From the NCBI RefSeq assembly GCF_023897015.1, contig NZ_JAMHFY010000001.1, positions 248,001 through 312,000 on the forward strand: a stretch of 64,000 nucleotides of DNA, given 5' to 3'. Shown here piece by piece: positions 1-64,000 of the stretch. Both the position numbers and the translations under genes were made by a program. This stretch comes from Desulfosporosinus nitroreducens. GTDB lineage: Bacteria > Bacillota > Desulfitobacteriia > Desulfitobacteriales > Desulfitobacteriaceae. Positions within the stretch are counted from its first letter, which is position 1; every line of letters begins with the position of its first letter. The notes under the pieces are model-generated. The model did no database searches. It worked only from the letters and a program-made list of their open reading frames with translations, and had not been told where the DNA came from.

Positions 1-1122
1 TAAAACAATATCAAATAGATTTAATGGATCAAGCGTTTGACAGTCAACTGGATTAAAAATATTTCCGCAGTTAAACTCTTGAATCTTAGTTATGAAATAA
101 TCTTTAAAACTATCAATAACATTAAAATATAGCCCACTTGAGCGATTATATAAACAAGACCCCACACTATGATATTCTATATCATCAAAGAGTCTCTCAT
201 AGTCACTTGGATTTCCTCCGTAAATCTTATGTAATAAAATAGCAGTATCAGTCTTGACTTTATTAAACTTCGAGGAGTTTTCATGAATAACCCTTATCAA
301 GTCAGTGAAACTAATGGAGTGATTTTTATAATATCTAAGGCTTTTTAAGACCCTTTCAAGAAAAGGACGTTGAGTTTTGTCAGTAGCATCGAGAATTATT
401 GACCAGAACAATGAATCTTCAATAACACTTCTTGGTAAAGGAAATTTATCTCCTTCATTGGTTCTTGTATCAAGTCTATAAACCTTTTTTTCACTAGTTA
501 AAACTGTATCCGAAATGTATTCATCATTGAAGTCAATAAGGATAAAATTACTTTTTCTATAATTTAATCCCGATCTAAACAACTCAGTATACACTTTTGC
601 CAAAGTATTGGACTTACCACTGCCAGTATTTCCGAATATACCAATATGACTTGCAAAAAGCTTTTGAATGCTAAATGCTAATTTGTAGTTATCATAACCT
701 GAAATATTGCCAATCCTAATAACTGGTTCTGTATCTTTTGTAAAGCAGAATATTTTTTGAACTTCATCTTCTTGCAGAACATATACATAATTTGATATCA
801 TTGGGGTTTCATAAACCCCCTTTACAAATGCCTTATTATCAGTAAAATGTCCAAGTATCTTAATGTCTAAAACTCTGGAATAAGTATCCGAATGTTTGCT
901 ATATGAGCTAACATTCTTAGCTTCCTTTATATATTCGCCCTCAATGACTGCAATAATCTCAGTGTAGCCTTTAAGTATTTTGACATAGTTTCCAACAGCG
1001 ATATTCTTTATAACTTTCCCATTATATAAAAGTCTTGATGTGTTTTTTTCTTCATAAACCTCCACTTTAGTGCTAATCCCTACAACATCAACAACTTCTC
1101 CTATCAATAAAATATCATTCAT
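1..1122 (-). CDS. HerA-like (DUF87) ATPase of a SIR2-HerA defence pair, 3' part cut by window edge
   Basis: The frame is open from an ATG at 1122 (preceded by a GGAGGTTAATT ribosome site) to the window start, giving 374 residues with no stop. A hexameric translocase-type Walker A motif GNTGSGKSNT lies at about residues 154-163 (near 610-640) and a Walker B-like FILIDFNDEY at about 193-202. The N-terminal 130 residues are a beta-rich HAS-barrel-like region, as is usual for HerA. It follows the SIR2 gene by 2 nt and its ribosome site lies inside the last codons of that gene, so the two are co-translated. In the known SIR2-HerA (Nezha) systems HerA forms a hexamer bound to SIR2 and the complex acts against phage through NADase, nuclease and ATPase activities. 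Family assignment is by motif and partner; the C-terminus is not visible. Confidence 0.85.
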   Translation of the reverse strand, partial: MNDILLIGEVVDVVGISTKVEVYEEKNTSRLLYNGKVIKNIAVGNYVKILKGYTEIIAVIEGEYIKEAKNVSSYSKHSDTYSRVLDIKILGHFTDNKAFVKGVYETPMISNYVYVLQEDEVQKIFCFTKDTEPVIRIGNISGYDNYKLAFSIQKLFASHIGIFGNTGSGKSNTLAKVYTELFRSGLNYRKSNFILIDFNDEYISDTVLTSEKKVYRLDTRTNEGDKFPLPRSVIEDSLFWSIILDATDKTQRPFLERVLKSLRYYKNHSISFTDLIRVIHENSSKFNKVKTDTAILLHKIYGGNPSDYERLFDDIEYHSVGSCLYNRSSGLYFNVIDSFKDYFITKIQEFNCGNIFNPVDCQTLDPLNLFDIVL

Positions 1123-1124
1123 AA

Positions 1125-2321
1125 TTAACCTCCAAACATCATAGAGGTAAACTCATTTAAATCAATATTTCTATTTTCGCAATAGATGTAAAACACATTA
1201 TAATATTCTTTGAACATGTCTTTGAAACTTTCAACTTCTCGTGCATCGAAAACGAAAATATACATCATCATTGAAGGGTTTGATAATGCTCTTTTTGTAA
1301 TGCTATGAATATGCTCATCTTTAAATGAAAATCCAAAAACAAATAGAACCGAATTATTCTTTTCCAGTTCATTTGAATACATTCTCAACAGATCATAATA
1401 TACGTTTGAAAACAGCGTTTCCTCAAATTTTTTCTTTGTAGGATTAATAATATTTAATTGTTGGTAACCTTCCGTGAATTTATTGATTAGTTCTAATAAT
1501 TCAGAACTAAATTCCACCCTTGATAGATTAATCGAATCAATAGAATCATTTATATTAGTTTCTAAAGATTTATCATACATAAAATTTACGTCTGTAAATA
1601 CATTTGCGTCTTCTTCAATTGATTTCAATATTTCAACAGAATTTGATCTATAAACAATTTGGTCAGATTCTTTAGACCAAGTTAATGAACCATGAAGTTT
1701 ATATATATTTACTGTAGGTATCTGAGATTCTCTCTCCGTGTTCTGAACTATTTGTTTAACTATTTTGTTATAGTTTTGAGTCGAGAATTCTGGTACCAAT
1801 CTACCTGAAAATCCATCGTTATAATAAATTTTGTTCCTCTCCAATGACAGCTCAAAAAACATATCGTAGTTTGTTGTAAATATATTGACTCTCTTAAGTA
1901 AGTTTTTATCATTTCTACTAGACAACAAGCCCGCAAGTTTCAAAATGAATATATTTGAGCTTTCAATGGAACAATTTGTTTCTATATCATCTTTATGGGG
2001 ATAGATACTGTTCCTGAAAAAATCATATAGTATTAGAGCTTCTATTGCATTCTTTGAATTTTGATTATCTTTATTAGTTACAACATTTGCTCCAATCAGC
2101 GATTCTAAATCACCTAAAGTCCTCAACCTTTCATAGCAGTATCCAGATCCGATTAAAAAATTTACGTTACAGGATTCAAATAGATCTCTGATTTTCTGAT
2201 TTAATTTTCCTTTCTTATATTCCTGTTTACCACTAAAACCTTCGCAATAAATTCGAACAGTTTCTTCATCTTCAGATATTTCTTCAACCACATCCATAAA
2301 TTGTTCTGTTTGATCCATCAT
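1125..2321 (-). CDS. SIR2-family NADase-like protein of the SIR2-HerA pair
   Basis: 398 residues. SIR2 signatures are visible: a Rossmann NAD-binding loop FLIGSG at 55-60, the TTNYD motif at 149-153 with the catalytic Asn151, and KLHGS at 208-212 with the catalytic His210. Near the C-terminus FVFGFSFKDEHI is the second Rossmann-side motif usual in prokaryotic defence SIR2 domains. There are no zinc-binding cysteines of the deacetylase type, which fits an NAD-consuming effector rather than a deacetylase. It is immediately followed by a HerA ATPase gene, the arrangement of the described SIR2-HerA anti-phage complexes. The ribosome site is modest (AAGAGAGA) and the start could be Met1 or Met2. 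Function as a defence NADase is inferred from family and neighbour. Confidence 0.87.
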   Translation of the reverse strand: MMDQTEQFMDVVEEISEDEETVRIYCEGFSGKQEYKKGKLNQKIRDLFESCNVNFLIGSGYCYERLRTLGDLESLIGANVVTNKDNQNSKNAIEALILYDFFRNSIYPHKDDIETNCSIESSNIFILKLAGLLSSRNDKNLLKRVNIFTTNYDMFFELSLERNKIYYNDGFSGRLVPEFSTQNYNKIVKQIVQNTERESQIPTVNIYKLHGSLTWSKESDQIVYRSNSVEILKSIEEDANVFTDVNFMYDKSLETNINDSIDSINLSRVEFSSELLELINKFTEGYQQLNIINPTKKKFEETLFSNVYYDLLRMYSNELEKNNSVLFVFGFSFKDEHIHSITKRALSNPSMMMYIFVFDAREVESFKDMFKEYYNVFYIYCENRNIDLNEFTSMMFGG

Positions 2322-2440
2322 ATCGCTTCTCTCTTAAAGTAATTGATTTACTTCCATTCACAATGATTTTTACCTCTGCTTACGGTAAGCAGTTTGTAAA
2401 TGCCTTATTTTATAACAACTAGATTTCTACAAGTTATCTA

Positions 2441-2634
2441 AATGTTCCTGCAATAATTACAAATTTAGAAAATAAGCCAAAGGTAACAAGGCTATATTAA
2501 GTGTGGAACTTTTCATTCATGTTCCTAAATATTCTCTGGCTCTTCATGGTGTTAAGATGTTTCATAATGGATGCTGTCGCAATCTTTAAATAATAACTTG
2601 CCTATGGATATAAATGTACTATACACATTATAGC
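2441..2634. repeat. Upstream homology boxes, copy 1 (in front of SIR2)
   Basis: Two sequence blocks here, 2441-2478 and 2592-2634, recur with about 75-80 percent identity and in the same order at 6214-6252 and 6299-6342. Each pair lies upstream of a minus-strand defence gene (SIR2 here, NACHT there). The second block reads on the minus strand as a GCTATAAT-like -10 region. The DNA between the blocks is longer in this copy. They may be shared promoters or traces of a module duplication. The 2322-2847 gap that contains them holds no other recognisable gene. Confidence 0.55.
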
Positions 2635-2847
2635 CTTTGTCTAATTACGTCTCTGTTGTAAACTACCCCCCAGTCCATAGCTAAGTCCCCTTATTCTAAT
2701 TTGACTTTTAACTCGTAAATAAAGTAAAGTCCTCTTTAGTTAGCTTCCATAATATATCGAGTATATCTTTTTTAAACTAAGGAAGGGTTTAAGACATTCG
2801 AGTAGAATATATTAAGATCGAAATTCCTAAATTTGGAGGTAAATCTA

Positions 2848-3291
2848 ATGGGTAACGATTCTATTGCTTTATCGTCTAATTATTTATGGCATAAGGCTAC
2901 ACTTCAACTTCGGTCACTTTTACCCGAAGAATCATACCAAACTTGGATTGACCCATTAATTCCAAGTTTGGAAGGCAGTCAAATGACTTTATACTGTCAA
3001 AATGAATTTGCTAAGACTTGGGTGGAAAGTCGATATAAAACGAAGATAGATGAAACTGTGCAATCCATCGATCCCTCTATAAAAGAAATTATTCTGGAAG
3101 ACTTTGAAAAAAGCTTCCCCAAAGGAGATCAAAGGAATAAGCAATTTCATCTTAAAGTTGATGAATCATTGTTTGAGCTTATGATGGCAGTCTATGAGAA
3201 AGAAGCTAAAAAAGACATTGATGAAAAGACCTTTGACAAGTATTATAATCAAGTTATTCTTACCTATTGTAGGGAGCGAGTTGGACGATAA
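2848..3291 (+). CDS. Stand-alone DnaA N-terminal-domain (DnaA_N) protein
   Basis: 147 residues. I chose the ATG at 2848 because a GGAGGT ribosome site sits 7 nt upstream; a longer TTG start would overlap that site. The first 80 residues match the initiator DnaA domain I pattern: Trp in LWHKATLQL, then SYQTWIDPL, a beta strand MTLYCQNEF and WVESRYKTKI. The AAA+ ATPase and DNA-binding domains of DnaA are missing. The C-terminal half is charged and unrecognised. DnaA domain I mediates DnaA self-association and binding of helicase or regulators, so a solo copy could modulate replication or act as an adaptor in a mobile element. That role is inference. It is the only plus-strand gene among its close neighbours, lying between two defence genes. 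Confidence 0.75.
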   Translation: MGNDSIALSSNYLWHKATLQLRSLLPEESYQTWIDPLIPSLEGSQMTLYCQNEFAKTWVESRYKTKIDETVQSIDPSIKEIILEDFEKSFPKGDQRNKQFHLKVDESLFELMMAVYEKEAKKDIDEKTFDKYYNQVILTYCRERVGR

Positions 3292-3303
3292 TTAAAAAAG
3301 TAA

Positions 3304-3459
3304 GCGATTTTACGCTTTATTGAAAACGTCGATGATGAGGGTTTAGAAAAGCTATGGAAATTTATATATGACTATTTTGAAGTGGTAGTTACCGACTTCG
3401 ACAGAGAAGCTATAGTATGGAGCGAACAAGAAATTAAGGAGGGAAAACTAAGAGATTAA
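3304..3459 (+). pseudogene. Short open frame without a start codon, possible gene remnant
   Basis: A 51-codon frame opens after a stop at 3301 and ends in TAA at 3457-3459. It reads as a charged alpha-helical tail (for example RFIENVDDEGLEKLWKF), plausible as protein, but has no ATG, GTG or TTG start with a ribosome site. It begins 12 nt after the DnaA_N gene, so it may be the broken 3' end of a second small gene. No family is recognised. Confidence 0.25.
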
Positions 3460-3470
3460 TTAGTCTCTTA
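3449..3470 (+). terminator. Hairpin after the DnaA_N gene region
   Basis: A perfect 7-bp inverted repeat (arms 3449-3455 and 3464-3470) overlaps the end of the preceding frame and is followed by TTGTTT. It is a weak candidate rho-independent terminator for the plus-strand DnaA_N transcript. Confidence 0.4.
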
Positions 3471-3841
3471 TTGTTTACCACTAGCATTTTAATTAGATAT
3501 CAAATCATGTTTAAATTATACCCTCACATGAAAATATCGATATAAGTAAAGCAGTAAATAAACTAAAAAGTAAAACTGCCTTAGGCAGTTACTTATCAGC
3601 GCATCCACAGTGGTAAACTTTTGGCTTGCACTACTATGAGCTGTAAACTATCCTTTTTACAGTTCCTCCCCAAGTGCCATTAATACCTTATTCATAAAAA
3701 GGCTTCAAGGAATTATGCTTAAAGCGTAAAACGCAATAGAACGACCTCAATGAAACGCAGAAGGTTTAAATGCTACTAGGTAAGGTAAGATAATTGAGAA
3801 AGTTAATAAGCTGTAGAATCTAAGGCTTAGTACACTCTGCT
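3471..3841. other. Intergenic DNA with small hairpins between DnaA_N and NACHT genes
   Basis: No gene seen. A 7-bp hairpin with arms 3574-3580 and 3584-3590 (AACTGCC/GGCAGTT) could end the minus-strand NACHT transcript or the plus-strand one. A second small stem lies around 3643-3660. Nothing else is recognisable. Confidence 0.4.
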
Positions 3842-6091
3842 TTATGTCAAATGAACCGAATATGGCAAGCCGCATATGGTATCCATATTTTTGCAATTAT
3901 TAAATTGTGTCATACTCGTCTCGCTCCCTGATAGTTCAGCATCTTCAAAGTCACAGTTTAAAAATACTGCCTCGACAAGATGAGAATAAGCCATATCTGA
4001 ACCGAAAAATGAACTATTTGTTACATTCGCTCTATAAAAATCAGTAGTCTCAAGTGTAACTTCTTCAAAGGATACATTATTTAGGAAGGCTTTTCGAAAA
4101 ATACTATCCACTAGAGAGGAACCATCAAACTTAACATTTGAAATTTTTGCACTAAAAAAATTAGCTCCGATCATGTTCATATCCCTCAAGTCAACGTTCT
4201 CGATTAAAGCAAAACTTAAATCTACTCCTGAAAGATCATTTGTTTTAATTGAATTAAGATAGAAAGCAATATTGCCATCTAATTTAGATAGTATAGTAAG
4301 AGCATTTTTCTTAGCTGTAGAATTAAGTTGTCCAAAGTCGATAGAATTAAATACTTGAGTTATAGAATTTAATAATGGACTATTTTCGAGAATATCACGG
4401 ATAAACAGCCCAACCTCCATACTAATTGAGGATTGACCAAGTACATTATTAATAAATGAAGGTTTCTTATGACGATAATTGACTAAATCAGTGACAATTT
4501 TTGATGCTACAAAATACTCCATAAAAGATTTATGAATAAATTTATAATTCCCAAGTTCATCCCTATTTAGAAATGAACAGCTTAGTATATCATGGCTAAA
4601 ATGATCTATATCCTCCTTAATGTCAATTTTAAAATATTTGTTTATCTCATTTGGTAATACCCTAAAGTTTATCGATAGTAGATTAGTTTCAAACATTTTC
4701 CATGCAATGTGTTTCATGAACATTATCTTTTCACTTGATTTAATTAATGTTTTACCTTTAGAATCTTCTCTTTGCAACCAAAAACCAGTATACAAATCAT
4801 AAAGTGTTGCAGCATTGATTTTTGAGCCTTTTTGAATCGTCAGCCTTGGTATAGTCTCAAGAATGACGTTCAACAAAACGGGTCTTTTTGCAAGATCAAA
4901 TAAATCATGAGTAGTGCGAAGAATATCTAGGAAATCCTTAACATTATAGCCTTTGTCAGTTAATTCTTTTTTATAGCTTGAAATATAATTAATTATCTGC
5001 TCCTCATTAAGATCATCTATTTCGATTTCAGTAAAATTTACGGTGTAGTGATTAGGTTCAAAATGTAATGCCGAAGCTTGAAATATTTTTTCGAATTCTT
5101 CTTTTTGATTAAAAAAATTAGCTCTGCAAGTTACTAATACTTTTGAATTTTCTGATACATATTTACATATTTCAGAAAACACCTTGTGTTTTGTAGAATA
5201 ATCTACACGTTTGGCTATTTCATCGAAACCATCGAAAATTAGTAGAAAGTGTCCAGTCCTCAATAATTCGAGAAATGTTTGGTAGTTTCCGTTTGGAATT
5301 TTACACTTATTAATTAATAAATCTGTAACAAGTTGTTCCATGTCTACAGCTTTACTGTAATCCCTTAAATGAATCAAAATTGGGAGAGGTAAATTTTTCC
5401 CCCTAAGTATATCACTAGCTAGCATGTAACATAACCTAAGACAAAATGACGTTTTACCCGCTCCATAATCCCCCAATATTACAAGAGCATTGTTACTATG
5501 ATCCAATAGTAGATCATTAATTTGATTGATTAAAGTAGATCCAGACTTAGAATTTAGTGAAATATAATGTCCATTCAAATTGCTATTTTCATAATCTGAT
5601 ACCAATCGCTTTAAATAAGGCTCAAATTTGATCAAATTATGTAACAGTTCTGCCTGTGTATATAACGTTATATCTAGACTGGATGCAACCTCTTTTGCTT
5701 CTGGAGCAAAATTCCCATTAGTAACCAAGAAGGCTTTGTCAGCCTTTTTTCCTGACATTTCTTTGTTAAAAACTTGAACCGATCCAGAAAACTTCCTAAC
5801 ATCTACGCCGTTGACAGTGTCAGTTGTTTCGAACTTCCATTTGCATTCAACTAGTATTCCTACTTCTAAAAACCCGTAAGTGAGGGAAGCGAAAAAATCA
5901 TGTTGTGTACTAGCTACTTTAATATTTTCATTTACGTTATATCCCTGAATACGAAATAATTGTGCTATCTGATATTCAAAACTCTTCCCTGCACAATTAT
6001 TACAAAATGGCGATTCTTTGGGAAAAGAGGCTACGTTTTTACATCTTCCTACTTTATCACCAAAACCTACACACATCTTAGATATAGTCAT
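3842..6091 (-). CDS. NLR-like NACHT NTPase with Mrr-like nuclease head and pentapeptide-repeat tail
   Basis: 749 residues, start supported by GGAGG 9 nt upstream. Four regions are visible. (1) Residues 7-33 hold Cys7, Cys17, Cys30 and Cys33, a likely zinc ribbon. (2) Residues 35-160 resemble the Mrr/restriction-endonuclease fold, with Asp65 in QHDFFA and the E-x-K core VECKW at 81-85. (3) The NACHT NTPase has Walker A GDYGAGKTS at 207-215 and Walker B LLIFDGFDE at 283-291. (4) From about residue 600 there are pentapeptide repeats (DLSGVDLSF, NVDLRDMNMIGANF and so on). This build matches bacterial NACHT/STAND anti-phage proteins: a sensor tail, an NTPase switch and a nuclease effector. Substrate and trigger are unknown. 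It lies in an AT-rich island with other defence genes. Confidence 0.85.
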   Translation of the reverse strand: MTISKMCVGFGDKVGRCKNVASFPKESPFCNNCAGKSFEYQIAQLFRIQGYNVNENIKVASTQHDFFASLTYGFLEVGILVECKWKFETTDTVNGVDVRKFSGSVQVFNKEMSGKKADKAFLVTNGNFAPEAKEVASSLDITLYTQAELLHNLIKFEPYLKRLVSDYENSNLNGHYISLNSKSGSTLINQINDLLLDHSNNALVILGDYGAGKTSFCLRLCYMLASDILRGKNLPLPILIHLRDYSKAVDMEQLVTDLLINKCKIPNGNYQTFLELLRTGHFLLIFDGFDEIAKRVDYSTKHKVFSEICKYVSENSKVLVTCRANFFNQKEEFEKIFQASALHFEPNHYTVNFTEIEIDDLNEEQIINYISSYKKELTDKGYNVKDFLDILRTTHDLFDLAKRPVLLNVILETIPRLTIQKGSKINAATLYDLYTGFWLQREDSKGKTLIKSSEKIMFMKHIAWKMFETNLLSINFRVLPNEINKYFKIDIKEDIDHFSHDILSCSFLNRDELGNYKFIHKSFMEYFVASKIVTDLVNYRHKKPSFINNVLGQSSISMEVGLFIRDILENSPLLNSITQVFNSIDFGQLNSTAKKNALTILSKLDGNIAFYLNSIKTNDLSGVDLSFALIENVDLRDMNMIGANFFSAKISNVKFDGSSLVDSIFRKAFLNNVSFEEVTLETTDFYRANVTNSSFFGSDMAYSHLVEAVFLNCDFEDAELSGSETSMTQFNNCKNMDTICGLPYSVHLT

Positions 6092-6213
6092 TTCTAAAAC
6101 CTCCGAAGCCTATTTCGTCACACTCTATCCTTTACAAGCAGTTTCTCTTTGCATTAGGTTAAGGGATTTGCGAAGACATAAATTACTCTCGTCTAAGTTC
6201 AACACATTTTCTC

Positions 6214-6342
6214 AATATTCCTGCTATAAATACAAATATTAGAAAATAATCCAGAAAGCATATGTTCTGATAGGGTTATCAAACCCAAGTAAGCCGTCAA
6301 TAACTTGCCTATTGGAGCAGATGTACTATGTATATTATAGCT
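6214..6342. repeat. Upstream homology boxes, copy 2 (in front of NACHT)
   Basis: Blocks 6214-6252 and 6299-6342 are diverged copies of the blocks at 2441-2478 and 2592-2634. Read on the minus strand the distal block contains CTTGACAAGCTATAAT, a -10-like box close to a TTGACA. Together with the NACHT start at 6091 this gives a leader of roughly 120-250 nt, as for the SIR2 gene. Confidence 0.5.
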
Positions 6343-6385
6343 TGTCAAGAGTGGTCAAATTGTTGCAAAGTCCGCCCCCGACAAA

Positions 6386-6411
6386 AAGAAGGGGTTAGAT
6401 TACCCCTTCTT
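6386..6411 (-). terminator. Rho-independent terminator of the serine recombinase gene
   Basis: A perfect 9-bp stem (arms 6403-6411 and 6386-6394) with an 8-nt loop is followed on the minus strand by a run of five T. It overlaps the stop codon of the recombinase at 6400-6402. Confidence 0.75.
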
Positions 6412-7014
6412 AGCCTCGTATTCTTTTACCTTCCTGTAAAATGTAGCCTTACTTAATCCACTCAACTCCATTGCTTTAACTGCTGTAATCTCTTCTGCTT
6501 TCCATTGCCTGTGAGCATCCATAAACCTTTCCGAGACTTCTATCGTTATAGGTCTACCTATTCCTTTACCGTTATTCCTTGCCTTTAGTGATGCAATACC
6601 TTCCGCTTGCCTAGCTTTAATCTTATCTCTTTCCTTCTGTGCCATATATGAAAGTAATTCAAAGACTATATTACTTATTAAAGTTTTTTCTAGTGTATCC
6701 TTACCCTTAGTGTTTAGCATTGGGGTATCTATAATAATGATATCAACACCCTTTTTGAGCAATGTGTTCCATTCCTCTTTTATCATGTTCATATCTCTGC
6801 CTAGCCGATCCAGTTCTTTAATGACAAGTGTATCACCTTCTCTAAGTAGGGTATCCCTTAGGGACATATATCCAACTCTATTGAAGTCTTTACCGCTTGC
6901 CTTATCTGTGATGATATCCCTCTCATTAGCAACATACTTTTCTAATTCTACTATCTGCCGATCTAAGTTCTGTTCCTTTGTGCTTACTCTTGCATACCCA
7001 TAAACTTTATTCAT
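6400..7014 (-). CDS. Serine recombinase (resolvase/invertase family)
   Basis: 204 residues, typical length for small serine recombinases. The N-terminus YGYARVST carries the catalytic Ser11, and Arg9 is present. ELDRLGRD supplies the second active-site arginine pair. The long E-helix is followed by a GRP linker near residue 155 and a C-terminal helix-turn-helix (AVKAMELSGLSKATFYRKV). A GGAGG site lies 8 nt before the ATG. An inverted-repeat cluster directly upstream (7041-7090) could be its res site. It may be the resolution or inversion gene of a transposon relic; no transposase or terminal repeats were seen next to it. Confidence 0.9.
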   Translation of the reverse strand: MNKVYGYARVSTKEQNLDRQIVELEKYVANERDIITDKASGKDFNRVGYMSLRDTLLREGDTLVIKELDRLGRDMNMIKEEWNTLLKKGVDIIIIDTPMLNTKGKDTLEKTLISNIVFELLSYMAQKERDKIKARQAEGIASLKARNNGKGIGRPITIEVSERFMDAHRQWKAEEITAVKAMELSGLSKATFYRKVKEYEAKKG

Positions 7015-7040
7015 ATCTCAACGCCTCCATATTTACTATA

Positions 7041-7090
7041 GATACAGTGTATCGCAGGCGTATCAAAAGATCAATCGAATATATGATACG
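7041..7090. promoter_or_regulatory. Possible res/crossover site of the serine recombinase
   Basis: GATACAGTGTATC at 7041-7053 is a palindrome, and the arms CGTATCA (7059-7065) and TGATACG (7084-7090) form a second inverted pair 18 nt apart. Clustered dyads directly upstream of a resolvase gene are the usual layout of res subsites. The same DNA would contain the recombinase promoter. Assignment is by position and symmetry only. Confidence 0.4.
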
Positions 7091-7464
7091 TTTAATAATT
7101 GATTTACATACCTTATGACACATACCACATGTTCTGGAAGCATTGGTATGACTACATCCTAAAATAGGCTTAATTCGTATTAAAAGGTACACCTTGTGAT
7201 ACAGATACTTGCAAAAAATTATAACGTAAAATATCCTGATTACTGGGTATGAGACTTACAGAGAGTAGTCGAGGAATTAAGTTGTGAATTCAATTCCTAC
7301 CAAAAACAGTAGAGTTATTATCTGATGGCGAAAGAGAGATAAACCTTTTTGACAATATCTTTCAAGAATGTGGAAAGTTTTTCTATTAACCTATAATTTT
7401 TGCAGGAAATACCATTTGGAAGAAGAAATATTAATTGTATGTTTTCACAGAGAGGGTGTATATT
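7091..7464. promoter_or_regulatory. Intergenic region with promoter-like box upstream of the TPR effector gene
   Basis: No gene is convincing in this gap. At 7392-7408 a TATAAT box is followed 4 nt later by GCAGGAA, about 57 nt before the GTG start at 7465. The same TATAAT-like plus GCAGGAA arrangement is seen upstream of four other genes in this window. It is a likely promoter and start of transcription for the plus-strand gene that follows. Confidence 0.4.
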
Positions 7465-9363
7465 GTGAGTTCCAAACCCGATTTTAATGTAACTTCTTTA
7501 ATGGGTTTAATACGGATTCTCTTCCCAGATGATAGCAATAATTATGATAGTTTTAATTCCTCTGAAAAAGTTGTCCCTTTATTAGAATATGCCAAAAGAC
7601 ATAAAGATAAATTGGTCGCTGAGAATACGGACACAGACAAAAAATATTTGAGTTATTTGGATTTCTTTTTAGTTTGCAGGATGAAGGAACTTTATTGTGC
7701 TAATGGTATGTATAAAGAGTGTCTAGAAATGGAGGCAAAAAAAACTTCGGGTTTCTTTGAAAGGCTAATAAGAGATCAGCAAATTAAGCAAGATCATATT
7801 CCATTTATACTTAATCATTTAATATGTTCGACTAATTTGGGAGTATTAGATGACCAACTAATCAAAGTTGTACAATTGTTAGAAATAGATGAATTATCTA
7901 TTTTTCCTTATGATACATGCATAGAACTTACCGATGAAGATAATCAGCGTCGTTTTATGTCTAATTATCCCAGTGAAAAAATTGTAAATGTTCTAATATC
8001 TTTTTATAAAGTTCTATCCCGTACTGATTTAAAAATTCTCAACAAATGGTGTTTTTCAATTGCACATTTATTCAATGAGACTATACAACTCTTTAATGGA
8101 GAAGAACCAAAAGAGGTTACTTTATCTAATGAATTAATAGAAGACATGAAACAACTACAATTAATTGAAAGCAAAAACATTCTACATTATAACCTACTGG
8201 ATTTTTATATAAATTTGGGATGTTTGTACTTAAAAGATGAATCAGAGATATTTGCTAAAGAATATGAAAATTATAATTCAAACATAGTTATTAATAGTTT
8301 CATCAAGATTTTTGAATCAGATTCTGATATCGAACTTTCCCAAAACATTAAGCTATTAAATACTTTAATTAAAGATTTCAAGGAAACTATTAGGTATTCC
8401 TATGAAATAGAATATATCAAAACTTTAATTGACATTTATAAAAACAACAAATTTGCACAAACGCACAAAGATATCTTTCGAAGTTTGATTTACGATACTT
8501 CGTTAATAGAAAGTATATATGAACTAAAAGAATATGAAATCATATGTACTCTTTACTTTGAAAATAAAGAAAAAGTCAATATGGATGAGCATTTCTTCGA
8601 AATTGCTTACTCATTAAATGAAAGAGGTTACTCGAAAGATGCTAAGATGGCATACGAATATGGCATACGAATTGGCAAAGGATGTAGTGCTACTAATAAT
8701 AATCTAGGCTTAATTTATGAGAAAGAAGATTTAGGTAAATCCTACTACTTTTTTGAAAAGTCACTTCAAAAAGACCCTAAAAATGAAAGAGCAAAAACCA
8801 ATTTAGCAAGAGTAAAAGGCTTAGTGCAAAAGGCACAAAGCGCCAATAAGAAAGACATCTTTGTGTCAACCGCGATAGATTACAATAATAAGTCTCAAAG
8901 GAAGATTGCTATAGTACCATCGGTTTTCAGTATTCCCGATAGACCAGTTCAAAACGATTTAGTAAGCGTTATGATGCCTTTTGCTTCTAGCTTTAATCAA
9001 ACATATTCTGCAATCAAAGAATCATGTTCAAAGCTGACATTACAATGTTATCGAGCTGACGATTTATGGAAAAATAGCACATTTATTCAGGATATTTTCG
9101 AACTAATATTTTGCTCCAAAATCGTGGTGGTTGATTTCACGGGGAAAAACCCAAATGTTTTCTATGAAGTAGGGATCGCACATACATTAGGTAAAATTGT
9201 TATTCCAATTTCCCAAAGCATTGATGACATTCCATCCGATTTAAAAAACCATAGAGTACTTATATATTTACCAAATAAAGAGGGAATGCAGGACTTAACT
9301 AACGGACTATCATCTAGGCTTGATACCGTTATTAACGGACATTCTTGGAGCAAAACAAATTAA
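7465..9363 (+). CDS. TPR protein with C-terminal nucleoside-deoxyribosyltransferase/TIR-like effector domain
   Basis: 632 residues from a GTG at 7465, chosen because AGAGGG lies 8 nt upstream; a TTG at 7435 has no such site. The first about 400 residues are alpha-helical and unrecognised. A TPR-like stretch lies at about 390-450 (NNLGLIYEKEDLGKSYYFFEKSL, SLQKDPKNERAKTNLA in part). The last about 140 residues have the pattern VSVMMPF, RADDLW, VVVDFTGKNPNVFYEVGIAHTLGK. The Asp and the Glu of FYEVGIA match the nucleotide-base-cleaving fold shared by nucleoside 2-deoxyribosyltransferases and TIR-like proteins. Such a domain behind a repeat array suggests an NAD- or nucleotide-degrading immune effector. 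That activity is inferred. A companion gene follows after 114 nt. Confidence 0.65.
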   Translation: MSSKPDFNVTSLMGLIRILFPDDSNNYDSFNSSEKVVPLLEYAKRHKDKLVAENTDTDKKYLSYLDFFLVCRMKELYCANGMYKECLEMEAKKTSGFFERLIRDQQIKQDHIPFILNHLICSTNLGVLDDQLIKVVQLLEIDELSIFPYDTCIELTDEDNQRRFMSNYPSEKIVNVLISFYKVLSRTDLKILNKWCFSIAHLFNETIQLFNGEEPKEVTLSNELIEDMKQLQLIESKNILHYNLLDFYINLGCLYLKDESEIFAKEYENYNSNIVINSFIKIFESDSDIELSQNIKLLNTLIKDFKETIRYSYEIEYIKTLIDIYKNNKFAQTHKDIFRSLIYDTSLIESIYELKEYEIICTLYFENKEKVNMDEHFFEIAYSLNERGYSKDAKMAYEYGIRIGKGCSATNNNLGLIYEKEDLGKSYYFFEKSLQKDPKNERAKTNLARVKGLVQKAQSANKKDIFVSTAIDYNNKSQRKIAIVPSVFSIPDRPVQNDLVSVMMPFASSFNQTYSAIKESCSKLTLQCYRADDLWKNSTFIQDIFELIFCSKIVVVDFTGKNPNVFYEVGIAHTLGKIVIPISQSIDDIPSDLKNHRVLIYLPNKEGMQDLTNGLSSRLDTVINGHSWSKTN

Positions 9364-9477
9364 ACCCTTGTCCTGTAACAAAGGTTGTACATGCCACCTG
9401 AACTTGGTCGGGGGTTAAAGTCCTATATACCTATAACCTTTTAATACATTATGGTTATTTATAGGAGGCTCTTACTT

Positions 9478-10575
9478 ATGATGAATAATACAACCTATAT
9501 CGATTCTCTAATCAGAGAATTTGAGAATAATTGTCCTACTTCTTTCACAAGTGATCAATATGTGCCAAAAGTAAAGGTATTATTCAGCTATTTAACTCAA
9601 ACCTATGACGGAGTTGACAATAGTGATCCTAAAGCAATGGAGAGTTTATTTAAGTATACCATTACTCACAATGATTTAATTGAATCAACGGTATTCTATA
9701 TTAAAGATAAAAGATTAACTTTTGAACAGGCTATATATGATTCCTTAATCTCTTTTAATGCTTTTTTCAAGTTCTTGAACTATAGTAAAAACATTGAAAA
9801 CACTAATTTGATAAGGGTATTTAATAACTCTGAAGAATTGAAGCAGATATATGCTAAAATAAAGATATTATTAAATGAAAACAAGATATTTTTAAAACCT
9901 CGACAACAATATCCAAGTTTACAAGAAGAAGAATTTAAATTTATAAATAATTACTTAATTAGTAATCCTAAACTTACTCAATATAAATCGGTAAAATCCA
10001 CACAATGCCTAATAATTTTGAAACTATTTTTATTATTAGGGTTGAAACCAGAGAAATTATTTGAATTGCCTGCAGACAGTGTTAATTTAGAATACAATTA
10101 TATCAAAATACCTTCGGAGAGTAATAATAATAATCTCTACATTTCTAGATTACCCAATAATATTATTTTTCTTTTTAAGAAATTATATAAACTAAGAGAG
10201 AAAGCTCATCATAATTCAAAAGGGAATTACTTATTTTTTAATCGTAATGGAAAAATGATTGATAATGATTATACAACTGATATATTGAAAGATATAGAAG
10301 ATTTATTTTATAATGAAAACCTTATAGATATAAATCTTAGAATTCTTGATAGAAGTCAGTTTACGCAAAGTGGCTTAACTAAATATGCAATTATAAATAT
10401 GATAAAAGCCAACATACCTCAATCTCTTATTTTAGATTTTACTGGAAATAAAAGTGATATATATGACGATTGCCAGAATAGTGTAAACACAGATAATTTC
10501 AATGAAAATAGTAGATATATTGATTCAAAAATTCGAGGTATAGAAACATATGATTATTTTAATGAGTTGTACTAA
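9478..10575 (+). CDS. Degenerate tyrosine-recombinase-like protein
   Basis: 365 residues from the ATG at 9478, which has AGGAGG 9 nt upstream. An alpha-helical N-terminal core-binding region precedes a domain laid out like the integrase catalytic fold: LFLLLGLKPEKLFELPADSV (box I position), LFFNRNGKMI, then LTKYAIINMIKANIPQSLI and LDFTGNKSDIYDD (box II position). The catalytic residues look changed: the box I Arg is Lys in GLKPEK, the H-x-x-R triad is absent, the usual GH is GN, and only a Tyr is retained near the end. It is probably a non-cutting DNA-binding derivative or a very divergent recombinase. It is in the same direction as the TPR effector gene upstream and may be its partner. Very low GC. 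Confidence 0.6.
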   Translation: MMNNTTYIDSLIREFENNCPTSFTSDQYVPKVKVLFSYLTQTYDGVDNSDPKAMESLFKYTITHNDLIESTVFYIKDKRLTFEQAIYDSLISFNAFFKFLNYSKNIENTNLIRVFNNSEELKQIYAKIKILLNENKIFLKPRQQYPSLQEEEFKFINNYLISNPKLTQYKSVKSTQCLIILKLFLLLGLKPEKLFELPADSVNLEYNYIKIPSESNNNNLYISRLPNNIIFLFKKLYKLREKAHHNSKGNYLFFNRNGKMIDNDYTTDILKDIEDLFYNENLIDINLRILDRSQFTQSGLTKYAIINMIKANIPQSLILDFTGNKSDIYDDCQNSVNTDNFNENSRYIDSKIRGIETYDYFNELY

Positions 10576-11251
10576 TTAATGCATTCTCGTCTGATACTCG
10601 ACACAACCCTTGTTAGTAATTGTTTCTAAGTAATTCCCTCCTTTTTATAAATACAATTACCGTATGGTTCGTAACACATAACAGGTATATGGATGATGAT
10701 GTGTTATTTGCGTACTTTATTAAAATATTATATTAAAACTTTGAGAGATACTTAATTCAGTTTACGATGCTCTAAGCCGTTGGAATTACCTATATGGTGA
10801 ATCCTTGCATTCGAATCATTTCTAACGCCTTAGAGGTCAATTCTAATAAAGTTCAATTCCATAGAACCCAGTCATATCAAAGCTTTTTAGTGTTTTGTAA
10901 AATATCCTATTTAAAGGGGTCAAGGTATAATTTATGAGTCAATTTGAAACTGCAATTTCCCTTGAGCAACCAAATATTAAATGCCTTACTCAAATATTAC
11001 TCTTATTTAAATGTGGGTAATATTTGAGTAGCCTCTACTACTCCTTTCTATATATTTATAGAATTTCTTTCTTTACGAAAGCACCCCTAAAACCCCAGTA
11101 AAATCAGTATGTTTAGAAAAAATTTAGCAAGTACTTTCTGCAAAATAAAATTCACACTGTATATAACTGAAGCATAATTAAAACATTTAATTCGTTAAAA
11201 ATCTTTAATCGTGTACGATTCAATAAACCATAGTATTGTAAAGACTTTCCT

Positions 11252-11397
11252 CTTTTATAGCAACCAAACGGATTTTTACCTTTTTGGTCTATTAATGCCG
11301 AATTATCAAGGGATTATAAGTGGTGAAGTTTCATAAAACAAATCATTTACCAAGCACCAATTCCATAGAAAATTCGGGGATTCGTATGCTATAAAAG
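11252..11397. other. Candidate structured element with nested inverted repeats
   Basis: Arms pair in nested order: 11252-11262 with 11387-11397 (11 bp, perfect), 11298-11304 with 11371-11377 (7 bp, perfect), and 11321-11325 with 11355-11359 (5 bp). A side hairpin 11263-11268 with 11283-11288 (6 bp) fits inside the outer stem. The layout resembles a small multi-branched RNA. No known RNA family is recognised and the strand is not known. Confidence 0.3.
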
Positions 11398-11591
11398 GCC
11401 ACAGTGTATTGCACACATCTTAATGCAAAGAAAATGAAATGATAATTTTCTTTTATGTAAAACCCGTCAAAACGCTTAGGCTTTTACTTTTCTCACGTAG
11501 CGAAGCGGAGTGAAAGAAAATAAAACATAAGGTTTTTACAAAATGAGTGGATCAATATATTAGATAGTAAATTTCTAAGTCTCTTCTTATT

Positions 11592-11651
11592 AGTTGTCAC
11601 CTTTGAGAACCTAATATAAAAATATATATTAGGTTCTCAAAGGTGACAACT
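11592..11651. repeat. Perfect 27-bp inverted repeat with 6-nt loop
   Basis: Arms 11592-11618 and 11625-11651 are exact reverse complements with loop AAAATA. It begins 5 nt past the stop of the minus-strand gene at 11657, so it probably ends that transcript. The stem is far longer than an ordinary terminator and no strong T run follows on the minus strand, so a replication, processing or miniature mobile-element origin is possible. Confidence 0.8.
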
Positions 11652-11656
11652 TTAAT

Positions 11657-12634
11657 CTAGATAGTCTTTTTAAAAATTTCTGCTTTCTTATCAATTAAAA
11701 TTGAAACTAACTTTTTAAATTTTTCTGTATACTCATCATCAAGCCTAAATTCTTGATATTTCATCAACTTTTTACTTCCTATTGCTAACTTAAACTTTCT
11801 AATAGTATCTAAATGCCTAGTTTCTGCCTGTTTAATTGTGTTACTCGCAAATAAATTATTCAACTCTGACTTCAATTCGTTTATACTGGTTAGATCTATT
11901 TCACAACAAAGTTCAATCATTTTAATTTTATATTTATAATAATAAAAGTAGATCTTGGCATCTTTCCAAAGGATCTCTTTTAACTTATTATCATATTCTA
12001 TATATTTACCACTAAATATAACTTTTTGAATAGTATCAAAGTTCATCTCTCTTAATACTTTTTCCTTAGCCTTTTGAATTACTTCAACTTCTTTAGGGGT
12101 CGCAACCCGATAAATATCTAGTGACTCAACTTTTTCATCAACAGTTTTAACAGTTATCTTCTTTTCCCATTTCAGATATTTTTCTTTCCCTAGATTTTGT
12201 AAAGCTCTTTCAAATATATCTCGGAGGTTACCTTTAGTTTTTTGGTAAAATTCTCGAATATAAAATTCATTGATATTTTGCCTCTCTGCAAAGTCTTGAT
12301 TAGTATATTGGAAATAAATGTAATTATCATTAATTAAGGAAAGCTCTTTCAAGAAATAGTTTATAGAATTCTCTAATTTACCATTATTGCTTATAAGCAT
12401 ATTCATAATTAATTTTTGGACAATTTCACCATAAACATTGCTATTGTTATTTCCTTTCTTCAGGTTTATTTTAGGCTTTGCTTTTTCATAAACTTCTTCA
12501 ATGATGTATTTATTACCATTCTTTCTAGCCCTGAAATAACGCTTCCAATTCTGCTCCTGCAAAATTCTACCTTTTCCATCTTTTTTATAAACCTCACCCA
12601 GTAACATGCTCATTTCTCGATTGTTTTTTACCAC
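11657..12634 (-). CDS. Uncharacterised protein of mobile-element type
   Basis: 325 residues, very rich in Lys, Ile, Asn and Tyr. I do not recognise a functional domain. The N-terminal 55 residues follow a pattern seen at the start of many Firmicutes plasmid and phage proteins of unknown role (LLGEVYKKDGKGR, then WKRYFRARKNGNKYIIEEVYE). The rest is predicted mainly helical with a charged C-terminus. Start codon: no strong ribosome site is evident before the M at 12634, and Met8 or Met10 (SMLLGE) are alternatives. It stands alone on the minus strand and is bounded downstream by a 27-bp hairpin. A replication or regulatory role in a mobile element is possible but unsupported. Confidence 0.6.
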   Translation of the reverse strand: MVKNNREMSMLLGEVYKKDGKGRILQEQNWKRYFRARKNGNKYIIEEVYEKAKPKINLKKGNNNSNVYGEIVQKLIMNMLISNNGKLENSINYFLKELSLINDNYIYFQYTNQDFAERQNINEFYIREFYQKTKGNLRDIFERALQNLGKEKYLKWEKKITVKTVDEKVESLDIYRVATPKEVEVIQKAKEKVLREMNFDTIQKVIFSGKYIEYDNKLKEILWKDAKIYFYYYKYKIKMIELCCEIDLTSINELKSELNNLFASNTIKQAETRHLDTIRKFKLAIGSKKLMKYQEFRLDDEYTEKFKKLVSILIDKKAEIFKKTI

Positions 12635-12955
12635 TTGACCAACCCTTAAATTACTTGTTTTAACTTCCAGAGTCCCTTCCCCCTATTTATGCTTTACAGC
12701 TTCTTTAAACGTTGATACTTACCATCGTTTTCACGCGAAACAAATCCTTAATAAAGCTATAAATCTTCTTCCTATTTAGAACACTTTATATACTAATTTT
12801 CACTATTAACATCATTTTGGCTCCTTAATCAACCGTCTGAGTCTCCCCTCGTTCCTCAAATGATATTTAACAAGCTCTGATAATATTATCTATCAGAGTC
12901 TTCACTCTCTGGTTCATGTACCCCAGGCAAGGCATTACAGTAATGTGACATGCAT
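12635..12955. other. Intergenic DNA with one hairpin
   Basis: No gene seen. An 8-bp inverted repeat, arms 12875-12882 and 12891-12898 (CTCTGATA/TATCAGAG), could be a terminator for the small minus-strand frames to the right. Confidence 0.35.
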
Positions 12956-13159
12956 CTATACTGTAACAAAAAACAGTTCATCGCCGTGTTTCTGGAGTAG
13001 CTTCATTAGCTGTTGGAAAGTACCTAAATCGTAGTCTTCTGTCACAGATGCCCAGAACTCCACAAAAAACCGTGAGATAACCTTTGCTTTCTCAATTTCG
13101 AAACCTATTCTTTCATTTCCTTTACATAGGAGTATGGAGTTGATCGGGTACATTTTCAC
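12956..13159 (-). CDS. Small hypothetical protein, doubtful
   Basis: 67 codons from a GTG or the ATG two codons later. No ribosome site precedes it and no family is recognised. The composition is protein-like (WASVTEDYDLGTFQQLMKLLQ), and it could be the 3' end of a decayed longer gene. Confidence 0.3.
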   Translation of the reverse strand: MKMYPINSILLCKGNERIGFEIEKAKVISRFFVEFWASVTEDYDLGTFQQLMKLLQKHGDELFFVTV

Positions 13160-13279
13160 ATACTACTGAGTCTCATATCCAATGATTACTTTCTATTACT
13201 CTAAAGTAAGCTTGAACATTTCACCGTTTAGACATGTTTTAATACAAGCTTTCCTCTAAGACCACTTACACTAAACAGT

Positions 13280-13633
13280 TTATTTCTGATTTTTTTCGAG
13301 TTCTTTAATTCTTCTTTTCAACTCATTGATTTTCTTTTCATATGAATCACACATTTCCTTTTTATGCATTTCCACCATATCTAGGTATTTATCAATTTTT
13401 TTTCGGTAGTCTAACTCTTGCATATACTGTTGTTTTACATTTAGTTTATATCGATAGTTTTTCGCTTCCTTTATTGTAACATCGAATAATTCAGCAATCT
13501 TATCATCATAACATATTTCGAACCACCACAACTGGCGTAAGTTATCAAAGTTCAAATCCTGTAAATTGAGCTTCTCTCCACGTTCCTTACGAGCCAGAAG
13601 CATATCGTAGTAAGGTCTTTTTTCTTCTTCCAT
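13280..13633 (-). CDS. Small protein with HTH-like core and coiled-coil tail
   Basis: 117 residues, start supported by GGAGG about 10 nt upstream. Residues 25-62 (NLRQLWWFEICYDDKIAELF then DVTIKEAKNYRYKL) have the periodicity of a helix-turn-helix of the kind IAelFgVt-x-x-x-V-x-x-x-R. Residues 75-117 are a strongly charged heptad-like coiled coil ending in a Lys/Glu-rich tail. It is likely a DNA-binding accessory or regulatory protein of the element. Function unknown. Confidence 0.6.
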   Translation of the reverse strand: MEEEKRPYYDMLLARKERGEKLNLQDLNFDNLRQLWWFEICYDDKIAELFDVTIKEAKNYRYKLNVKQQYMQELDYRKKIDKYLDMVEMHKKEMCDSYEKKINELKRRIKELEKNQK

Positions 13634-13884
13634 TGTTTTATACCCTCCAATAAAGTAATGATATCAAGTATACCGTCTAGACCAAATTAAATATAATAAA
13701 TTCTAACCATTCCTCTCTAGCAGTTTATAGAAATAAATAAAAAAATAATTTGACAAAGGAATCTAGTATCTGTATACTAGATCTATAATGATCATGCTAT
13801 AATTATTTATATTGATTTAAATAATCCCTTTAATCATAGCATGATAGTTAAAATAGTCAAGCTTTTTTAGTTATCTAAGAATTT

Positions 13885-13912
13885 AATTCCGCTCCATATG
13901 AGCGGAATTTTT
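13885..13912 (+). terminator. Terminator-like hairpin
   Basis: A perfect 10-bp stem, arms 13885-13894 and 13900-13909, is followed on the plus strand by TTT and preceded by AAT-rich DNA, so it could work in either direction. It lies in a 750-bp gap (13634-14383) that has no gene. Confidence 0.55.
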
Positions 13913-14022
13913 ACTGTAATACCTATCATAATATTCTAACCCGAACTTACCTTCGCTATATACTAGTTAGATGTACTCTATCTGTAAAACTATTTGTTTA
14001 GTCTATTCAGAGGCTTCCTACT

Positions 14023-14066
14023 AAAAAACTACTCAACCTCTTTTAAAAGAGGTTGAGTAGTTTTTT
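14023..14066. terminator. Perfect 44-nt palindrome, bidirectional terminator-like
   Basis: The halves 14023-14044 and 14045-14066 are exact reverse complements, with A6 at the left end and T6 at the right. This is the form of a bidirectional rho-independent terminator, although no gene ends within 300 bp on the left. Confidence 0.7.
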
Positions 14067-14285
14067 ATTGTTAATTAGATTTCCTTTAAGGGAAAGCATC
14101 CAACATCATAACTTACATCCACAGCCACGTAATTGTCTTCTACGGGGTTTAAAGTATGCTAGCAAGGTTTTTGCCTGCGAAAATGTTCTGAGTAGCTCAT
14201 ACCCCTCATTTATTAATAGGTTGCTTCAGCTCTTGTATGTATTAAAGCTTATGATATCTTCCTTTGAAGGACGCTTATTTAACAA

Positions 14286-14319
14286 AAACACTCATCCTTT
14301 TAACAGTGATGAGTATTTT
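14286..14319 (-). terminator. Terminator downstream of the integrase gene
   Basis: CTCATC/GATGAG stems (arms near 14286-14296 and 14308-14319) are followed on the minus strand by a T run. It lies 65 nt past the integrase stop. The remainder of 13634-14383 shows no gene; a 105-codon plus-strand frame across this hairpin looks non-coding. Confidence 0.5.
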
Positions 14320-14383
14320 CATTCTGACGCACACAAAGTACGTCTTAAGAAGTTTAAGTCAATAGGTTGATAAGGTTTTTGCC

Positions 14384-15355
14384 TTAATCGATGTTAATAC
14401 CATTTAGTGGACTAAATTTTTGATATTGCCTACCCACACTCTCATTATCTAATTGCAGATAAACCTTGGTTACCTCTAAAGATGAATGACCCATAATACG
14501 ACTTAGCGAATAGAGATCACCCCCATTGAGCAAATAGTATTGAGCGAAATTTGCCCTAATTCTGTGGGGGAATAATTCAATGCTATTCTTTTGACCAATC
14601 TTACGTAAGGCAGTTTCATAAGTCCCTAGAAGCATGATATTTCCCCTATTTGAAGGAAATAATAATTCATTTGAAAAATATCTATCCTTGAATTGAATCC
14701 ATCGTTGCAATTCTTTTCTCATCCTATTTGAAAAGAAAACAAGTCTTTCCTTTTTATTTTTGGTATATCTCAAAACGACTGCCTTATTAGATAAATCTAA
14801 ATCTCGCACATTAATGTTCAAACACTCAGTAATTCTGACCCCTGTATCAAATATAAACAAGGTAATAATATAATTTCTATATCCATCAAATTTAGTTTTA
14901 TCAAAGGAATTCAGAATCGAATTAATTTCACCTTCATTGAGAAGTGGTTTCATTCTTTCAGAACCTTTAAGAAGTTTAATTTTATCAACGGGATTTTTAT
15001 TAATCTCTTCTTCATCCGCTAACCAATTGAAAAACACCTTAATATTTCTGACATAATTATTGATGGTATTCACACTTATTGGTTTTCCACAATCAGCACG
15101 GGCAAGAAAGTTATTTTTAGTAATATCTACTTTAATTCTATTATATTTCCCACGTTCTTGTAGGAAATTTACATAGTGTCGGATATGGGCTTTAGTAACG
15201 CCTTCAACCTTTTCAATTTCGTATGATTTCTTCATGTAGTCGGAAAAGAGTTTTAGCGTTTGTTCATATGCCATTATGGTCTTTTTAGAAAGATTTTTAC
15301 TGGAACAATATAGCATAAATTCTTCAATACTCATGTCAAACTGTGATAATTTCAT
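14384..15355 (-). CDS. Tyrosine site-specific recombinase (integrase)
   Basis: 323 residues from the ATG at 15355, which has GGAGG 11 nt upstream; the frame extends further but without a site. N-terminal SAM-like core-binding domain at about 8-115, catalytic domain at 135-305. The active-site residues are all visible: Arg174 in TGVRITE, Lys near 201 in KNKKERLV, His264 and Arg267 in FPHRIR, His290 in GHSS, and Tyr299 in KVYLQ. It is the last gene of the AT-rich island and points away from spo0A, whose 3' end lies 172 nt behind its start. This is the usual position of an integrase at the end of an integrated element. Confidence 0.92.
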   Translation of the reverse strand: MKLSQFDMSIEEFMLYCSSKNLSKKTIMAYEQTLKLFSDYMKKSYEIEKVEGVTKAHIRHYVNFLQERGKYNRIKVDITKNNFLARADCGKPISVNTINNYVRNIKVFFNWLADEEEINKNPVDKIKLLKGSERMKPLLNEGEINSILNSFDKTKFDGYRNYIITLFIFDTGVRITECLNINVRDLDLSNKAVVLRYTKNKKERLVFFSNRMRKELQRWIQFKDRYFSNELLFPSNRGNIMLLGTYETALRKIGQKNSIELFPHRIRANFAQYYLLNGGDLYSLSRIMGHSSLEVTKVYLQLDNESVGRQYQKFSPLNGINID

Positions 15356-15428
15356 GCAAAAAACACCTCCAAGTTTTTTCAACATAGAGATGTTTGCAGA
15401 CAGAAAGTTTATTACAATCAATAAAACT

Positions 15429-15483
15429 AGTTTGTAGGTTTATAATTGATTTTCAAACCTAGTTCAAATAGTTTGTAGGCTTA
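15429..15483. repeat. Direct and inverted repeats between integrase and spo0A
   Basis: TAGTTTGTAGGTTTA at 15429-15443 is repeated as TAGTTTGTAGGCTTA at 15469-15483, and an inverted partial copy (CAAACCTAGTT) lies between them at about 15454-15464. Such short repeats beside an integrase are candidate arm-binding sites or part of an attachment site. The matching left end is outside the window. Confidence 0.45.
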
Positions 15484-15527
15484 ATTTCCGTTTTATAAAC
15501 CCTGTAACCCTTGGTATCAGTAGATTC

Positions 15528-16382
15528 CTAATACAGTATTGACATACGCAGTTTATCAGCCACCATTGCCACGAATTCCGAATTGGTGGGTTTACCGCGA
15601 TCGACATTAATGGTGTACCCAAAAAAGCGATTCATGAAATCTACATTTCCACGATCCCAAGCCAATTCAATGGCATGACGAATAGCCCGTTCAACACGAC
15701 TGGGAGTTGTTTGATATTTTACAGCAATCATCGGATACAGCTCTTTGGTAACTGCTCCAAGCAGTGAGACATCAGACACCACGTTTACAATAGCATCTCG
15801 TAAGTACTGGTACCCCTTGACGTGAGCAGGCACTCCCATCTGGTGAATCATCCTTGTCACTTCGACCTCTAGGTTTTTAGAGGTTGGAGGCAGTATCCCG
15901 GTGGAAATTTGCGAATTAGAATTGGAATTTGAATTGGAGTTAGCGTTTGAGACACTGTTTCGATTAGACACGGTACTAGAGTTTGAAGCAATATTTACGG
16001 AGCTTGAAAAATCATCTTGTAATTGGCGAATACGTTTACCTAAGATGTCTAAGTCAAAAGGTTTTAAAATGTAGTAATTTGCTCCAAGACTTACTGCTCG
16101 CTGGGTCATTGATTCCTGCCCAAAGGCAGTTAAAATAATTATTTTTGGTCTAAGAGGTGCATTCTGGAGTTTTTCCAATACACCTAACCCGTCAAGGTGG
16201 GGCATAATAATATCTAATAACACTACATGAGGTTCTTCCCGAGAAATTAATTCCAGAGCCTCATTTCCATGATATGCCACCCCAACAAGGCTCATATCTT
16301 CCTGCCGTTCAATATACTCTTTAACTACCTCGACAAATTCTCGGTTGTCATCCGCTAGTAGCACACGTATAGGCCTTTGCAT
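15528..16382 (-). CDS. spo0A: Sporulation master response regulator Spo0A
   Basis: 284 residues if started at the ATG at 16382 (GAGGGG about 8 nt upstream gives [13 protein letters not shown]); an upstream ATG adds 11 residues. The receiver domain spans 4-122 with the acidic pair Asp11-Asp12, phospho-acceptor Asp57 in LLDIIMP, Thr85 and Lys107 (LKPFD). The C-terminal DNA-binding domain covers the last 115 residues with the conserved [17 protein letters not shown] recognition region. The linker at about 127-165 is unusual: a Ser/Asn-alternating low-complexity stretch. A 0A box lies upstream, suggesting autoregulation. Next to spoIVB, as in most spore-formers. Confidence 0.98.
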
Positions 16383-16423
16383 TCCCAGGATCCCCCTCAT
16401 TTCAGCCGCATTCAATTTATATT

Positions 16424-16431
16424 TTCGACAA
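16424..16431 (-). promoter_or_regulatory. 0A box upstream of spo0A
   Basis: TTGTCGAA on the minus strand, a perfect match to the Spo0A~P core site, 42 nt before the chosen start. AGAAGGAGTAT just upstream with GAAAAT about 14 nt later is a weak match to a sigma-H-type promoter overlapping the box. Autoregulation of spo0A is known in other spore-formers and is inferred here. Confidence 0.6.
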
Positions 16432-16490
16432 TTGTTTAAATACTCCTTCTTTTCCCCATAGAATTTTACAATTTTTATTTTGAATTATTT

Positions 16491-16515
16491 AGAGCAGCCT
16501 ATAGAAAGGCTGCTC
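16491..16515 (-). terminator. Hairpin between spoIVB and spo0A
   Basis: A perfect 10-bp stem (AGAGCAGCCT at 16491-16500, AGGCTGCTCT at 16506-16515) lies 28 nt past the spoIVB stop. The T run is weak (AAATAATT follows), so termination may be partial. Confidence 0.55.
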
Positions 16516-16542
16516 TAATATATTAATTTTCCAAGTTAATCT

Positions 16543-17817
16543 TTAAGCCGCTTCTTTCTTATCGAGTTGAGAACTGTCATTCAGCATGTTTTGAATGAAG
16601 ACTCCATAACCCCGCTGACTGTCATTCACGAAAACGTGAGTTACTGCTCCGATTAGTTTCCCATCCTGAACAATCGGGCTACCACTCATTCCTTGGATGA
16701 TACCACCTGTGACTTCCAGGAGCCTTGGATCTGTTACTCTCACAATCATATTTTTGCTGTCCGTTCGATTTTTCATGACACGATCGATATTAACAGTAAA
16801 CTCCTCTATCTTTTCTCCTTGTATTACCGTGTAAATCTTAGCCGGACCAACTTTAACCTCCGATTCCCAACCAACCGGGATAGCTTCTTTGAAATAAGGA
16901 TTCTCAATTCGTCCACTCATTTTACCAAATATACCGGTCATAGTATTTTTTTCAATGGTTCCACTAAAAATAGAGTTAGGAACAAAGGAACCGATTTTTT
17001 CGCCTGGATGCCCTCGTTTCCCTTTTTCAATAGCATATATTGTTGACGCAATGATTTTACCATCATAGACTTCAATCTTCTGATTAGTATCCGCATCTGT
17101 TATTACATGTCCTAATGCACCATATAGATTAGTAACCGGATCTAAAAATGAGAGAGTCCCGACTCCTGCTGCTTCGTCTCGAACAAATAAACCCATGCGG
17201 TATCTTCCTGTCTCAACACAAAAAATTGGATGCACTGTTTTCTCTACAACTTGATCTTGATGCTTAAATATAACATTTACAGATCCTTTTTGTTTTCCTG
17301 CTAGATTGATGGCATTGGATACCTCTTGATCCGTTTTAACTTCCTGATTTTCAATTTTCAAAAGGATATCCCCAACTTGGATCCCAGCTTCTTTCGCAGG
17401 AAATGAGTTCTTTCCGTTTTTGTCTAATACAGGAGCCTGTCCCACGACCATAACACCCTTAGTTTGTAAGGTTACACCAATCGATTGCCCTCCGGGTATT
17501 AATTTTATGGGATTCATTACTTCGACTTCCCCTGAACTTAACGGAAAAATCCCAAAAAGTTTATAAGCGACATCCATTTTTTCTGACATCTGAGAATGAG
17601 ACACTCCTGAAGCAGCTACTGAAACCGTCTTGTGATTAGGTGAGGTTTTCTCTACTTGAATAATACTGGACCAAATACCCTTAAAGTTAGATTCCTGGTG
17701 ACTAACTTGAGTTTGATGAATCTGAGGCAATTCAACTAACAGTTGAAGGAAGGTGCAAAACAAGAGACTGATTAATAATAAAATGCTTCTTTTTTTCACT
17801 CTCTTATCATCCTCCAC
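16543..17817 (-). CDS. spoIVB: SpoIVB serine peptidase (S55 family)
   Basis: 424 residues. One N-terminal membrane anchor (about 10-27), a PDZ domain at about 120-200 (GIQVGDILLKIENQEV), then the S55 peptidase domain with His in LYGALGHVITD and the nucleophile Ser in MSGSPIVQDGKLIGAV. In spore-formers SpoIVB is secreted from the forespore and cleaves SpoIVFA to activate pro-sigma-K processing. The start is a GTG at 17817 with GGGGAG upstream; a second GTG six codons later, behind GGAGG, is equally plausible. Expression from a sigma-G/F promoter is expected but no clear box was identified. Confidence 0.96.
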   Translation of the reverse strand: MEDDKRVKKRSILLLISLLFCTFLQLLVELPQIHQTQVSHQESNFKGIWSSIIQVEKTSPNHKTVSVAASGVSHSQMSEKMDVAYKLFGIFPLSSGEVEVMNPIKLIPGGQSIGVTLQTKGVMVVGQAPVLDKNGKNSFPAKEAGIQVGDILLKIENQEVKTDQEVSNAINLAGKQKGSVNVIFKHQDQVVEKTVHPIFCVETGRYRMGLFVRDEAAGVGTLSFLDPVTNLYGALGHVITDADTNQKIEVYDGKIIASTIYAIEKGKRGHPGEKIGSFVPNSIFSGTIEKNTMTGIFGKMSGRIENPYFKEAIPVGWESEVKVGPAKIYTVIQGEKIEEFTVNIDRVMKNRTDSKNMIVRVTDPRLLEVTGGIIQGMSGSPIVQDGKLIGAVTHVFVNDSQRGYGVFIQNMLNDSSQLDKKEAA

Positions 17818-17992
17818 TCTATTCTCCCCATTGTATCTCCCCTTTTTCCTCGTTTTAGAGCGGTCAATATAATAAGTGAAGTGAAGGTTTTTTGTTTGAA
17901 TTCTAATGTTAAATTATCCAAATCACTTCTGTTTCATCCTGACAAAAGTGTTCCATATTCTTTAAAACAATGGCAAATTAGACAATATAAAA

Positions 17993-18020
17993 AGATTGCA
18001 TAAATAACTTTACGCAATCT
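17993..18020 (-). terminator. Terminator after recN
   Basis: AGATTGC (17993-17999) and GCAATCT (18014-18020) form a 7-bp stem followed by T5 on the minus strand. It is the only feature in the 318-bp gap 17818-18135. Confidence 0.6.
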
Positions 18021-18135
18021 ATTTTAAAACCTACTTAAATTCACTTTTTGAAATCCTTAGGCTGACACCTATAGATTCAAATCTCTCCTATATTGTAAAT
18101 TTTGTGCTTCGTAAATCAGTCTCGCCCTTCGTGTA

Positions 18136-19818
18136 TTATGCCCCGAACATTGTGCCACGAGCAGAGCGTTGCCGTAATTCTTGAGCGTGTTTACGTGTTA
18201 TTTCTATTTCCCCGCCCCCAAGCATTCGTGCAAGTTCTTCAACACGGTCAACCTCAGATAACGAGTCAACTCGAGTTCGAGTCCTTTCCTCGTTGACTTC
18301 TTTAACTATACCATAGTGGGCCTCTGCAAAGGCTGCAACTTGTGCGGCATGTGTGATACAAAAAACTTGTTTATCCTGGGCGATTTTAGCCAATTTTTCA
18401 CCGACTCTATGAATTGTTCTGCCTCCGACTCCACTGTCTACCTCATCGAAGATGAAGGTTCCAACCGACTCAACTTTCGCCAGCAGACTTTTTAAAGCCA
18501 GCATCAAGCGCGACATTTCCCCTCCGGAAGCGACTTTCGCTAAGGGTTTAGGCGGCTCTCCCAAATTGGCGGAGAAATAAAATTCAGCTGTTTCTGCGCC
18601 ACCCTTGGCAGGCTCCTCATTCGGCATAAACCGAACTTCAAATCGGCTTTTCTCTAAGCCTAAATCCGCAAGTTCAAGCGCCAATCCGTTCTCGATACCC
18701 GTTGCTATTTCGCGCCGTTTTAAGCTTAGTTGCTCAGCAACAATTTCATAGGCTTTTCGAGTTGTCTGTTTCTCGTTATGTATCTTTTCGAACTGCTCCT
18801 GAACATGAGTGATTTGATCCAATTCTTCAAGCATGCTCGCATGTTTTTCCAAAACTTCTTCAATCGTTGTCCCAAATCTCCGAAGCTTTTTGAGTAGAAT
18901 AAGACGCTCTTCGATCTGGTCGAGTCTTTCCGGTTCGAACTCAAAATTATCACGATACGCCCTAATTTGTTCAGCTAAGTCTTCCGCCGAGTAATAGATT
19001 GACTCGATTTGTTCATAAACATTTAATGTGTCATCTAAACGATCTAATTCTTGCAGAGCTTTGCGCGCCTGCCCTAACATATCAAAGGCTGCCGGTTTGC
19101 CCACTGAACCTTCATAGAGTGCTCCATAGGCTTCAGAGACCAGACTGGTAATTCTCTCCGAGTTGCTTAGGCGTTTCTTTTCCTGAAGGAGTTCTTCTTC
19201 TTCGCCCGGCACCGGACTAACCCGTTCAATCTCCTCGATTTGATAACGAAGAAACTCTTCACGTTTTTGACGTTCATCTTCTGAAATGGATAATTCACGC
19301 TCTTTACGGATAATCCTCTGGTAGGTTTTGGCCGCTTCATTCACCACATCCACTTCAACTTGGAGCCCCCCCAAGTCATCCAAAAGATCTTGATGGGTTT
19401 CGGGGCGAAAGAGAGAAAGATGTTCTATTTGACCGTGAATATCTACAAGCCCTACACAAAGCGAACGATAGAGGGTTAACGGAATTGACCGGCCTTGAAC
19501 ACGACAGACATTTTTTCCTGTGGAGTTTATTTCACGAAAAAGAAATAATTGCCCGTCTTCCGCCGGATAACCAGCCTCTTCAAGCCTCAGTAAATACTCA
19601 GGTGCCAGATCATCGAAGACGCCTTCGATTCGTGCTCGTGATTCTCCATGCCGGATAAGATCTGTACTGGCACGTCCACCTAAAAGAACCCCAAGCGCGT
19701 CGATCAGCATTGATTTTCCTGCGCCGGTTTCTCCTGTAAATACAGTTAAACCACAACCGAAATTCAGACGAACTGTCTCCATTAGTCCAAAATTCTCTAC
19801 GTGCAACTCTGCTAGCAT
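18136..19818 (-). CDS. recN: DNA repair protein RecN
   Basis: 560 residues, full length for this SMC-like family. Walker A GETGAGKSMLIDAL at 29-42; central coiled-coil arms at about 150-370; ABC signature VASGGEMSRLMLALK and Walker B TFIFDEVDSGVGG in the C-terminal half. RecN acts early in double-strand-break repair, bridging DNA ends. The ATG is preceded by GGAGG at 6 nt, and argR ends 11 nt upstream, so the two are co-transcribed. Confidence 0.97.
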   Translation of the reverse strand: MLAELHVENFGLMETVRLNFGCGLTVFTGETGAGKSMLIDALGVLLGGRASTDLIRHGESRARIEGVFDDLAPEYLLRLEEAGYPAEDGQLFLFREINSTGKNVCRVQGRSIPLTLYRSLCVGLVDIHGQIEHLSLFRPETHQDLLDDLGGLQVEVDVVNEAAKTYQRIIRKERELSISEDERQKREEFLRYQIEEIERVSPVPGEEEELLQEKKRLSNSERITSLVSEAYGALYEGSVGKPAAFDMLGQARKALQELDRLDDTLNVYEQIESIYYSAEDLAEQIRAYRDNFEFEPERLDQIEERLILLKKLRRFGTTIEEVLEKHASMLEELDQITHVQEQFEKIHNEKQTTRKAYEIVAEQLSLKRREIATGIENGLALELADLGLEKSRFEVRFMPNEEPAKGGAETAEFYFSANLGEPPKPLAKVASGGEMSRLMLALKSLLAKVESVGTFIFDEVDSGVGGRTIHRVGEKLAKIAQDKQVFCITHAAQVAAFAEAHYGIVKEVNEERTRTRVDSLSEVDRVEELARMLGGGEIEITRKHAQELRQRSARGTMFGA

Positions 19819-19829
19819 AACAAAACCTC

Positions 19830-20282
19830 CTACCCAAGCAAGGCGCTTATCCGTCCCAGGACCGTCTGAACAGCCTCTTTTGGCTTAATAACCAAAAGAA
19901 TAGTGTCATCTCCGGCTACTGTTCCAATGAGTTCTTCCCAGTTGCTATTATCCATAACAGCGGCTAAGGCATGTGCATTTCCTGGTATAGTTCGAATTAC
20001 AATAAGACTGTCAGTATCATTAATGGAAACCATAGCCTCTCTTAATAAACGCTTAAGACGGTCTTGCAAGTTTGCTGGATGATGTTCGCTCGGAACAGCA
20101 TAGCGATATTCGTCTCCCTGACTAGGGACTTTAATCAATCCCATTTCCTTAATATCCCTAGAAACTGTTGCCTGTGTTACATCGAAACCGGCTAAGCGCA
20201 GTTTATCTGCAAGATCTTCCTGAGTATGAATAATTTGCTTTGTGATGATTTCTTGAACCTTCATCTGGCGACGTGCTTTCAT
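19830..20282 (-). CDS. argR: Arginine repressor ArgR
   Basis: 150 residues, normal length. The N-terminal winged HTH contains THTQEDLADKL-like and VTQATVSRDIKEMGLIK segments. The C-terminal hexamerisation/arginine-binding domain carries GTVAGDDTILLV. Start ATG at 20282 with AAAGGAGGGG 7 nt upstream. It regulates arginine metabolism in response to L-arginine. The argR-recN-nadK neighbourhood is conserved in Firmicutes. Confidence 0.97.
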   Translation of the reverse strand: MKARRQMKVQEIITKQIIHTQEDLADKLRLAGFDVTQATVSRDIKEMGLIKVPSQGDEYRYAVPSEHHPANLQDRLKRLLREAMVSINDTDSLIVIRTIPGNAHALAAVMDNSNWEELIGTVAGDDTILLVIKPKEAVQTVLGRISALLG

Positions 20283-20285
20283 ACA

Positions 20286-20396
20286 CTACCCCTCCTTTCG
20301 CGATGCCCGATGCGCGAAGCTCGAAGCTCGAACCTCTGGCATTGTGCATAACCGCTCGTAATTCGCACCTCGTGCCTCGTGCCTCGTGCTTCGCAC
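20286..20396. repeat. Low-complexity short-word repeat between nadK and argR
   Basis: The gap is filled with near-repeats of 7-9 nt: CGAAGCTCGAAGCTCGAA, then CCTCGTG three times and CTTCGCA. Similar TTCGAA/TTCG-rich words occur in other intergenic strips of the window (about 26885-26930, 32908-32957, 33115-33150, 48660-48725). No gene or terminator is seen in it. Confidence 0.6.
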
Positions 20397-21215
20397 TTAC
20401 TCATGCCAACGATCTCTTAGCTTTTCTCGAACGACCTGAGGAAAACTGCGCGTACCCAACCGGATTAATAACGCTTTTATCGGATCAGTTTTTATAATGA
20501 CGGTTTGGCCTGAATAAATTACGATGCTTTGACGGCCATCGAAAGTCACCATACACTTTTCTCCGTTAGCTAAAAGAATTTGGATTTCCTCCTCATCTGA
20601 GACAAGCATAGGACGAGCTGAGAGAGAGTGTGCAGCTAACGGAGTGAGTAAGATTGCTTGAACATTAGGACTGATGATAGGTCCGCCGGCAGAAAGTGAA
20701 TAGGCAGTGGAACCGGTTGGAGTAGAAACAATCAAGCCGTCCGCTGGATAGCTTACGGTGGGTTCTCCCGAAAGGTTTGCTTGCAGAGTAATTATTCCAT
20801 CTCTGCCTTCTCTGGAAAACACAACATCATTTAAGACCCTGTAAGAAATTCCGTCCTCAGCGCCACCGTTAACAACTACATTCAACATTAAACGCTCTTG
20901 GATTTCAAAATCTTTGCTCAGAATCTTTTCCAAAGCACCGTAAACTTCTTCACGTTCAATTTCACACAGAAACCCTAAGCGCCCAAAATTAACCCCCAAA
21001 ACAGGGATTCCGAACGAGGAGGCTTCACGCGCTGCTTGGAGAAGGGTACCATCCCCTCCTAAGGATATCAGGAATTCCGCTTTTTGCTTGATAATATCCT
21101 CCCACTCTGTTAAAACGTCCCAGCCGCGAGCTCGAAACCACGCCTCAATTTTAGGAGCCAATGTCAAGGCTTCTGGTTTACTCATATTGCGCCACAAACC
21201 AACGATTTTTTCCAT
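20397..21215 (-). CDS. nadK: NAD kinase
   Basis: 272 residues. The diagnostic GGDGT motif is at 53-57, followed by NDVVFSRE and the glycine-rich TPTGSTAYSLSAGGPI that binds NAD. It phosphorylates NAD to NADP with ATP or polyphosphate. The gene begins 4 nt after tlyA ends and no strong ribosome site is seen, consistent with translational coupling in the dxs-tlyA-nadK operon. Confidence 0.97.
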   Translation of the reverse strand: MEKIVGLWRNMSKPEALTLAPKIEAWFRARGWDVLTEWEDIIKQKAEFLISLGGDGTLLQAAREASSFGIPVLGVNFGRLGFLCEIEREEVYGALEKILSKDFEIQERLMLNVVVNGGAEDGISYRVLNDVVFSREGRDGIITLQANLSGEPTVSYPADGLIVSTPTGSTAYSLSAGGPIISPNVQAILLTPLAAHSLSARPMLVSDEEEIQILLANGEKCMVTFDGRQSIVIYSGQTVIIKTDPIKALLIRLGTRSFPQVVREKLRDRWHE

Positions 21216-21219
21216 TTTA

Positions 21220-22029
21220 TTATTCCGTCTCTTTCTGAGCGTTGTGAACTACAAGTTCCAGCTCTGAATGCCAATCTATTCCCGATTCATTTTGCAAACC
21301 CAACCAAGCCAAATATTCAATATTTCCCTCTGGGCCGCGAATTGGTGAATAATCTAACCCTAAGACCTGAAATCCTATACCTTCTGCTTGCCCAAGGACA
21401 GTCTCAATAACCTGTTTATGTACATTTTTGTCTTTAACCACGCCCTTTTTCCCGACATGCTCTCGTCCGGCTTCAAATTGAGGCTTAATTAGGGATACTA
21501 CTTGTCCATCATCTTTAAGAATAGCTATCATTGCAGGAAATATCTTCGTAATTGAGATAAACGCTACATCGGAAACGATCCAGTCCACCTTCTCCGGCAA
21601 AGTGTCCGTTGAGAGATAACGAGCATTTACTCGCTCCATTGAAACTACCCGCGGATCAGTTCGGAGTTTCCAGTCTAACTGTCCATACCCTACATCTACG
21701 GCATAAACTCGTTTTGCTCCATTTTGCAAGGCACAATCTGTAAAGCCCCCCGTCGAAGCGCCTATATCGACCACTACTTTATCCTTAAACGAGATTGGAA
21801 AGGCTTCCAGAGCCTTAGCTAACTTTAATCCGCCACGTGAAACAAACGGCAGGATTTCACCTTTCAATTCAATCAACGCATCTTGAGATAATTCCGATCC
21901 GGGCTTATCCACGCGTTGCCCTCCGACAAACACTATCCCTGCCATTACCATAGCTTTCGCTTTTTCACGACTGGTTGCCAACCCGTTCTTGACGATTAAT
22001 ACATCAATACGTTCTTTTCCTTTAGCCAC
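21220..22029 (-). CDS. tlyA: TlyA-family rRNA 2'-O-methyltransferase
   Basis: 269 residues from a GTG (GGACGGGG upstream). The N-terminal S4 RNA-binding domain spans about 6-65 and the FtsJ-type SAM-binding domain starts with VVDIGASTGGFTDCAL. The catalytic tetrad candidates are Lys in GGLKLAKAL, Asp in VSDVAFIS, Lys in LIKPQFEAG and a C-terminal Glu. Members of this family methylate 16S and 23S rRNA; some are annotated as haemolysins for historical reasons. Confidence 0.95.
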   Translation of the reverse strand: MAKGKERIDVLIVKNGLATSREKAKAMVMAGIVFVGGQRVDKPGSELSQDALIELKGEILPFVSRGGLKLAKALEAFPISFKDKVVVDIGASTGGFTDCALQNGAKRVYAVDVGYGQLDWKLRTDPRVVSMERVNARYLSTDTLPEKVDWIVSDVAFISITKIFPAMIAILKDDGQVVSLIKPQFEAGREHVGKKGVVKDKNVHKQVIETVLGQAEGIGFQVLGLDYSPIRGPEGNIEYLAWLGLQNESGIDWHSELELVVHNAQKETE

Positions 22030-22065
22030 TGTACCCCGTCCTTTTATCAGTGAGCAGGAACTATT

Positions 22066-23952
22066 TTAAGATTGCGCGACGTCACGAAACAATTTTAATC
22101 GTTCTGCTGCTTGCACGATTCCTTTAGTCGATAAGCCATGGACCGTAAACAAATGAGGAATGGATCCTTGATCGACGAACCCTGGATATCCCAAGCGTTC
22201 AACTGTTACACCATCGATTCCTTCTTCTTCAAGAAATTCCAAAATCGCGCTGCCCATGCCTCCTTTAAGAGAATGGTCTTCTATGGTGATTATTTTTTTT
22301 GTAAGCTGAGCGTAATGTGATAAGAGTTTCCGATCTAGAGGATTTATATACCGCAAGTTAATGACTGCAGCATCTACGCCGCGATAACTTAATTCTTGAG
22401 CTGCAAGGAGACAAGTATTAACCATGGGACCAATTCCGATTAAGGTAACGTCCCGACCGTCCCTTAAGACTTCTGCTTTACCAATGGGGATTTGCTTTAA
22501 CTTTTTATCCAGCGTTACGCCCTGTCCGGCTGATCTCGGATAGCGCAGGGCAACAGGTCCGTCATGTTTTATCGCTGTATAGAGCATATGGCGCAATTCA
22601 TTTTCATCTTTAGGTGCCATGAAGACCAAGTTAGGAATGATCCTAAAAAAGGATATGTCAAATACACCATGATGCGTAGGTCCATCATCCCCAACAATTC
22701 CGGCCCGGTCAATCGCTAAGACAACATTAGCCTGTTGCAAACAGACGTCATGCAGGACTTGATCATAGGCTCTTTGATAAAAGGTGGAATAGATGGCAAC
22801 AACAGGCTTTAACCCCCCGAATGCCAATCCTGCAGCAAAGGTAACGGCATGTTGTTCCGCAATTCCAACATCGAAGAAACGATCCGGTAATTCCTTGGCG
22901 AACTCATTAAGACCTGTTCCACCTGGCATCGCCGCAGTAATTGCCACGATTTTTGGATTTTCCCTGGCAAGCTGACAAAGGGTCTCTCCGAAAACCGCCG
23001 TATAGGTCGGAGGAGCAGGTTTCTTAGTCACTTTTCCGGTTTCGGGATCAAAAGGGCCTATCCCATGAAAGATATCCGGATTTTCCTCAGCAGGTTTGTA
23101 CCCTTTTCCTTTACAAGTCACGACATGGACCAGAACGGGCCCTTTCTTATTCTTAGCTTGGTCTAATACCTTTTCGACCAAAGCCAGATCATGTCCATCA
23201 ATCGGCCCTAAGTATGTGAAACCCAATTCTTCAAAAAGTAATCCTGGTACCAGCAAATATTTTAGGCTGTCTTTGGCTTTAGCTGCTAACTTAGCAACCT
23301 GAGGTCCTATTCCGGGAATTCGTTTCAATAAGTATTCCAGATCCTCTTTACGTTTATCATAGAGTGGATCTGTCCTCAATCGATTAAGATATGTAGACAT
23401 TGCCCCCACGTTAGGAGAAATGGACATCTCATTATCATTCAAGACCACGATCACATTTGTCTCACTATGTCCCGCATGATTTAAGGCCTCATAGGCCATT
23501 CCGCCAGTCATAGCTCCATCTCCAATGACAGCCACAACGTGGTGACTCTCTTGGAGAACATCCCGAGCTTTAGCAAACCCAACAGCTGCCGAAATGGAAG
23601 TACTGGAGTGTCCGGTTTCAAAACTGTCGTGGGCACTTTCCCCCCGTTTGGGAAAGCCGGACAAGCCTTTATATTGGCGAATCGTCTTAAACTGTTTGAG
23701 CCGTCCGGTTAAGAGCTTATGCACATAGGTTTGATGACCAACATCCCAGACAATCTTATCATGGGGGCTATTAAATATTCGGTGTAACGCCAAGGTTAGT
23801 TCCACGACCCCAAGGTTCGGCGCTAAATGCCCTCCATTTTTGGAGACCACTTTAATCATTTCTTGCCGAATCTCCTGCGCCAGACTATTTAGGTCTGTCA
23901 GATTCAACCCACGCAAGTCCTTCGGCTCATGAATTTTTTCGAGCAGTCCCAT
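22066..23952 (-). CDS. dxs: 1-deoxy-D-xylulose-5-phosphate synthase
   Basis: 628 residues, full length. ThDP-binding [30 protein letters not shown]; pyrimidine-domain [17 protein letters not shown] with the catalytic Glu; and [18 protein letters not shown]. It makes DXP from pyruvate and glyceraldehyde 3-phosphate, the entry to the MEP isoprenoid pathway. It sits with ispA upstream in one operon. A type 2 IPP isomerase gene (61.3 kb) belongs to the same pathway. Confidence 0.98.
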
Positions 23953-24001
23953 CCTTCTTCCCCCTCGTAATTAGGTCTATATTCAAATTGCCATACATTA
24001 T

Positions 24002-24442
24002 CTAAACTAAAAGTCCAACAATTATTCCTACCATTACGCCCCCAAAAACCTCTAAAGGGGTATGTCCAATCAGTTCCTTAAGCCGTTCTTGAGCCAGGTC
24101 AGGTCCATGGTATAAACGTTCGACTAACCGGTTTAGAACCTCTGCCTGTTTGCCGGCAGCCCGTCTCACTCCAGTAGCATCATACAAGACAATCATACCG
24201 AAAACAGCCGCTACTGCGAAGATCGGCGAATCCCATCCATAGTATTTTCCAACTCCTAAGGCTAAAGCACTCACCGTTGCGGAGTGGGAACTTGGAAAAC
24301 CGCCTGAACTAAAAAAAAGTGAGAAATTCAGTTTCCTTACTGATAATAGATTAACCCCAACTTTTAAAATTTGAGCTAAAAGCCATGCGGTTAGAGCTGA
24401 AATTAGAATTGCATTGTGGTAAATCCCTGGAAATATCGGCAT
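24002..24442 (-). CDS. DivPAP2 (YuiD-like) membrane phosphatase-family protein
   Basis: 146 residues with about four membrane segments. The divergent PAP2 signature GGFPSSHSATVSALALGVG at 45-65 carries the conserved SxSH core, and GVRRAAGKQAEVLNRL the charged loop. The first PAP2 motif is reduced, as usual for this family. Substrate unproven; its place between ispA and dxs suggests a prenyl or lipid phosphate, but this is inference. Confidence 0.85.
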   Translation of the reverse strand: MPIFPGIYHNAILISALTAWLLAQILKVGVNLLSVRKLNFSLFFSSGGFPSSHSATVSALALGVGKYYGWDSPIFAVAAVFGMIVLYDATGVRRAAGKQAEVLNRLVERLYHGPDLAQERLKELIGHTPLEVFGGVMVGIIVGLLV

Positions 24443-24456
24443 AATAACGACCTCAT

Positions 24457-25323
24457 TTAATGTTTGCGTTCTTCAATATAGAATGCCAGCTCATTTAGAA
24501 AGCTTGCCCTTTCACCTAATGGTTTTATGGCTGCCTGAGCTTTAAGAATTTGAGCATGCAATTGGTGACCAGCGCCGTCAAGCCCCAGTAAAGAAACATA
24601 AGTTGATTTACCCTGCCGAATATCGCTTCCAGCAGGTTTACCGAGAGTTTCGCTATCCCCAACTATATCCAAAATATCATCCTTTATCTGAAAAGCTAAT
24701 CCTAAGGCTTGGGCATAATCCGTCAGTGCCTCAATTTGTTCCTCCGTGCCTCCTGATAAAATCCCTCCGAGCCGAGCAGAAACCGTCAATATGGCACCCG
24801 TTTTTGCTTTATGAATTTCCTCGATTTCATTTAAACTAAGGGCTTTTCCTTCTCCAGCAACATCCGCTACCTGTCCGCCGACCATTCCATCTTTCCCTGC
24901 AGCAACAGCAACCTCGCGTATAACGCGCAACTCTCTTTCAGGCTGACCAAGTTCTAAATTGGCCAGAATTTCAAAAGCATACGTCAACAAGGCATCACCA
25001 GCCAGAATTGCCTGTGCCTCTCCGAAAACTTTGTGATTAGATAGTCTTCCCCTTCGATAATCGTCATTATCCATGGCTGGTAAATCATCATGAATTAAGG
25101 AGTATGTATGAATAAGCTCTATGGACGCAGCAGCTTGTAAAACAGCTTCAGGATTACCGCCTACAGCCTCTGCTGAGGCCAAAGCTAACACAGGTCGAAT
25201 TCGTTTGCCCCCTCCAATTAGGGAATAATACATACTCTCATTTAAACTGTCTTTATCCCACGGCAACTGAGCGAGAGTTTGTTCAATCATTGTGAGATAA
25301 CGTTGAAAGGTTTCCTTAAACAC
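24457..25323 (-). CDS. ispA: Short-chain polyprenyl (farnesyl) diphosphate synthase
   Basis: 288 residues from a GTG behind AAGGATG. First Asp-rich motif LIHDDLPAMDNDDYRRG at about 80-95, second IKDDILDIVGD at about 215-225, and the GGKRIRP substrate loop at 36-42. It condenses IPP with DMAPP/GPP to FPP. The bulky residue pattern before the first Asp motif fits bacterial FPP synthase. Follows xseB by 9 nt, the standard xseA-xseB-ispA-dxs order. Confidence 0.95.
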   Translation of the reverse strand: MFKETFQRYLTMIEQTLAQLPWDKDSLNESMYYSLIGGGKRIRPVLALASAEAVGGNPEAVLQAAASIELIHTYSLIHDDLPAMDNDDYRRGRLSNHKVFGEAQAILAGDALLTYAFEILANLELGQPERELRVIREVAVAAGKDGMVGGQVADVAGEGKALSLNEIEEIHKAKTGAILTVSARLGGILSGGTEEQIEALTDYAQALGLAFQIKDDILDIVGDSETLGKPAGSDIRQGKSTYVSLLGLDGAGHQLHAQILKAQAAIKPLGERASFLNELAFYIEERKH

Positions 25324-25332
25324 TTTTTACGT

Positions 25333-25632
25333 TCATCCTTCCCCATCGAAACTGGCAGGCATTATTTGTAATTGTCCATCCGGCCCTTCAAGCAAGATCT
25401 CCATTTGTTTTTCTGCTTGGTCCAACACCTTAGAACAATATTGAACGAGACCTATACCCTCTTTAAATAAGCTCAAGGCCTTTTCTAAAGGCAGATCTTT
25501 TTGTTCAAGCGTTTTGACAATCATCTCCAGTTGTTGAAGTCCTGTCTCTAGAGATGGTTCTTCTGTCGCACTCTCATTTATTTTATCTTGCACTTGCTCA
25601 AAAAGGTCCTCTGTCCATATATTTGTACTCAT
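25333..25632 (-). CDS. xseB: Exodeoxyribonuclease VII small subunit
   Basis: 99 residues. The core EPSLETGLQQLEMIVKTLEQ and LPLEKALSLFKEGIGLVQYCSKVL matches XseB. It has about 20 extra N-terminal residues and a short C-terminal tail. It pairs with XseA to degrade single-stranded DNA. The gene begins 3 nt after xseA ends. Confidence 0.95.
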   Translation of the reverse strand: MSTNIWTEDLFEQVQDKINESATEEPSLETGLQQLEMIVKTLEQKDLPLEKALSLFKEGIGLVQYCSKVLDQAEKQMEILLEGPDGQLQIMPASFDGEG

Positions 25633-25635
25633 AGA

Positions 25636-26862
25636 TCAATTTCCCTTCTCCAACACTCGGCAGTGTAAACTTCCTTCTCCTAAACGAATCCGAATTTGTT
25701 CATCGACCTCTACATGGCTCACGGAGCGCAGAAGGAGTCCTTCTGCATTATAAGTCAGTGAGTATCCCCTGCCTAAAATAGCCAATGGGCTTAGCAAATC
25801 AAGCTTAGCAGCCAATAGCTTTAGTATACCATTTTTATCAATTACAAATCTAGTCATACCCTCTTGAAGGCGCATTTGCAGGGCATCTAGGCGTTGACGG
25901 CTCTGATCAATACGCCAAAATGGGTCTCTGAGAGGTCCCTTATTGGCAATTCCTTCTACATATTGACGTTTCCGCTCAATTAGAGTCCCCATAGCACCCG
26001 TTAGTCGAACACGCAGTTGAGCCACTTGAAGCTGCAGGTCTATGAGTATCGGCACCGCTAGTTCAGCGGCTGCAGAGGGGGTCGGCGCCCTGAGATCAGC
26101 TACATAGTCTGAGATAGTCACATCTGTTTCGTGTCCCACAGCTGAAATAATCGGAATAACGGATGCTGAGATAGCGCGAGCGACTATATCTGTGTTAAAC
26201 GCCCATAACTCTTCCAAAGAACCTCCGCCACGACCAACAATGATAACGTCTACATCTCCATGTCGATTAAGTCGAGCAATTGCTTGAGCTACTTCATGTG
26301 GGGCGGCTTCTCCTTGAACAGCAGCAGGAGCTAATATCCACGACATCCCCGGATGCCGCCGTTCAATAATATTAATGATATCTCGAATCGCTGCTCCGGT
26401 TGGACTCGTTACAATCCCAATACGCCGCGGCAAACGAGGTATACTCTTCTTGCGTAAGGGATCAAATAATCCTTCCTCAGCGAGTTTCTTTTTAAGCTGC
26501 TCAAAAGCTAAATACAACTGTCCGAGTCCACTCGGCTCCATTTCCTCTCCGTATAACTGAATGGTCCCATCGCGATCGTACATCCGAATATTTCCACGAA
26601 TCAAGACTTTTAAACCATCGGACGGGATGAAGCGCACGCGTTCCGACCGACTTTTAAACATAACCCCTTTAATGCTTGATGACTCATCTTTAAGAGTAAA
26701 ATACCAGTGTCCGGAAGCACGATGATTTTTAAAGTTCGAAAGTTCACCACTGATCCAACAGTTTTGCAACTCCGTTCGTTCCTGCAGGACTTGACCAATT
26801 CGGCCTACCAACTCAGAAACTGTCCATATTTTCGGCACACCCTTCACCTCAATGCCTATCAT
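25636..26862 (-). CDS. xseA: Exodeoxyribonuclease VII large subunit
   Basis: 408 residues. The N-terminal OB fold (WTVSELVGRIGQVLQER, ISGELSNFKNHRASGHWYFTL) precedes the nuclease domain with GIVTSPTGAAIRDII and VGRGGGSLEELWAFN, then a helical arm and a GYSLTY beta-barrel tail. The start is unclear: a GTG at 26838 with GAGGTG upstream looks better than the ATG at 26862. Together with xseB it forms the nuclease complex. Confidence 0.96.
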   Translation of the reverse strand: MIGIEVKGVPKIWTVSELVGRIGQVLQERTELQNCWISGELSNFKNHRASGHWYFTLKDESSSIKGVMFKSRSERVRFIPSDGLKVLIRGNIRMYDRDGTIQLYGEEMEPSGLGQLYLAFEQLKKKLAEEGLFDPLRKKSIPRLPRRIGIVTSPTGAAIRDIINIIERRHPGMSWILAPAAVQGEAAPHEVAQAIARLNRHGDVDVIIVGRGGGSLEELWAFNTDIVARAISASVIPIISAVGHETDVTISDYVADLRAPTPSAAAELAVPILIDLQLQVAQLRVRLTGAMGTLIERKRQYVEGIANKGPLRDPFWRIDQSRQRLDALQMRLQEGMTRFVIDKNGILKLLAAKLDLLSPLAILGRGYSLTYNAEGLLLRSVSHVEVDEQIRIRLGEGSLHCRVLEKGN

Positions 26863-27088
26863 AACATAAAGAAATGAGAGGAGCCATTCGATATTAGAAG
26901 TTCGAAGTCTCGATGTTCAACTTTAGTTGAAGGAGTTCACTAGTTCTTTGTAAGTCCAGAGAAGTTGGTACCTAAATAGAAATAAGAGGCAAGGAAATAT
27001 TATTCCCCACCCCTTATTTGACCTTCGATATCCTCTGGTAGACATCTGATTGTTCGAACTGCGAACAACGCACCAAAAACTTCCCGTT

Positions 27089-27724
27089 CTACATACGACT
27101 CTGAACAACAGCAACTGTCTCAGCACAAATGACAGCGGCCTGCTCAAAGAGTCTGGCTCGTTCTGCCTTAACGCGCTCTTGATAAGCCACGTCTTTAATT
27201 CCAGGCAGGTTAATATCAACACTAAGCATTGCTGATTTCAGAGCACTCTCCGCTAAGTATGCGGATACACCAACATCACTGATTGCACCCTTGTTTCCGA
27301 TGGGTGCAAGTTTCTGAGCTAATTGCAACACTCTGAAACAGTTTTGGGAGATTCCCAGTGGAGTATCCGTAGCCGACACCAAGACTTCTTGCATTTTCTT
27401 GGTGCGCAGGGCTTTTTCTTCATCAGTCCCTTTTGGTAACTTTAAGACGTCCATGAAATTTGAGAATTCAGCGATATCTTGACTTAATCCACTCTTCAAC
27501 ATGCCCAAAACGTCTTCCGCTTCAGCCAAAATTTCTTTTGCTTGAGGTTCAACCTCTTTATACTTTTCCTTACCAATTGTAAGGTTAGCAACCATACAAG
27601 TCATTGAGGCCGCCAGTGCACCGACATAAGCAGAAACGCTTCCCCCGCCAGGTGTTGGAGAAGAACTGGCAGACACAGTCAAAAATTCTTCAGTGGTCCA
27701 CTCCCAAATTTTGTTCGTATCCAT
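27089..27724 (-). CDS. fchA: Methenyl-THF cyclohydrolase / cyclodeaminase-family protein
   Basis: 211 residues. N-terminal SPTPGGGSVSAYVGALAASM is the family signature (substrate loop), with the helical bundle LAPIGNKGAISDVGVSAYLAE. Members hydrolyse methenyl-THF or deaminate formimino-THF. In acetogenic-type Clostridia the enzyme works with FolD and formyl-THF synthetase. It overlaps the folD stop by 1 nt. The 226-bp gap to xseA on its left holds only TTCGAA-type repeat words. Confidence 0.9.
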   Translation of the reverse strand: MDTNKIWEWTTEEFLTVSASSSPTPGGGSVSAYVGALAASMTCMVANLTIGKEKYKEVEPQAKEILAEAEDVLGMLKSGLSQDIAEFSNFMDVLKLPKGTDEEKALRTKKMQEVLVSATDTPLGISQNCFRVLQLAQKLAPIGNKGAISDVGVSAYLAESALKSAMLSVDINLPGIKDVAYQERVKAERARLFEQAAVICAETVAVVQSRM

Positions 27725-28575
27725 CAGCGAACCCCTCCTTGCAATACGATTCCCTTCAAGACATTGCGCATAATTAAGGCAGTGGTCAAGGAACCTACGC
27801 CACCCGGTACCGGAGAAATCAACTCAGCCACATCTTGAACAGCCTCGAAATCAACATCCCCACAAATTCCTCCCGGGATTTCATTGATCCCAGCATCAAC
27901 AACAATCGCTCCTGCTTTGACCATTTCCTTTTTGATCAGCTTAGCACGACCTACGGCGGCAATTAAAATATCAGCCTGACGGGTAAAGGCTCCTAAGTCA
28001 GGAGTTTTTGAGTGGCAAATCGTTACAGTAGCATTGTGCTTGAGAATTAGGAAAACTAAAGGTTTGCCAACGGTTTCTCCTCGTCCAACAATCACGACAT
28101 GTTTTCCTGCAATTTCAACGCCTGAGCGCAAAAGCAACTCAATACAACTTTGCGGGGTGGCTGGAAATAATCCTTCTTCACCGCTTAGAATATATCCGCG
28201 ATTGATAGGATGAACTCCGTCTACATCCTTATCCGGGCGCACTGCAGCCATAACCGTTTCCTTCCGAATCCCTTTAGGAAGCGGGAGTTCAATCATGATG
28301 CCATGCACATTTTGATCATTATTAAGTTTTTCAATCGTCGCCAAGATTTCCGCTTCAGGGGTAGCACTAGGCATCGTGAAGAGTTCAAAGGCCATACCTA
28401 TGCCCTCACAAACTTTCTGCTTGGACCGTGCATAAACTACTGAGGCCGGGTCATCTCCGACAAGTATCACTGCAAGTTTAGGTTGTACACCTTTTTCTTT
28501 CCACGTTGCAATCTCCTCGCGGATTTCTTCTTTAAGAATCTTGGATACAGCTTTTCCATCTAATAATTGAGCCAA
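27724..28575 (-). CDS. folD: Methylene-THF dehydrogenase / methenyl-THF cyclohydrolase FolD
   Basis: 283 residues from a TTG at 28575, which AAGGAG precedes by 8 nt; the longer frame would include that site. Active-site Tyr and Lys lie in SVVYARSKQKVCEGIG, substrate loop QLPLPKG-like IELPLPKGI, and the NADP Rossmann loop VIVGRGETVGKPL. PGGVGSLTTALIMRN closes the fold. It interconverts methylene- and formyl-THF precursors. Coupled to fchA. Confidence 0.97.
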   Translation of the reverse strand: MAQLLDGKAVSKILKEEIREEIATWKEKGVQPKLAVILVGDDPASVVYARSKQKVCEGIGMAFELFTMPSATPEAEILATIEKLNNDQNVHGIMIELPLPKGIRKETVMAAVRPDKDVDGVHPINRGYILSGEEGLFPATPQSCIELLLRSGVEIAGKHVVIVGRGETVGKPLVFLILKHNATVTICHSKTPDLGAFTRQADILIAAVGRAKLIKKEMVKAGAIVVDAGINEIPGGICGDVDFEAVQDVAELISPVPGGVGSLTTALIMRNVLKGIVLQGGVR

Positions 28576-28619
28576 AAGACACACTCCTTTCAAAATATTG
28601 TGATTTATTCACTTCTAAA

Positions 28620-28644
28620 CCTCCCACTTTTATGAAGTGGGAGG
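28620..28644. terminator. Hairpin between nfnB and folD
   Basis: A perfect 10-bp stem CCTCCCACTT/AAGTGGGAGG with a 5-nt loop. On the minus strand it lies 26 nt past the nfnB stop, but a long T run is seen only on the plus side further away, so its strength as a terminator is uncertain. Confidence 0.5.
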
Positions 28645-28669
28645 CCCGATGTTCAGTTTTTTTAAAAAG

Positions 28670-30082
28670 TTACTTTCCTTTGAGATACTGATCAATACCT
28701 GCGGCAGCCTTTTTACCAGCTCCCATAGCTAAAATAACGGTTGCGGCACCGGTAACGATGTCACCGCCTGCAAAAACGCCTGGTTTTGAAGTCACCAATG
28801 TGTCTGGATCTGCGACGATGTTGCCTCGCTTGTTTAGCTCTAAACCCGGGGTAGATGTCGTTACTAGAGGATTTGGACCTTGTCCGATGGCAACTACGAC
28901 CGTGTCCATCGGAATTTCAAATTCTGATCCTTTAATAGCAACCGGAGCACGTCGTCCTGAAGCATCTGGCTCTCCGAGCTCGTAGCGCAAGCAGGTCAGG
29001 CTTTTTACCCATCCACGCTCGTCCCCTTCAATAGCAACAGGATTTGTTAACAGGCGGAATTGAATACCCTCTTCTTCCGCATGTTCAAGCTCTTCTTTAC
29101 GGGCTGGCATCTCATCACGAGAACGACGATAGATGATATAAACATTTTCTGCACCCAAGCGCAAGGCAGTACGAGCAGAATCCATCGCGACATTTCCTGC
29201 ACCTAAAACAGCAACATTCTTTCCAACTTTTACAGGAGTGGCGTACTCAGGGAATTTATAACCCTTCATCAAATTTGTCCGGGTTAAAAACTCATTGGCC
29301 GAATAAACTCCATTTAAATTTTCTCCAGGGATATCCATAAAGTAGGGAAGTCCGGCGCCGGTACCGATAAATACCGAATCATATCCGTTTTCCATAAGTT
29401 CATCGACGGACGTAATTTTACCTACCACCTGATTCGTAAGGATTTCTACGCCCATTTGTTTAAGGTTATCAATTTCTGTTTGCACAATTTCTTTCGGCAG
29501 ACGGAACTGAGGAATTCCATACATCAATACGCCCCCAGCAACGTGCAATGCTTCAAAAATAGTTACAGCATGCCCATCTTTTGCCAAGTCTCCGGCACAT
29601 GCTAATCCAGCAGGCCCTGCACCGATGATGGCGACACGCTTACCGCTCGACTGGGGTTTCACAACCTCAGATTTACCGGATTGCATGCCAAAGTCAGCCG
29701 CAAAGCGCTCTAGTCGGCCAATAGCCACCGACTCCCCTTTGATTCCCAGAATACATTTACTTTCACATTGAGCTTCTTGTGGACAAACCCGACCACAAAC
29801 CGCAGGCAATGAATTTTTAACTTTTAGGACGTTTCCAGCTTCCTGAAAATCTCCTTCTGCAATTTTCTTGATAAACTCTGGAATCAAAACTGACACAGGA
29901 CATCCTGTTACGCATTTGGGATTTTTACATTGTAAACAACGCTTTGCTTCTTCTATTGCTGTTTCCTGTGCGTATCCCAAAGCGACTTCTTCAAAGTTGC
30001 GTGCTCTTACCTGAGGCTCTTGGCAAGGCATATCATGACGAGGGATTTTTACTTTTTTTGTGTTTTCAACTTTCTCTGTCAT
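28670..30082 (-). CDS. NfnB-like large subunit (GltA/GltD-type NADPH-binding flavoprotein)
   Basis: 470 residues. N-terminal Cys cluster CLQCKNPKCVTGCPV and CGRVCPQEAQCESKC for two [4Fe-4S] centres, FAD motif VAIIGAGPAGLACAGDLA, and NADPH motif VAVLGAGNVAMDSARTALRLG. GQGPNPLV and GGDIVTGAATVILAMGAGKKAA close the fold. This is the glutamate-synthase small-subunit fold. The overlapping partner upstream (1 nt) is a ferredoxin-NADP reductase-type subunit, which together mark NfnAB, the bifurcating NADH-dependent reduced-ferredoxin:NADP oxidoreductase. SudAB-type sulfide dehydrogenase is the alternative name. Confidence 0.9.
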   Translation of the reverse strand: MTEKVENTKKVKIPRHDMPCQEPQVRARNFEEVALGYAQETAIEEAKRCLQCKNPKCVTGCPVSVLIPEFIKKIAEGDFQEAGNVLKVKNSLPAVCGRVCPQEAQCESKCILGIKGESVAIGRLERFAADFGMQSGKSEVVKPQSSGKRVAIIGAGPAGLACAGDLAKDGHAVTIFEALHVAGGVLMYGIPQFRLPKEIVQTEIDNLKQMGVEILTNQVVGKITSVDELMENGYDSVFIGTGAGLPYFMDIPGENLNGVYSANEFLTRTNLMKGYKFPEYATPVKVGKNVAVLGAGNVAMDSARTALRLGAENVYIIYRRSRDEMPARKEELEHAEEEGIQFRLLTNPVAIEGDERGWVKSLTCLRYELGEPDASGRRAPVAIKGSEFEIPMDTVVVAIGQGPNPLVTTSTPGLELNKRGNIVADPDTLVTSKPGVFAGGDIVTGAATVILAMGAGKKAAAGIDQYLKGK

Positions 30083-30924
30083 CAGTGATGCCCTCCTTCA
30101 TGGTTACATTCCAACCGTGCCTTAGCCCTGTTTTCTTCATCTTTATAAAAAGCGAGGCGTTTCATAGCTAAATCGAAATCTACCAAGTGACCATCAAACT
30201 CTGGTCCATCGACACAGGCAAATTTTGTTTCGTTACCTACACTAATTCGGCAAGCACCGCACATTCCTGTCCCGTCAACCATAATTGGATTCATGCTGAC
30301 AATTGTTTTAATACCCAATGACCGAGTATAATCGACTACGGCTTTCATCATGATCATGGGGCCGATAGCCCAAATTGCCTTAACTTGATGTCCTTGAGCT
30401 AAAACCTCTGCCAATCCGTCGGTAACAAATCCTTTAACACCTTGGCTCCCGTCGTTTGTGGCAATTACGACTTCGCTGCTGGCAGCGCGCATCTCATCTT
30501 CAAGAATCAGCAAATCTGCACTCCTGGAACCTAAGACGGATATTACATGATTTCCTGCTTCTTTTAAAGCCCGAGCGATGGGATGTACGGGAGCAATACC
30601 TAAGCCGCCGCCGATACAAACAACCGTACCATAATTTTCAATTTCAGAAGCAACGCCTAAAGGACCTACGAAATCCTGGAATTCATCCCCTTCATTCATG
30701 CCGGTAATGATAGCTGATGAATACCCTACATCTTGAATAACGATGGTGATAGTGCCCTTTTCTCGATCAAAATCCATAACAGTCAGTGGAATACGCTCAC
30801 TAAGCTCATCTAGACGAACAATTACAAACTGCCCGGGCTCAACTTTCGCGGCAACAGCCGGTGCATTGACTTCCAGCAAGGCGATACCGGTTGCCAACAA
30901 TCTTTTTTTAACAACGTGGTACAT
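30082..30924 (-). CDS. NfnA-like small subunit (ferredoxin-NADP reductase type)
   Basis: 280 residues from the ATG at 30924 (GGAGGAG 5 nt upstream). Ferredoxin-reductase fold: FAD-binding PGQFVIVRLDELSERIPLTV, NAD-binding VVCIGGGLGIAPVHPIARAL, and a C-terminal [2Fe-2S] Cys cluster in GTGMCGACRISVGNETKFACVDGP. It pairs with the GltA-like subunit immediately downstream. The complex balances NADH, NADPH and reduced ferredoxin in anaerobes. Assignment is by domain content and gene pair. Confidence 0.9.
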   Translation of the reverse strand: MYHVVKKRLLATGIALLEVNAPAVAAKVEPGQFVIVRLDELSERIPLTVMDFDREKGTITIVIQDVGYSSAIITGMNEGDEFQDFVGPLGVASEIENYGTVVCIGGGLGIAPVHPIARALKEAGNHVISVLGSRSADLLILEDEMRAASSEVVIATNDGSQGVKGFVTDGLAEVLAQGHQVKAIWAIGPMIMMKAVVDYTRSLGIKTIVSMNPIMVDGTGMCGACRISVGNETKFACVDGPEFDGHLVDFDLAMKRLAFYKDEENRAKARLECNHEGGHH

Positions 30925-31036
30925 TTGTCTCCTCCTCAATTGTGAACAAAATTCTCATATAATTTTAATTCGAGATCTTTGCTCAATTTCCTTCAATTTT
31001 AAATCTACTAAAAAAATTGTAATATTCAAACTTTTC

Positions 31037-31501
31037 TTAGGAGTTTGGGTTCGCCATCTCTGTGGAACAAACATCGGCGCCTTTCTGCTCTGCTTTCACT
31101 GCGCTCTCCACAATACGATCTAAAATCCCATTAACGAATTTTGCGGATTCCTCTCCGCCAAAACGTTTCGCTAACTCAATTGCTTCGTTGAGACTTACTC
31201 GACCGGGTATATCCGACCGAAAGAGAATCTCATAGGTAGCCAAACGCATCACATTTCGATCCACTTTGGCCATACGGTTAATAGTCCAATCCTGAGCATA
31301 TGAAGCAATCGTTTGATCAATCTGTGCTTGATGCTCTATTGTACCCTCTACAAGTTCCTGGGCAAAGTCTTTACTCGGCTCGGGGACGACAAATTCCTTA
31401 GCCCAACGTTGAACTTCTTCCGCTATACTAAATGGTTCTTTCGTCAGGTCCCTTTGAAAAAGCACCTGTAATGCCGTTTCACGGGCTAATCTTCGGCTCA
31501 A
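31037..31501 (-). CDS. nusB: Transcription antitermination factor NusB
   Basis: 154 residues from a TTG (GGGAGG upstream). RRLARETALQVLFQRDL at the N-terminus, MAKVDRNVMRLATYEILFR and SLNEAIELAKRFGGEESAKFVNGILDRI match NusB. It works with NusE on rRNA boxA elements. Lies after the Asp23/AmaP cluster, as in many Firmicutes. Confidence 0.97.
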   Translation of the reverse strand: MSRRLARETALQVLFQRDLTKEPFSIAEEVQRWAKEFVVPEPSKDFAQELVEGTIEHQAQIDQTIASYAQDWTINRMAKVDRNVMRLATYEILFRSDIPGRVSLNEAIELAKRFGGEESAKFVNGILDRIVESAVKAEQKGADVCSTEMANPNS

Positions 31502-31548
31502 AGAAAATTCCTCCCTAAGTAAGCATAATTTTTAAATCCTAATGACCG

Positions 31549-31797
31549 TTAAAACTTGTTAAAATTTCTTTCTAACCAGGTTGAAATATCTTTGTGTTCA
31601 TCTTGGCGCTTTCCTAAAACAAATCCTAGCACAACAAACAAGGCTAATACTAACGTTCGCCAAAAGCCAAGAGTTACTAATAGCAGTCCTAGCAAGAATC
31701 CTATTGATGTTCCGAAGAGTTTACCCGGATGGCTCTCCAAGGCCCAAACTAAAAACTGCGAAATCTTCTCTCCAACTTTCAGCCAAAAGCCATTCAT
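31549..31797 (-). CDS. DUF2273 small membrane protein
   Basis: 82 residues with two hydrophobic segments (about 24-65) and a charged tail KRQDEHKDISTWLERN. This small family regularly accompanies AmaP and Asp23. The gene overlaps amaP by 4 nt. Role unknown, probably part of the envelope-stress membrane anchor. Confidence 0.85.
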   Translation of the reverse strand: MNGFWLKVGEKISQFLVWALESHPGKLFGTSIGFLLGLLLVTLGFWRTLVLALFVVLGFVLGKRQDEHKDISTWLERNFNKF

Positions 31798-32309
31798 CGT
31801 ACGCGTACCGATTGAACCTTTTCTAAGCGACGCACTAGTACTTTCACCTCTGCCACAATTATTCCAGTATAAAGCTCGACATCCTCTTTGACCTTCGTCA
31901 AAATGTCACCAGATATTTGGGGTATCAGAACCCCCTGTTCAAACTGACATAAAACTAAAATCTCCAGGCCTGCATCACGTTGTCTAAGGTTTGATTTCAC
32001 TTGTAACACACCAGGCAACGCCATTGCGCTGCGAGCGATAATCTCCTGCAAAGCATCGTGTGAAATTCGAACATCTCCGCCTTTTAACGAGGTTCGAAAC
32101 GAATAGTCCGTCCTCGCACGGGGGCGCATAAACAATAACAATCCTAACACAAGTAACACTCCAGCCGCGATGATACTTTCCCAAGGGTTCCATCTCAACC
32201 AGTTAAGCCCTTGGGCAATTAAAAAATATGGAAGCCCCCATCCTGTGGCAATTGCTAATATCCAAAGTGCCCCGAGGATCAAAAGGAGTCCTAAAGCATA
32301 TGCCAACAT
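31794..32309 (-). CDS. amaP: Alkaline-shock membrane anchor protein AmaP
   Basis: 171 residues. Two N-terminal membrane segments (about 4-25 and 48-65) are followed by an Asp23-like cytoplasmic domain (VRISHDALQEIIARSAMALPGV). AmaP recruits Asp23 to the membrane in staphylococci; the flanking Asp23 and DUF2273 genes support the same role here. Confidence 0.88.
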   Translation of the reverse strand: MLAYALGLLLILGALWILAIATGWGLPYFLIAQGLNWLRWNPWESIIAAGVLLVLGLLLFMRPRARTDYSFRTSLKGGDVRISHDALQEIIARSAMALPGVLQVKSNLRQRDAGLEILVLCQFEQGVLIPQISGDILTKVKEDVELYTGIIVAEVKVLVRRLEKVQSVRVR

Positions 32310-32330
32310 CGTCGTCCCTTCTTTCAGAAA

Positions 32331-32355
32331 CCCCCCCTGGTCTTTCCAGGGGGGG
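32331..32355 (-). terminator. GC-rich hairpin between asp23 and amaP
   Basis: CCCCCCCTGG/CCAGGGGGGG forms a 10-bp stem with a 5-nt loop and is followed by TTTCTG on the minus strand. The 192-bp gap (32310-32501) also has a 9-bp hairpin at about 32374-32402 and GAAGAC/GTCTTC at 32468-32482, an unusual density of structure inside an operon. Confidence 0.5.
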
Positions 32356-32501
32356 CCTTCTTTACACTAGTCAGAAAGTATAACTTATCGTTAATACTTT
32401 CTGAAGCATAAGTGCAACTAGAGCTGCCGCCTGCGCCTGCGGCTTCTCCGCTAAGCTAACACGTGCGAAGACAGTGTCTTCGGACGCCAGCTAAGTTTTC
32501 T

Positions 32502-32897
32502 TTACTTCAGACGGAAGTCTTCTTCTTTGGTTTCCAATACCGGTTTAAAATTAACCCCTTGCACATGGACATTCGCTTCTACCACTTTAAGCCCAGTCAT
32601 ACTCTCAATGGCTTCTTTTACTGCTTCCTGTACACTAAGAGCTACGTCGGGAATTGAGACACCATACTCTACAACAATAAATAAGTCCACGGCTACTTCA
32701 TGTTCACCGACTTCGACCTTAACCCCTTTGGACAGGTTTTTATTTCTGCCTAACATGTTCGCAAGGTCTCCCACTATGCCCCCGCTCATACCCACGACGC
32801 CTTCTACCTCAGAAGCAGCTAATCCGGCAATGACTTCCACAACTTCATCAGCAATTCGGATAGACCCAAGGGAATTATCTGTTCCCAAACTTTCCAT
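32502..32897 (-). CDS. Asp23/Gls24 family envelope-stress protein
   Basis: 131 residues. GSIRIADEVVEVIAGLAASE, VEGVVGMSGGI and VAVDLFIVVEYGVSIPDVA are the Asp23 family core. These proteins form a network at the cytoplasmic membrane under cell-wall stress. Start ATG has GGGGGTGAG upstream. The region just in front carries TTCG-rich repeat words. Confidence 0.93.
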   Translation of the reverse strand: MESLGTDNSLGSIRIADEVVEVIAGLAASEVEGVVGMSGGIVGDLANMLGRNKNLSKGVKVEVGEHEVAVDLFIVVEYGVSIPDVALSVQEAVKEAIESMTGLKVVEANVHVQGVNFKPVLETKEEDFRLK

Positions 32898-33010
32898 GCT
32901 CTCACCCCCTAATTCGAAGTTCGATGTTCGGTGTTCTTGGTTCGAATATTGAACTTCATACCTCGCATTACATGCATATGTAGTGTTAGTCCCCCAGATA
33001 AGTCAACTAA

Positions 33011-33042
33011 ACTATAGATGGAGTTAACACTCCATCTATAGT
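33011..33042 (-). terminator. Hairpin between accC and asp23
   Basis: A perfect 14-bp stem (arms 33011-33024 and 33029-33042) with a 4-nt loop TAAC, followed on the minus strand by TTTAG. It lies about 120 nt after the accC stop and probably separates the accC and asp23 transcripts. Confidence 0.6.
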
Positions 33043-33159
33043 AGGTTTCCATTATCTTCATGACGTTGATATTATACCAAATTAAGCCTGATCTAGCAAA
33101 GGTTATTCGACAAGCAGTTCGATATCCGAACATAGTTCATCGAAGATCGAATCTCAAGT

Positions 33160-34506
33160 TTACTCTCCCAGGATTCGGCGCTGAATAAAGTTTGTATATA
33201 CTTCCCCCCGCTGATAAAAAGCATTGTCCAATACTTTTAAATGAAACGGGATCGTTGTATGAATCCCTTCGATAACAAATTCTTCAAGGGCACGCTTCAT
33301 TCGAGCAATGGCTTCCTGCCTAGTGGCACCCCAAACAATTAATTTACCAACCATCGAGTCATAATAAGGTGAAACAGTATACCCTTGGTAGACCGCACTG
33401 TCAACTCGCACTCCCGGTCCGCCTGGAACATGGTAGATATTGATCAACCCTGGGGAAGGCATAAAATTCTTATCCGGGTCTTCCGCATTAATTCGGCACT
33501 CAATGGCCCAACCACGCATTTGAATATCTTCTTGTGTATAGCCAAGCGGTTCACCAGCAGCTAAACGGATTTGTTCTTTCACTAAGTCAAGCCCGGTAAC
33601 CATCTCGGTAACAGGATGCTCTACTTGAATGCGTGTGTTCATTTCAATAAAGTAGAACTTTCCGTGCCGATCCAACAAAAATTCAATTGTTCCGGCATTC
33701 GAATAGTTAGCAGATTTTGCGGCTTTGACCGCTACAGCACCCATTTCAGCTCTCAACTCAGGATTTATGGCACTAGAAGGAGATTCTTCAAGCAGTTTTT
33801 GATGACGACGTTGCAAGGAACAATCTCGTTCCCCTAAATGAATAACATTGCCATAATTATCTCCCAAAATTTGAATCTCTATGTGCCTCGGTTCCTCAAC
33901 ATATTTCTCAAGGTAAACTTCTGAATTGCCAAACGAAGCTTTAGCTTCATTCTGGGCCGCCTGAATCGATTTACTCAATTCCTTCGCATTCTGTGCAACC
34001 CTCATTCCCTTGCCGCCACCGCCTGCTGAGGCTTTAATCAATACCGGATATCCAATTTCTTCAGCCACTGCTCCAGCCGTTTCTTCATCTGTGATAACAT
34101 CTTTTGAGCCAGGAACAACGGGGACTCCGCCTTCAATCATTGTCTTGCGAGCCATGGCCTTATCTCCCATAGTTTCAATAACCGTAGGAGATGGTCCGAT
34201 AAATGTAATATTACACGATCCACATATTTCAGAGAAGCGGGCATTTTCAGATAAGAAACCGTATCCGGGATGAATTGCGTCAACCCCTGTTAATTCTGCT
34301 GCGCTGATGATATTTGGGATATTAAGATAACTCCTGGCACTTGCTACAGGGCCAATGCAGACCGCTTCGTCAGCTGCCTTTACGTGCAACGCTTCCCGAT
34401 CTCCCTCAGAAAAAACAGCGACAGTCTCAATATCAAGCTCGCGACATGCTCTAATGATGCGCAAGGCAATTTCCCCACGATTAGCGATCAGGATTTTCTT
34501 AAACAT
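33160..34506 (-). CDS. accC: Acetyl-CoA/pyruvate carboxylase biotin carboxylase subunit
   Basis: 448 residues from the ATG at 34506 (AAGGAG upstream); the open frame extends 17 codons further without a site. N-terminal [25 protein letters not shown]-type start, ATP-grasp loop [13 protein letters not shown], catalytic [17 protein letters not shown] and the biotin-carboxylase [11 protein letters not shown]. It carboxylates biotin on the BCCP of the fused downstream-acting subunit encoded immediately upstream (13 nt gap). Confidence 0.96.
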
Positions 34507-34519
34507 TCTCTTTTTCTCC

Positions 34520-36409
34520 TTATTTTTCAATGACGAACAACGGTTGGCCATATTCAACAGGTTGACCGTTCTCTACAAGAATTTGAATAACTTTTCCTTC
34601 GATTTCCGACTCGATTTCGTTCATGAGTTTCATGGCTTCAACGATGCAAACAGGTTGACCCGCTTCGATATGCTGTCCTACTTTTACAAAAGGAGCTGCC
34701 TCAGGAGATTGTGAACTATAGAACGTTCCTACCATAGGAGAGGTGATCGTTTCTGTATTAGCGCTGATAATAGGTTCAGCTGCTTTTACTGCAGGTTCGG
34801 CACTGTTTTGAGCAGGGACCTCAACTGTAACGGAGGTTGGGTTCCCTTCTTGACGTGCAGCAGTTACCGGAACACTCATTATTGCACTTGGTCCTTTGCG
34901 AATGGCGATTTTCACACCATCACTTTCAAGATTTAATTCACTAATATCAGTCTCATCTATAATTTGGATTAATTCTTTTATTTCTTGTAAATTCAACTTC
35001 GAATCCTCCTTAGATAACAATGAAGGGCGTTCTCCCTTCGTTCCTTTAACCTCTTTGCGTTCCTCTCTTGATACAGCCCCACTTTTTCGCTCTTCAAAAA
35101 ACTTCTTGGCTATTTGCGGAAACAAAGCATAACTTACAACGTCTTCTGGAGATAGAGCTAACTCAAGAGTGTCTTGCTTTGCTTTCGCCATGCCTGGTTC
35201 AAGTTTATCTGCAGGGCGAACAGATAACGGCTCCTCATCTCCAATAATTTTCTTCTGAATTTCAGCGTTTATTGGTGCTGGAGGACGGCCGTACAACCCG
35301 CGTACATAGCCTTTTACCTCTCCTGGAACTAATTTATATCTTGCCCCCGTAAGAACATTTAATACCGCTTGAGTTCCCACAATTTGACTGGTAGGGGTAA
35401 CCAACGGCGGATATCCTAATTCTGCACGCACCTTGGGAATCTCCTCTAAGACATCATGTATTCGCTCTAAGGCACCTTGTTCTTCCAGTTGTGATACTAA
35501 ATTGGAGATCATTCCTCCGGGAACTTGATGTTCAAATACTCTCATATCCGAGATCCGAGTGATCCCACGCTCGAAACCGCGATTTTTTCGAAGTGCCTCA
35601 AAATACTTAGCAATATGGAACAGTTTACGCAAACTTAGGCCCGTATCAAATTCGGTTTCCTGAAAAGCCCGAACCACTGTTTCGACCGGTGGTTGACTGG
35701 CACCAAAGGCTAAAGGAACGCTGGCGGTATCTATGATATCCGCGCCTGCTTCTGCTGCCTTTAAATACGTTCCAACAGCCATTCCACCAATATAATGGCT
35801 ATGAAGATGAATCATAATTCCTAATTCTTTTTTCAACAACGAAATTAGTTCATAAGCCTTGATCGGGGTAAGCAAGCCGGCCATATCTTTAATACAGAGA
35901 GAATCTGCACCAAGTTCAGCAAGTGCCGTGGCTGTTTCCAAGTAATGTTTTGTGGTATGAACAGGGCTGATTGTATAAACAACAGACGCCTGAACATGGG
36001 CTCCTGCCTTTTTGGCTGCCTCCATCGGAACAACCATATTTCGAACATCATTCAGGGAATCGAAAATCCGTATAATATCAATTCCGTTTTTTACACTCAG
36101 GGTCACAAATTCCCTTACGACATCATCCGGATAATGTTGATACCCGACTAATGACTGGGCTCTAAGTAACATTTGCAATGGTGTCTTTTTGACGCGACTT
36201 TTAATCTGCCTTAACCGTTCCCATGGATCCTCACCTAAGAAGCGCAAACAGACATCAAAGGTGGCTCCTCCCCATACTTCTAACGAAAAATATCCTGCCT
36301 CATCCAATTCTGTTAGGATTGGCAGCATGTCTTCTGTACGCATCCGAGTTGCCCAAAGACTTTGGTGAGCATCTCTCAGTGTCGTATCTGTAATCTTGAT
36401 TGGTTTCAC
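34520..36409 (-). CDS. Fused carboxyltransferase (OadA/PycB type) and biotin carboxyl carrier protein (AccB)
   Basis: 629 residues from a GTG at 36409 (AGAGGGG upstream). Residues 1-455 are the pyruvate/oxaloacetate carboxyltransferase: [43 protein letters not shown], and metal ligands in [11 protein letters not shown]. After a charged linker, residues 472-629 are a complete AccB-like BCCP, beginning [17 protein letters not shown] and ending with the biotinylation site [11 protein letters not shown]. With AccC next door this makes a pyruvate carboxylase or oxaloacetate decarboxylase complex. At the junction lies AAGGAGG with a TTG 9 nt later, so free BCCP may also be made. No membrane beta subunit is nearby. 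Confidence 0.9.
34994..35010 (-). promoter_or_regulatory. Internal ribosome site and TTG start for a free AccB
   Basis: Inside the fused gene, CCTCCTTA at 35005-35012 (minus strand TAAGGAGG) stands 8 nt before a TTG at 34996 in the same frame. A 158-residue product from that TTG would begin with the canonical AccB N-terminus. The site is as strong as any in the window. Confidence 0.6.
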
Positions 36410-36607
36410 TGCCGTCACCCCTCTTTGTATTATCCCCATTTCTCTGAATTCAAACAATGGGTAATTTTCTATTAATGAAAATGAAACACATATGTCTTAT
36501 TATATGGGTGCAGTTTACCTTTTTCAACGAATCCAGTTAAAGTATACAATATAACTCTTATTATACATAATAATGTCCGATGTGGGATTTAACTGTCTAA
36601 GACATAA

Positions 36608-36638
36608 AAAGTCGCCGCCAAACATAAGGCAGCAACTT
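36608..36638 (-). terminator. Terminator after the CheY-like gene
   Basis: Arms 36608-36619 and 36628-36638 pair with two G-U positions and are followed by T5 on the minus strand, 25 nt beyond the cheY-like stop. Confidence 0.65.
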
Positions 36639-36662
36639 AATTACTGGTGGGCTAAAGCGCAG

Positions 36663-37022
36663 CTAGTTCAACTGTTTGAGGACCATGCACAAGAGTTCAT
36701 CAGGACGAAACGGTTTAGCAATAAAGCCTGTAGCACCCATTCGTAAGGATTCTTTAACAATGTTTTCATCTGCGACTGCACTGCAAATGACTACTTTAGC
36801 TGCTGGGTCAATCTCAAGAATTTCTGCAAGTGCGGCCAATCCATCTAGTTCGGGCATAGTAATATCCATCAGCGTAAGGTCTGGTTTATAAGACTTGTAT
36901 AGTTCCACGGCCTGCCGGCCATTTTCAGCCTCCATAATGTTCGTTAGACCCTGCCGAGCAAGAATCTGACTAATCATCAAACGCATGAAACTCGCATCAT
37001 CAGCAATAAGAATTTTGCTCAT
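36663..37022 (-). CDS. CheY-like single-domain response regulator
   Basis: 119 residues, receiver domain only: acidic Asp7-Asp8 (IADDASF), phospho-acceptor Asp in LTLMDITMPELDG, Ser/Thr in VVICSAVADE and Lys in FIAKPFRPDE. It has no output domain, so it would act by protein contact, as CheY or Spo0F-like relay proteins do. It stands alone between the spoIIIA operon and oadA-accB, with its own promoter-like box and terminator. No chemotaxis gene is close, so its partner is not identified. Moderately confident that it is CheY-type. Confidence 0.92.
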   Translation of the reverse strand: MSKILIADDASFMRLMISQILARQGLTNIMEAENGRQAVELYKSYKPDLTLMDITMPELDGLAALAEILEIDPAAKVVICSAVADENIVKESLRMGATGFIAKPFRPDELLCMVLKQLN

Positions 37023-37093
37023 TATCAGTGTCTCTCACCCTCTCACCGGGACTTTCGTCCTATCTTCATATAGTTCGCTCTGACACAGTGATT

Positions 37094-37108
37094 TTCCTGC
37101 ACATTATT
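37094..37108 (-). promoter_or_regulatory. AATAAT-GCAGGAA box upstream of the CheY-like gene
   Basis: On the minus strand AATAAT is followed after 2 nt by GCAGGAA, about 70 nt before the start. The same pattern precedes the TPR effector, NACHT, SIR2 and GGDEF-EAL genes. Confidence 0.35.
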
Positions 37109-37131
37109 AATAGACTTCTTGTCTATTGTCC

Positions 37132-37704
37132 CTACTTTTTGGCAGATATTGTGATCTTATCAATGCGAACTCCGGTTACTCTAACTGCAATATCTTGAAT
37201 AAGACTTATTTCATGTGGAGTTAAACTTGGTGCATACACAATTATCGTGACATGTTCTGAAAAAACATCTGCCACAACATCTTGAAACCCTTTTATCTTA
37301 AGTAAGTTCTCAATCTCTTCTTCTCTTTGAATTTTCGAACTGAGTTCCAGCCATTTTTCTTGGGCCTGTGCTTTACTTTCTTCTACCGTCGAGTCTAACA
37401 GTATAGAAAGCATTGCCTTCGACTCTTGGCGTAACTGTTCTCTTTTTAAGCGATAATTAACGAAATAGTCCCCCCCAGAGCTATTAGGCTTAAGAGTCTC
37501 AACTTCAAACTGAATTAATGATTTCTCCATTTGTGAATTTACAGGCAAACTTGCTTGTTCTGGTATATAGGCATGCGGTTCGGAGACCATCAACTTTAAT
37601 CCTAAGATTCCAAGGATAGCGACCAATCCTATAAAGCCAATAAACCATACCCTGGATTTGTGCCCAACAATTAAAAGAATCGGCCGATGTATGCGCTTCG
37701 TCAT
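37132..37704 (-). CDS. spoIIIAH: Stage III sporulation protein AH
   Basis: 190 residues. One membrane segment at about 18-36, then an extracytoplasmic domain with the YscJ/FliF-like ring fold (KIQREEEIENLLKIKGFQDV, VTIIVYAPSLTPHEISLIQDIAVRVTGV). In B. subtilis SpoIIIAH binds SpoIIQ to build the mother cell-forespore channel. Overlaps spoIIIAG by 4 nt. Last gene of the operon. Confidence 0.95.
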   Translation of the reverse strand: MTKRIHRPILLIVGHKSRVWFIGFIGLVAILGILGLKLMVSEPHAYIPEQASLPVNSQMEKSLIQFEVETLKPNSSGGDYFVNYRLKREQLRQESKAMLSILLDSTVEESKAQAQEKWLELSSKIQREEEIENLLKIKGFQDVVADVFSEHVTIIVYAPSLTPHEISLIQDIAVRVTGVRIDKITISAKK

Positions 37705-38267
37705 GATGTTCCACCCATAGGTACAACAGTAATTCTAGCGCTTGGAATATTTAAAAGAGTTTGTACTGCGGTATGAATTCCTTCTCTAACTTTTGGGTCA
37801 CGTGCTCCTTCTGCAATAACTAATACTCCACCGATTTCCGGACGATCCTCCATGGCGATGACTGGCTGGGAGGAACCACTTGGCATGACCACTTGGTTAT
37901 TTTCCGTAATCTCTGTGGTTTCACGAGTTCCACCAACTTTATCTGTTTCTTTATTCGTTCTTTTCGTGACATTATTATTACGCACATACTCATTCTTAAG
38001 CCCTGTCAAAAAATTCACTGAGACCTGGACCCGCCCTACCCCCTCCATCATCAAAATATTGGTTTGCAGTTTACTCTCTAATTCTTTTTCTAAAACACCA
38101 ATTTTAGTACTTGGGTTGGCGGGAGCCGTCAACGCTGATTTTGTTTGGGCACTCTGATCAGTGTCTGCCGGTCCCTTGCCAAGATAAATAAAAGACATCC
38201 CCACTGCTATTAGAGACACTAACCCCACCAACATTTTATCTGTCGAGATCTTTTTCATCCAATCCAC
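37701..38267 (-). CDS. spoIIIAG: Stage III sporulation protein AG
   Basis: 188 residues from the GTG at 38267 (AAGGAGG, 7 nt spacing). One N-terminal membrane segment, a proline/alanine linker, and a ring-forming domain ending GVLVIAEGARDPKVREGIHTAVQTLLNIPSARITVVPM. SpoIIIAG forms the large ring in the channel. The family identity is clear from position and the C-terminal signature. Confidence 0.95.
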   Translation of the reverse strand: MDWMKKISTDKMLVGLVSLIAVGMSFIYLGKGPADTDQSAQTKSALTAPANPSTKIGVLEKELESKLQTNILMMEGVGRVQVSVNFLTGLKNEYVRNNNVTKRTNKETDKVGGTRETTEITENNQVVMPSGSSQPVIAMEDRPEIGGVLVIAEGARDPKVREGIHTAVQTLLNIPSARITVVPMGGTS

Positions 38268-38301
38268 CAGTTTACCTCCTTCCAAATCCTATTAACTCTC
38301 T

Positions 38302-38883
38302 CTAACCTTCTGCAACGAAAATATTTTCTTTGGCCAAGCTCATGAAGGTGGCAATTCGCTCTTTCACCTCTTCGGCTTTTGGAGTTTGTATTTCTAATGG
38401 CGTTGGCGAATTCCCGATAATCACAGGTTGTACCGATTGAATAGTTCCCCGGGTCGCTTTGAGCAAAATATTTACATAGGCAATTCTTGGTTGATCGATT
38501 AACCCTCCTGCTTCTTCTTCAAATTCAACGTCTACCTCCGCGTCCTCAACTCCTGAAGTACCTAACACCAATCCTTTAATCTGATTGATCAAAATCTGTC
38601 GATATTGTTCCTGAACAGCATCGCGCCCGATTTTAGCCCCTTGCCCTTCGACCGCAATAGCCGGTAAATCTTGAGGAGTTGTAGCAGTCCATGCAGGAAT
38701 CTCCATTGACAACGGAGTATGTAATAATGCAGTAATCGGAGCGAGAACCGCCGAAATTACAAATAGCCCCATCACCATTTGAACAAACCCGCGCATTGAT
38801 TTATTAGGCAGAAGCATCTCCAGAAAAGTTGCCAGCATTAAAATTAACGCCAAATTTCGTACTAGTGTTTGTAGCGTCTGCAC
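38302..38883 (-). CDS. spoIIIAF: Stage III sporulation protein AF
   Basis: 193 residues from a GTG (GGAGGAG upstream). Two N-terminal membrane segments (about 8-22 and 33-53), then an extracytoplasmic ring-type domain (VEDAEVDVEFEEEAGGLIDQ). Lies between AE and AG as in all spoIIIA operons. Confidence 0.94.
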   Translation of the reverse strand: MQTLQTLVRNLALILMLATFLEMLLPNKSMRGFVQMVMGLFVISAVLAPITALLHTPLSMEIPAWTATTPQDLPAIAVEGQGAKIGRDAVQEQYRQILINQIKGLVLGTSGVEDAEVDVEFEEEAGGLIDQPRIAYVNILLKATRGTIQSVQPVIIGNSPTPLEIQTPKAEEVKERIATFMSLAKENIFVAEG

Positions 38884-38895
38884 AGTCTCTCCTCC

Positions 38896-40089
38896 TTAGT
38901 GCAACATCACTGAAAAAGTTCCCGTCCCAACGACGACAGCAACGGCCATAAAAAACATAATTCCGACTGACGCAACAGAAACTAAAATTAAAATTAAACT
39001 TTTTGACATTTCTTGAAGACTATCTGCAAGAGGCTTTTCACCGAGAGGCTCAATGAGGGCAGCTGAAATTCGAAATACCAGGATCATAGCTAAGATTTTG
39101 ATCAAAGGTCCCAAACAAATCACGATAATTGCCAGCAAAGCAACAATACCGACTGCGTTTTTTAAAAGTAAACCCGACGTAATTACAAGTTCAACTGCAT
39201 CTTTGAAGAACTTCCCGACGACTGGGACGAGATCAGCAGAATACTTGGCTGTACGAAAAACAACGCTATCTGCAACCCCACCCGTTACCCCCTGAACCGT
39301 CATGACTCCGATAAAAACAGTCATTATTACACCCAGAGACAGTTTACCAGCGAATTCAAAGAGTCCGGCCAGCTTTCCGAGCTTAAATTGTTCAGAGATT
39401 TGGTTAAAAAGCTTAAGTACTGCGGCTAGAAAAAAGAGGGGTAAAATAACCGTTTTGATAATTGTTGCTAAGACTGTCAAACTACCCATAATAAGAGGTT
39501 TGAACAAAGCTGCACTGGTCAAGTTTCCCATCGTAATTAATAATGTCAGTATCACCGGAAACATAGTTTGCATCAGACCTACCATTTGATCAATCGTTCC
39601 GGTAGCTGTCTCTAAGGCCTCTCTGAATGAAGTTATCGCCAAGCTCAGCAGAACGAGATAAGTCATGACCCGAGCAGTTTTGCCGACGCTTCCACCAAAA
39701 GCTGCTTGAAGTTGTCCCAGAACAGCCCCCAGTACGGCTAAGATAAGCAGCTTACCAATTAGGGGTGCAGTCCCTAATATTTGATGACCCAATACCGTCA
39801 ACAATGTTTTCCCTAAGTTTTCCGGTTTCAGACTCAGCTTTCCACTCTTAAGATCCTCAAAGGTGCGAACTAAGGAAAATCCCGGCATTGCCTTTTGAAC
39901 ATCACTATCCAGTTGCTCCAAAAAACCACGCATTTGGCTTAAATCGACCTCTTGCAAAAGATCAATATTTTCAAGTGGTTGAGGGGAAACCTCCTCAGCT
40001 AAAACTGGAGGAGTTGTCCCACCGAAGAAGAAAACTAATAATACCAAACTCACGATAAAACGCGGCAAATACATCACCTCACGGAACAA
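38896..40089 (-). CDS. spoIIIAE: Stage III sporulation protein AE
   Basis: 397 residues from a TTG at 40089; the ATG five codons later, with an adjacent GAGGTG, is an alternative. A signal-type segment at about 6-31 (ending PPVLAEE) is followed by about eight membrane helices. This polytopic protein is the likely channel component of the complex. It overlaps spoIIIAD. Confidence 0.95.
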   Translation of the reverse strand: MFREVMYLPRFIVSLVLLVFFFGGTTPPVLAEEVSPQPLENIDLLQEVDLSQMRGFLEQLDSDVQKAMPGFSLVRTFEDLKSGKLSLKPENLGKTLLTVLGHQILGTAPLIGKLLILAVLGAVLGQLQAAFGGSVGKTARVMTYLVLLSLAITSFREALETATGTIDQMVGLMQTMFPVILTLLITMGNLTSAALFKPLIMGSLTVLATIIKTVILPLFFLAAVLKLFNQISEQFKLGKLAGLFEFAGKLSLGVIMTVFIGVMTVQGVTGGVADSVVFRTAKYSADLVPVVGKFFKDAVELVITSGLLLKNAVGIVALLAIIVICLGPLIKILAMILVFRISAALIEPLGEKPLADSLQEMSKSLILILVSVASVGIMFFMAVAVVVGTGTFSVMLH

Positions 40090-40465
40090 GTCGTACCAAG
40101 GACTCTGTAATGGCTACAATAATAGGAATCGCTAAAATTATGACCCCGACTTTGGCAGCAAGTTCGATCTTCGTAGCTAACGCACCTTCTCCAGCATCAC
40201 GGCAAATTTGGGCACCGAACTCAGCGAGATAGGCTACACCGACAATTTTTAATATAATAAGCAGATAATAGGAACTAATATTTGCTTGATCCGCAAGGGT
40301 CTGCAGCAAATCAACAATTACTCGCACTTTACTTAGAATAAGAATAAAGATGGATGCACCTGCTAAGATCGAAAGTTGTAACGCAATTTCCGGGCGGATC
40401 TGTTTAAGAACTACACTGAAAACTGTAACGATCAGGGCTAGTCCCACGATTTGCCATATCTCCAC
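40079..40465 (-). CDS. spoIIIAD: Stage III sporulation protein AD
   Basis: 128 residues from a GTG (GGGGG upstream). Four membrane segments; EIALQLSILAGASIFILI and YYLLIILKIVGVAYLAEFGAQICRDAGE match SpoIIIAD. Polytopic partner of AC and AE. Confidence 0.95.
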   Translation of the reverse strand: MEIWQIVGLALIVTVFSVVLKQIRPEIALQLSILAGASIFILILSKVRVIVDLLQTLADQANISSYYLLIILKIVGVAYLAEFGAQICRDAGEGALATKIELAAKVGVIILAIPIIVAITESLVRLVP

Positions 40466-40476
40466 ACTTTAGCCCC

Positions 40477-40674
40477 CTAGTAAAGGTTAAAAACACTCTT
40501 AACCAGAGTAAATAATTCTGCTATAGACTGTACAACAATATACAAGACTACAATAACTCCCATAATTGTAACCCCCTGAGCCATTTCACTGCGGCCGGAT
40601 TGATTTAAGACGGAAGCTAAAACTCCTACTAAAATGCCAATTCCAGCAACCGTAATGATTAAATTAAAGCTCAT
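40477..40674 (-). CDS. spoIIIAC: Stage III sporulation protein AC
   Basis: 65 residues from the ATG at 40674, preceded by AAGGAGAGGAG; a longer frame would run back into spoIIIAB. Two membrane helices joined by NQSGRSEMAQG, the SpoIIIAC core. Confidence 0.95.
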   Translation of the reverse strand: MSFNLIITVAGIGILVGVLASVLNQSGRSEMAQGVTIMGVIVVLYIVVQSIAELFTLVKSVFNLY

Positions 40675-40694
40675 TTCCCCACTCCTCTCCTTGG

Positions 40695-41207
40695 TTAAAT
40701 CAAAATGAGCACTCCCGCTATTCCGCCCAGAAAGCCCAAATACGACCACATCTTGGCTTGTTTACTCGACCACACTTCCGCTTGTTCCTTCATTATAATT
40801 AGCTGACGTTGAACGAGTTCGATCTGTTTATGCTGTTCTGTTCGATCAGACCGTCCTAAGCCTTTCCCGACATCTCCGATCACTTGCCAGTCTTCCGGTT
40901 TGAGACAAAATTGAGCATTTCGAGTTATCATAGTTTCTCTCCAAGCTGTGCTTGCCGACTCACCCTGTTGCAATCGTTCTTGAAGTTCGGCAAAGAAATC
41001 TTGCCAGGGTGAATCTGTTCGTTCTTTTAAAATACAGAATGCCTCAGGTAAAGGAGTTGCCCCCCAGACGATTTCAGTGTCCAACAGTGCCAAAGCCATC
41101 GAACATTCTCGTAACTCCATGGGACGCCGCCGAATCCGATAAGCAAGCCAGAGTCCTAAACACCCGCATCCGGTAATTAGTGCAATACATCCCAGTACAA
41201 GCATCAC
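40695..41207 (-). CDS. spoIIIAB: Stage III sporulation protein AB
   Basis: 170 residues, start GTG overlapping the spoIIIAA stop by 4 nt (GGGAGG upstream). An N-terminal membrane segment, a cytoplasmic helical region (LGRSDRTEQHKQIELVQRQL), and a C-terminal membrane helix (MWSYLGFLGGIAGVLILI). The fold is like type II secretion F-proteins. Works with the ATPase SpoIIIAA. Confidence 0.95.
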   Translation of the reverse strand: MMLVLGCIALITGCGCLGLWLAYRIRRRPMELRECSMALALLDTEIVWGATPLPEAFCILKERTDSPWQDFFAELQERLQQGESASTAWRETMITRNAQFCLKPEDWQVIGDVGKGLGRSDRTEQHKQIELVQRQLIIMKEQAEVWSSKQAKMWSYLGFLGGIAGVLILI

Positions 41208-42259
41208 AGGATCCTCCCAGTTCTCAGATCGTAAACTCCTTCTATCGTTCCTGGTCCATGTTGCCTGCTTAACACAACCAAACGTTCAAAAACTCCCTGA
41301 TCCAACAAATGAGTTATGACCGGTCTGTTTTGTGCTTCTTCTATAGAACTGGCATGGGCCGTACTCAAAATCTGGACCCCAGTGCGCAAGGCATCCGCTA
41401 TGGCGATAACATCATCAGTATGGCCAATCTCATCCATAGCCAGCACCTGAGGAGACATGGAGCGAACCATCATGCTCATCCCGCTGGCTTTCGGGCAACC
41501 ATCCAAGACATCCGTGCGAAATCCCAAGTCGTAGGTCGGAACACCTTGCCACATCCCGGCAAGTTCACCTCGTTCATCCACAACCCCAACCGTCTGACCC
41601 TTTAATCCTACTTGAGGAACCCCATTACTAATTGAACGAATAAGATCTCTCAAGAGGGTTGTTTTACCGGCACGGGGAGGAGAAATTATAAGTGTATGAC
41701 AAATGCTACCATCTGAACTTAATAACAAGGGCAGGATCTTTAAACTAAGTCCCCGAATATCTCTGGCAATACGAAGATTTAAGGATGAGATGTGTTTTAT
41801 TGTTTGTATTTGACCATTCAAGAGTACCGCCTCACCCGTTATACCCACTCGATTCCCTCCCGGAAGGGTTATGAAACCCTGCTTGAGATCCTCTTCTACA
41901 GCATAAACCGAGCTATGAGTCATTCGTTCTATGGCCGAAGCCAGATCTTCATGCTTAATGAAGTACGCCTTTTGGGGACTCGCTGCCAGCCCTTCTTGGT
42001 TTATAAAAAGGTCCTTGTCTAAGGTCCGAACCAAAAGCGGTTGCCCCACTCGCAAACGCAACTCTTCAACCTCATTAAAGTCTACTCCCTTAAGGTTAAG
42101 TAAAATCGAGCGGATATCATCCCCAAACCATCTGGCCATGTCTGCCCATAATGTTGCGCTTTTATTAAGCCCGGGAAGGCTTCCCTCCCTTTGAGGGCCC
42201 ATGGCCTTCGAAGTCACCTTAGGTGCCTGAACGACAGATAGAGTGTAATGTAGCGACAC
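41204..42259 (-). CDS. spoIIIAA: Stage III sporulation protein AA, ATPase
   Basis: 351 residues if the GTG at 42259 is used (AGGGGGG upstream). The open frame extends to 42370, and an ATG at 42310 is another option, so the N-terminus is uncertain and longer than usual. Walker A SPPRAGKTTLLRDLIR, Walker B VLAMDEIG, and STAHASS. It is the secretion-type ATPase of the SpoIIIA-SpoIIQ complex and first gene of the operon, expected under sigma-E in the mother cell. Confidence 0.94.
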   Translation of the reverse strand: MSLHYTLSVVQAPKVTSKAMGPQREGSLPGLNKSATLWADMARWFGDDIRSILLNLKGVDFNEVEELRLRVGQPLLVRTLDKDLFINQEGLAASPQKAYFIKHEDLASAIERMTHSSVYAVEEDLKQGFITLPGGNRVGITGEAVLLNGQIQTIKHISSLNLRIARDIRGLSLKILPLLLSSDGSICHTLIISPPRAGKTTLLRDLIRSISNGVPQVGLKGQTVGVVDERGELAGMWQGVPTYDLGFRTDVLDGCPKASGMSMMVRSMSPQVLAMDEIGHTDDVIAIADALRTGVQILSTAHASSIEEAQNRPVITHLLDQGVFERLVVLSRQHGPGTIEGVYDLRTGRIL

Positions 42260-42350
42260 GTCATTGCCCCCCTTGATAGAAGGTATGTCCACCTTATAAG
42301 TTTTAGACATAAATCCTTTGTAAAAAAGTATTAAAGCCGGGCACAAAAAT

Positions 42351-42393
42351 GCTCCCCTTAAGGCACACAAATTATGTTTGCCTTAAGGGGAGC
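42351..42393 (-). terminator. Strong terminator after the GGDEF-EAL gene
   Basis: A perfect 15-bp stem (42351-42365 with 42379-42393), with T5 on the right for the plus strand and ATTTTT on the minus strand, 50 nt after the GGDEF-EAL stop. It insulates the spoIIIA operon from upstream transcription. Confidence 0.85.
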
Positions 42394-42443
42394 TTTTTGA
42401 CTCATGTACCAGTCTTTAAAAGAACTGTTGCAACAATATTAAC

Positions 42444-44753
42444 TTATTTGGCGAGTCGCTCAAACAACTTTTCCGCTTCTTCCGAAGGAACCGCTTTACT
42501 GAAGAGGTATCCTTGCATTTCATCGCACAGCTTGTCTTTAAGGAAGGAGCATTGGTTATTTGTTTCCACTCCTTCAGCAATCACTTTCAACTGAAGGTTT
42601 TTAGCAAGCTGAATTATAGCTGTGACAACTTCCTTCCCATTATCTCCACTACTAATGTCTTGAATAAAGGTCTGATCTATTTTCAAGGTATCGATTGGCA
42701 TGCGGCTTAAATAGTTTAGGGAGGAAAATCCCGTTCCAAAATCATCAATCGAAATTCGAATTCCTAACTCTTTAAAGGCAGCCAACATTTTAAGCGTGAT
42801 TTCACCTTTTTCCATGGCAATTCTCTCCGTGATTTCAAGCTCTAGCCATTGAGGATCTAATTTAGTTTCCTGCAGAACTTGTTTAACTAATTTGATAAAA
42901 CCTGGTTCTTGAAATTGTCGAGCAGAGATATTGACTGCTATTCTTAAAGGGATAAACCCTTGATCTTGCCAATCCTTATTTTGAGCACAGGCAGTTCGTA
43001 AAACCCATTCTCCAATAGGTATAATCAGCCCTGTCTCCTCCGCTACAGGAATGAAAGCCGCTGGGGAAACCAGTCCCAACTCGACTGAGTTCCATCGAAG
43101 GAGGGCTTCCAGACCTACAATGTGTCCAGTATCGAGATTGACTTGAGGCTGATAGTGCAAGACAAATTCTCCGCGAATTAAAGCCTTGCGAAGACTATTT
43201 TCTGTGGAGAGCCTTTGGTTCGCTTTAATATTAAGTCCTGGAGTGAAAAACTGGCAGTTATTCCGCCCCCTTTCCTTAGCATAGTACATCGCAGTATCTG
43301 CCTGCTTCACCAAGGTCTCCATATCGATGCTATCGTCCGGATAGAGGCTAATTCCAATACTGGCGTTTATGTAAATTTCATTGTCCTCTAATATTATTGG
43401 TTTAGAGAAAACCCCTAAAATCCGTTCTGACACTGATTTTGCTTCCATCTCATCTTTGATCTCGGAAAGTAAGACCAGGAATTCATCCCCGCCCTGCCTG
43501 GCCACCGTATCTCCTTCACGCAAGGTTTGATGTATGCGCTCTGCTACGCTTTTAAGGAGTTGATCGCCAAGATTGTGCCCCATAGTATCGTTAATCAGTT
43601 TAAAGCGGTCTAAATCCAAGAACATGACCGCCACCTTACCCTCTCTTCGTCTTGCCCGGGCTAATGCCTGCTTTAAATGTTCATTGAACAAGTAACGGTT
43701 AGGGAGCCCCGTTAAGGCATCATGTTGTGCTTGATGGGCCAGTTCTTTCATATGATTCCGCTTATAACTGACATCACGAAACACTAAAACGGCACCTATT
43801 ATTGTATCCTCCCTATCCCGAATAGGAGCAGCCGAGTCCTCAATTGAAACTGTATTCCCCAGCTTATTTATCAAAACGGTTTGATCTTCTATACTGACAA
43901 TCCGACCTTCTCTTAAACTGCGGGCAATCGGACTCTCAACCGATTCCCCTGTTTCTTCATTAATAATCTTAAAAACTTTTTCTAAAGATAAACCTACTGC
44001 CTCTTTATTCGACCAACCTGTCAAGGCCTCAGCTACCGGGTTAAAATATTCTATGTTCGCTTGAACATCGGTGGTGATCACGGCATCTCCTATGGACTCT
44101 AACGTAACCTGGGCCCGTTCCTTCTCAAGCCAAACCTCAGCCTCCACCTTTTTGCGTTCAGAAATATCGCGAATGAGACTTATAATAATCGGTTTTCCAT
44201 TTGAGGTTGCCCCCTTAGCGCTAACGTCGATTGGAAATACACTTCCATCTTTGCAGACATGCTTAAGTTCAAATTGCATTCCTTTTGGCGCATTTTGAAG
44301 AAAGCATGGCACTGTTAACTGATCCTCTGGCAAACGCAACTTATTAACAGGCATGTTTGTCAATTCTTGACGAGTATAACCATAACGTTTTACTGCTGCT
44401 TCATTGGCATCAATAATCTGTCCCTCCGGGCTGATAAATATAATTATATCTTGAACCTCATCTGCCAAAAGCCGATAGCGTTCCAAGACGGCCCAGTCTT
44501 TTTTTAGGGCTTGCTCAGATTTCTGAAGGGAATTATATCCAGATTGAATAAGCAAGTAAAGCAATATTGCCGTGACTATGACAAAAAGCCCCCCTTTAAG
44601 AGTCGATAACTTGAGGAGCTCCTGTTGATTAGAGATAATTAGAGCTATTAAACCATCAGAAAAGAGAATCCATATCCAACTAGTCAGTCCATAAAGAATA
44701 GCAATCCGCAAAGGAGTGATCTTGCTAAAATTCCATTTACAATTAAAATTCAT
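42444..44753 (-). CDS. Membrane PAS-PAS-GGDEF-EAL c-di-GMP signalling protein
   Basis: 769 residues. Two N-terminal membrane segments (about 14-40 and 52-70), two PAS domains (about 85-210 and 215-335), a GGDEF domain with the intact GGDEF motif in ARQGGDEFLVLL and metal-site LDLDRFKLIND, and an EAL domain with EALLRW, ITERIAM and the DDFGTGFSSL loop. Both catalytic motifs look intact, so it may make and degrade c-di-GMP. Monocistronic, between promoter-like GCAGGAA box and a strong terminator. The pilus locus is a plausible downstream target but this is inference. Confidence 0.93.
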   Translation of the reverse strand: MNFNCKWNFSKITPLRIAILYGLTSWIWILFSDGLIALIISNQQELLKLSTLKGGLFVIVTAILLYLLIQSGYNSLQKSEQALKKDWAVLERYRLLADEVQDIIIFISPEGQIIDANEAAVKRYGYTRQELTNMPVNKLRLPEDQLTVPCFLQNAPKGMQFELKHVCKDGSVFPIDVSAKGATSNGKPIIISLIRDISERKKVEAEVWLEKERAQVTLESIGDAVITTDVQANIEYFNPVAEALTGWSNKEAVGLSLEKVFKIINEETGESVESPIARSLREGRIVSIEDQTVLINKLGNTVSIEDSAAPIRDREDTIIGAVLVFRDVSYKRNHMKELAHQAQHDALTGLPNRYLFNEHLKQALARARRREGKVAVMFLDLDRFKLINDTMGHNLGDQLLKSVAERIHQTLREGDTVARQGGDEFLVLLSEIKDEMEAKSVSERILGVFSKPIILEDNEIYINASIGISLYPDDSIDMETLVKQADTAMYYAKERGRNNCQFFTPGLNIKANQRLSTENSLRKALIRGEFVLHYQPQVNLDTGHIVGLEALLRWNSVELGLVSPAAFIPVAEETGLIIPIGEWVLRTACAQNKDWQDQGFIPLRIAVNISARQFQEPGFIKLVKQVLQETKLDPQWLELEITERIAMEKGEITLKMLAAFKELGIRISIDDFGTGFSSLNYLSRMPIDTLKIDQTFIQDISSGDNGKEVVTAIIQLAKNLQLKVIAEGVETNNQCSFLKDKLCDEMQGYLFSKAVPSEEAEKLFERLAK

Positions 44754-44805
44754 AATAATAAGCTCACTCCTTTGTATTTGCTTTATTCTTCAATAATAAT
44801 TAATA

Positions 44806-44819
44806 TTCCTGCAATTATA
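44806..44819 (-). promoter_or_regulatory. TATAAT-GCAGGAA box upstream of the GGDEF-EAL gene
   Basis: The minus strand has TATAAT (44819-44814) followed after 1 nt by GCAGGAA, about 55 nt before the ATG. Likely a -10 box with the transcription start near the GCAGGAA. Confidence 0.4.
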
Positions 44820-44919
44820 CTTAAGTACAGCAAATAAAGGGTCAGACCAATGTGAAATCCGCTTAACTAAGTCGAACATTGAGACCATCTCCCTATTTGA
44901 AGGAGGGACCACACAAATA

Positions 44920-44957
44920 AGAGCGCTTCGGTCTATAATTACGTTCCGCAGCGCTCT
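44920..44957 (-). terminator. Terminator after the RNase J gene
   Basis: AGAGCGCT/AGCGCTCT (8 bp, with three extra pairs inside) 24 nt past the stop, followed by a modest T-rich stretch on the minus strand. Confidence 0.6.
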
Positions 44958-44980
44958 ATCTTAAATAAATCCTAAACACA

Positions 44981-46657
44981 CTAATAATGCAGTAACACAG
45001 GCAGAATCATGGGGCGCCTCCGAGTCTTATCCCATAAGTATTTGCTTAGACTATCCCGAATGTTAGCTTTCAAAACTCCCCATTCGATTTGGTCTTTCTG
45101 AAATTGTCTTTCTAAGGTATTTACTACCTCCTTCTTTGCTCCGTCAATTAAGGTGTCAGCTTCTTTCATAAATGTGAATCCTCTTGAGATAATATCGGGC
45201 CCAGACAAAATCCTATAAGGCTTGGCCTTGGAAAGTGCGGCTACAACCACGACCACCCCATCCTGTGCCAATTGTTGCCGATCCCGCAGAACAACTTGCC
45301 CCACATCTCCTACACCCAGCCCGTCTATGTAGACACTTCCCGCTTCCACACGCTCGCCAAATTCCATTCGATTTGGAGAAAGTTCAACACGTGAGCCAAG
45401 TTGGGTTATGGCGATGTCTTGGTCAGCATAGCCGAGGGAATGACCGATTCTTCTAAAGCCCACTTGATGACGGATTTCACCGTGGTGCGGTATCAAAAAA
45501 CGAGGCTGGACGAGACGAATCACGAGCTTAATTTCTTCTTGATTAGCGTGTCCGGACACATGAACCTGTCCCATTTCTTTGGTGACAACTTCAGCCCCGA
45601 TTTGATAGAGATGATTGATCGTCTTACCGACCAATTTCTCGTTACCGGGTATAGGTGTTGCCGCCATAATTACCATGTCCCCAGCCAAAACATTGATCTG
45701 CCGATGGCTTCGAGTGGCCATCCTAGTCAAGGCGGCCAGTGGCTCTCCTTGACTGCCAGTGGTGAGCACGAGCAATTTCTCAGGTGGCATATTTCCAACC
45801 TCAGCACTGGGAACTAAGATATTTTCATCCGGCAATTTCAGATATCCCAGTTCTATTGCAGTTCGAACCACATTTTCCATACTTCTTCCCACAACGCAAA
45901 CCTTGCGTCCAATATCCGCAGCTGCATCTATCGCTTGCTGAATCCGGTGCACATTCGAAGCAAAGGAAGCCATTATAATTTTTCCTTCTGCCCGTTCGAA
46001 CCACTCCCGCAAGGCTTTCCCAACAGCCATCTCGGACACAGTAACACCGGGCCTCTCTGCGTTTGTTGAATCGCAAAGCAAAGCCAGCACCCCTTCCTGC
46101 CCCCAAGCTGCCAGTTTTCCGAGTTCCATGTCCTGACCATCGATCGGCGTATAGTCAACCTTGAAGTCCCCGGTATAAATCACTCTGCCCACTGGCGTAA
46201 GTAAAGAATACCCTACTGCATCAGGAATACTGTGGGTAACCCGAAAAGCTTCTACTTTAAATGCCCCTGCCTGAATTGGTACGCCTGGTTCAAGAATGTT
46301 AATCAACGACTCTGAGTATGGAGTCCTCTCCTGAAACTTTGCCTGTACTAACCCTAATGCCAATTTAGTTCCATAAATCGGAATGTTCAATTTAGGCAAA
46401 ATGAAGGGAAGTCCTCCAATATGATCTTCATGTCCATGAGTAATAAAGAGTCCCTTAATTCGGTCACGGTTTTTCTCTAAATAGGTTATATCGGGAATCA
46501 CTAAATCGATGCCAAGTAATTCCTCATCCGGGAATTTTACCCCCCCATCGATGATTACAATGGAATCCTCGTATTCAAAGACAAGCAGATTTTTCCCAAT
46601 TTCTCCAGTTCCTCCGAGCGGAATCACACTAAGCTTTGACGTCTTATTGGGCAACAT
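44981..46657 (-). CDS. rnj: Ribonuclease J
   Basis: 558 residues from the ATG at 46657 (AGGAGG, 10 nt). Metallo-beta-lactamase HGHEDHIGGLPFILP with the zinc ligands, GTGEIGKN, beta-CASP segment ATGSQGEP and VSGHAN, and HHGEIRH in the C-terminal part. RNase J carries out 5'-3' exo- and endonucleolytic mRNA turnover and rRNA maturation. An inverted repeat covers its ribosome site, which may control its own translation. Confidence 0.95.
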   Translation of the reverse strand: MLPNKTSKLSVIPLGGTGEIGKNLLVFEYEDSIVIIDGGVKFPDEELLGIDLVIPDITYLEKNRDRIKGLFITHGHEDHIGGLPFILPKLNIPIYGTKLALGLVQAKFQERTPYSESLINILEPGVPIQAGAFKVEAFRVTHSIPDAVGYSLLTPVGRVIYTGDFKVDYTPIDGQDMELGKLAAWGQEGVLALLCDSTNAERPGVTVSEMAVGKALREWFERAEGKIIMASFASNVHRIQQAIDAAADIGRKVCVVGRSMENVVRTAIELGYLKLPDENILVPSAEVGNMPPEKLLVLTTGSQGEPLAALTRMATRSHRQINVLAGDMVIMAATPIPGNEKLVGKTINHLYQIGAEVVTKEMGQVHVSGHANQEEIKLVIRLVQPRFLIPHHGEIRHQVGFRRIGHSLGYADQDIAITQLGSRVELSPNRMEFGERVEAGSVYIDGLGVGDVGQVVLRDRQQLAQDGVVVVVAALSKAKPYRILSGPDIISRGFTFMKEADTLIDGAKKEVVNTLERQFQKDQIEWGVLKANIRDSLSKYLWDKTRRRPMILPVLLHY

Positions 46658-46666
46658 AAAAAACAC

Positions 46667-46705
46667 CTCCTATGGTAGCACTAAACTTACTTTGCCCCAT
46701 AGGAG
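46667..46705 (-). promoter_or_regulatory. Hairpin covering the RNase J ribosome-binding site
   Basis: Minus-strand arms CTCCTATGG (46705-46697) and CCATAGGAG (46675-46667) form a 9-bp stem that includes the AGGAG of the ribosome site and is followed by GTGTTTTTT just before the ATG. It could act as translation switch or as an attenuator-type terminator. Confidence 0.55.
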
Positions 46706-46838
46706 ATGTTTTCATGTCATATTATATCTACTTACAAGACCCCACTTTTGTCAAGTGGTTCCAGACCAAACCCTCAGGCTTGGTAGTCTTCTATTACTAC
46801 AATTTCGACTTCTGGCATCTGATCTCTGAATTCTTGTT

Positions 46839-47399
46839 TTACTGAGCCCGTTGAACATAGCTTCCGGTTCTTGTATCAATGATCAGAACATCTCCCTCAT
46901 TGACAAAGAACGGAACTTGCACTACAGTGCCCGTTTCCAAAGTTGCAGGCTTAGTCCCTCCGGTAGCCGTGTCCCCTTTCACTCCTGGTTCAGTGGCGGC
47001 AACCGCTAGCTGAACTGTATTTGGCACATCAACTCCAATAACCTCCACGTCAAAGAAAAGCACCCCTAATGTCATGTTTTCTTTCAACCACTTGACACCG
47101 TCTCCGATTTGAGCCTCTGTCAAAGAAGTTTGCTCATAGGTTTCCTTATCCATGACAACAAAGTGTTCCCCATCTTTATAGAGGTAATCCATCTCTCGGC
47201 GCTCAACATGAGCCTTTTCAACCTTTTCTCCGGCATTAAACCTCCGCTCAACAACTCCGCCGGTTTTGACATTTTTCAATTTCGTACGCACAAAGGCAGC
47301 ACCTTTACCGGGCTTGACATGTTGGAATTCAACCACTGAAAATACATCACCATCTAATTCGATGGTTAGACCTGTCTTAAAATCGTTTGTAGAAATCAT
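46839..47399 (-). CDS. efp: Translation elongation factor P
   Basis: 186 residues, full length: KOW-like N-terminal domain with the PGKG loop in [18 protein letters not shown] (the modifiable Lys) and two OB domains ending [23 protein letters not shown] rescues ribosomes at polyproline. It follows the peptidase gene as in many Firmicutes (aroQ-pepP-efp). Confidence 0.98.
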
Positions 47400-47580
47400 G
47401 TTATTTCTTCCCCCTAATAATTCTTGTATAAGTTAGTTTGTCCTCTTCTAACGTCTAATACTTAGAAATCCCTAAACAATATCCTTGATTCCGGTAAGGT
47501 TCTTTCCTGTCTGAATCTTCGTGCTCCTTCGTCGGTGCTTGCGAAAGATGTTATTCAACAGTTAGCTATTCGGACAAATT

Positions 47581-48642
47581 TTACTCGAAAATAATGAATT
47601 CTTTCGGTGCTTTAGTTAATACTTCACATCCGTTTTCTGTCACCAAAACAATATCTTCAATCCGGACACCGCCCCAATTTGGGATATAGATGCCAGGTTC
47701 GACCGTAATGACCATACCCGGCTCCAGCAAGCGTTCTTCCCTTTTATTTAGATTCGGACCTTCATGGATAGCCAGTCCTACAGAGTGTCCCAATCCATGT
47801 CCGAAGTAATCTCCATAACCGGCTTTTTCGATAATCGCACGGGCTACAGCATCCACTTCTTTTCCAGTTCGTCCTGGAGCAACTGCTTGAATCCCTGCCC
47901 GCTGGGCAGCCAAGACAGTATCATAAACCTGCCGATGCTTGTCCTCCGGATCGCCGATGAACACAGTTCGAGTAATATCTGAACAGTAACCTTGATAAAT
48001 CGCTCCAAAATCCATTGTCAGGAACTCTCCTGATTGAACTCTCTTTGAACTGGCTGTCCCATGAGGCATAGCTGAACGAACACCCGAAGCCACGATGAAG
48101 TCGAATGAACCCCCGCTTGCACCAGCCCGTCGCATAGAAAATTCTAAGTTCAGGCCAATTTCTTCCTCCGTCTGTCCGATTTCGATGGTCTTTAATGCTT
48201 CATCAAACGCCATATCTGCAATCTTAACTGCTTGTCGAATCAAATCAATTTCAGAACTATCCTTTATCGAACGCAGGTGACTGACAAGATCAGGTAAGGA
48301 CAAAAGTTCAGCTTGTGAAAATGCATCCTTTAATTTACCAAAGTCCACATATGTGATAAAGTCCCCTTCAAAGCCAACCCTTAGTGCCTGTTGTCCGATT
48401 TCTGACAAAGTCGTAAAGTGGTCCTGTCCAGCGTCAATAATTTCAAACTCAGGGGCCTGGGCTTTGGCTTGTTCTATGTAGCGAAAGTCGGTCAATAAAA
48501 GAGCTTTTTCTAACGTAATGTACAGAGTGGTTTCTCCACCGGAAAACCCGCTTAGGTATCGTCCATTCTCCGGACGCATCACAACATACGCGTCGATATT
48601 TCCATTGTGCATCTGTTGACGCATTTGTTGCAGACGACTCAC
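47581..48642 (-). CDS. Xaa-Pro aminopeptidase (M24 family)
   Basis: 353 residues. N-terminal creatinase-like domain (about 1-125) and a pita-bread metallopeptidase domain with the five metal ligands: two Asp in TMDFGAIYQGYCSDITRT, His in HGLGHSVGLAIHEGP, Glu in TVEPGIYIP and Glu in VRIEDIVLV. It releases an N-terminal residue before proline. Upstream of efp by about 180 nt. Confidence 0.95.
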   Translation of the reverse strand: MSRLQQMRQQMHNGNIDAYVVMRPENGRYLSGFSGGETTLYITLEKALLLTDFRYIEQAKAQAPEFEIIDAGQDHFTTLSEIGQQALRVGFEGDFITYVDFGKLKDAFSQAELLSLPDLVSHLRSIKDSSEIDLIRQAVKIADMAFDEALKTIEIGQTEEEIGLNLEFSMRRAGASGGSFDFIVASGVRSAMPHGTASSKRVQSGEFLTMDFGAIYQGYCSDITRTVFIGDPEDKHRQVYDTVLAAQRAGIQAVAPGRTGKEVDAVARAIIEKAGYGDYFGHGLGHSVGLAIHEGPNLNKREERLLEPGMVITVEPGIYIPNWGGVRIEDIVLVTENGCEVLTKAPKEFIIFE

Positions 48643-48707
48643 TAAATGTCTCCCCCTTTTCGTAGTTCGTGGTTTGTAGTTCGTGGTTCGAATATCTGAT
48701 TCGCGCG

Positions 48708-49148
48708 TTATGCCCGATGCTCTTGGTAAGCAATGGCATAGCGCATCGCTAATCCATACCCCTCTGCACCAAGCCCTGAAATCTGTCCGATGCAGACCGG
48801 CGCAATAACTGAATTGGCTCGAAATGCTTCACGAGCATGGATATTGGACAGATGAACCTCAACCGCTGGAACCTTTACTCCACTAATAGCATCTCGAATC
48901 GCATAACTTGTATGCGTCCAAGCCCCAGGATTAAGGATTAAAAAATCAGCAGGTGTTAAGTCTTGAATCCAATCTATGAGAACTCCCTCATGATTCGTTT
49001 GCCGGCACTCAACATTTATCTTGGCTTCATCAGCTAATTTTAATATTCCCTGATTAATCTCTGCCAATGTTTGCGATCCATAATGCTCAGGCTCACGCAA
49101 CCCTAATAAATTGATATTTGGACCATTAAACACCCATATCTTACCCAT
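48708..49148 (-). CDS. aroQ: 3-dehydroquinate dehydratase, type II
   Basis: 146 residues. GPNINLLGLREPEHYG (with the catalytic Tyr/Arg region), NHEGVLIDWIQ, LNPGAWTHTSYAIRDAI and VEVHLSNIHARE. Third enzyme of the shikimate pathway; aroB and aroK lie 13 kb to the right. The 65-bp gap to the peptidase gene is a TTCGTGGTTCG-type repeat strip. Confidence 0.97.
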   Translation of the reverse strand: MGKIWVFNGPNINLLGLREPEHYGSQTLAEINQGILKLADEAKINVECRQTNHEGVLIDWIQDLTPADFLILNPGAWTHTSYAIRDAISGVKVPAVEVHLSNIHAREAFRANSVIAPVCIGQISGLGAEGYGLAMRYAIAYQEHRA

Positions 49149-49595
49149 TTAATCACTTCCTTAACTACCTTTAAAATTTTAACACAATTTTCTATTGTAG
49201 CATAGTATTTTTAGAGTGATCCATGCATAAGGACAATGGACAACAGTGTATTGCAATCTCCATATCATCCCAAGCTCTTACATCATAATTTACATAATAT
49301 CATAATCCCTGATGAAGTCAGAAAATTAATGAATTAACGATAGAAACCAGATTCCCCTGGGCTGCCCTAAGCAACCCAAGGCAATACTTTAGTTAAGGAC
49401 CCAATTTCCATAAACTTCTGTTATCTTCGTTTTCTGTTGCACCAACAGCGATTCGACAAATATCGAAAGTATACTAAGCTACGCTATCAAGTCTTTATAA
49501 TTCAAAATCGTTCCCAAGCCTTGCGTATCGCCCTATAGAAAAAATTGGATAATAAAGCAATTAGTGGCCAAGACAGGTAATCGAGTTTGACAGAC

Positions 49596-49639
49596 GGCTT
49601 GTCCGAGAAACGAATGCGCATTCGTTTCTCGGACAAGCC
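49596..49639. repeat. Perfect 44-nt palindrome
   Basis: The two 22-nt halves are exact reverse complements with no loop (centre between 49617 and 49618). No T run follows on either side, so it is not an ordinary terminator. Confidence 0.85.
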
Positions 49640-49780
49640 TGATTTGTAAGAGCCGGATTACATCTATTTCTTTAGGATTAACCTCACTATGAGATCTGTA
49701 GCGGAAGCGGTCCGTAAGATCAAAGAGCTCTGGGGTGACAGTCAAACCCGGTTAGGGAAAAGGGTGTCGAGTTAAAAATT

Positions 49781-49831
49781 GCCGGTTTTGAGAGATGACT
49801 AATCTAGATTAGTTCCTCTCAAAATCGCCGG
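49781..49831. repeat. Long imperfect hairpin
   Basis: CCGGTTTTGAGAG on the left pairs with CTCTCAAAATCGCCGG on the right, with a core CTAATCTAGATTAG palindrome. The stem is about 24 bp with a few mismatches. It adjoins the RHS relic directly. Confidence 0.65.
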
Positions 49832-49835
49832 ATTT

Positions 49836-50132
49836 TCAAACCGGAGACTGTAGCAAAAACCTGCCAATCCCTGCATTGTAATACCTGGCATTCAGGAAAT
49901 ACAACCCAGTTTCCTTATCATACCGATATCCCGCATAGGTGTAGTTTTGCAGAGCGTTATACCCTCGGATCTGTGGGCTTTGTTCAAACTGGAGGTTGTC
50001 GAAGTAACCCGTGGCTCCTTGGTAGGTGATGGCCATGATTCGGGCGTAGACGGCATTGGCTGGAGGTTGGATATCTGTCGCAGTATAAGGAGGATGTAAC
50101 AAACCTTTAGGTTTCGTTACATCCTCCTTCAT
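49836..50132 (-). pseudogene. RHS-repeat core fragment
   Basis: 98 codons with YTYAGYRYDKETGLYFLNAR and YYNAGIGRFL, the RHS repeat-associated core signature. The preceding part (VYARIMAITYQGATGYFDNL) looks like a carbohydrate-binding/jelly-roll piece found in large secreted RHS proteins. Full proteins are over 1000 residues and continue past the core, so this is a relic. Its apparent start lies within a 20-bp hairpin and has no credible context. Confidence 0.75.
50087..50129. repeat. 20-bp hairpin with one bulge
   Basis: The arm 50087-50106 pairs with 50109-50129 except for a bulged C. It sits at the front of the RHS relic, with AAGGAGG as its left end. Confidence 0.7.
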
Positions 50133-50293
50133 AAGTCCAGTTTTCCATATAATTTGTTATTTAGAAGACCTTGACTCACACCGAAAATTGTCGTTTCTTT
50201 TTTTGCGGTCATTTCTGTTTAGCTGCTTGGGCCTTTTTAACGGCGGTATTCGCTCAAGCGTATAACCCCTATCCCTAAGCGAATCCAAATTTG

Positions 50294-50878
50294 TTAGTAT
50301 GCCGCTTTCGCTCCCTGACCGTATTGAGGGGCAAAATTGAATTGGGTTTGTTGGTTCTGATCCTGCTGTTGGGGTTGAGATAGTTGCGGAGTTGTTTGCT
50401 CTTGAGTTTTTGTCTGAACCGCTAGTTTACCCTTTTCTGCGCTGTCCCCATCCCCACTCACCAAGCGCGGAGAGAGTATAACGTTTAAGTTACTTAACAT
50501 TATTTGCACTTCTGTTGGACCACATTCCCCTGCCGGCTGAATTTTGCGTATCTCTGTTCGCGGCAGAAGAAAATGAATTTCATGGGGAGTCTTAGGTTCC
50601 CCAATACGTCGAAGACGAACATGAACTCCCTCTATTTCCATTTCAACTTCGTCAAGATATTCCCCTACAAACTCTTGCCCCTGATCTACATCAATATTTG
50701 CATACTGTTCTAACCCTTTAGACCCTTTAAATTCGGGCAGAACAATTTTCTGTCCTATTTGAAGCCTTAGTGGATCAACACTGGGATTGACCATTAAAAA
50801 ATCGTCACAAGTTCCACCCCAGCGTTGAGCCAAGGCATGAAAATTATCTCCTGGTTGAATGCAGTATTCCTTGCCCAC
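50294..50878 (-). CDS. LysM-domain protein at the end of the pilus operon
   Basis: 194 residues. One LysM repeat at 3-48 (YCIQPGDNFHALAQRW, VNPSVDPLRLQIGQKIVLPE). Then a globular part of unknown fold at about 60-140, with a Gln/Thr/Pro-rich tail (QTKTQEQTTPQLSQPQQQDQ). No signal peptide. It may bind peptidoglycan at the pilus base, or be a SafA-like spore coat protein; the missing signal favours the coat idea and the neighbours favour the pilus. Unsettled. Confidence 0.8.
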   Translation of the reverse strand: MGKEYCIQPGDNFHALAQRWGGTCDDFLMVNPSVDPLRLQIGQKIVLPEFKGSKGLEQYANIDVDQGQEFVGEYLDEVEMEIEGVHVRLRRIGEPKTPHEIHFLLPRTEIRKIQPAGECGPTEVQIMLSNLNVILSPRLVSGDGDSAEKGKLAVQTKTQEQTTPQLSQPQQQDQNQQTQFNFAPQYGQGAKAAY

Positions 50879-50971
50879 GTCACATTCCTCCTCTCCTTAA
50901 ACTATGGAAGAGAAAGAATGTCTTGTTACTAATTCTGGGAATCATTTCTTTATAATCCCATTAACTTGAAC

Positions 50972-51490
50972 TTACTCACCTGTGCAGTAATAGATTTGTA
51001 AAATAGCTTCTCCACCTGCTTCACTTAACACCGCCTCTTGAACATGAATACTGATTCCTTGCATTTTCTCAAGCGCTGCGAGAGATCTGGCGATTCCTGG
51101 CCATTGACCAAGTAAGCGCAAGTTAACTAAAGCATAATCAATCCTTGCACCTTTACCGGCCTCTCTCCGCTCCCCAAACCGTTCAACATTTAACGAAACC
51201 ACGTCCACGCCCAGATCTGCAAATGTGTGCCGACACAACTCAATCATATCGGGCAGCTGATCCATTGTGGGAATAATGGTATTAGGCTTTGTCTCTCCCT
51301 TTCTTAGTACATCTTGCCAGTGAGCCTTTTCTTCCTGTAAGGAGCCCAGTCGCATATAAGCTGGTTGCCAAAGAGCCAAAAATGCACCCGCAATACAGAT
51401 CAAAACCCCTGCGAAGATAACCTTTAAAGTACGCCGGGATAGACGCTGCCAAAAGGGATATATAGAAAGGGGGGGGGGGGATTTAATCAT
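50972..51490 (-). CDS. pilO: PilO-like pilus assembly protein
   Basis: 172 residues from the ATG at 51490 (GGGAGG 6 nt upstream). A single membrane helix at about 22-45, a short coiled coil and a ferredoxin-like domain, the PilO layout. Codons 4-8 lie in a run of twelve C, giving SPPPL. Slippage in that run would shift the frame right after the start. Partner of the PilM-PilN protein encoded directly upstream (overlap 8 nt). Confidence 0.8.
   Translation of the reverse strand: MIKSPPPLSIYPFWQRLSRRTLKVIFAGVLICIAGAFLALWQPAYMRLGSLQEEKAHWQDVLRKGETKPNTIIPTMDQLPDMIELCRHTFADLGVDVVSLNVERFGERREAGKGARIDYALVNLRLLGQWPGIARSLAALEKMQGISIHVQEAVLSEAGGEAILQIYYCTGE
51469..51480. repeat. Homopolymer of 12 G (C on the coding strand)
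   Basis: Twelve consecutive G at codons 4-8 of the pilO-like gene. It is the longest homopolymer of G or C I noticed in the window. Confidence 0.95.
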
Positions 51491-52922
51491 AGTTGCCTCC
51501 CTGTTTTGCATTTAAAATAAACTCGACATTTTTTAGGGCTGTCAACTTATAACTGGACAAAGAGGGGGCTTCCCATCCTAAGGCCCGCAAACTGTTAATG
51601 ATCCCTTGAACACTTTTGGAGTCATTTGCACTTCCGTGAACAGACAAACTCCCTTGCTTAAAGATGATCTGCTCAATCTTCAGTTCTGCGCCCTCCAACT
51701 CCTGAACCTGAGCCAATCTCTCTCCGATTTTTTCCGAGTGTATACTCACCTTATTCCAAGCCGACGTGAGAGCTCCTTGTTGTCGATTCTGCTCCTCAAT
51801 CCCGGCACCTTCAGTTGATAGCTGTGTTATTTCCTCTTGCAAATTCAATGCCCTTTGACAGAGGGATAACCAAATCAAAGTTCCTGCTATTAAAAATACC
51901 GCGGCCAGAAAGACTAAACCCAGATAGGTCTTCTTAACCTTCTGCTTGGCAACAGGCTGACACCATAGGTTAAGCCCCGAACGATCTGAAAAGATTCGCT
52001 GGCCATACCCCATCGTCACCTCAGCAAATCCTTTGTTATCCTCAAGCAATTTCTGCCAAGAATCAGGAATATCCTTTAGCATTGCTTGTTCAACCATTAA
52101 GTTATGGTTTGAAGCGGCTAACGCCTGAGCGAGTTGGGCAATTTCGGGCCCTCCACTCCAGACCAAACGTTTTAAATTATAGTCTGGTTGCTGGGTCCGG
52201 TGGTATAAAAGAAAGCGCCCGACTTCGTTTTTCCATTCATCAATCCGCCCTTGTTCGCGACCCTCATTCGCACTTGCATCTTTAGATAGAAGAGAAGGTA
52301 ACGACCGTACACTTTTTGGGACCACTCCTCGAAATAAGGCCATGTGTATACTCCCTGAATCTCCCTGCAGGTATAGCACATCTTTGTCTGCTTCAAATCC
52401 CAAGGCTTGACCCAAGACAGAATAAGCAAAATCTGCTCCACTAACGCTAAAGCCCGCTTGTCCAAAAATAAAGGCATACTGTTCTAGTATGCTTCGACGT
52501 GTTGCGCCTAATAAAACCTGTAGGCCCTTATGCTTTTCTTCAGAAATAACAAGGAAATCATAGAGTAAATCTGATCTTGCAATCGATATTTCTTCATCAA
52601 CCAAGAGAGGTATTGCTGATTTTCGATCGTATTTAGAAAGCCAAGGCAGGGTATATGACCCTATGAATCCTTGTTGCAGAGAAACAGCTAAGTGTGCCTT
52701 CTGGCAGTTGCCTGGATGTTGCGACCGATAAGTCGATAAAATGCCTATTAGGGAGTTTTCGTCTCGTACAATTCCCTGTTCAATAATTCCGGTCGGAATT
52801 GGAATGCGGTCAAATTTGACCACTGAAGAATTATGAACCAGTTTTCTAAACAGAGGGATGGAAAAACAAAACCCTCGAATCTCTCCATCAGTCACTTCAA
52901 AGACCATGGAACTTTTTCGCAT
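51483..52922 (-). CDS. PilM-PilN fusion pilus assembly protein
   Basis: 479 residues, AAGGGGG 7 nt before the ATG. The N-terminal 310 residues are an actin-like PilM domain (LYLQGDSGSIHMALFRG, LKRLVWSGGPEIAQLAQAL). A membrane helix at about 333-355 (LGLVFLAAVFLIAGTLIWL) leads to a PilN-like coiled coil and periplasmic-type domain (IIFKQGSLSVHGSANDSKSV). In Gram-negatives PilM and PilN are separate proteins that bind each other; here they are covalently joined. Upstream of the PilO-like gene. Confidence 0.85.
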   Translation of the reverse strand: MRKSSMVFEVTDGEIRGFCFSIPLFRKLVHNSSVVKFDRIPIPTGIIEQGIVRDENSLIGILSTYRSQHPGNCQKAHLAVSLQQGFIGSYTLPWLSKYDRKSAIPLLVDEEISIARSDLLYDFLVISEEKHKGLQVLLGATRRSILEQYAFIFGQAGFSVSGADFAYSVLGQALGFEADKDVLYLQGDSGSIHMALFRGVVPKSVRSLPSLLSKDASANEGREQGRIDEWKNEVGRFLLYHRTQQPDYNLKRLVWSGGPEIAQLAQALAASNHNLMVEQAMLKDIPDSWQKLLEDNKGFAEVTMGYGQRIFSDRSGLNLWCQPVAKQKVKKTYLGLVFLAAVFLIAGTLIWLSLCQRALNLQEEITQLSTEGAGIEEQNRQQGALTSAWNKVSIHSEKIGERLAQVQELEGAELKIEQIIFKQGSLSVHGSANDSKSVQGIINSLRALGWEAPSLSSYKLTALKNVEFILNAKQGGNYD

Positions 52923-52966
52923 TTAAGCACCCCCTTAAAATGAGGTTCGATTATGGTGCATAAATA

Positions 52967-53755
52967 TTATCTTATCCAAGTCCAGTACCAGTCAAAGATT
53001 TGGGTTCCCCATAATAATGTAAATATTGCCCCTAAGGCCAGATAGGGCCCAAAGGGAATCTGCTGCCGAAAGCGCTTTTGACCTGTGATTAGGAGAAAAA
53101 TTCCTGCTAATGCTCCAATAAAACTTCCGCTAAAAACTGACAGAAAAATTGCAGGAAACCCTAAGAAGGCACCCAAGGCCGCCACCAACTTGACATCTCC
53201 CAGACCCATTCCTTGCGGATAGGCCAGCGCAATCAACAGGAACACCCCCCCTGCGCCCAGAGCACTAAGCACACTCTCCCAGCCGCCAGGGCTTCCCGGT
53301 ATAAGAAAAGCTCCTAATACTCCAATCCCCAAAAGGGGAAGGGTAAGAACATCCGGCAGACGAAAGGTATCTAAATCAATAAAGGATAAAGCAATCAACG
53401 CTGCTACGAAAGCTAGGTTTAAGACTAGTCGCGCTGGGTGGACCCCTGAATCAATACTAACGTAGGCGGTCAAAAAGAAAAGGATTCCTGTTAGGAGTTC
53501 AATGGCCGGATAACGCCAAGAAATACGTGCCTGACATTCACGACATTGCCCTTTTTGAATTATAAAGCTAAGCACAGGAATGAGTTCCCAAGGCCGTAAA
53601 GCATGTCCGCAAGCAGGACAATGAGAGCCTGGCGATACGATAGATTCCCCACGGGGGACACGATAAATGACTACATTCAGAAAACTTCCGATTATGAGTC
53701 CCAGCAACATTGAGAGTATTGAGAGTTCTGCAAGCCCTGCCGTCATACTCATCAT
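52967..53755 (-). CDS. pilD: Prepilin peptidase (type IV leader peptidase)
   Basis: 262 residues, six or seven membrane segments. N-terminal zinc-type cysteine pairs CPACGH and CRECQA (methylase-domain loop), catalytic aspartates in SFIDLDTFRLPD and GLGDVKLVAALGAFLG. It removes the leader of the prepilins in this cluster and methylates the new N-terminus. Confidence 0.95.
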   Translation of the reverse strand: MMSMTAGLAELSILSMLLGLIIGSFLNVVIYRVPRGESIVSPGSHCPACGHALRPWELIPVLSFIIQKGQCRECQARISWRYPAIELLTGILFFLTAYVSIDSGVHPARLVLNLAFVAALIALSFIDLDTFRLPDVLTLPLLGIGVLGAFLIPGSPGGWESVLSALGAGGVFLLIALAYPQGMGLGDVKLVAALGAFLGFPAIFLSVFSGSFIGALAGIFLLITGQKRFRQQIPFGPYLALGAIFTLLWGTQIFDWYWTWIR

Positions 53756-53857
53756 GAAGTATCATCCTTTCTGGTTGCACTTCTGCTTCCATCCAGCTAT
53801 AAATATTAAACGCACTCGTGCTAAATATGGGAATTTACTTGCCTATTAATTAAATTA

Positions 53858-54355
53858 CTAATCAACAGAAGAGGTCCATAGGATTTCTTTTAACTCCCCA
53901 TCATACGCTCGAACTTCTGCGGCCAAACCGTTGCTGGCCAGATAGATCATGATTATATTGGTGGGCTGTGAAGTGTCCGGAATGACAAGCACCGTTTCAT
54001 CTGTTTTATCTGTATCAGCCGCATCAAGGGTTTCCACTCCAAAACCTTCATGCCCCGCTGCCACCTGTTGTGTGGTGGCTTTGTCCAACTTACTTATGTA
54101 ATTAGGAATAAACCCGGCAGCAGTTAGCACACCATCATCGTCCTTCAAGTTTTTTGGATATGTTCCATTTTCAACTTGATATCGATCTAAGGCGGCTTTA
54201 ACTTGGTGCGCTGTCGCCACATCTGCTTTTTGCCGTGCGTTTGCTGTACTTGACACTAATTTGGGGATCGCTATAGCTGCCAGCCCGGCAATGATAATGA
54301 TCACGGCCAACACTTCGATTAGGGTAAATCCTTTGTCCCGTTTGAGATAATTCAC
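53858..54355 (-). CDS. Type IV pilin (PilA-like)
   Basis: 165 residues from the GTG at 54355, which AAGGAGG precedes; a longer frame includes that site. Leader of nine residues, then cleavage before FTLIEVLAVIIIIAGLAAIAIP with Glu5 intact. The C-terminal part is small and Asp/Thr-rich (EGFGVETLDAADTDKTDE). Possibly the major pilin: it lies with pilC and pilD. Confidence 0.92.
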   Translation of the reverse strand: MNYLKRDKGFTLIEVLAVIIIIAGLAAIAIPKLVSSTANARQKADVATAHQVKAALDRYQVENGTYPKNLKDDDGVLTAAGFIPNYISKLDKATTQQVAAGHEGFGVETLDAADTDKTDETVLVIPDTSQPTNIIMIYLASNGLAAEVRAYDGELKEILWTSSVD

Positions 54356-54517
54356 ACTTTTCTCCTCCTTCATCTTAAATAACCCCCTCTTCATCAGATA
54401 ATCTTAAGTAAAGCTAAACTTATCCGTGATCATAAGCCTGCCACATACTTAACTCCAAGATATTTTTCTGACCTCAGGCCTCTGACTTCCGCCTTCTGCC
54501 TTCTGATTTCCGGTCTG

Positions 54518-55723
54518 TTATTCAAGATGTGAACTGAGATCAAAGACAGGAAGCATGACCCCGCCAGCAACAAGGCTGATCAGCCCAGCTAAAGCAAGAA
54601 TCAAAACAGGTCCAAGCATACGCATTAAACGATCCAGGTGTTCCTCGAGTTCACGACGAAAAATCCGCGTGACATAATGCAGCATCTGATCCAGTTGACC
54701 TGCTTCCTCGGCAATTCCTATCATTTCAGCCCCTTCCTTGGGAAAAATTCCACTCGAACGCAGCAAAGGTGCCATTCTCTTTCCCTGACGGACATTTAGT
54801 ACGAGACGGTTTGTCAACGCCAGCATCTCAGGGCTGCGCAACGATCCTGCTGTGAGACGCAGAGCTTCCAACAAGGGAATTCCAGCACCTAATAAGCGAG
54901 CCAACATTCTGCTAAACTGAACTAAATCCCGAAGACGATAGACCTTTCCGATGAGTGGAGCGCGACCCAGCAAGTTGTCTAAACGAATTTTCCAGTGATC
55001 CGGGCTCGTAAATTTCAGAAACACCAGACCACCGCATACTAATCCAACAACCCCCCCTAAGAAAAGGGGAAGTTTTTGACTGCCGGCAAAAATGACTCTA
55101 GTCAAAAAGGGTAATTCAGTGGCACCTACACTTAAAAACAGTTTTTCATACATAGGAAGAACCCACACGGAAAGAACATAAAGTACCAGGATAACGGCAG
55201 AAAACAAAAGCATTGGATAGGCCAGAGCAGCCTTAGCCTTTTGCTGATAAACCTGTTCCTGATCTAACTCATCTGCCACTTCACTGAGAGCCTTTCCGAC
55301 AGTTCCCGTGTATTCCCCCGCTTTAATCATGGAGAGTACAAATGCGTTAGGGGAAGGATTCACAAGAGCTAAAGCTTCTGATAAGTCACTGCCTGATTCC
55401 ACTCGCTCCTTAACGCTTTTCCATTGTTCCTGCTCAAAAGATCTTTTCTCTTCAGGGGAGGTCATCATTTCCAAAGCCTGAAGTATGGGAATTCCCGCTT
55501 CTAATAAGGTAGCTAACCGACGAGCGAAACTGCTCCACTTTAAATTAGCTCTGGCCGGTAATAATACGTTCTTCCAATTCAGGGTTGCTCGAACCCATAC
55601 GGGGAAGTATCCTGCCTTCCTTAAGCGGGTTTGAACCTCAGTACTCTCATCACCCGCCCATGCTCCGTGCCGGATTCTTCCATTTAAGTCGACAGCTTTC
55701 CATAGAAAATACTGCCTGCTCAT
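54518..55723 (-). CDS. pilC: Type IV pilus inner-membrane platform protein PilC
   Basis: 401 residues with two T2SSF domains (FARRLATLLEAGIPILQALEMM; FSRMLARLLGAGIPLLEALRL) and membrane segments at about 165-190, 215-235 and 370-395. It anchors the pilus motor. ATG overlaps the pilT stop by 4 nt. Confidence 0.96.
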   Translation of the reverse strand: MSRQYFLWKAVDLNGRIRHGAWAGDESTEVQTRLRKAGYFPVWVRATLNWKNVLLPARANLKWSSFARRLATLLEAGIPILQALEMMTSPEEKRSFEQEQWKSVKERVESGSDLSEALALVNPSPNAFVLSMIKAGEYTGTVGKALSEVADELDQEQVYQQKAKAALAYPMLLFSAVILVLYVLSVWVLPMYEKLFLSVGATELPFLTRVIFAGSQKLPLFLGGVVGLVCGGLVFLKFTSPDHWKIRLDNLLGRAPLIGKVYRLRDLVQFSRMLARLLGAGIPLLEALRLTAGSLRSPEMLALTNRLVLNVRQGKRMAPLLRSSGIFPKEGAEMIGIAEEAGQLDQMLHYVTRIFRRELEEHLDRLMRMLGPVLILALAGLISLVAGGVMLPVFDLSSHLE

Positions 55724-56766
55724 CTCCTCATGCAGTCAGGGCTCTGCATCTTTTCCTGAGCCACCTCGTAAGACACTAGACCCCTTTGCACTAAATCCAT
55801 AATTGCCTTATCCATAGTTTGCATTCCTAACTTGGCATTCGTTTGGATAACCGTTGGAAGCTGATGAGTTTTGCCTTCCCTTATAAGGCTGCGAACCGCT
55901 GGCGTAGCCATCATAACCTCGATAGCGGCCACTCTTCCTTGCTGATCTGCTCTAGGAAACAATTGTTGAGACATAATTCCCTGTAATACTGCCGCCAGTT
56001 GCACGCGAATTTGCTGCTGTTGGTGAGGTGGAAAAACATCAATTATCCGGTCCACCGACTGGGTGGCGTCATTTGTATGAAGCGTGCTAAAAACCAAGTG
56101 CCCAGTTTCAGCGGCTGTAACAGCGGTAGCGATAGTTTCTAAATCCCGCATTTCTCCAACCAAAATTACATCCGGATCTTGACGCAAAACAGCTCGAAGG
56201 GCATTCGTAAATGAATGGGTATCGTTACCAACCTCCCGTTGATTGACTAAACTCAGTTTATGTCTGTGTAAATATTCGATCGGATCTTCAATAGTCACGA
56301 TGTGGCAAGCCCGTGTTCGATTAATATAGTCGACGAGAGATGCTAAAGTAGTTGATTTACCACTTCCGGTTGGGCCAGTCACTAGGACTAATCCTTTATG
56401 CAGTTTAGCCAGCTCAATACTTACTGGCGGAAGTCCTAACTCTTCCGGACTGGGAATGACAAAAGGAATCAAGCGAATAACTATTCCGATAGATCCTCTC
56501 TGACGAAATATATTGACCCGATAACGTCCAATACCTGCCAAACTATACGATAGGTCTAATTCTCCATATTCGGCAAACCGTTTGGCTTGCTTTTCATTCA
56601 TTAGAGATTGGGCAAAATTATTTAAATCTGCCTGAGAAAGTTTTTCCAGCTGATTTTGAACCAGTGAACCATCAATACGTAAAACCGGCGGGCTCTCCAC
56701 TGTCAAATGAATGTCTGACGCCTTTTTCTCTCCAGCCAAAAGCAAAAGTTCTTTTAATGAAAACAT
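55720..56766 (-). CDS. pilT: Pilus retraction ATPase PilT
   Basis: 348 residues. Walker A GPTGSGKSTTLASL, Asp box RACHIVTIEDPIEY, Walker B QDPDVILVGEMRD, His box TGHLVFSTLHTNDA and the PilT-type AIRNLIREG-like VRSLIREGKTHQL. Powers pilus retraction and twitching. Immediately before pilC. Confidence 0.96.
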   Translation of the reverse strand: MFSLKELLLLAGEKKASDIHLTVESPPVLRIDGSLVQNQLEKLSQADLNNFAQSLMNEKQAKRFAEYGELDLSYSLAGIGRYRVNIFRQRGSIGIVIRLIPFVIPSPEELGLPPVSIELAKLHKGLVLVTGPTGSGKSTTLASLVDYINRTRACHIVTIEDPIEYLHRHKLSLVNQREVGNDTHSFTNALRAVLRQDPDVILVGEMRDLETIATAVTAAETGHLVFSTLHTNDATQSVDRIIDVFPPHQQQQIRVQLAAVLQGIMSQQLFPRADQQGRVAAIEVMMATPAVRSLIREGKTHQLPTVIQTNAKLGMQTMDKAIMDLVQRGLVSYEVAQEKMQSPDCMRR

Positions 56767-56781
56767 CTCTTCCGTCTCCTC

Positions 56782-58479
56782 TTATCCTTGTATTCCGGAT
56801 GTAACACGCAATACTTCCTCCACGGTCGTAAGTCCTTGGATTACCTTAAACATCCCATCTTCAAAAACCGTAAGCATCCCAGAAACCATCGCTTGTTGTT
56901 CAATGTCTCTGGCATTTTGCATAGATAGGACGAGTTCTTTAATCTCCTGATTATACAGCAAAAATTCATGTACCCCAATCCTGCCTCGAAATCCAGTCCC
57001 CAGACAATCCGGGCATCCCACAGCACGATGCAGTTGGTCGACTGACCCCGGTAAACGGAGTACCCTTTTCTCCGCCTCAGAAACCTTATACTTAATCTTA
57101 CAATGTTCACACAACCGGCGCACCAGGCGTTGAGATAATACCCCACTGACCGCTGAGGCTAAGAGATAGGGCTCTACCCCCATATCGATGAGCCGAGCTA
57201 AGGCCTCTGCTGCCGTATTAGTATGTAACGTTGATAAAACTAAATGTCCGGTAAGGGAAGCGGTGATGGCGATTCTCGCTGTTTCTTCATCACGGATTTC
57301 TCCAATCATGATCACATCCGGATCTTGACGCAAGATATGTTTTAACCCAACAGGAATGCTGAGCCCTGCGGGAAGGTTAACTTGTACCTGATTCACCCCA
57401 GACAGTTGATATTCGACAGGTTCTTCAATTGAAATTATATTTTGCTCCTCAGCGTTTAATTCTCTGAGCAGGGCATAGAGGGTAGTGGTCTTGCCGCTTC
57501 CCGTTGGACCCACGACCAGTATCAAACCATTGGGACGTTTCAATAAGGCTTGTACTCCCGTCTCAACCTCTAAGCGCATTCCCAGATCATTAAGCGGACG
57601 CTGAGCCATCTCCGGGTCTAAAATTCGTACAACTATTTTTTCCCCATACACAGTAGGCATCGAGGACATTCGCAGGTCAACACACCGAAAACCTGCGTTA
57701 AACGTCATTCGGCCATCTTGAGGAAATCGCCGTTCTGCGACATCCATTTGAGCCATTACTTTCAGGCTGGAGACAATACTCCGAGCGGCATTGGCCGAGA
57801 GATCATGTTTTCTAATAAGTTTACCGTCAATTCGGTAGCGCACAACAAAAGCACTTTTACGGGGTTCCCAATGAATGTCGCTAACTCCCTGCACGACAGC
57901 CTCGTGTAACACGGAATGAACGAATTTAAGGGTTGGTGCCTCGTCCTCTTGGGAATCTAACTCAGCAGTCTCGGAAAACTCGACCGACCAAACGCCTTGA
58001 TTTTCCAAAACATCCTCTGCAAGGTTTGCCAGACGGGCGACGGATTGTTCTACCGTTAAACACTGTCGAATTGCAGCCTCAATTTCTTCCTTCATAGCAT
58101 ATACAGGCTCAATTTCCAGACCTGTAAACATTCTGACATCCCGGAGGGCCCGTTCATGGGTGGGATCTAACATGGCGACTCTCAAAACCCCGGAATACCG
58201 TTCAAAGGGGATGAGCGTGTAACGGCGAGCAATTTCTTCAGTAATTAGACCTGCTACAGCAGGGTCAATTGCGACCCTGGTCAATTTTACTTCTGGGATC
58301 CCCAGATATTGTCTTACAGCCTCTGATAAGCCAGCTTGGTTTAACGCACCCATACGCACAAGCGTATCCCCAATTGGTTCTCCGGCCTGCAAGGCTAATT
58401 CTAACCCAGCAGATAATCCAACTTTATTAAGAAAGCCATTAGCTACTAAAAACTGACCAAATTCATGATTGTTTTTCAT
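56782..58479 (-). CDS. pilB: Pilus extension ATPase PilB
   Basis: 565 residues from the ATG at 58479; a start 17 codons earlier would overlap the upstream gene. N-terminal MshEN-type region (KNNHEFGQFLVANGFL), Walker A GPTGSGKTTTLYAL, Asp box and Walker B QDPDVIMIGEIRD, and the tetracysteine zinc site CEHCK and CPDCLG near the C-terminus. Drives pilin assembly. MshEN domains can bind c-di-GMP, a possible link to the GGDEF-EAL protein. Confidence 0.95.
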   Translation of the reverse strand: MKNNHEFGQFLVANGFLNKVGLSAGLELALQAGEPIGDTLVRMGALNQAGLSEAVRQYLGIPEVKLTRVAIDPAVAGLITEEIARRYTLIPFERYSGVLRVAMLDPTHERALRDVRMFTGLEIEPVYAMKEEIEAAIRQCLTVEQSVARLANLAEDVLENQGVWSVEFSETAELDSQEDEAPTLKFVHSVLHEAVVQGVSDIHWEPRKSAFVVRYRIDGKLIRKHDLSANAARSIVSSLKVMAQMDVAERRFPQDGRMTFNAGFRCVDLRMSSMPTVYGEKIVVRILDPEMAQRPLNDLGMRLEVETGVQALLKRPNGLILVVGPTGSGKTTTLYALLRELNAEEQNIISIEEPVEYQLSGVNQVQVNLPAGLSIPVGLKHILRQDPDVIMIGEIRDEETARIAITASLTGHLVLSTLHTNTAAEALARLIDMGVEPYLLASAVSGVLSQRLVRRLCEHCKIKYKVSEAEKRVLRLPGSVDQLHRAVGCPDCLGTGFRGRIGVHEFLLYNQEIKELVLSMQNARDIEQQAMVSGMLTVFEDGMFKVIQGLTTVEEVLRVTSGIQG

Positions 58480-58483
58480 GCCC

Positions 58484-58867
58484 TCACCAATGCAATTCCT
58501 GATAACCCTTGATGACCCAAGTTCCATCAACTAACTCTAACCGCTCCTCAATTCTTCGAACAGCTAATCCGGAAAGTCCTTTAGACGTCACTTTATACTC
58601 CCCTCCACTAAACTCAATTAGGATATCGACCTGACCAGTATCAAATGACAAACTCCCCTGCCGCAGTTCCGGATTAACCAGCAAATGGGCTTTAGCCCAC
58701 TCAATCCCTCCCTCAGCAATGTATAGGGCTTGTCTGCTTTGAGTTTCACGTTTTACCATGCGGTTCTCTGCATTGCCCTTTAGATAGACCTCCATCCCCA
58801 ATCCCGAAAACAAGGTTAAAAGCAAGAGAACGAGAAGGCTCAAATAACCTGATTGATTTTGCACCAT
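58484..58867 (-). CDS. PilX-like minor pilus protein
   Basis: 127 residues from the ATG at 58867. The frame runs back into the preceding gene without a start signal. Begins SGYLSLLVLLLLTLFSGLGMEVY, a hydrophobic helix without a class-III cleavage motif, then a helical and beta domain (RQALYIAEGGIEWAKAHLL) typical of PilX-type proteins. Probably a minor, low-abundance pilus component. Confidence 0.7.
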   Translation of the reverse strand: MVQNQSGYLSLLVLLLLTLFSGLGMEVYLKGNAENRMVKRETQSRQALYIAEGGIEWAKAHLLVNPELRQGSLSFDTGQVDILIEFSGGEYKVTSKGLSGLAVRRIEERLELVDGTWVIKGYQELHW

Positions 58868-58890
58868 TATCTTGGGAACTCTTCTATTAA

Positions 58891-59418
58891 TCAAAGTACG
58901 GAGGGTATTTGTGGTGCAGTAGAATATACCCGTGGTCTGATCAGAGTTTGCCAAGAAGCAATTTGCCCATCGACGCTTGCTTGTAAGAAGATTTTCCACA
59001 ATCCCGGTTCCACCTCCGCACATTTCCATCCAATCATACAGCTCGCCACCGGTTGGGAAACTCCAGCATGTCTCCAATAAAGATCTTTCTGTCCATCATG
59101 ATCTAAATCATCGATAAAATAGGAATCAAGCGTTGGCAAAGGGTTAGAATCATCTGCTAAGGGTAGCACCTTCAATACACCGGGATTTGTCCAGCTTGCA
59201 GTTTCAGACATGCGAATTGCATCGGAGACCGTCTTTCCAGCCGTCATGACGGCATAATGTGCTTCCAAGTGATTCTTGAGAGCACGCGCTCCACGCCATT
59301 GATCAGTAAACAGCCGCATCGCAGTCAGTAAGAAAATGCCGGAAATCAATAAGGCAACTAACACTTCCAAAAGGGTTAACCCGCATTCTGAATGATCCGT
59401 CCACCTATTCAACTGCAT
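58891..59418 (-). CDS. PilW-like minor pseudopilin
   Basis: 175 residues. Prepilin motif CG then LTLLEVLVALLISGIFLLTAM with Glu5 present. The globular part contains DDLDHDGQKDLYW. It overlaps the preceding gene by 14 nt. Part of the minor-pilin set that primes assembly. Confidence 0.82.
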   Translation of the reverse strand: MQLNRWTDHSECGLTLLEVLVALLISGIFLLTAMRLFTDQWRGARALKNHLEAHYAVMTAGKTVSDAIRMSETASWTNPGVLKVLPLADDSNPLPTLDSYFIDDLDHDGQKDLYWRHAGVSQPVASCMIGWKCAEVEPGLWKIFLQASVDGQIASWQTLIRPRVYSTAPQIPSVL

Positions 59419-59830
59419 AAAGACTCTCCAACTTATATTGATAAGGGTTTCCCCGTTCCATCCAAATTACTTCTACACTTACTTTCAACAGTTGGGGGGT
59501 GTCATGCCATTCTGAACATATTATCCAACGGAATTTCCCATCCGTTCCTTCTATCGCTCTGCCTGGGATACAATTACGGTCAGCGATATTATCGCTCCAA
59601 TTATGGACTGCCAAGTGATCCATTGTCGCCTGCGCCAGATTAGCCCCCTCCATAAGGGTTGTGGCCCGGCGAGATTCAGAAAGCGCCCCAACTGTCAATT
59701 CGAAAAGAACACCAAATCCTAAAGAGAAAAGAAACAGGGCAAATAATACATCAAATAAAACATAACCCTTCGCAGTGCCGATGTTATTACTTTTTGGGAT
59801 GCTCCCTCCCCCTTTCATGGTTTCATTCAA
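59405..59830 (-). CDS. PilV-like minor pseudopilin with Asp5
   Basis: 141 residues. Leader then cleavage KG before YVLFDVLFALFLFSLGFGVL. The usual Glu5 is Asp, and the first residue is Tyr rather than Phe. The rest has Cys residues in NCIPGRAI and IICSEW. The start could be Met1 or Met5; no strong ribosome site is seen. Confidence 0.78.
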   Translation of the reverse strand: MNETMKGGGSIPKSNNIGTAKGYVLFDVLFALFLFSLGFGVLFELTVGALSESRRATTLMEGANLAQATMDHLAVHNWSDNIADRNCIPGRAIEGTDGKFRWIICSEWHDTPQLLKVSVEVIWMERGNPYQYKLESLYAVE

Positions 59831-59890
59831 GCTTTATCCATTTCCCACAAAAAACCATATCATCTCTTTAAGTTAACGAACGTTAGATCA

Positions 59891-60301
59891 TTAATTAGCC
59901 GAGGAGTTATCGACTCGCCCCGACGAATCAAGCTGGTAACTCTGTTCAAAGTTAAATGGATTGATTGGTATTTCATTAAGGTAGGGACCATGCCAATCAC
60001 TCATGCCCTTTTGATAATATACTAAATCAGTTACATTGTGTGGATAAGTTCCGACATCAATCTTGTAAAGTTGGGCAGCTCCTTCGATTCTTTGGATGTT
60101 GGCCCGATTCATTTGCAAGCGAACATTTTTAGAGGCTGAACCGTAGTAAGGGGTAAATGAGGTTAGAACAACTCCCATAAGGAAAAGGACGACTAGAACT
60201 TCCCATAATGTGAAACCTGATAGTCGCGACTCGTTATTTCTCTTCAAGGTTATTCTTCTTGGATAATTCACGCTTCTCAATTCTAAACTCACAACTTTCA
60301 A
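59891..60301 (-). CDS. Type II pseudopilin-like protein (GspG/PilA type)
   Basis: 136 residues. Leader of about 28 residues, then SG before FTLWEVLVVLFLMGVVLTSF. The region YKIDVGTYPHNVTDLVYY then WHGPYLNEIPINPF is the GspG-type calcium/loop pattern. First gene of the pilus operon in transcription order. The last base of the frame is close to a 390-bp gap with no gene. Confidence 0.85.
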   Translation of the reverse strand: MKVVSLELRSVNYPRRITLKRNNESRLSGFTLWEVLVVLFLMGVVLTSFTPYYGSASKNVRLQMNRANIQRIEGAAQLYKIDVGTYPHNVTDLVYYQKGMSDWHGPYLNEIPINPFNFEQSYQLDSSGRVDNSSAN

Positions 60302-60697
60302 CTCAATATAAGCTTCCTACACACAATTCTTCTTCTTTCTCTATCCATTAATAAATCCCTTCCAGCCTCGACATATCTTTCTCAAAAATGCTTTTAGTTA
60401 CCATTTTCCCCTATTAATTCCATAGCGTTACATCGATATGTATTTTTGCAATTGCAATAAGGAAAATCTGACAAAGATTCTTTAATCCTTGTCAGATTTT
60501 GTATACTTCTTGGTTTTAAGAAATAACCTAATTCTCACCCAAGTCTGTCTATAAGAACTCAGCAAACTATTGAACTTATTTTAGGCCTTGTAACTGAATG
60601 CATCCTTATAACCATACTCATTCCATTTTTCTTTGACCACTTCCAGCACTGGTTCTGATAAAGTGATATTTATGGGTTTTTCTTTACAACCTAAGCA
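60302..60697. other. Intergenic gap between the PNPOx-like gene and the pilus operon
   Basis: No gene. It contains a terminator hairpin at 60463-60500 and the promoter region of the pilus operon, in which no box is clear. Confidence 0.5.
60463..60500 (-). terminator. Terminator downstream of the PNPOx-like gene
   Basis: Arms 60463-60479 and 60484-60500 (about 16 of 17 paired), A4 to the left and T4 to the right. A sequence-related hairpin stands at 62556-62589. Confidence 0.65.
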
Positions 60698-61213
60698 TTA
60701 TGTATCCAAAGTTGCTTGGACTTCGGACAGCTCATAACCATCTCTAGTTTCATCAACCTTTAAATTCAACTCAATATGTTCGCCAAATTTTATAGTATTA
60801 TCCGTAAATTTGAGAAACTGAGGTATTATGCAGTGCCAACGGGCCTTGGAAACTCCCTTAAAGGTACTCGGATTCTGTAAAATCTGCATAGCAAAGGGAT
60901 ACTTCTTATAATAAGAAGCCAAAACGACTGCTGTCTCTTTGAGGTTTTTCACAAGGTAAGCCTTCCCTTTCAGTTGAAGCCCTTGAATCGTCTTCGGATC
61001 CTGATAGTCTTCAGTAATTGCCGCCGCTGTTAGGGGATTATCTTGCAAGTTACTGCTATGTTTTGACGTAAGTTCTGACAAAAAATAAATGTGGAATCCA
61101 CGATTGACAAAGAAAACAGGGGTAGCCCAAGGTCCGTCTTCCCCATAAGTAGAAAGGATCATAGTATTGTGGTTGGCTAAGTAGTTAAGCATTCTTTGAG
61201 CTTTCTCAGTCAT
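60698..61213 (-). CDS. Pyridoxamine 5'-phosphate oxidase-like (FMN-binding split barrel) protein
   Basis: 171 residues from the ATG at 61213 (GAGGAG, 8 nt). NTMILSTYGEDGPWATPVFFV and HIYFLSELTSKHSSNL are the split-barrel FMN/heme-binding pattern, followed by TIQGLQLKGKAYLV. Substrate unknown; several related families act on F420, FMN or heme. It follows the IPP isomerase gene by 47 nt. Confidence 0.85.
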   Translation of the reverse strand: MTEKAQRMLNYLANHNTMILSTYGEDGPWATPVFFVNRGFHIYFLSELTSKHSSNLQDNPLTAAAITEDYQDPKTIQGLQLKGKAYLVKNLKETAVVLASYYKKYPFAMQILQNPSTFKGVSKARWHCIIPQFLKFTDNTIKFGEHIELNLKVDETRDGYELSEVQATLDT

Positions 61214-61260
61214 AAATAAACTCCTCAGTATATATTTTATATGATACCTTAGTTCAAATA

Positions 61261-62326
61261 TCATTCTCTAGACCGTGAGTATTTGTTGATATCAACGCCC
61301 CTTCGCAAAAGCCATTCTGCCGTAATGCCCGTAATAACCACCGGCTTTTTTGACAATTCTTCCAAAGAAGCAGCCCCCACCATTAACATCGACCGGCGCA
61401 AATCTTCTATGATTCTATCAACTCGATCATTAAGGCCTTTTTCAGAGCTATTATGTAGAACCTGTAAGAAGTGGCCCGCCATACCCACCAATTTAGATCC
61501 TAAAACAAGAGCACATGTTACATCACTTTCACCCTTAAAACCACCAGAAGCTAAAACAGAAAACGGTAAATCCAAACTTAAAGCTTCTATCAGACTGGCA
61601 GCAGTAGAAATACCGATATTCTGGAATTTCCCTAAGCAGTCCTGACTAGAACGAGCAAATTCTATTTTTATAAAATCCGTTCCACCTTTACCACTAACGT
61701 CAATATAACGCACTCCAACATCATAGATTCTCTTAGCTGTCTCTCGAGACAGACCAAAGCCAACTTCTTTAACAATGACAGGTACATCGGATAAGGTTAC
61801 GACATTTTCGATGTTGGTCAAAACCCCTCGAAAATTTCTATCCCCCTCAGTCATAGCAAGTTCCTGAGCAACATTCAAATGTAACTGAACGCCATCTGCT
61901 CCGATCATGTTGATTGCTTCTTTTACCTGAGCCGGCGGTGTTAAGGCATTAACATTAGCCAGTATAATCCCCTCAGGATTCTCTTCTCGTGCTATCTTAT
62001 AGGTACTTCTCACCCCTGGATCTTCCAAGCCGGCTGTCTGTGAGCCGACTGCCATGCCAATGCCAGCCCGTGCTGCCACCCTTGCCAGACTCTTGTTAAT
62101 ATACTCAACATCAGGATGTCCACCGGTCATTGCATTTATGAGAAGCGGAGCTTTCAACCTCTTTCCCAAAAACTCCAGAGAAGTATCAATCTGCTCAAGG
62201 TTTAAATCCGGCAGAGCTTCATATACTAAATAAATATCAGAGAAACCATTTTTCACCAAGTATTCCGTGGTATTTAGAGCAAATTCTATATGTTCCTTCT
62301 TGCGATGTTGCCTAGATATTTTTCAT
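61261..62326 (-). CDS. fni: Type 2 isopentenyl-diphosphate isomerase, N-terminus apparently frameshifted
   Basis: FMN-dependent TIM barrel: INAMTGG, GSQTAG, QLHLNVAQE with the conserved Gln, VIVKEVGFGLS and SGGFKGESD (FMN phosphate loop). It interconverts IPP and DMAPP after the MEP pathway. The continuous frame starts only at a TTG (62259). Upstream in frame lies SRQHRKKEHIEFALNT, the canonical N-terminal R-x-x-R-K-x-E-H-I motif, but it is reached from the ATG at 62326 only by removing one base from a run of five A (62319-62323). Either an assembly error or a real frameshift. Confidence 0.87.
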
Positions 62327-62555
62327 ACCCCCAAAGCCCTTAATTTGTTATTCTCGTTACTCAATAAAGCTCTATTCCCACCTTGGATTCCCGACTTTTG
62401 ATAAAAGGCTTGGCTTGCACCAAGCTTCTAACTTTACTCTAACCTATTTACCCTTAAATTTACACATAGAATTTAACTTTTTTGATAGATCTGTATTTAG
62501 GTCTTTTGGCAAAGATAGTTCTCTATATGCACTTTTCCAGTCTCTCAATAGTAAA

Positions 62556-62589
62556 AATCTGACAAGGATTCCATAATCCTTGCCAGATT
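62556..62589 (-). terminator. Terminator downstream of aroB
   Basis: AATCTGACAAGGATT (62556-62570) pairs with AATCCTTGCCAGATT (62575-62589), one mismatch, 19 nt past the aroB stop. It is related in sequence to the hairpin at 60463-60500. The rest of the gap 62327-62607 holds nothing recognisable. Confidence 0.6.
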
Positions 62590-62607
62590 CTCACTTTATC
62601 CTTCATA

Positions 62608-63699
62608 TTAAGAAATAACTTGTTTCCAAGCTGCTAAGATTTCGAGGTCGGAACATTCCTTCGAAACAATCGCTTGCCCAATTCCTTTGGGCAGGATTAG
62701 AATCTTTCGTCCCCCTTGATTTTTCTTATCCGATTGCATACGTTGCAACAAAGCCTCAGGGTCTTGTCCTTTAATCTCAGTCGGCAAGCCATAGGTATTA
62801 AGCAACTGCTTAATTCGATCTATCTCCGCGCTAGTCATCAGCCCTTTTGCGTAGGCGAGATGGGTCGCGGCTATGATCCCAATACTAACCCCTTGTCCAT
62901 GAGTAACTCCGCGATAATTCATCTCAGTCTCTAGGGCATGTCCAAAACTATGACCCAGATTCAGCAAGCCGCGTACTCCTTGTTCTCGTTCATCTTGGGA
63001 AACGATTTTCACTTTGACAGCAGAAGACCGTGTCACCATTTCGCCCCAGATCGATTTTTCCCGGAGCTTGATACTTTTTTCTTCATTCTCAAAAAACTCA
63101 AAAAGGTCTCGGTCAGCGATTATGGCATGCTTAATACTTTCAGCTAAGCCATTTTCAACTTCTTCCCAAGGCAAACTCTCGAGGGTTGAAAAGTCCGTCC
63201 AAACCGCCAAGGGTGGGTAAAAGGTGCCTAAGATATTCTTGCCCGCCGGATGATTTACCGCTGTTTTTCCACCAATGCTGCTGTCCACTTGCGCCAATAA
63301 GGTGGTAGGGACTTGAATCAAACGAATTCCCCGCATGAAGACACTGGCAAAAAAGCCCGCCAAATCTCCGATAACCCCTCCTCCGAGAGCGATGACGAGG
63401 GTTTTCCGGTCCGCATCACAACGCAACGCCGCTGTCGTTAGCTGAGCTAAACGTTCCAAGGATTTTTCCGTTTCTCCTGCCGGGACTGTCAGCAAATTCA
63501 CTCGGTAATTAAGAAGTCCTTTCTTGAGACGTTCCGAGTACAATTCGGCTACTACCTGATGTGAAATAACAAGAATGTGCTCCACATCCTCAAATTGAAG
63601 ATGTAAGTATTCTCCTAACTCTTCGAGAGACGATCCCAAAAACACGGGATACGTGCGGTCCGCCGTTACGTCAATCTTTGGCCACTTCGCTAAACTCAT
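62608..63699 (-). CDS. aroB: 3-dehydroquinate synthase
   Basis: 363 residues. NAD-binding ALGGGVIGDLAGFFASVFMRG, VPTTLLAQVDSSIGGKTAVN, metal ligands Glu/His in AESIKHAII and GHSFGHALETE. Second enzyme of the shikimate pathway, converting DAHP to dehydroquinate. Its start overlaps the aroK end by 29 nt. Confidence 0.97.
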   Translation of the reverse strand: MSLAKWPKIDVTADRTYPVFLGSSLEELGEYLHLQFEDVEHILVISHQVVAELYSERLKKGLLNYRVNLLTVPAGETEKSLERLAQLTTAALRCDADRKTLVIALGGGVIGDLAGFFASVFMRGIRLIQVPTTLLAQVDSSIGGKTAVNHPAGKNILGTFYPPLAVWTDFSTLESLPWEEVENGLAESIKHAIIADRDLFEFFENEEKSIKLREKSIWGEMVTRSSAVKVKIVSQDEREQGVRGLLNLGHSFGHALETEMNYRGVTHGQGVSIGIIAATHLAYAKGLMTSAEIDRIKQLLNTYGLPTEIKGQDPEALLQRMQSDKKNQGGRKILILPKGIGQAIVSKECSDLEILAAWKQVIS

Positions 63700-64000
63700 T
63701 TTTCGTCATCCTCTCTAGCTGTATAAGAATCTCTTTTACCACTTCGTCGACGCTTTTTTGCGACGTATCGACTATGAAATCAGCCTGAGAGTAACATTCC
63801 TGCCGTTCAGACCACAGCTTTTCAATAGCTTCTCTTGGACCCTTAAGTAGTGGGCGGTCATTTTTATTTCCTATCCGAGCGAGAATCGCTTCCAAGGAGG
63901 CATGAAGAGCGATAACGGTCCCGTTCTGAGCCAAAGCATCCCAATTAAGAGGGTTTAGCACTGTACCTCCGCCAGTCGCAATAACGAGCCGCTCCTGCTG
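63671..64000 (-). CDS. aroK: Shikimate kinase, C-terminal part cut by window edge
   Basis: The frame is open to the window end, 109 residues visible. ATGGGTVLNP is the shikimate-binding GGG loop, followed by NKNDRPLLKG (the lid RPLL) and ECYSQADFIVDTS. The N-terminal P-loop is outside. Coupled to aroB by overlap. Confidence 0.93.
   Translation of the reverse strand, partial: QQERLVIATGGGTVLNPLNWDALAQNGTVIALHASLEAILARIGNKNDRPLLKGPREAIEKLWSERQECYSQADFIVDTSQKSVDEVVKEILIQLERMTKNEFSEVAKD

Follow-up and report, generated by a model that had tools for sequence, protein, structure and literature searches.

What use could a genomic island have for the N-terminal domain of DnaA without the rest of the initiator? 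The question is raised by a short gene in a 64,000-nucleotide stretch of the genome of the spore-forming bacterium Desulfosporosinus nitroreducens (the window, in whose numbering plain coordinates are given below).

Results

A DnaA domain I fold with a tail

The gene and the parts of its product are laid out as follows.

2835–2839, + strand: Shine-Dalgarno-like GGAGG, read from the sequence
2848–3291, + strand: accessory protein gene, an ATG-started open reading frame of 147 aa encoding DnaA domain I and a genus-specific tail (tail A)
2863–3105, + strand: DnaA domain I fold, residues 6–86 (AlphaFold2; 4tps_B, Z 13.1; phmmer to 4tps, E 5.2e-9)
3133–3288, + strand: tail A, residues 96–147, two helices predicted at low confidence (pLDDT 57–66 from residue 101 on)

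An alternative in-frame start, a TTG at 2833, would extend the protein to 152 aa. The sole Pfam family above its cut-off in the 147-aa protein is DnaA_N (PF11638), which covers residues 13–72 with an E-value of 1.5e-13 and a score of 50.7 bits, where the cut-off is 24.6. The AAA+ domain III and the DNA-binding domain IV of the initiator are absent, as judged from Pfam and from TIGR00362, against which the protein scores 35 bits where 343.9 are required. In the whole genome (5.46 Mb, 95 contigs) there are two DnaA_N matches above cut-off, this gene and the true dnaA on another contig.

Of five AlphaFold2 models, two reached good means (73.1 and 72.8; the other three, 48.1, 47.6 and 43.6), with residues 11–90 arranged in the order a-a-b-b-a-b at a mean pLDDT of 71–92 by ten-residue block. 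Foldseek returned 4tps_D as the top match of the model (E 5.8e-6), and the VIA structure comparison ranked the SirA-bound DnaA domain I, 4tps_B, first (Z 13.1, 2.2 A, 81 aligned residues, 30% identity), followed by 2wp0 (Z 10.7) and then 2e0g (Z 8.6). The product of 2848–3291 is a DnaA domain I fold plus a tail. A sequence-only reading of this DNA had described it in just these terms, and both the profile match and the structural alignment that it proposed, which did return the domain I fold, bear the description out.

An island in the 3′ end of spo0A

The gene lies in a region of low G+C content (0.31 in window positions 1–15500, 0.438 in the rest). Two further features of the island are listed here.

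14384–15421, − strand: island tyrosine recombinase, beside the right repeat (PF00589, E 2e-30)
15526–15683: right copy of a 158-bp direct repeat, the 3′ end of spo0A (154/158 identical to the left copy, same strand)

The left copy lies outside the window at G000:C11:243571–243728, 19,955 bp to the left. In the sibling genome G017, which lacks the island, the repeat is present once, and the matches to Spo0A and to the left neighbour end 475 bp apart. The left junction is no clean reversal of the G017 arrangement, since about 470 bp of G017, which include roughly a hundred codons from the start of the left neighbour gene, have no counterpart on the left side here. In further genomes where the two matches share a contig, Spo0A and this neighbour are separated by distances ranging from 565 bp (G031) through 2.4 kb (G021 and G024) to 9 kb (G034). 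Taken at the level of sequence, this region of about 20 kb looks like an integrative element inserted in the 3′ end of spo0A.

On the island, the gene is flanked by HerA and SIR2 genes identified with PADLOC on one side and by a Mrr–NACHT–pentapeptide gene identified with Pfam on the other, both on the opposite strand. The earlier placement of the gene among defence-type genes was therefore accurate. The latter neighbour (3842–6091) encodes a single protein that combines an Mrr-like nuclease with NACHT and pentapeptide repeats. Further along, 7435–9363 encodes a 642-aa protein in which residues 546–608 weakly match the PADLOC profile of a TIR effector (E 3.6e-6).

A modular family with its own lineage

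Besides the DnaAs themselves, six extra copies of DnaA_N score above cut-off in five of the 45 genomes of the family that we searched; DnaA_N fragments below cut-off in G014 and on G011:C62 stand outside this count. The architectures related to that of the window gene are listed here, with X denoting a further domain.

L068/L135: X–DnaA_N–tail A, Desulfosporosinus FKB
L067: X–DnaA_N, in the same FKB genome
L064/L138: X–DnaA_N–tail B, D. hippei
L065 5581–6795 and L066 5353–6471: nitroreductase carrying DnaA domain I at its C-terminus, from two genera of the family other than Desulfosporosinus
L132: X–tail B without DnaA_N, G010

In a tree built on 82 columns, with 43 DnaAs remaining after removal of DnaA domains that were identical or unparsed, the six accessory domain I sequences cluster together (100/98) and separately from the DnaAs. 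The window sequence falls with the three X-fused domains (98/84) on a long branch (1.0), and its domain I is 43–53% identical to these three and 34–38% identical to the nitroreductase fusions. A WIxPxxP motif and a cysteine are invariant in all six, and the two prolines and the cysteine are absent from the DnaA of D. nitroreducens. We reject a truncated host dnaA as the source of the gene, given the separate grouping and an identity of 34% to the organism's own DnaA.

The X and tail modules are narrowly distributed. Among the 73 genomes of the order, tail A occurs at 15 strong places in 8 genomes and X at 15 in 7, all in Desulfosporosinus; the tail counts leave out weak matches in four genomes (E 5e-4 to 6e-3), and the X counts leave out weak matches in G028 and G445 and keep one match on G024:C32 (E 5.1e-6) apart. 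Six gene pairs close to the gene for an iron-sulfur protein of 409–411 aa account for 12 of the 15 tail A places (L068, L089, L090, L091, L092 and L094). Both genes are of the X–tail type in five of these pairs, and the first gene of the FKB pair is X–DnaA_N–tail. Two X–tail genes keep a remnant of the DnaA_N end between X and the tail. The X domain is modeled as an alpha/beta fold with unspecific structure matches (best Z 7.6). The window gene represents the form without X, and its product is 39% identical to the FKB X–DnaA_N–tail protein across domain I and tail (tblastn E 1.9e-32 against the window).

Because domain I occurs with X, without X, as remnants or not at all, it behaves as a module that is shuffled or lost. 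By these comparisons the accessory family is a lineage separate from DnaA, with X and tail modules found solely in Desulfosporosinus, and a modular family that is partly carried on mobile islands. The term stand-alone, applied to the protein at the outset, thus suits the window gene but describes just one architecture among several in the family; likewise, the tail that was called unknown is present, but it is a genus-restricted module that other proteins also use.

A shared promoter-like element

Upstream of the Shine-Dalgarno-like sequence lies a candidate promoter.

2782–2810, + strand: promoter-like element GAAGGGTTT-N11-GTAGAATAT, common to three other island members and matching the sigma-H consensus at 14/15 positions

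The form AAGGGT-N11-GAGTAGAATATATT is common to the window gene and the hippei gene, where the element starts at about −65 and about −74 to −75 from the ATG, respectively, and the two upstream regions align locally with a score of 38, where the best of 200 shuffles reached 32. A similar element lies at −68 in the FKB X–DnaA_N gene and the G010 X–tail B gene, so that the four members bearing it differ in domain make-up. When a matrix was built from three sites and the fourth was held out, the held-out site ranked 1 of 255 in four of four trials (scores 19.8–24.5, best control 15.6), a ranking that is not fully blind because the sites were initially picked by likeness. The controls were the 254 upstream regions of a set without the four family genes.

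Compared with the sigma-H consensus RNAGGAWWW-N11/12-RNNGAATWW as printed in PMC8510167, the element matches at 13 or 14 of 15 positions across members, with AGGG rather than AGGA at −35. Since 19 of the 254 control regions also score at least 13, the sigma-H name is tentative. Two further places match the shared motif at 17 of 20 positions. The element is absent from the tail gene of G008 and from the four first genes of chromosomal pairs that were tested, the FKB one included (scores 11 or 12), and the window gene and the G008 tail gene share no 10-mer that would suggest a common operator. In sum, the window gene has its own promoter-like element, one that resembles sigma-H promoters.

A surface compatible with DnaD or DnaA

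In the data reported in PMC10201431, B. subtilis DnaA no longer recruits DnaD when it carries T26A, W27A or F49A, and the substitutions N47S and A50V make it resistant to SirA. By alignment to 4tps, the equivalent residues of the window protein, T32, W33 and F54 on the DnaD side and N52 and A55 on the SirA side, are all identical. The tryptophan and phenylalanine of the DnaD surface are invariant in six of six accessory domains, as in DnaA, whereas the equivalents of T26 and of N47–A50 vary among the other accessory domains; as these are not all kept elsewhere, the family may have other partners. The host encodes DnaD with its DnaD_N and DnaB_2 domains, and a search of its genome for SirA gave no match at E 1.

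The likeness to DnaA domain I (PF11638; B. subtilis 4tps) thus comprises the fold and the W and F of the DnaD surface, and the difference from DnaA lies in the missing AAA+ and domain IV and in the WIxPxxP motif and cysteine of the accessory lineage. The original proposal that the protein binds host DnaA, its partners or a phage initiator is compatible in its first two parts with these surface residues; the phage initiator as a target found no counterpart, as scans of viral contigs with the whole protein, the tail, X and domain I returned no relative in any of the four.

Discussion

We propose that the protein is a mimic of DnaA domain I that acts on DnaD or DnaA, a reading to which we assign a probability of about 0.4. 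In such a model, the gene's own promoter would drive its transcription, perhaps through sigma-H when cells exit growth. The product would present a DnaA-like surface, including T32, W33, N52, F54 and A55, to DnaD, or it would pair with domain I of DnaA. Competition with, or modulation of, the contact between DnaA and DnaD could then alter helicase recruitment at oriC, and the island may thereby tune the timing of host DNA copying.

Could the tail rather than domain I define the function? The protein might be a DNA-binding regulator related to antitoxins, in which the tail binds DNA or a partner, domain I serves as an interaction or oligomer module, and replication is left untouched. The argument for this possibility comes from the G008 relative of the tail (L063 8365–8724), which starts a 120-aa protein encoded next to primase-like and helicase-like genes and in which residues 50–70 are 76% identical to plasmid proteins annotated as AbrB/MazE; against it, the match spans just 21 residues at an E-value of 0.02–0.03, and we noticed no toxin gene beside either the window gene or the G008 gene. 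No AbrB/MazE-type segment was found in the window protein itself. A second hint lies directly downstream of the window gene.

3304–3459, + strand: antitoxin-like frame of 51 codons with no ATG, GTG or TTG at its head (Smith–Waterman score 71 to a 62-aa ORF of G008)

That ORF adjoins the G008 tail gene, and none of 1000 shuffles reached the score of 71; the frame is probably a 5′-truncated remnant. The small-ORF family to which both belong (about 60 aa; "antitoxin-like" is an impression, with no profile behind it) is rare, with one copy each in 4 of 29 genomes of the genus, and it adjoins a tail gene in two of its four places, the window included, although one of the remaining two runs to the edge of its contig. 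The AbrB/MazE-like segment and the small ORF together offer hints of a DNA-binding or toxin–antitoxin past, and our guess is that the tail may dimerise or bind DNA. A ribbon-helix-helix assignment of the tail lacks profile support: its hhalign score against a profile of three sequences (10.3) falls within the shuffled range (mean 8.2, maximum 15.3), the low-confidence tail model shows helix–helix only, and the Pfam matches of 12 members include no ribbon-helix-helix family. On balance, we regard the antitoxin-like regulator as unlikely.

It is also conceivable that the protein serves the replication of the excised island, at whose origin it would recruit host DnaD, DnaA or the helicase loader, a part that phage initiators bearing DnaA_N may likewise play. 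The island looks integrative, a ParA-type ATPase is encoded near the hippei member, and the profile phrog_26369, named "replication initiation protein", has a C-terminal stretch that aligns with the domain (residues 264–338 of 347, E 7.5e-6), the other three quarters being unmatched by the window protein. An origin is harder to find: the 526 bp upstream of the gene contain a single DnaA box, itself with a mismatch, and neither a convincing cluster of such boxes nor a convincing array of iterons, one-mismatch-type boxes are rarer in the window than in shuffled sequence (50 against a mean of 69), and the X–tail pairs sit among ordinary chromosomal genes. We therefore consider a role in element replication rather improbable. 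As to where the protein came from, a phage or plasmid source of the whole protein was rejected, because neither the viral-contig scans nor the records of phages (six, weak) and plasmids (nine) yielded a full-length relative; none of these records covers 80% of the query, and the phage-record match H3 is an ordinary bacterial DnaA. A search of genome contigs with the single protein gave 31 pattern stretches and no relative.

The truncated frame directly downstream makes decay of the locus possible, and the gene itself might be a functionless fragment of an X–DnaA_N–tail gene that lost X. X does stand in front in three relatives, and across the 28 other genomes of the genus we saw no further gene that combines domain I and tail but lacks X. 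The open reading frame is nevertheless intact and preceded by a GGAGG, its start codon coincides with the domain boundary, and it has conserved residues and the shared promoter-like element; in addition, tblastn detected no remnant of X upstream of the gene, all of which makes simple decay a poor bet.

Least probable is a part in an anti-phage system of the island, as the earlier notion of a link to defence would have it: the flanking genes, the type I restriction system and PDC-M38AB pair beside a tail-only locus and the Mrr-type nuclease near the hippei member speak for it, but the link is unsupported because the gene faces the other way from both neighbours, carries a promoter-like element of its own, matches no PADLOC family at E 0.01 and, in the survey of neighbours in other genomes, has island relatives beside different genes.

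How does a mimic of domain I compare with known regulators? SirA, the B. subtilis inhibitor of DnaA at sporulation, would address the same contact between DnaA and DnaD at the onset of sporulation, a parallel that exists by our proposal only; SirA binds domain I, whereas the window protein is itself a domain I. YfdR, encoded by an E. coli prophage, is likewise a mobile-element protein that interferes with contacts of DnaA domain I; it binds DnaA, with Phe46 of domain I being important, and the account in PMC4776307, as far as it goes, does not describe YfdR as a domain I itself. We speculate further that the islands of Desulfosporosinus, in spo0A and elsewhere, carry co-regulated mimics that are switched on from a sigma-H-type promoter at entry into sporulation, occupy DnaD and restrain chromosome initiation, forming a mobile counterpart of SirA where SirA is undetected. 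This extended proposal is a long shot.

DnaA_N outside DnaA is already known from public profiles, namely phrog_26369 and the hypothetical protein NF005206/PRK06672. The latter has a DnaA_N-like stretch at its N-terminus (E 8.8e-9), and the window protein, scoring 34.8 against a cut-off of 416, is not a member. In literature searches of partial coverage, no work on a stand-alone DnaA domain I from phage appeared among the matches listed, and the DnaA N-terminal domain was not found together with Desulfosporosinus. Nor did we meet, among the titles of the matches listed there, a genus-restricted modular family with a shared promoter-like element and a seat in spo0A.

What would such a protein mean for the biology of these bacteria? 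Known regulators bind to domain I of DnaA; a free-standing and mobile domain I under a promoter of its own would turn this arrangement round, serving as a decoy of the initiator. If the proposed binding to DnaD is true, the family would give mobile DNA a simple handle on the timing of host replication, and it would provide a natural mimic with which to probe the surface between DnaA and DnaD.
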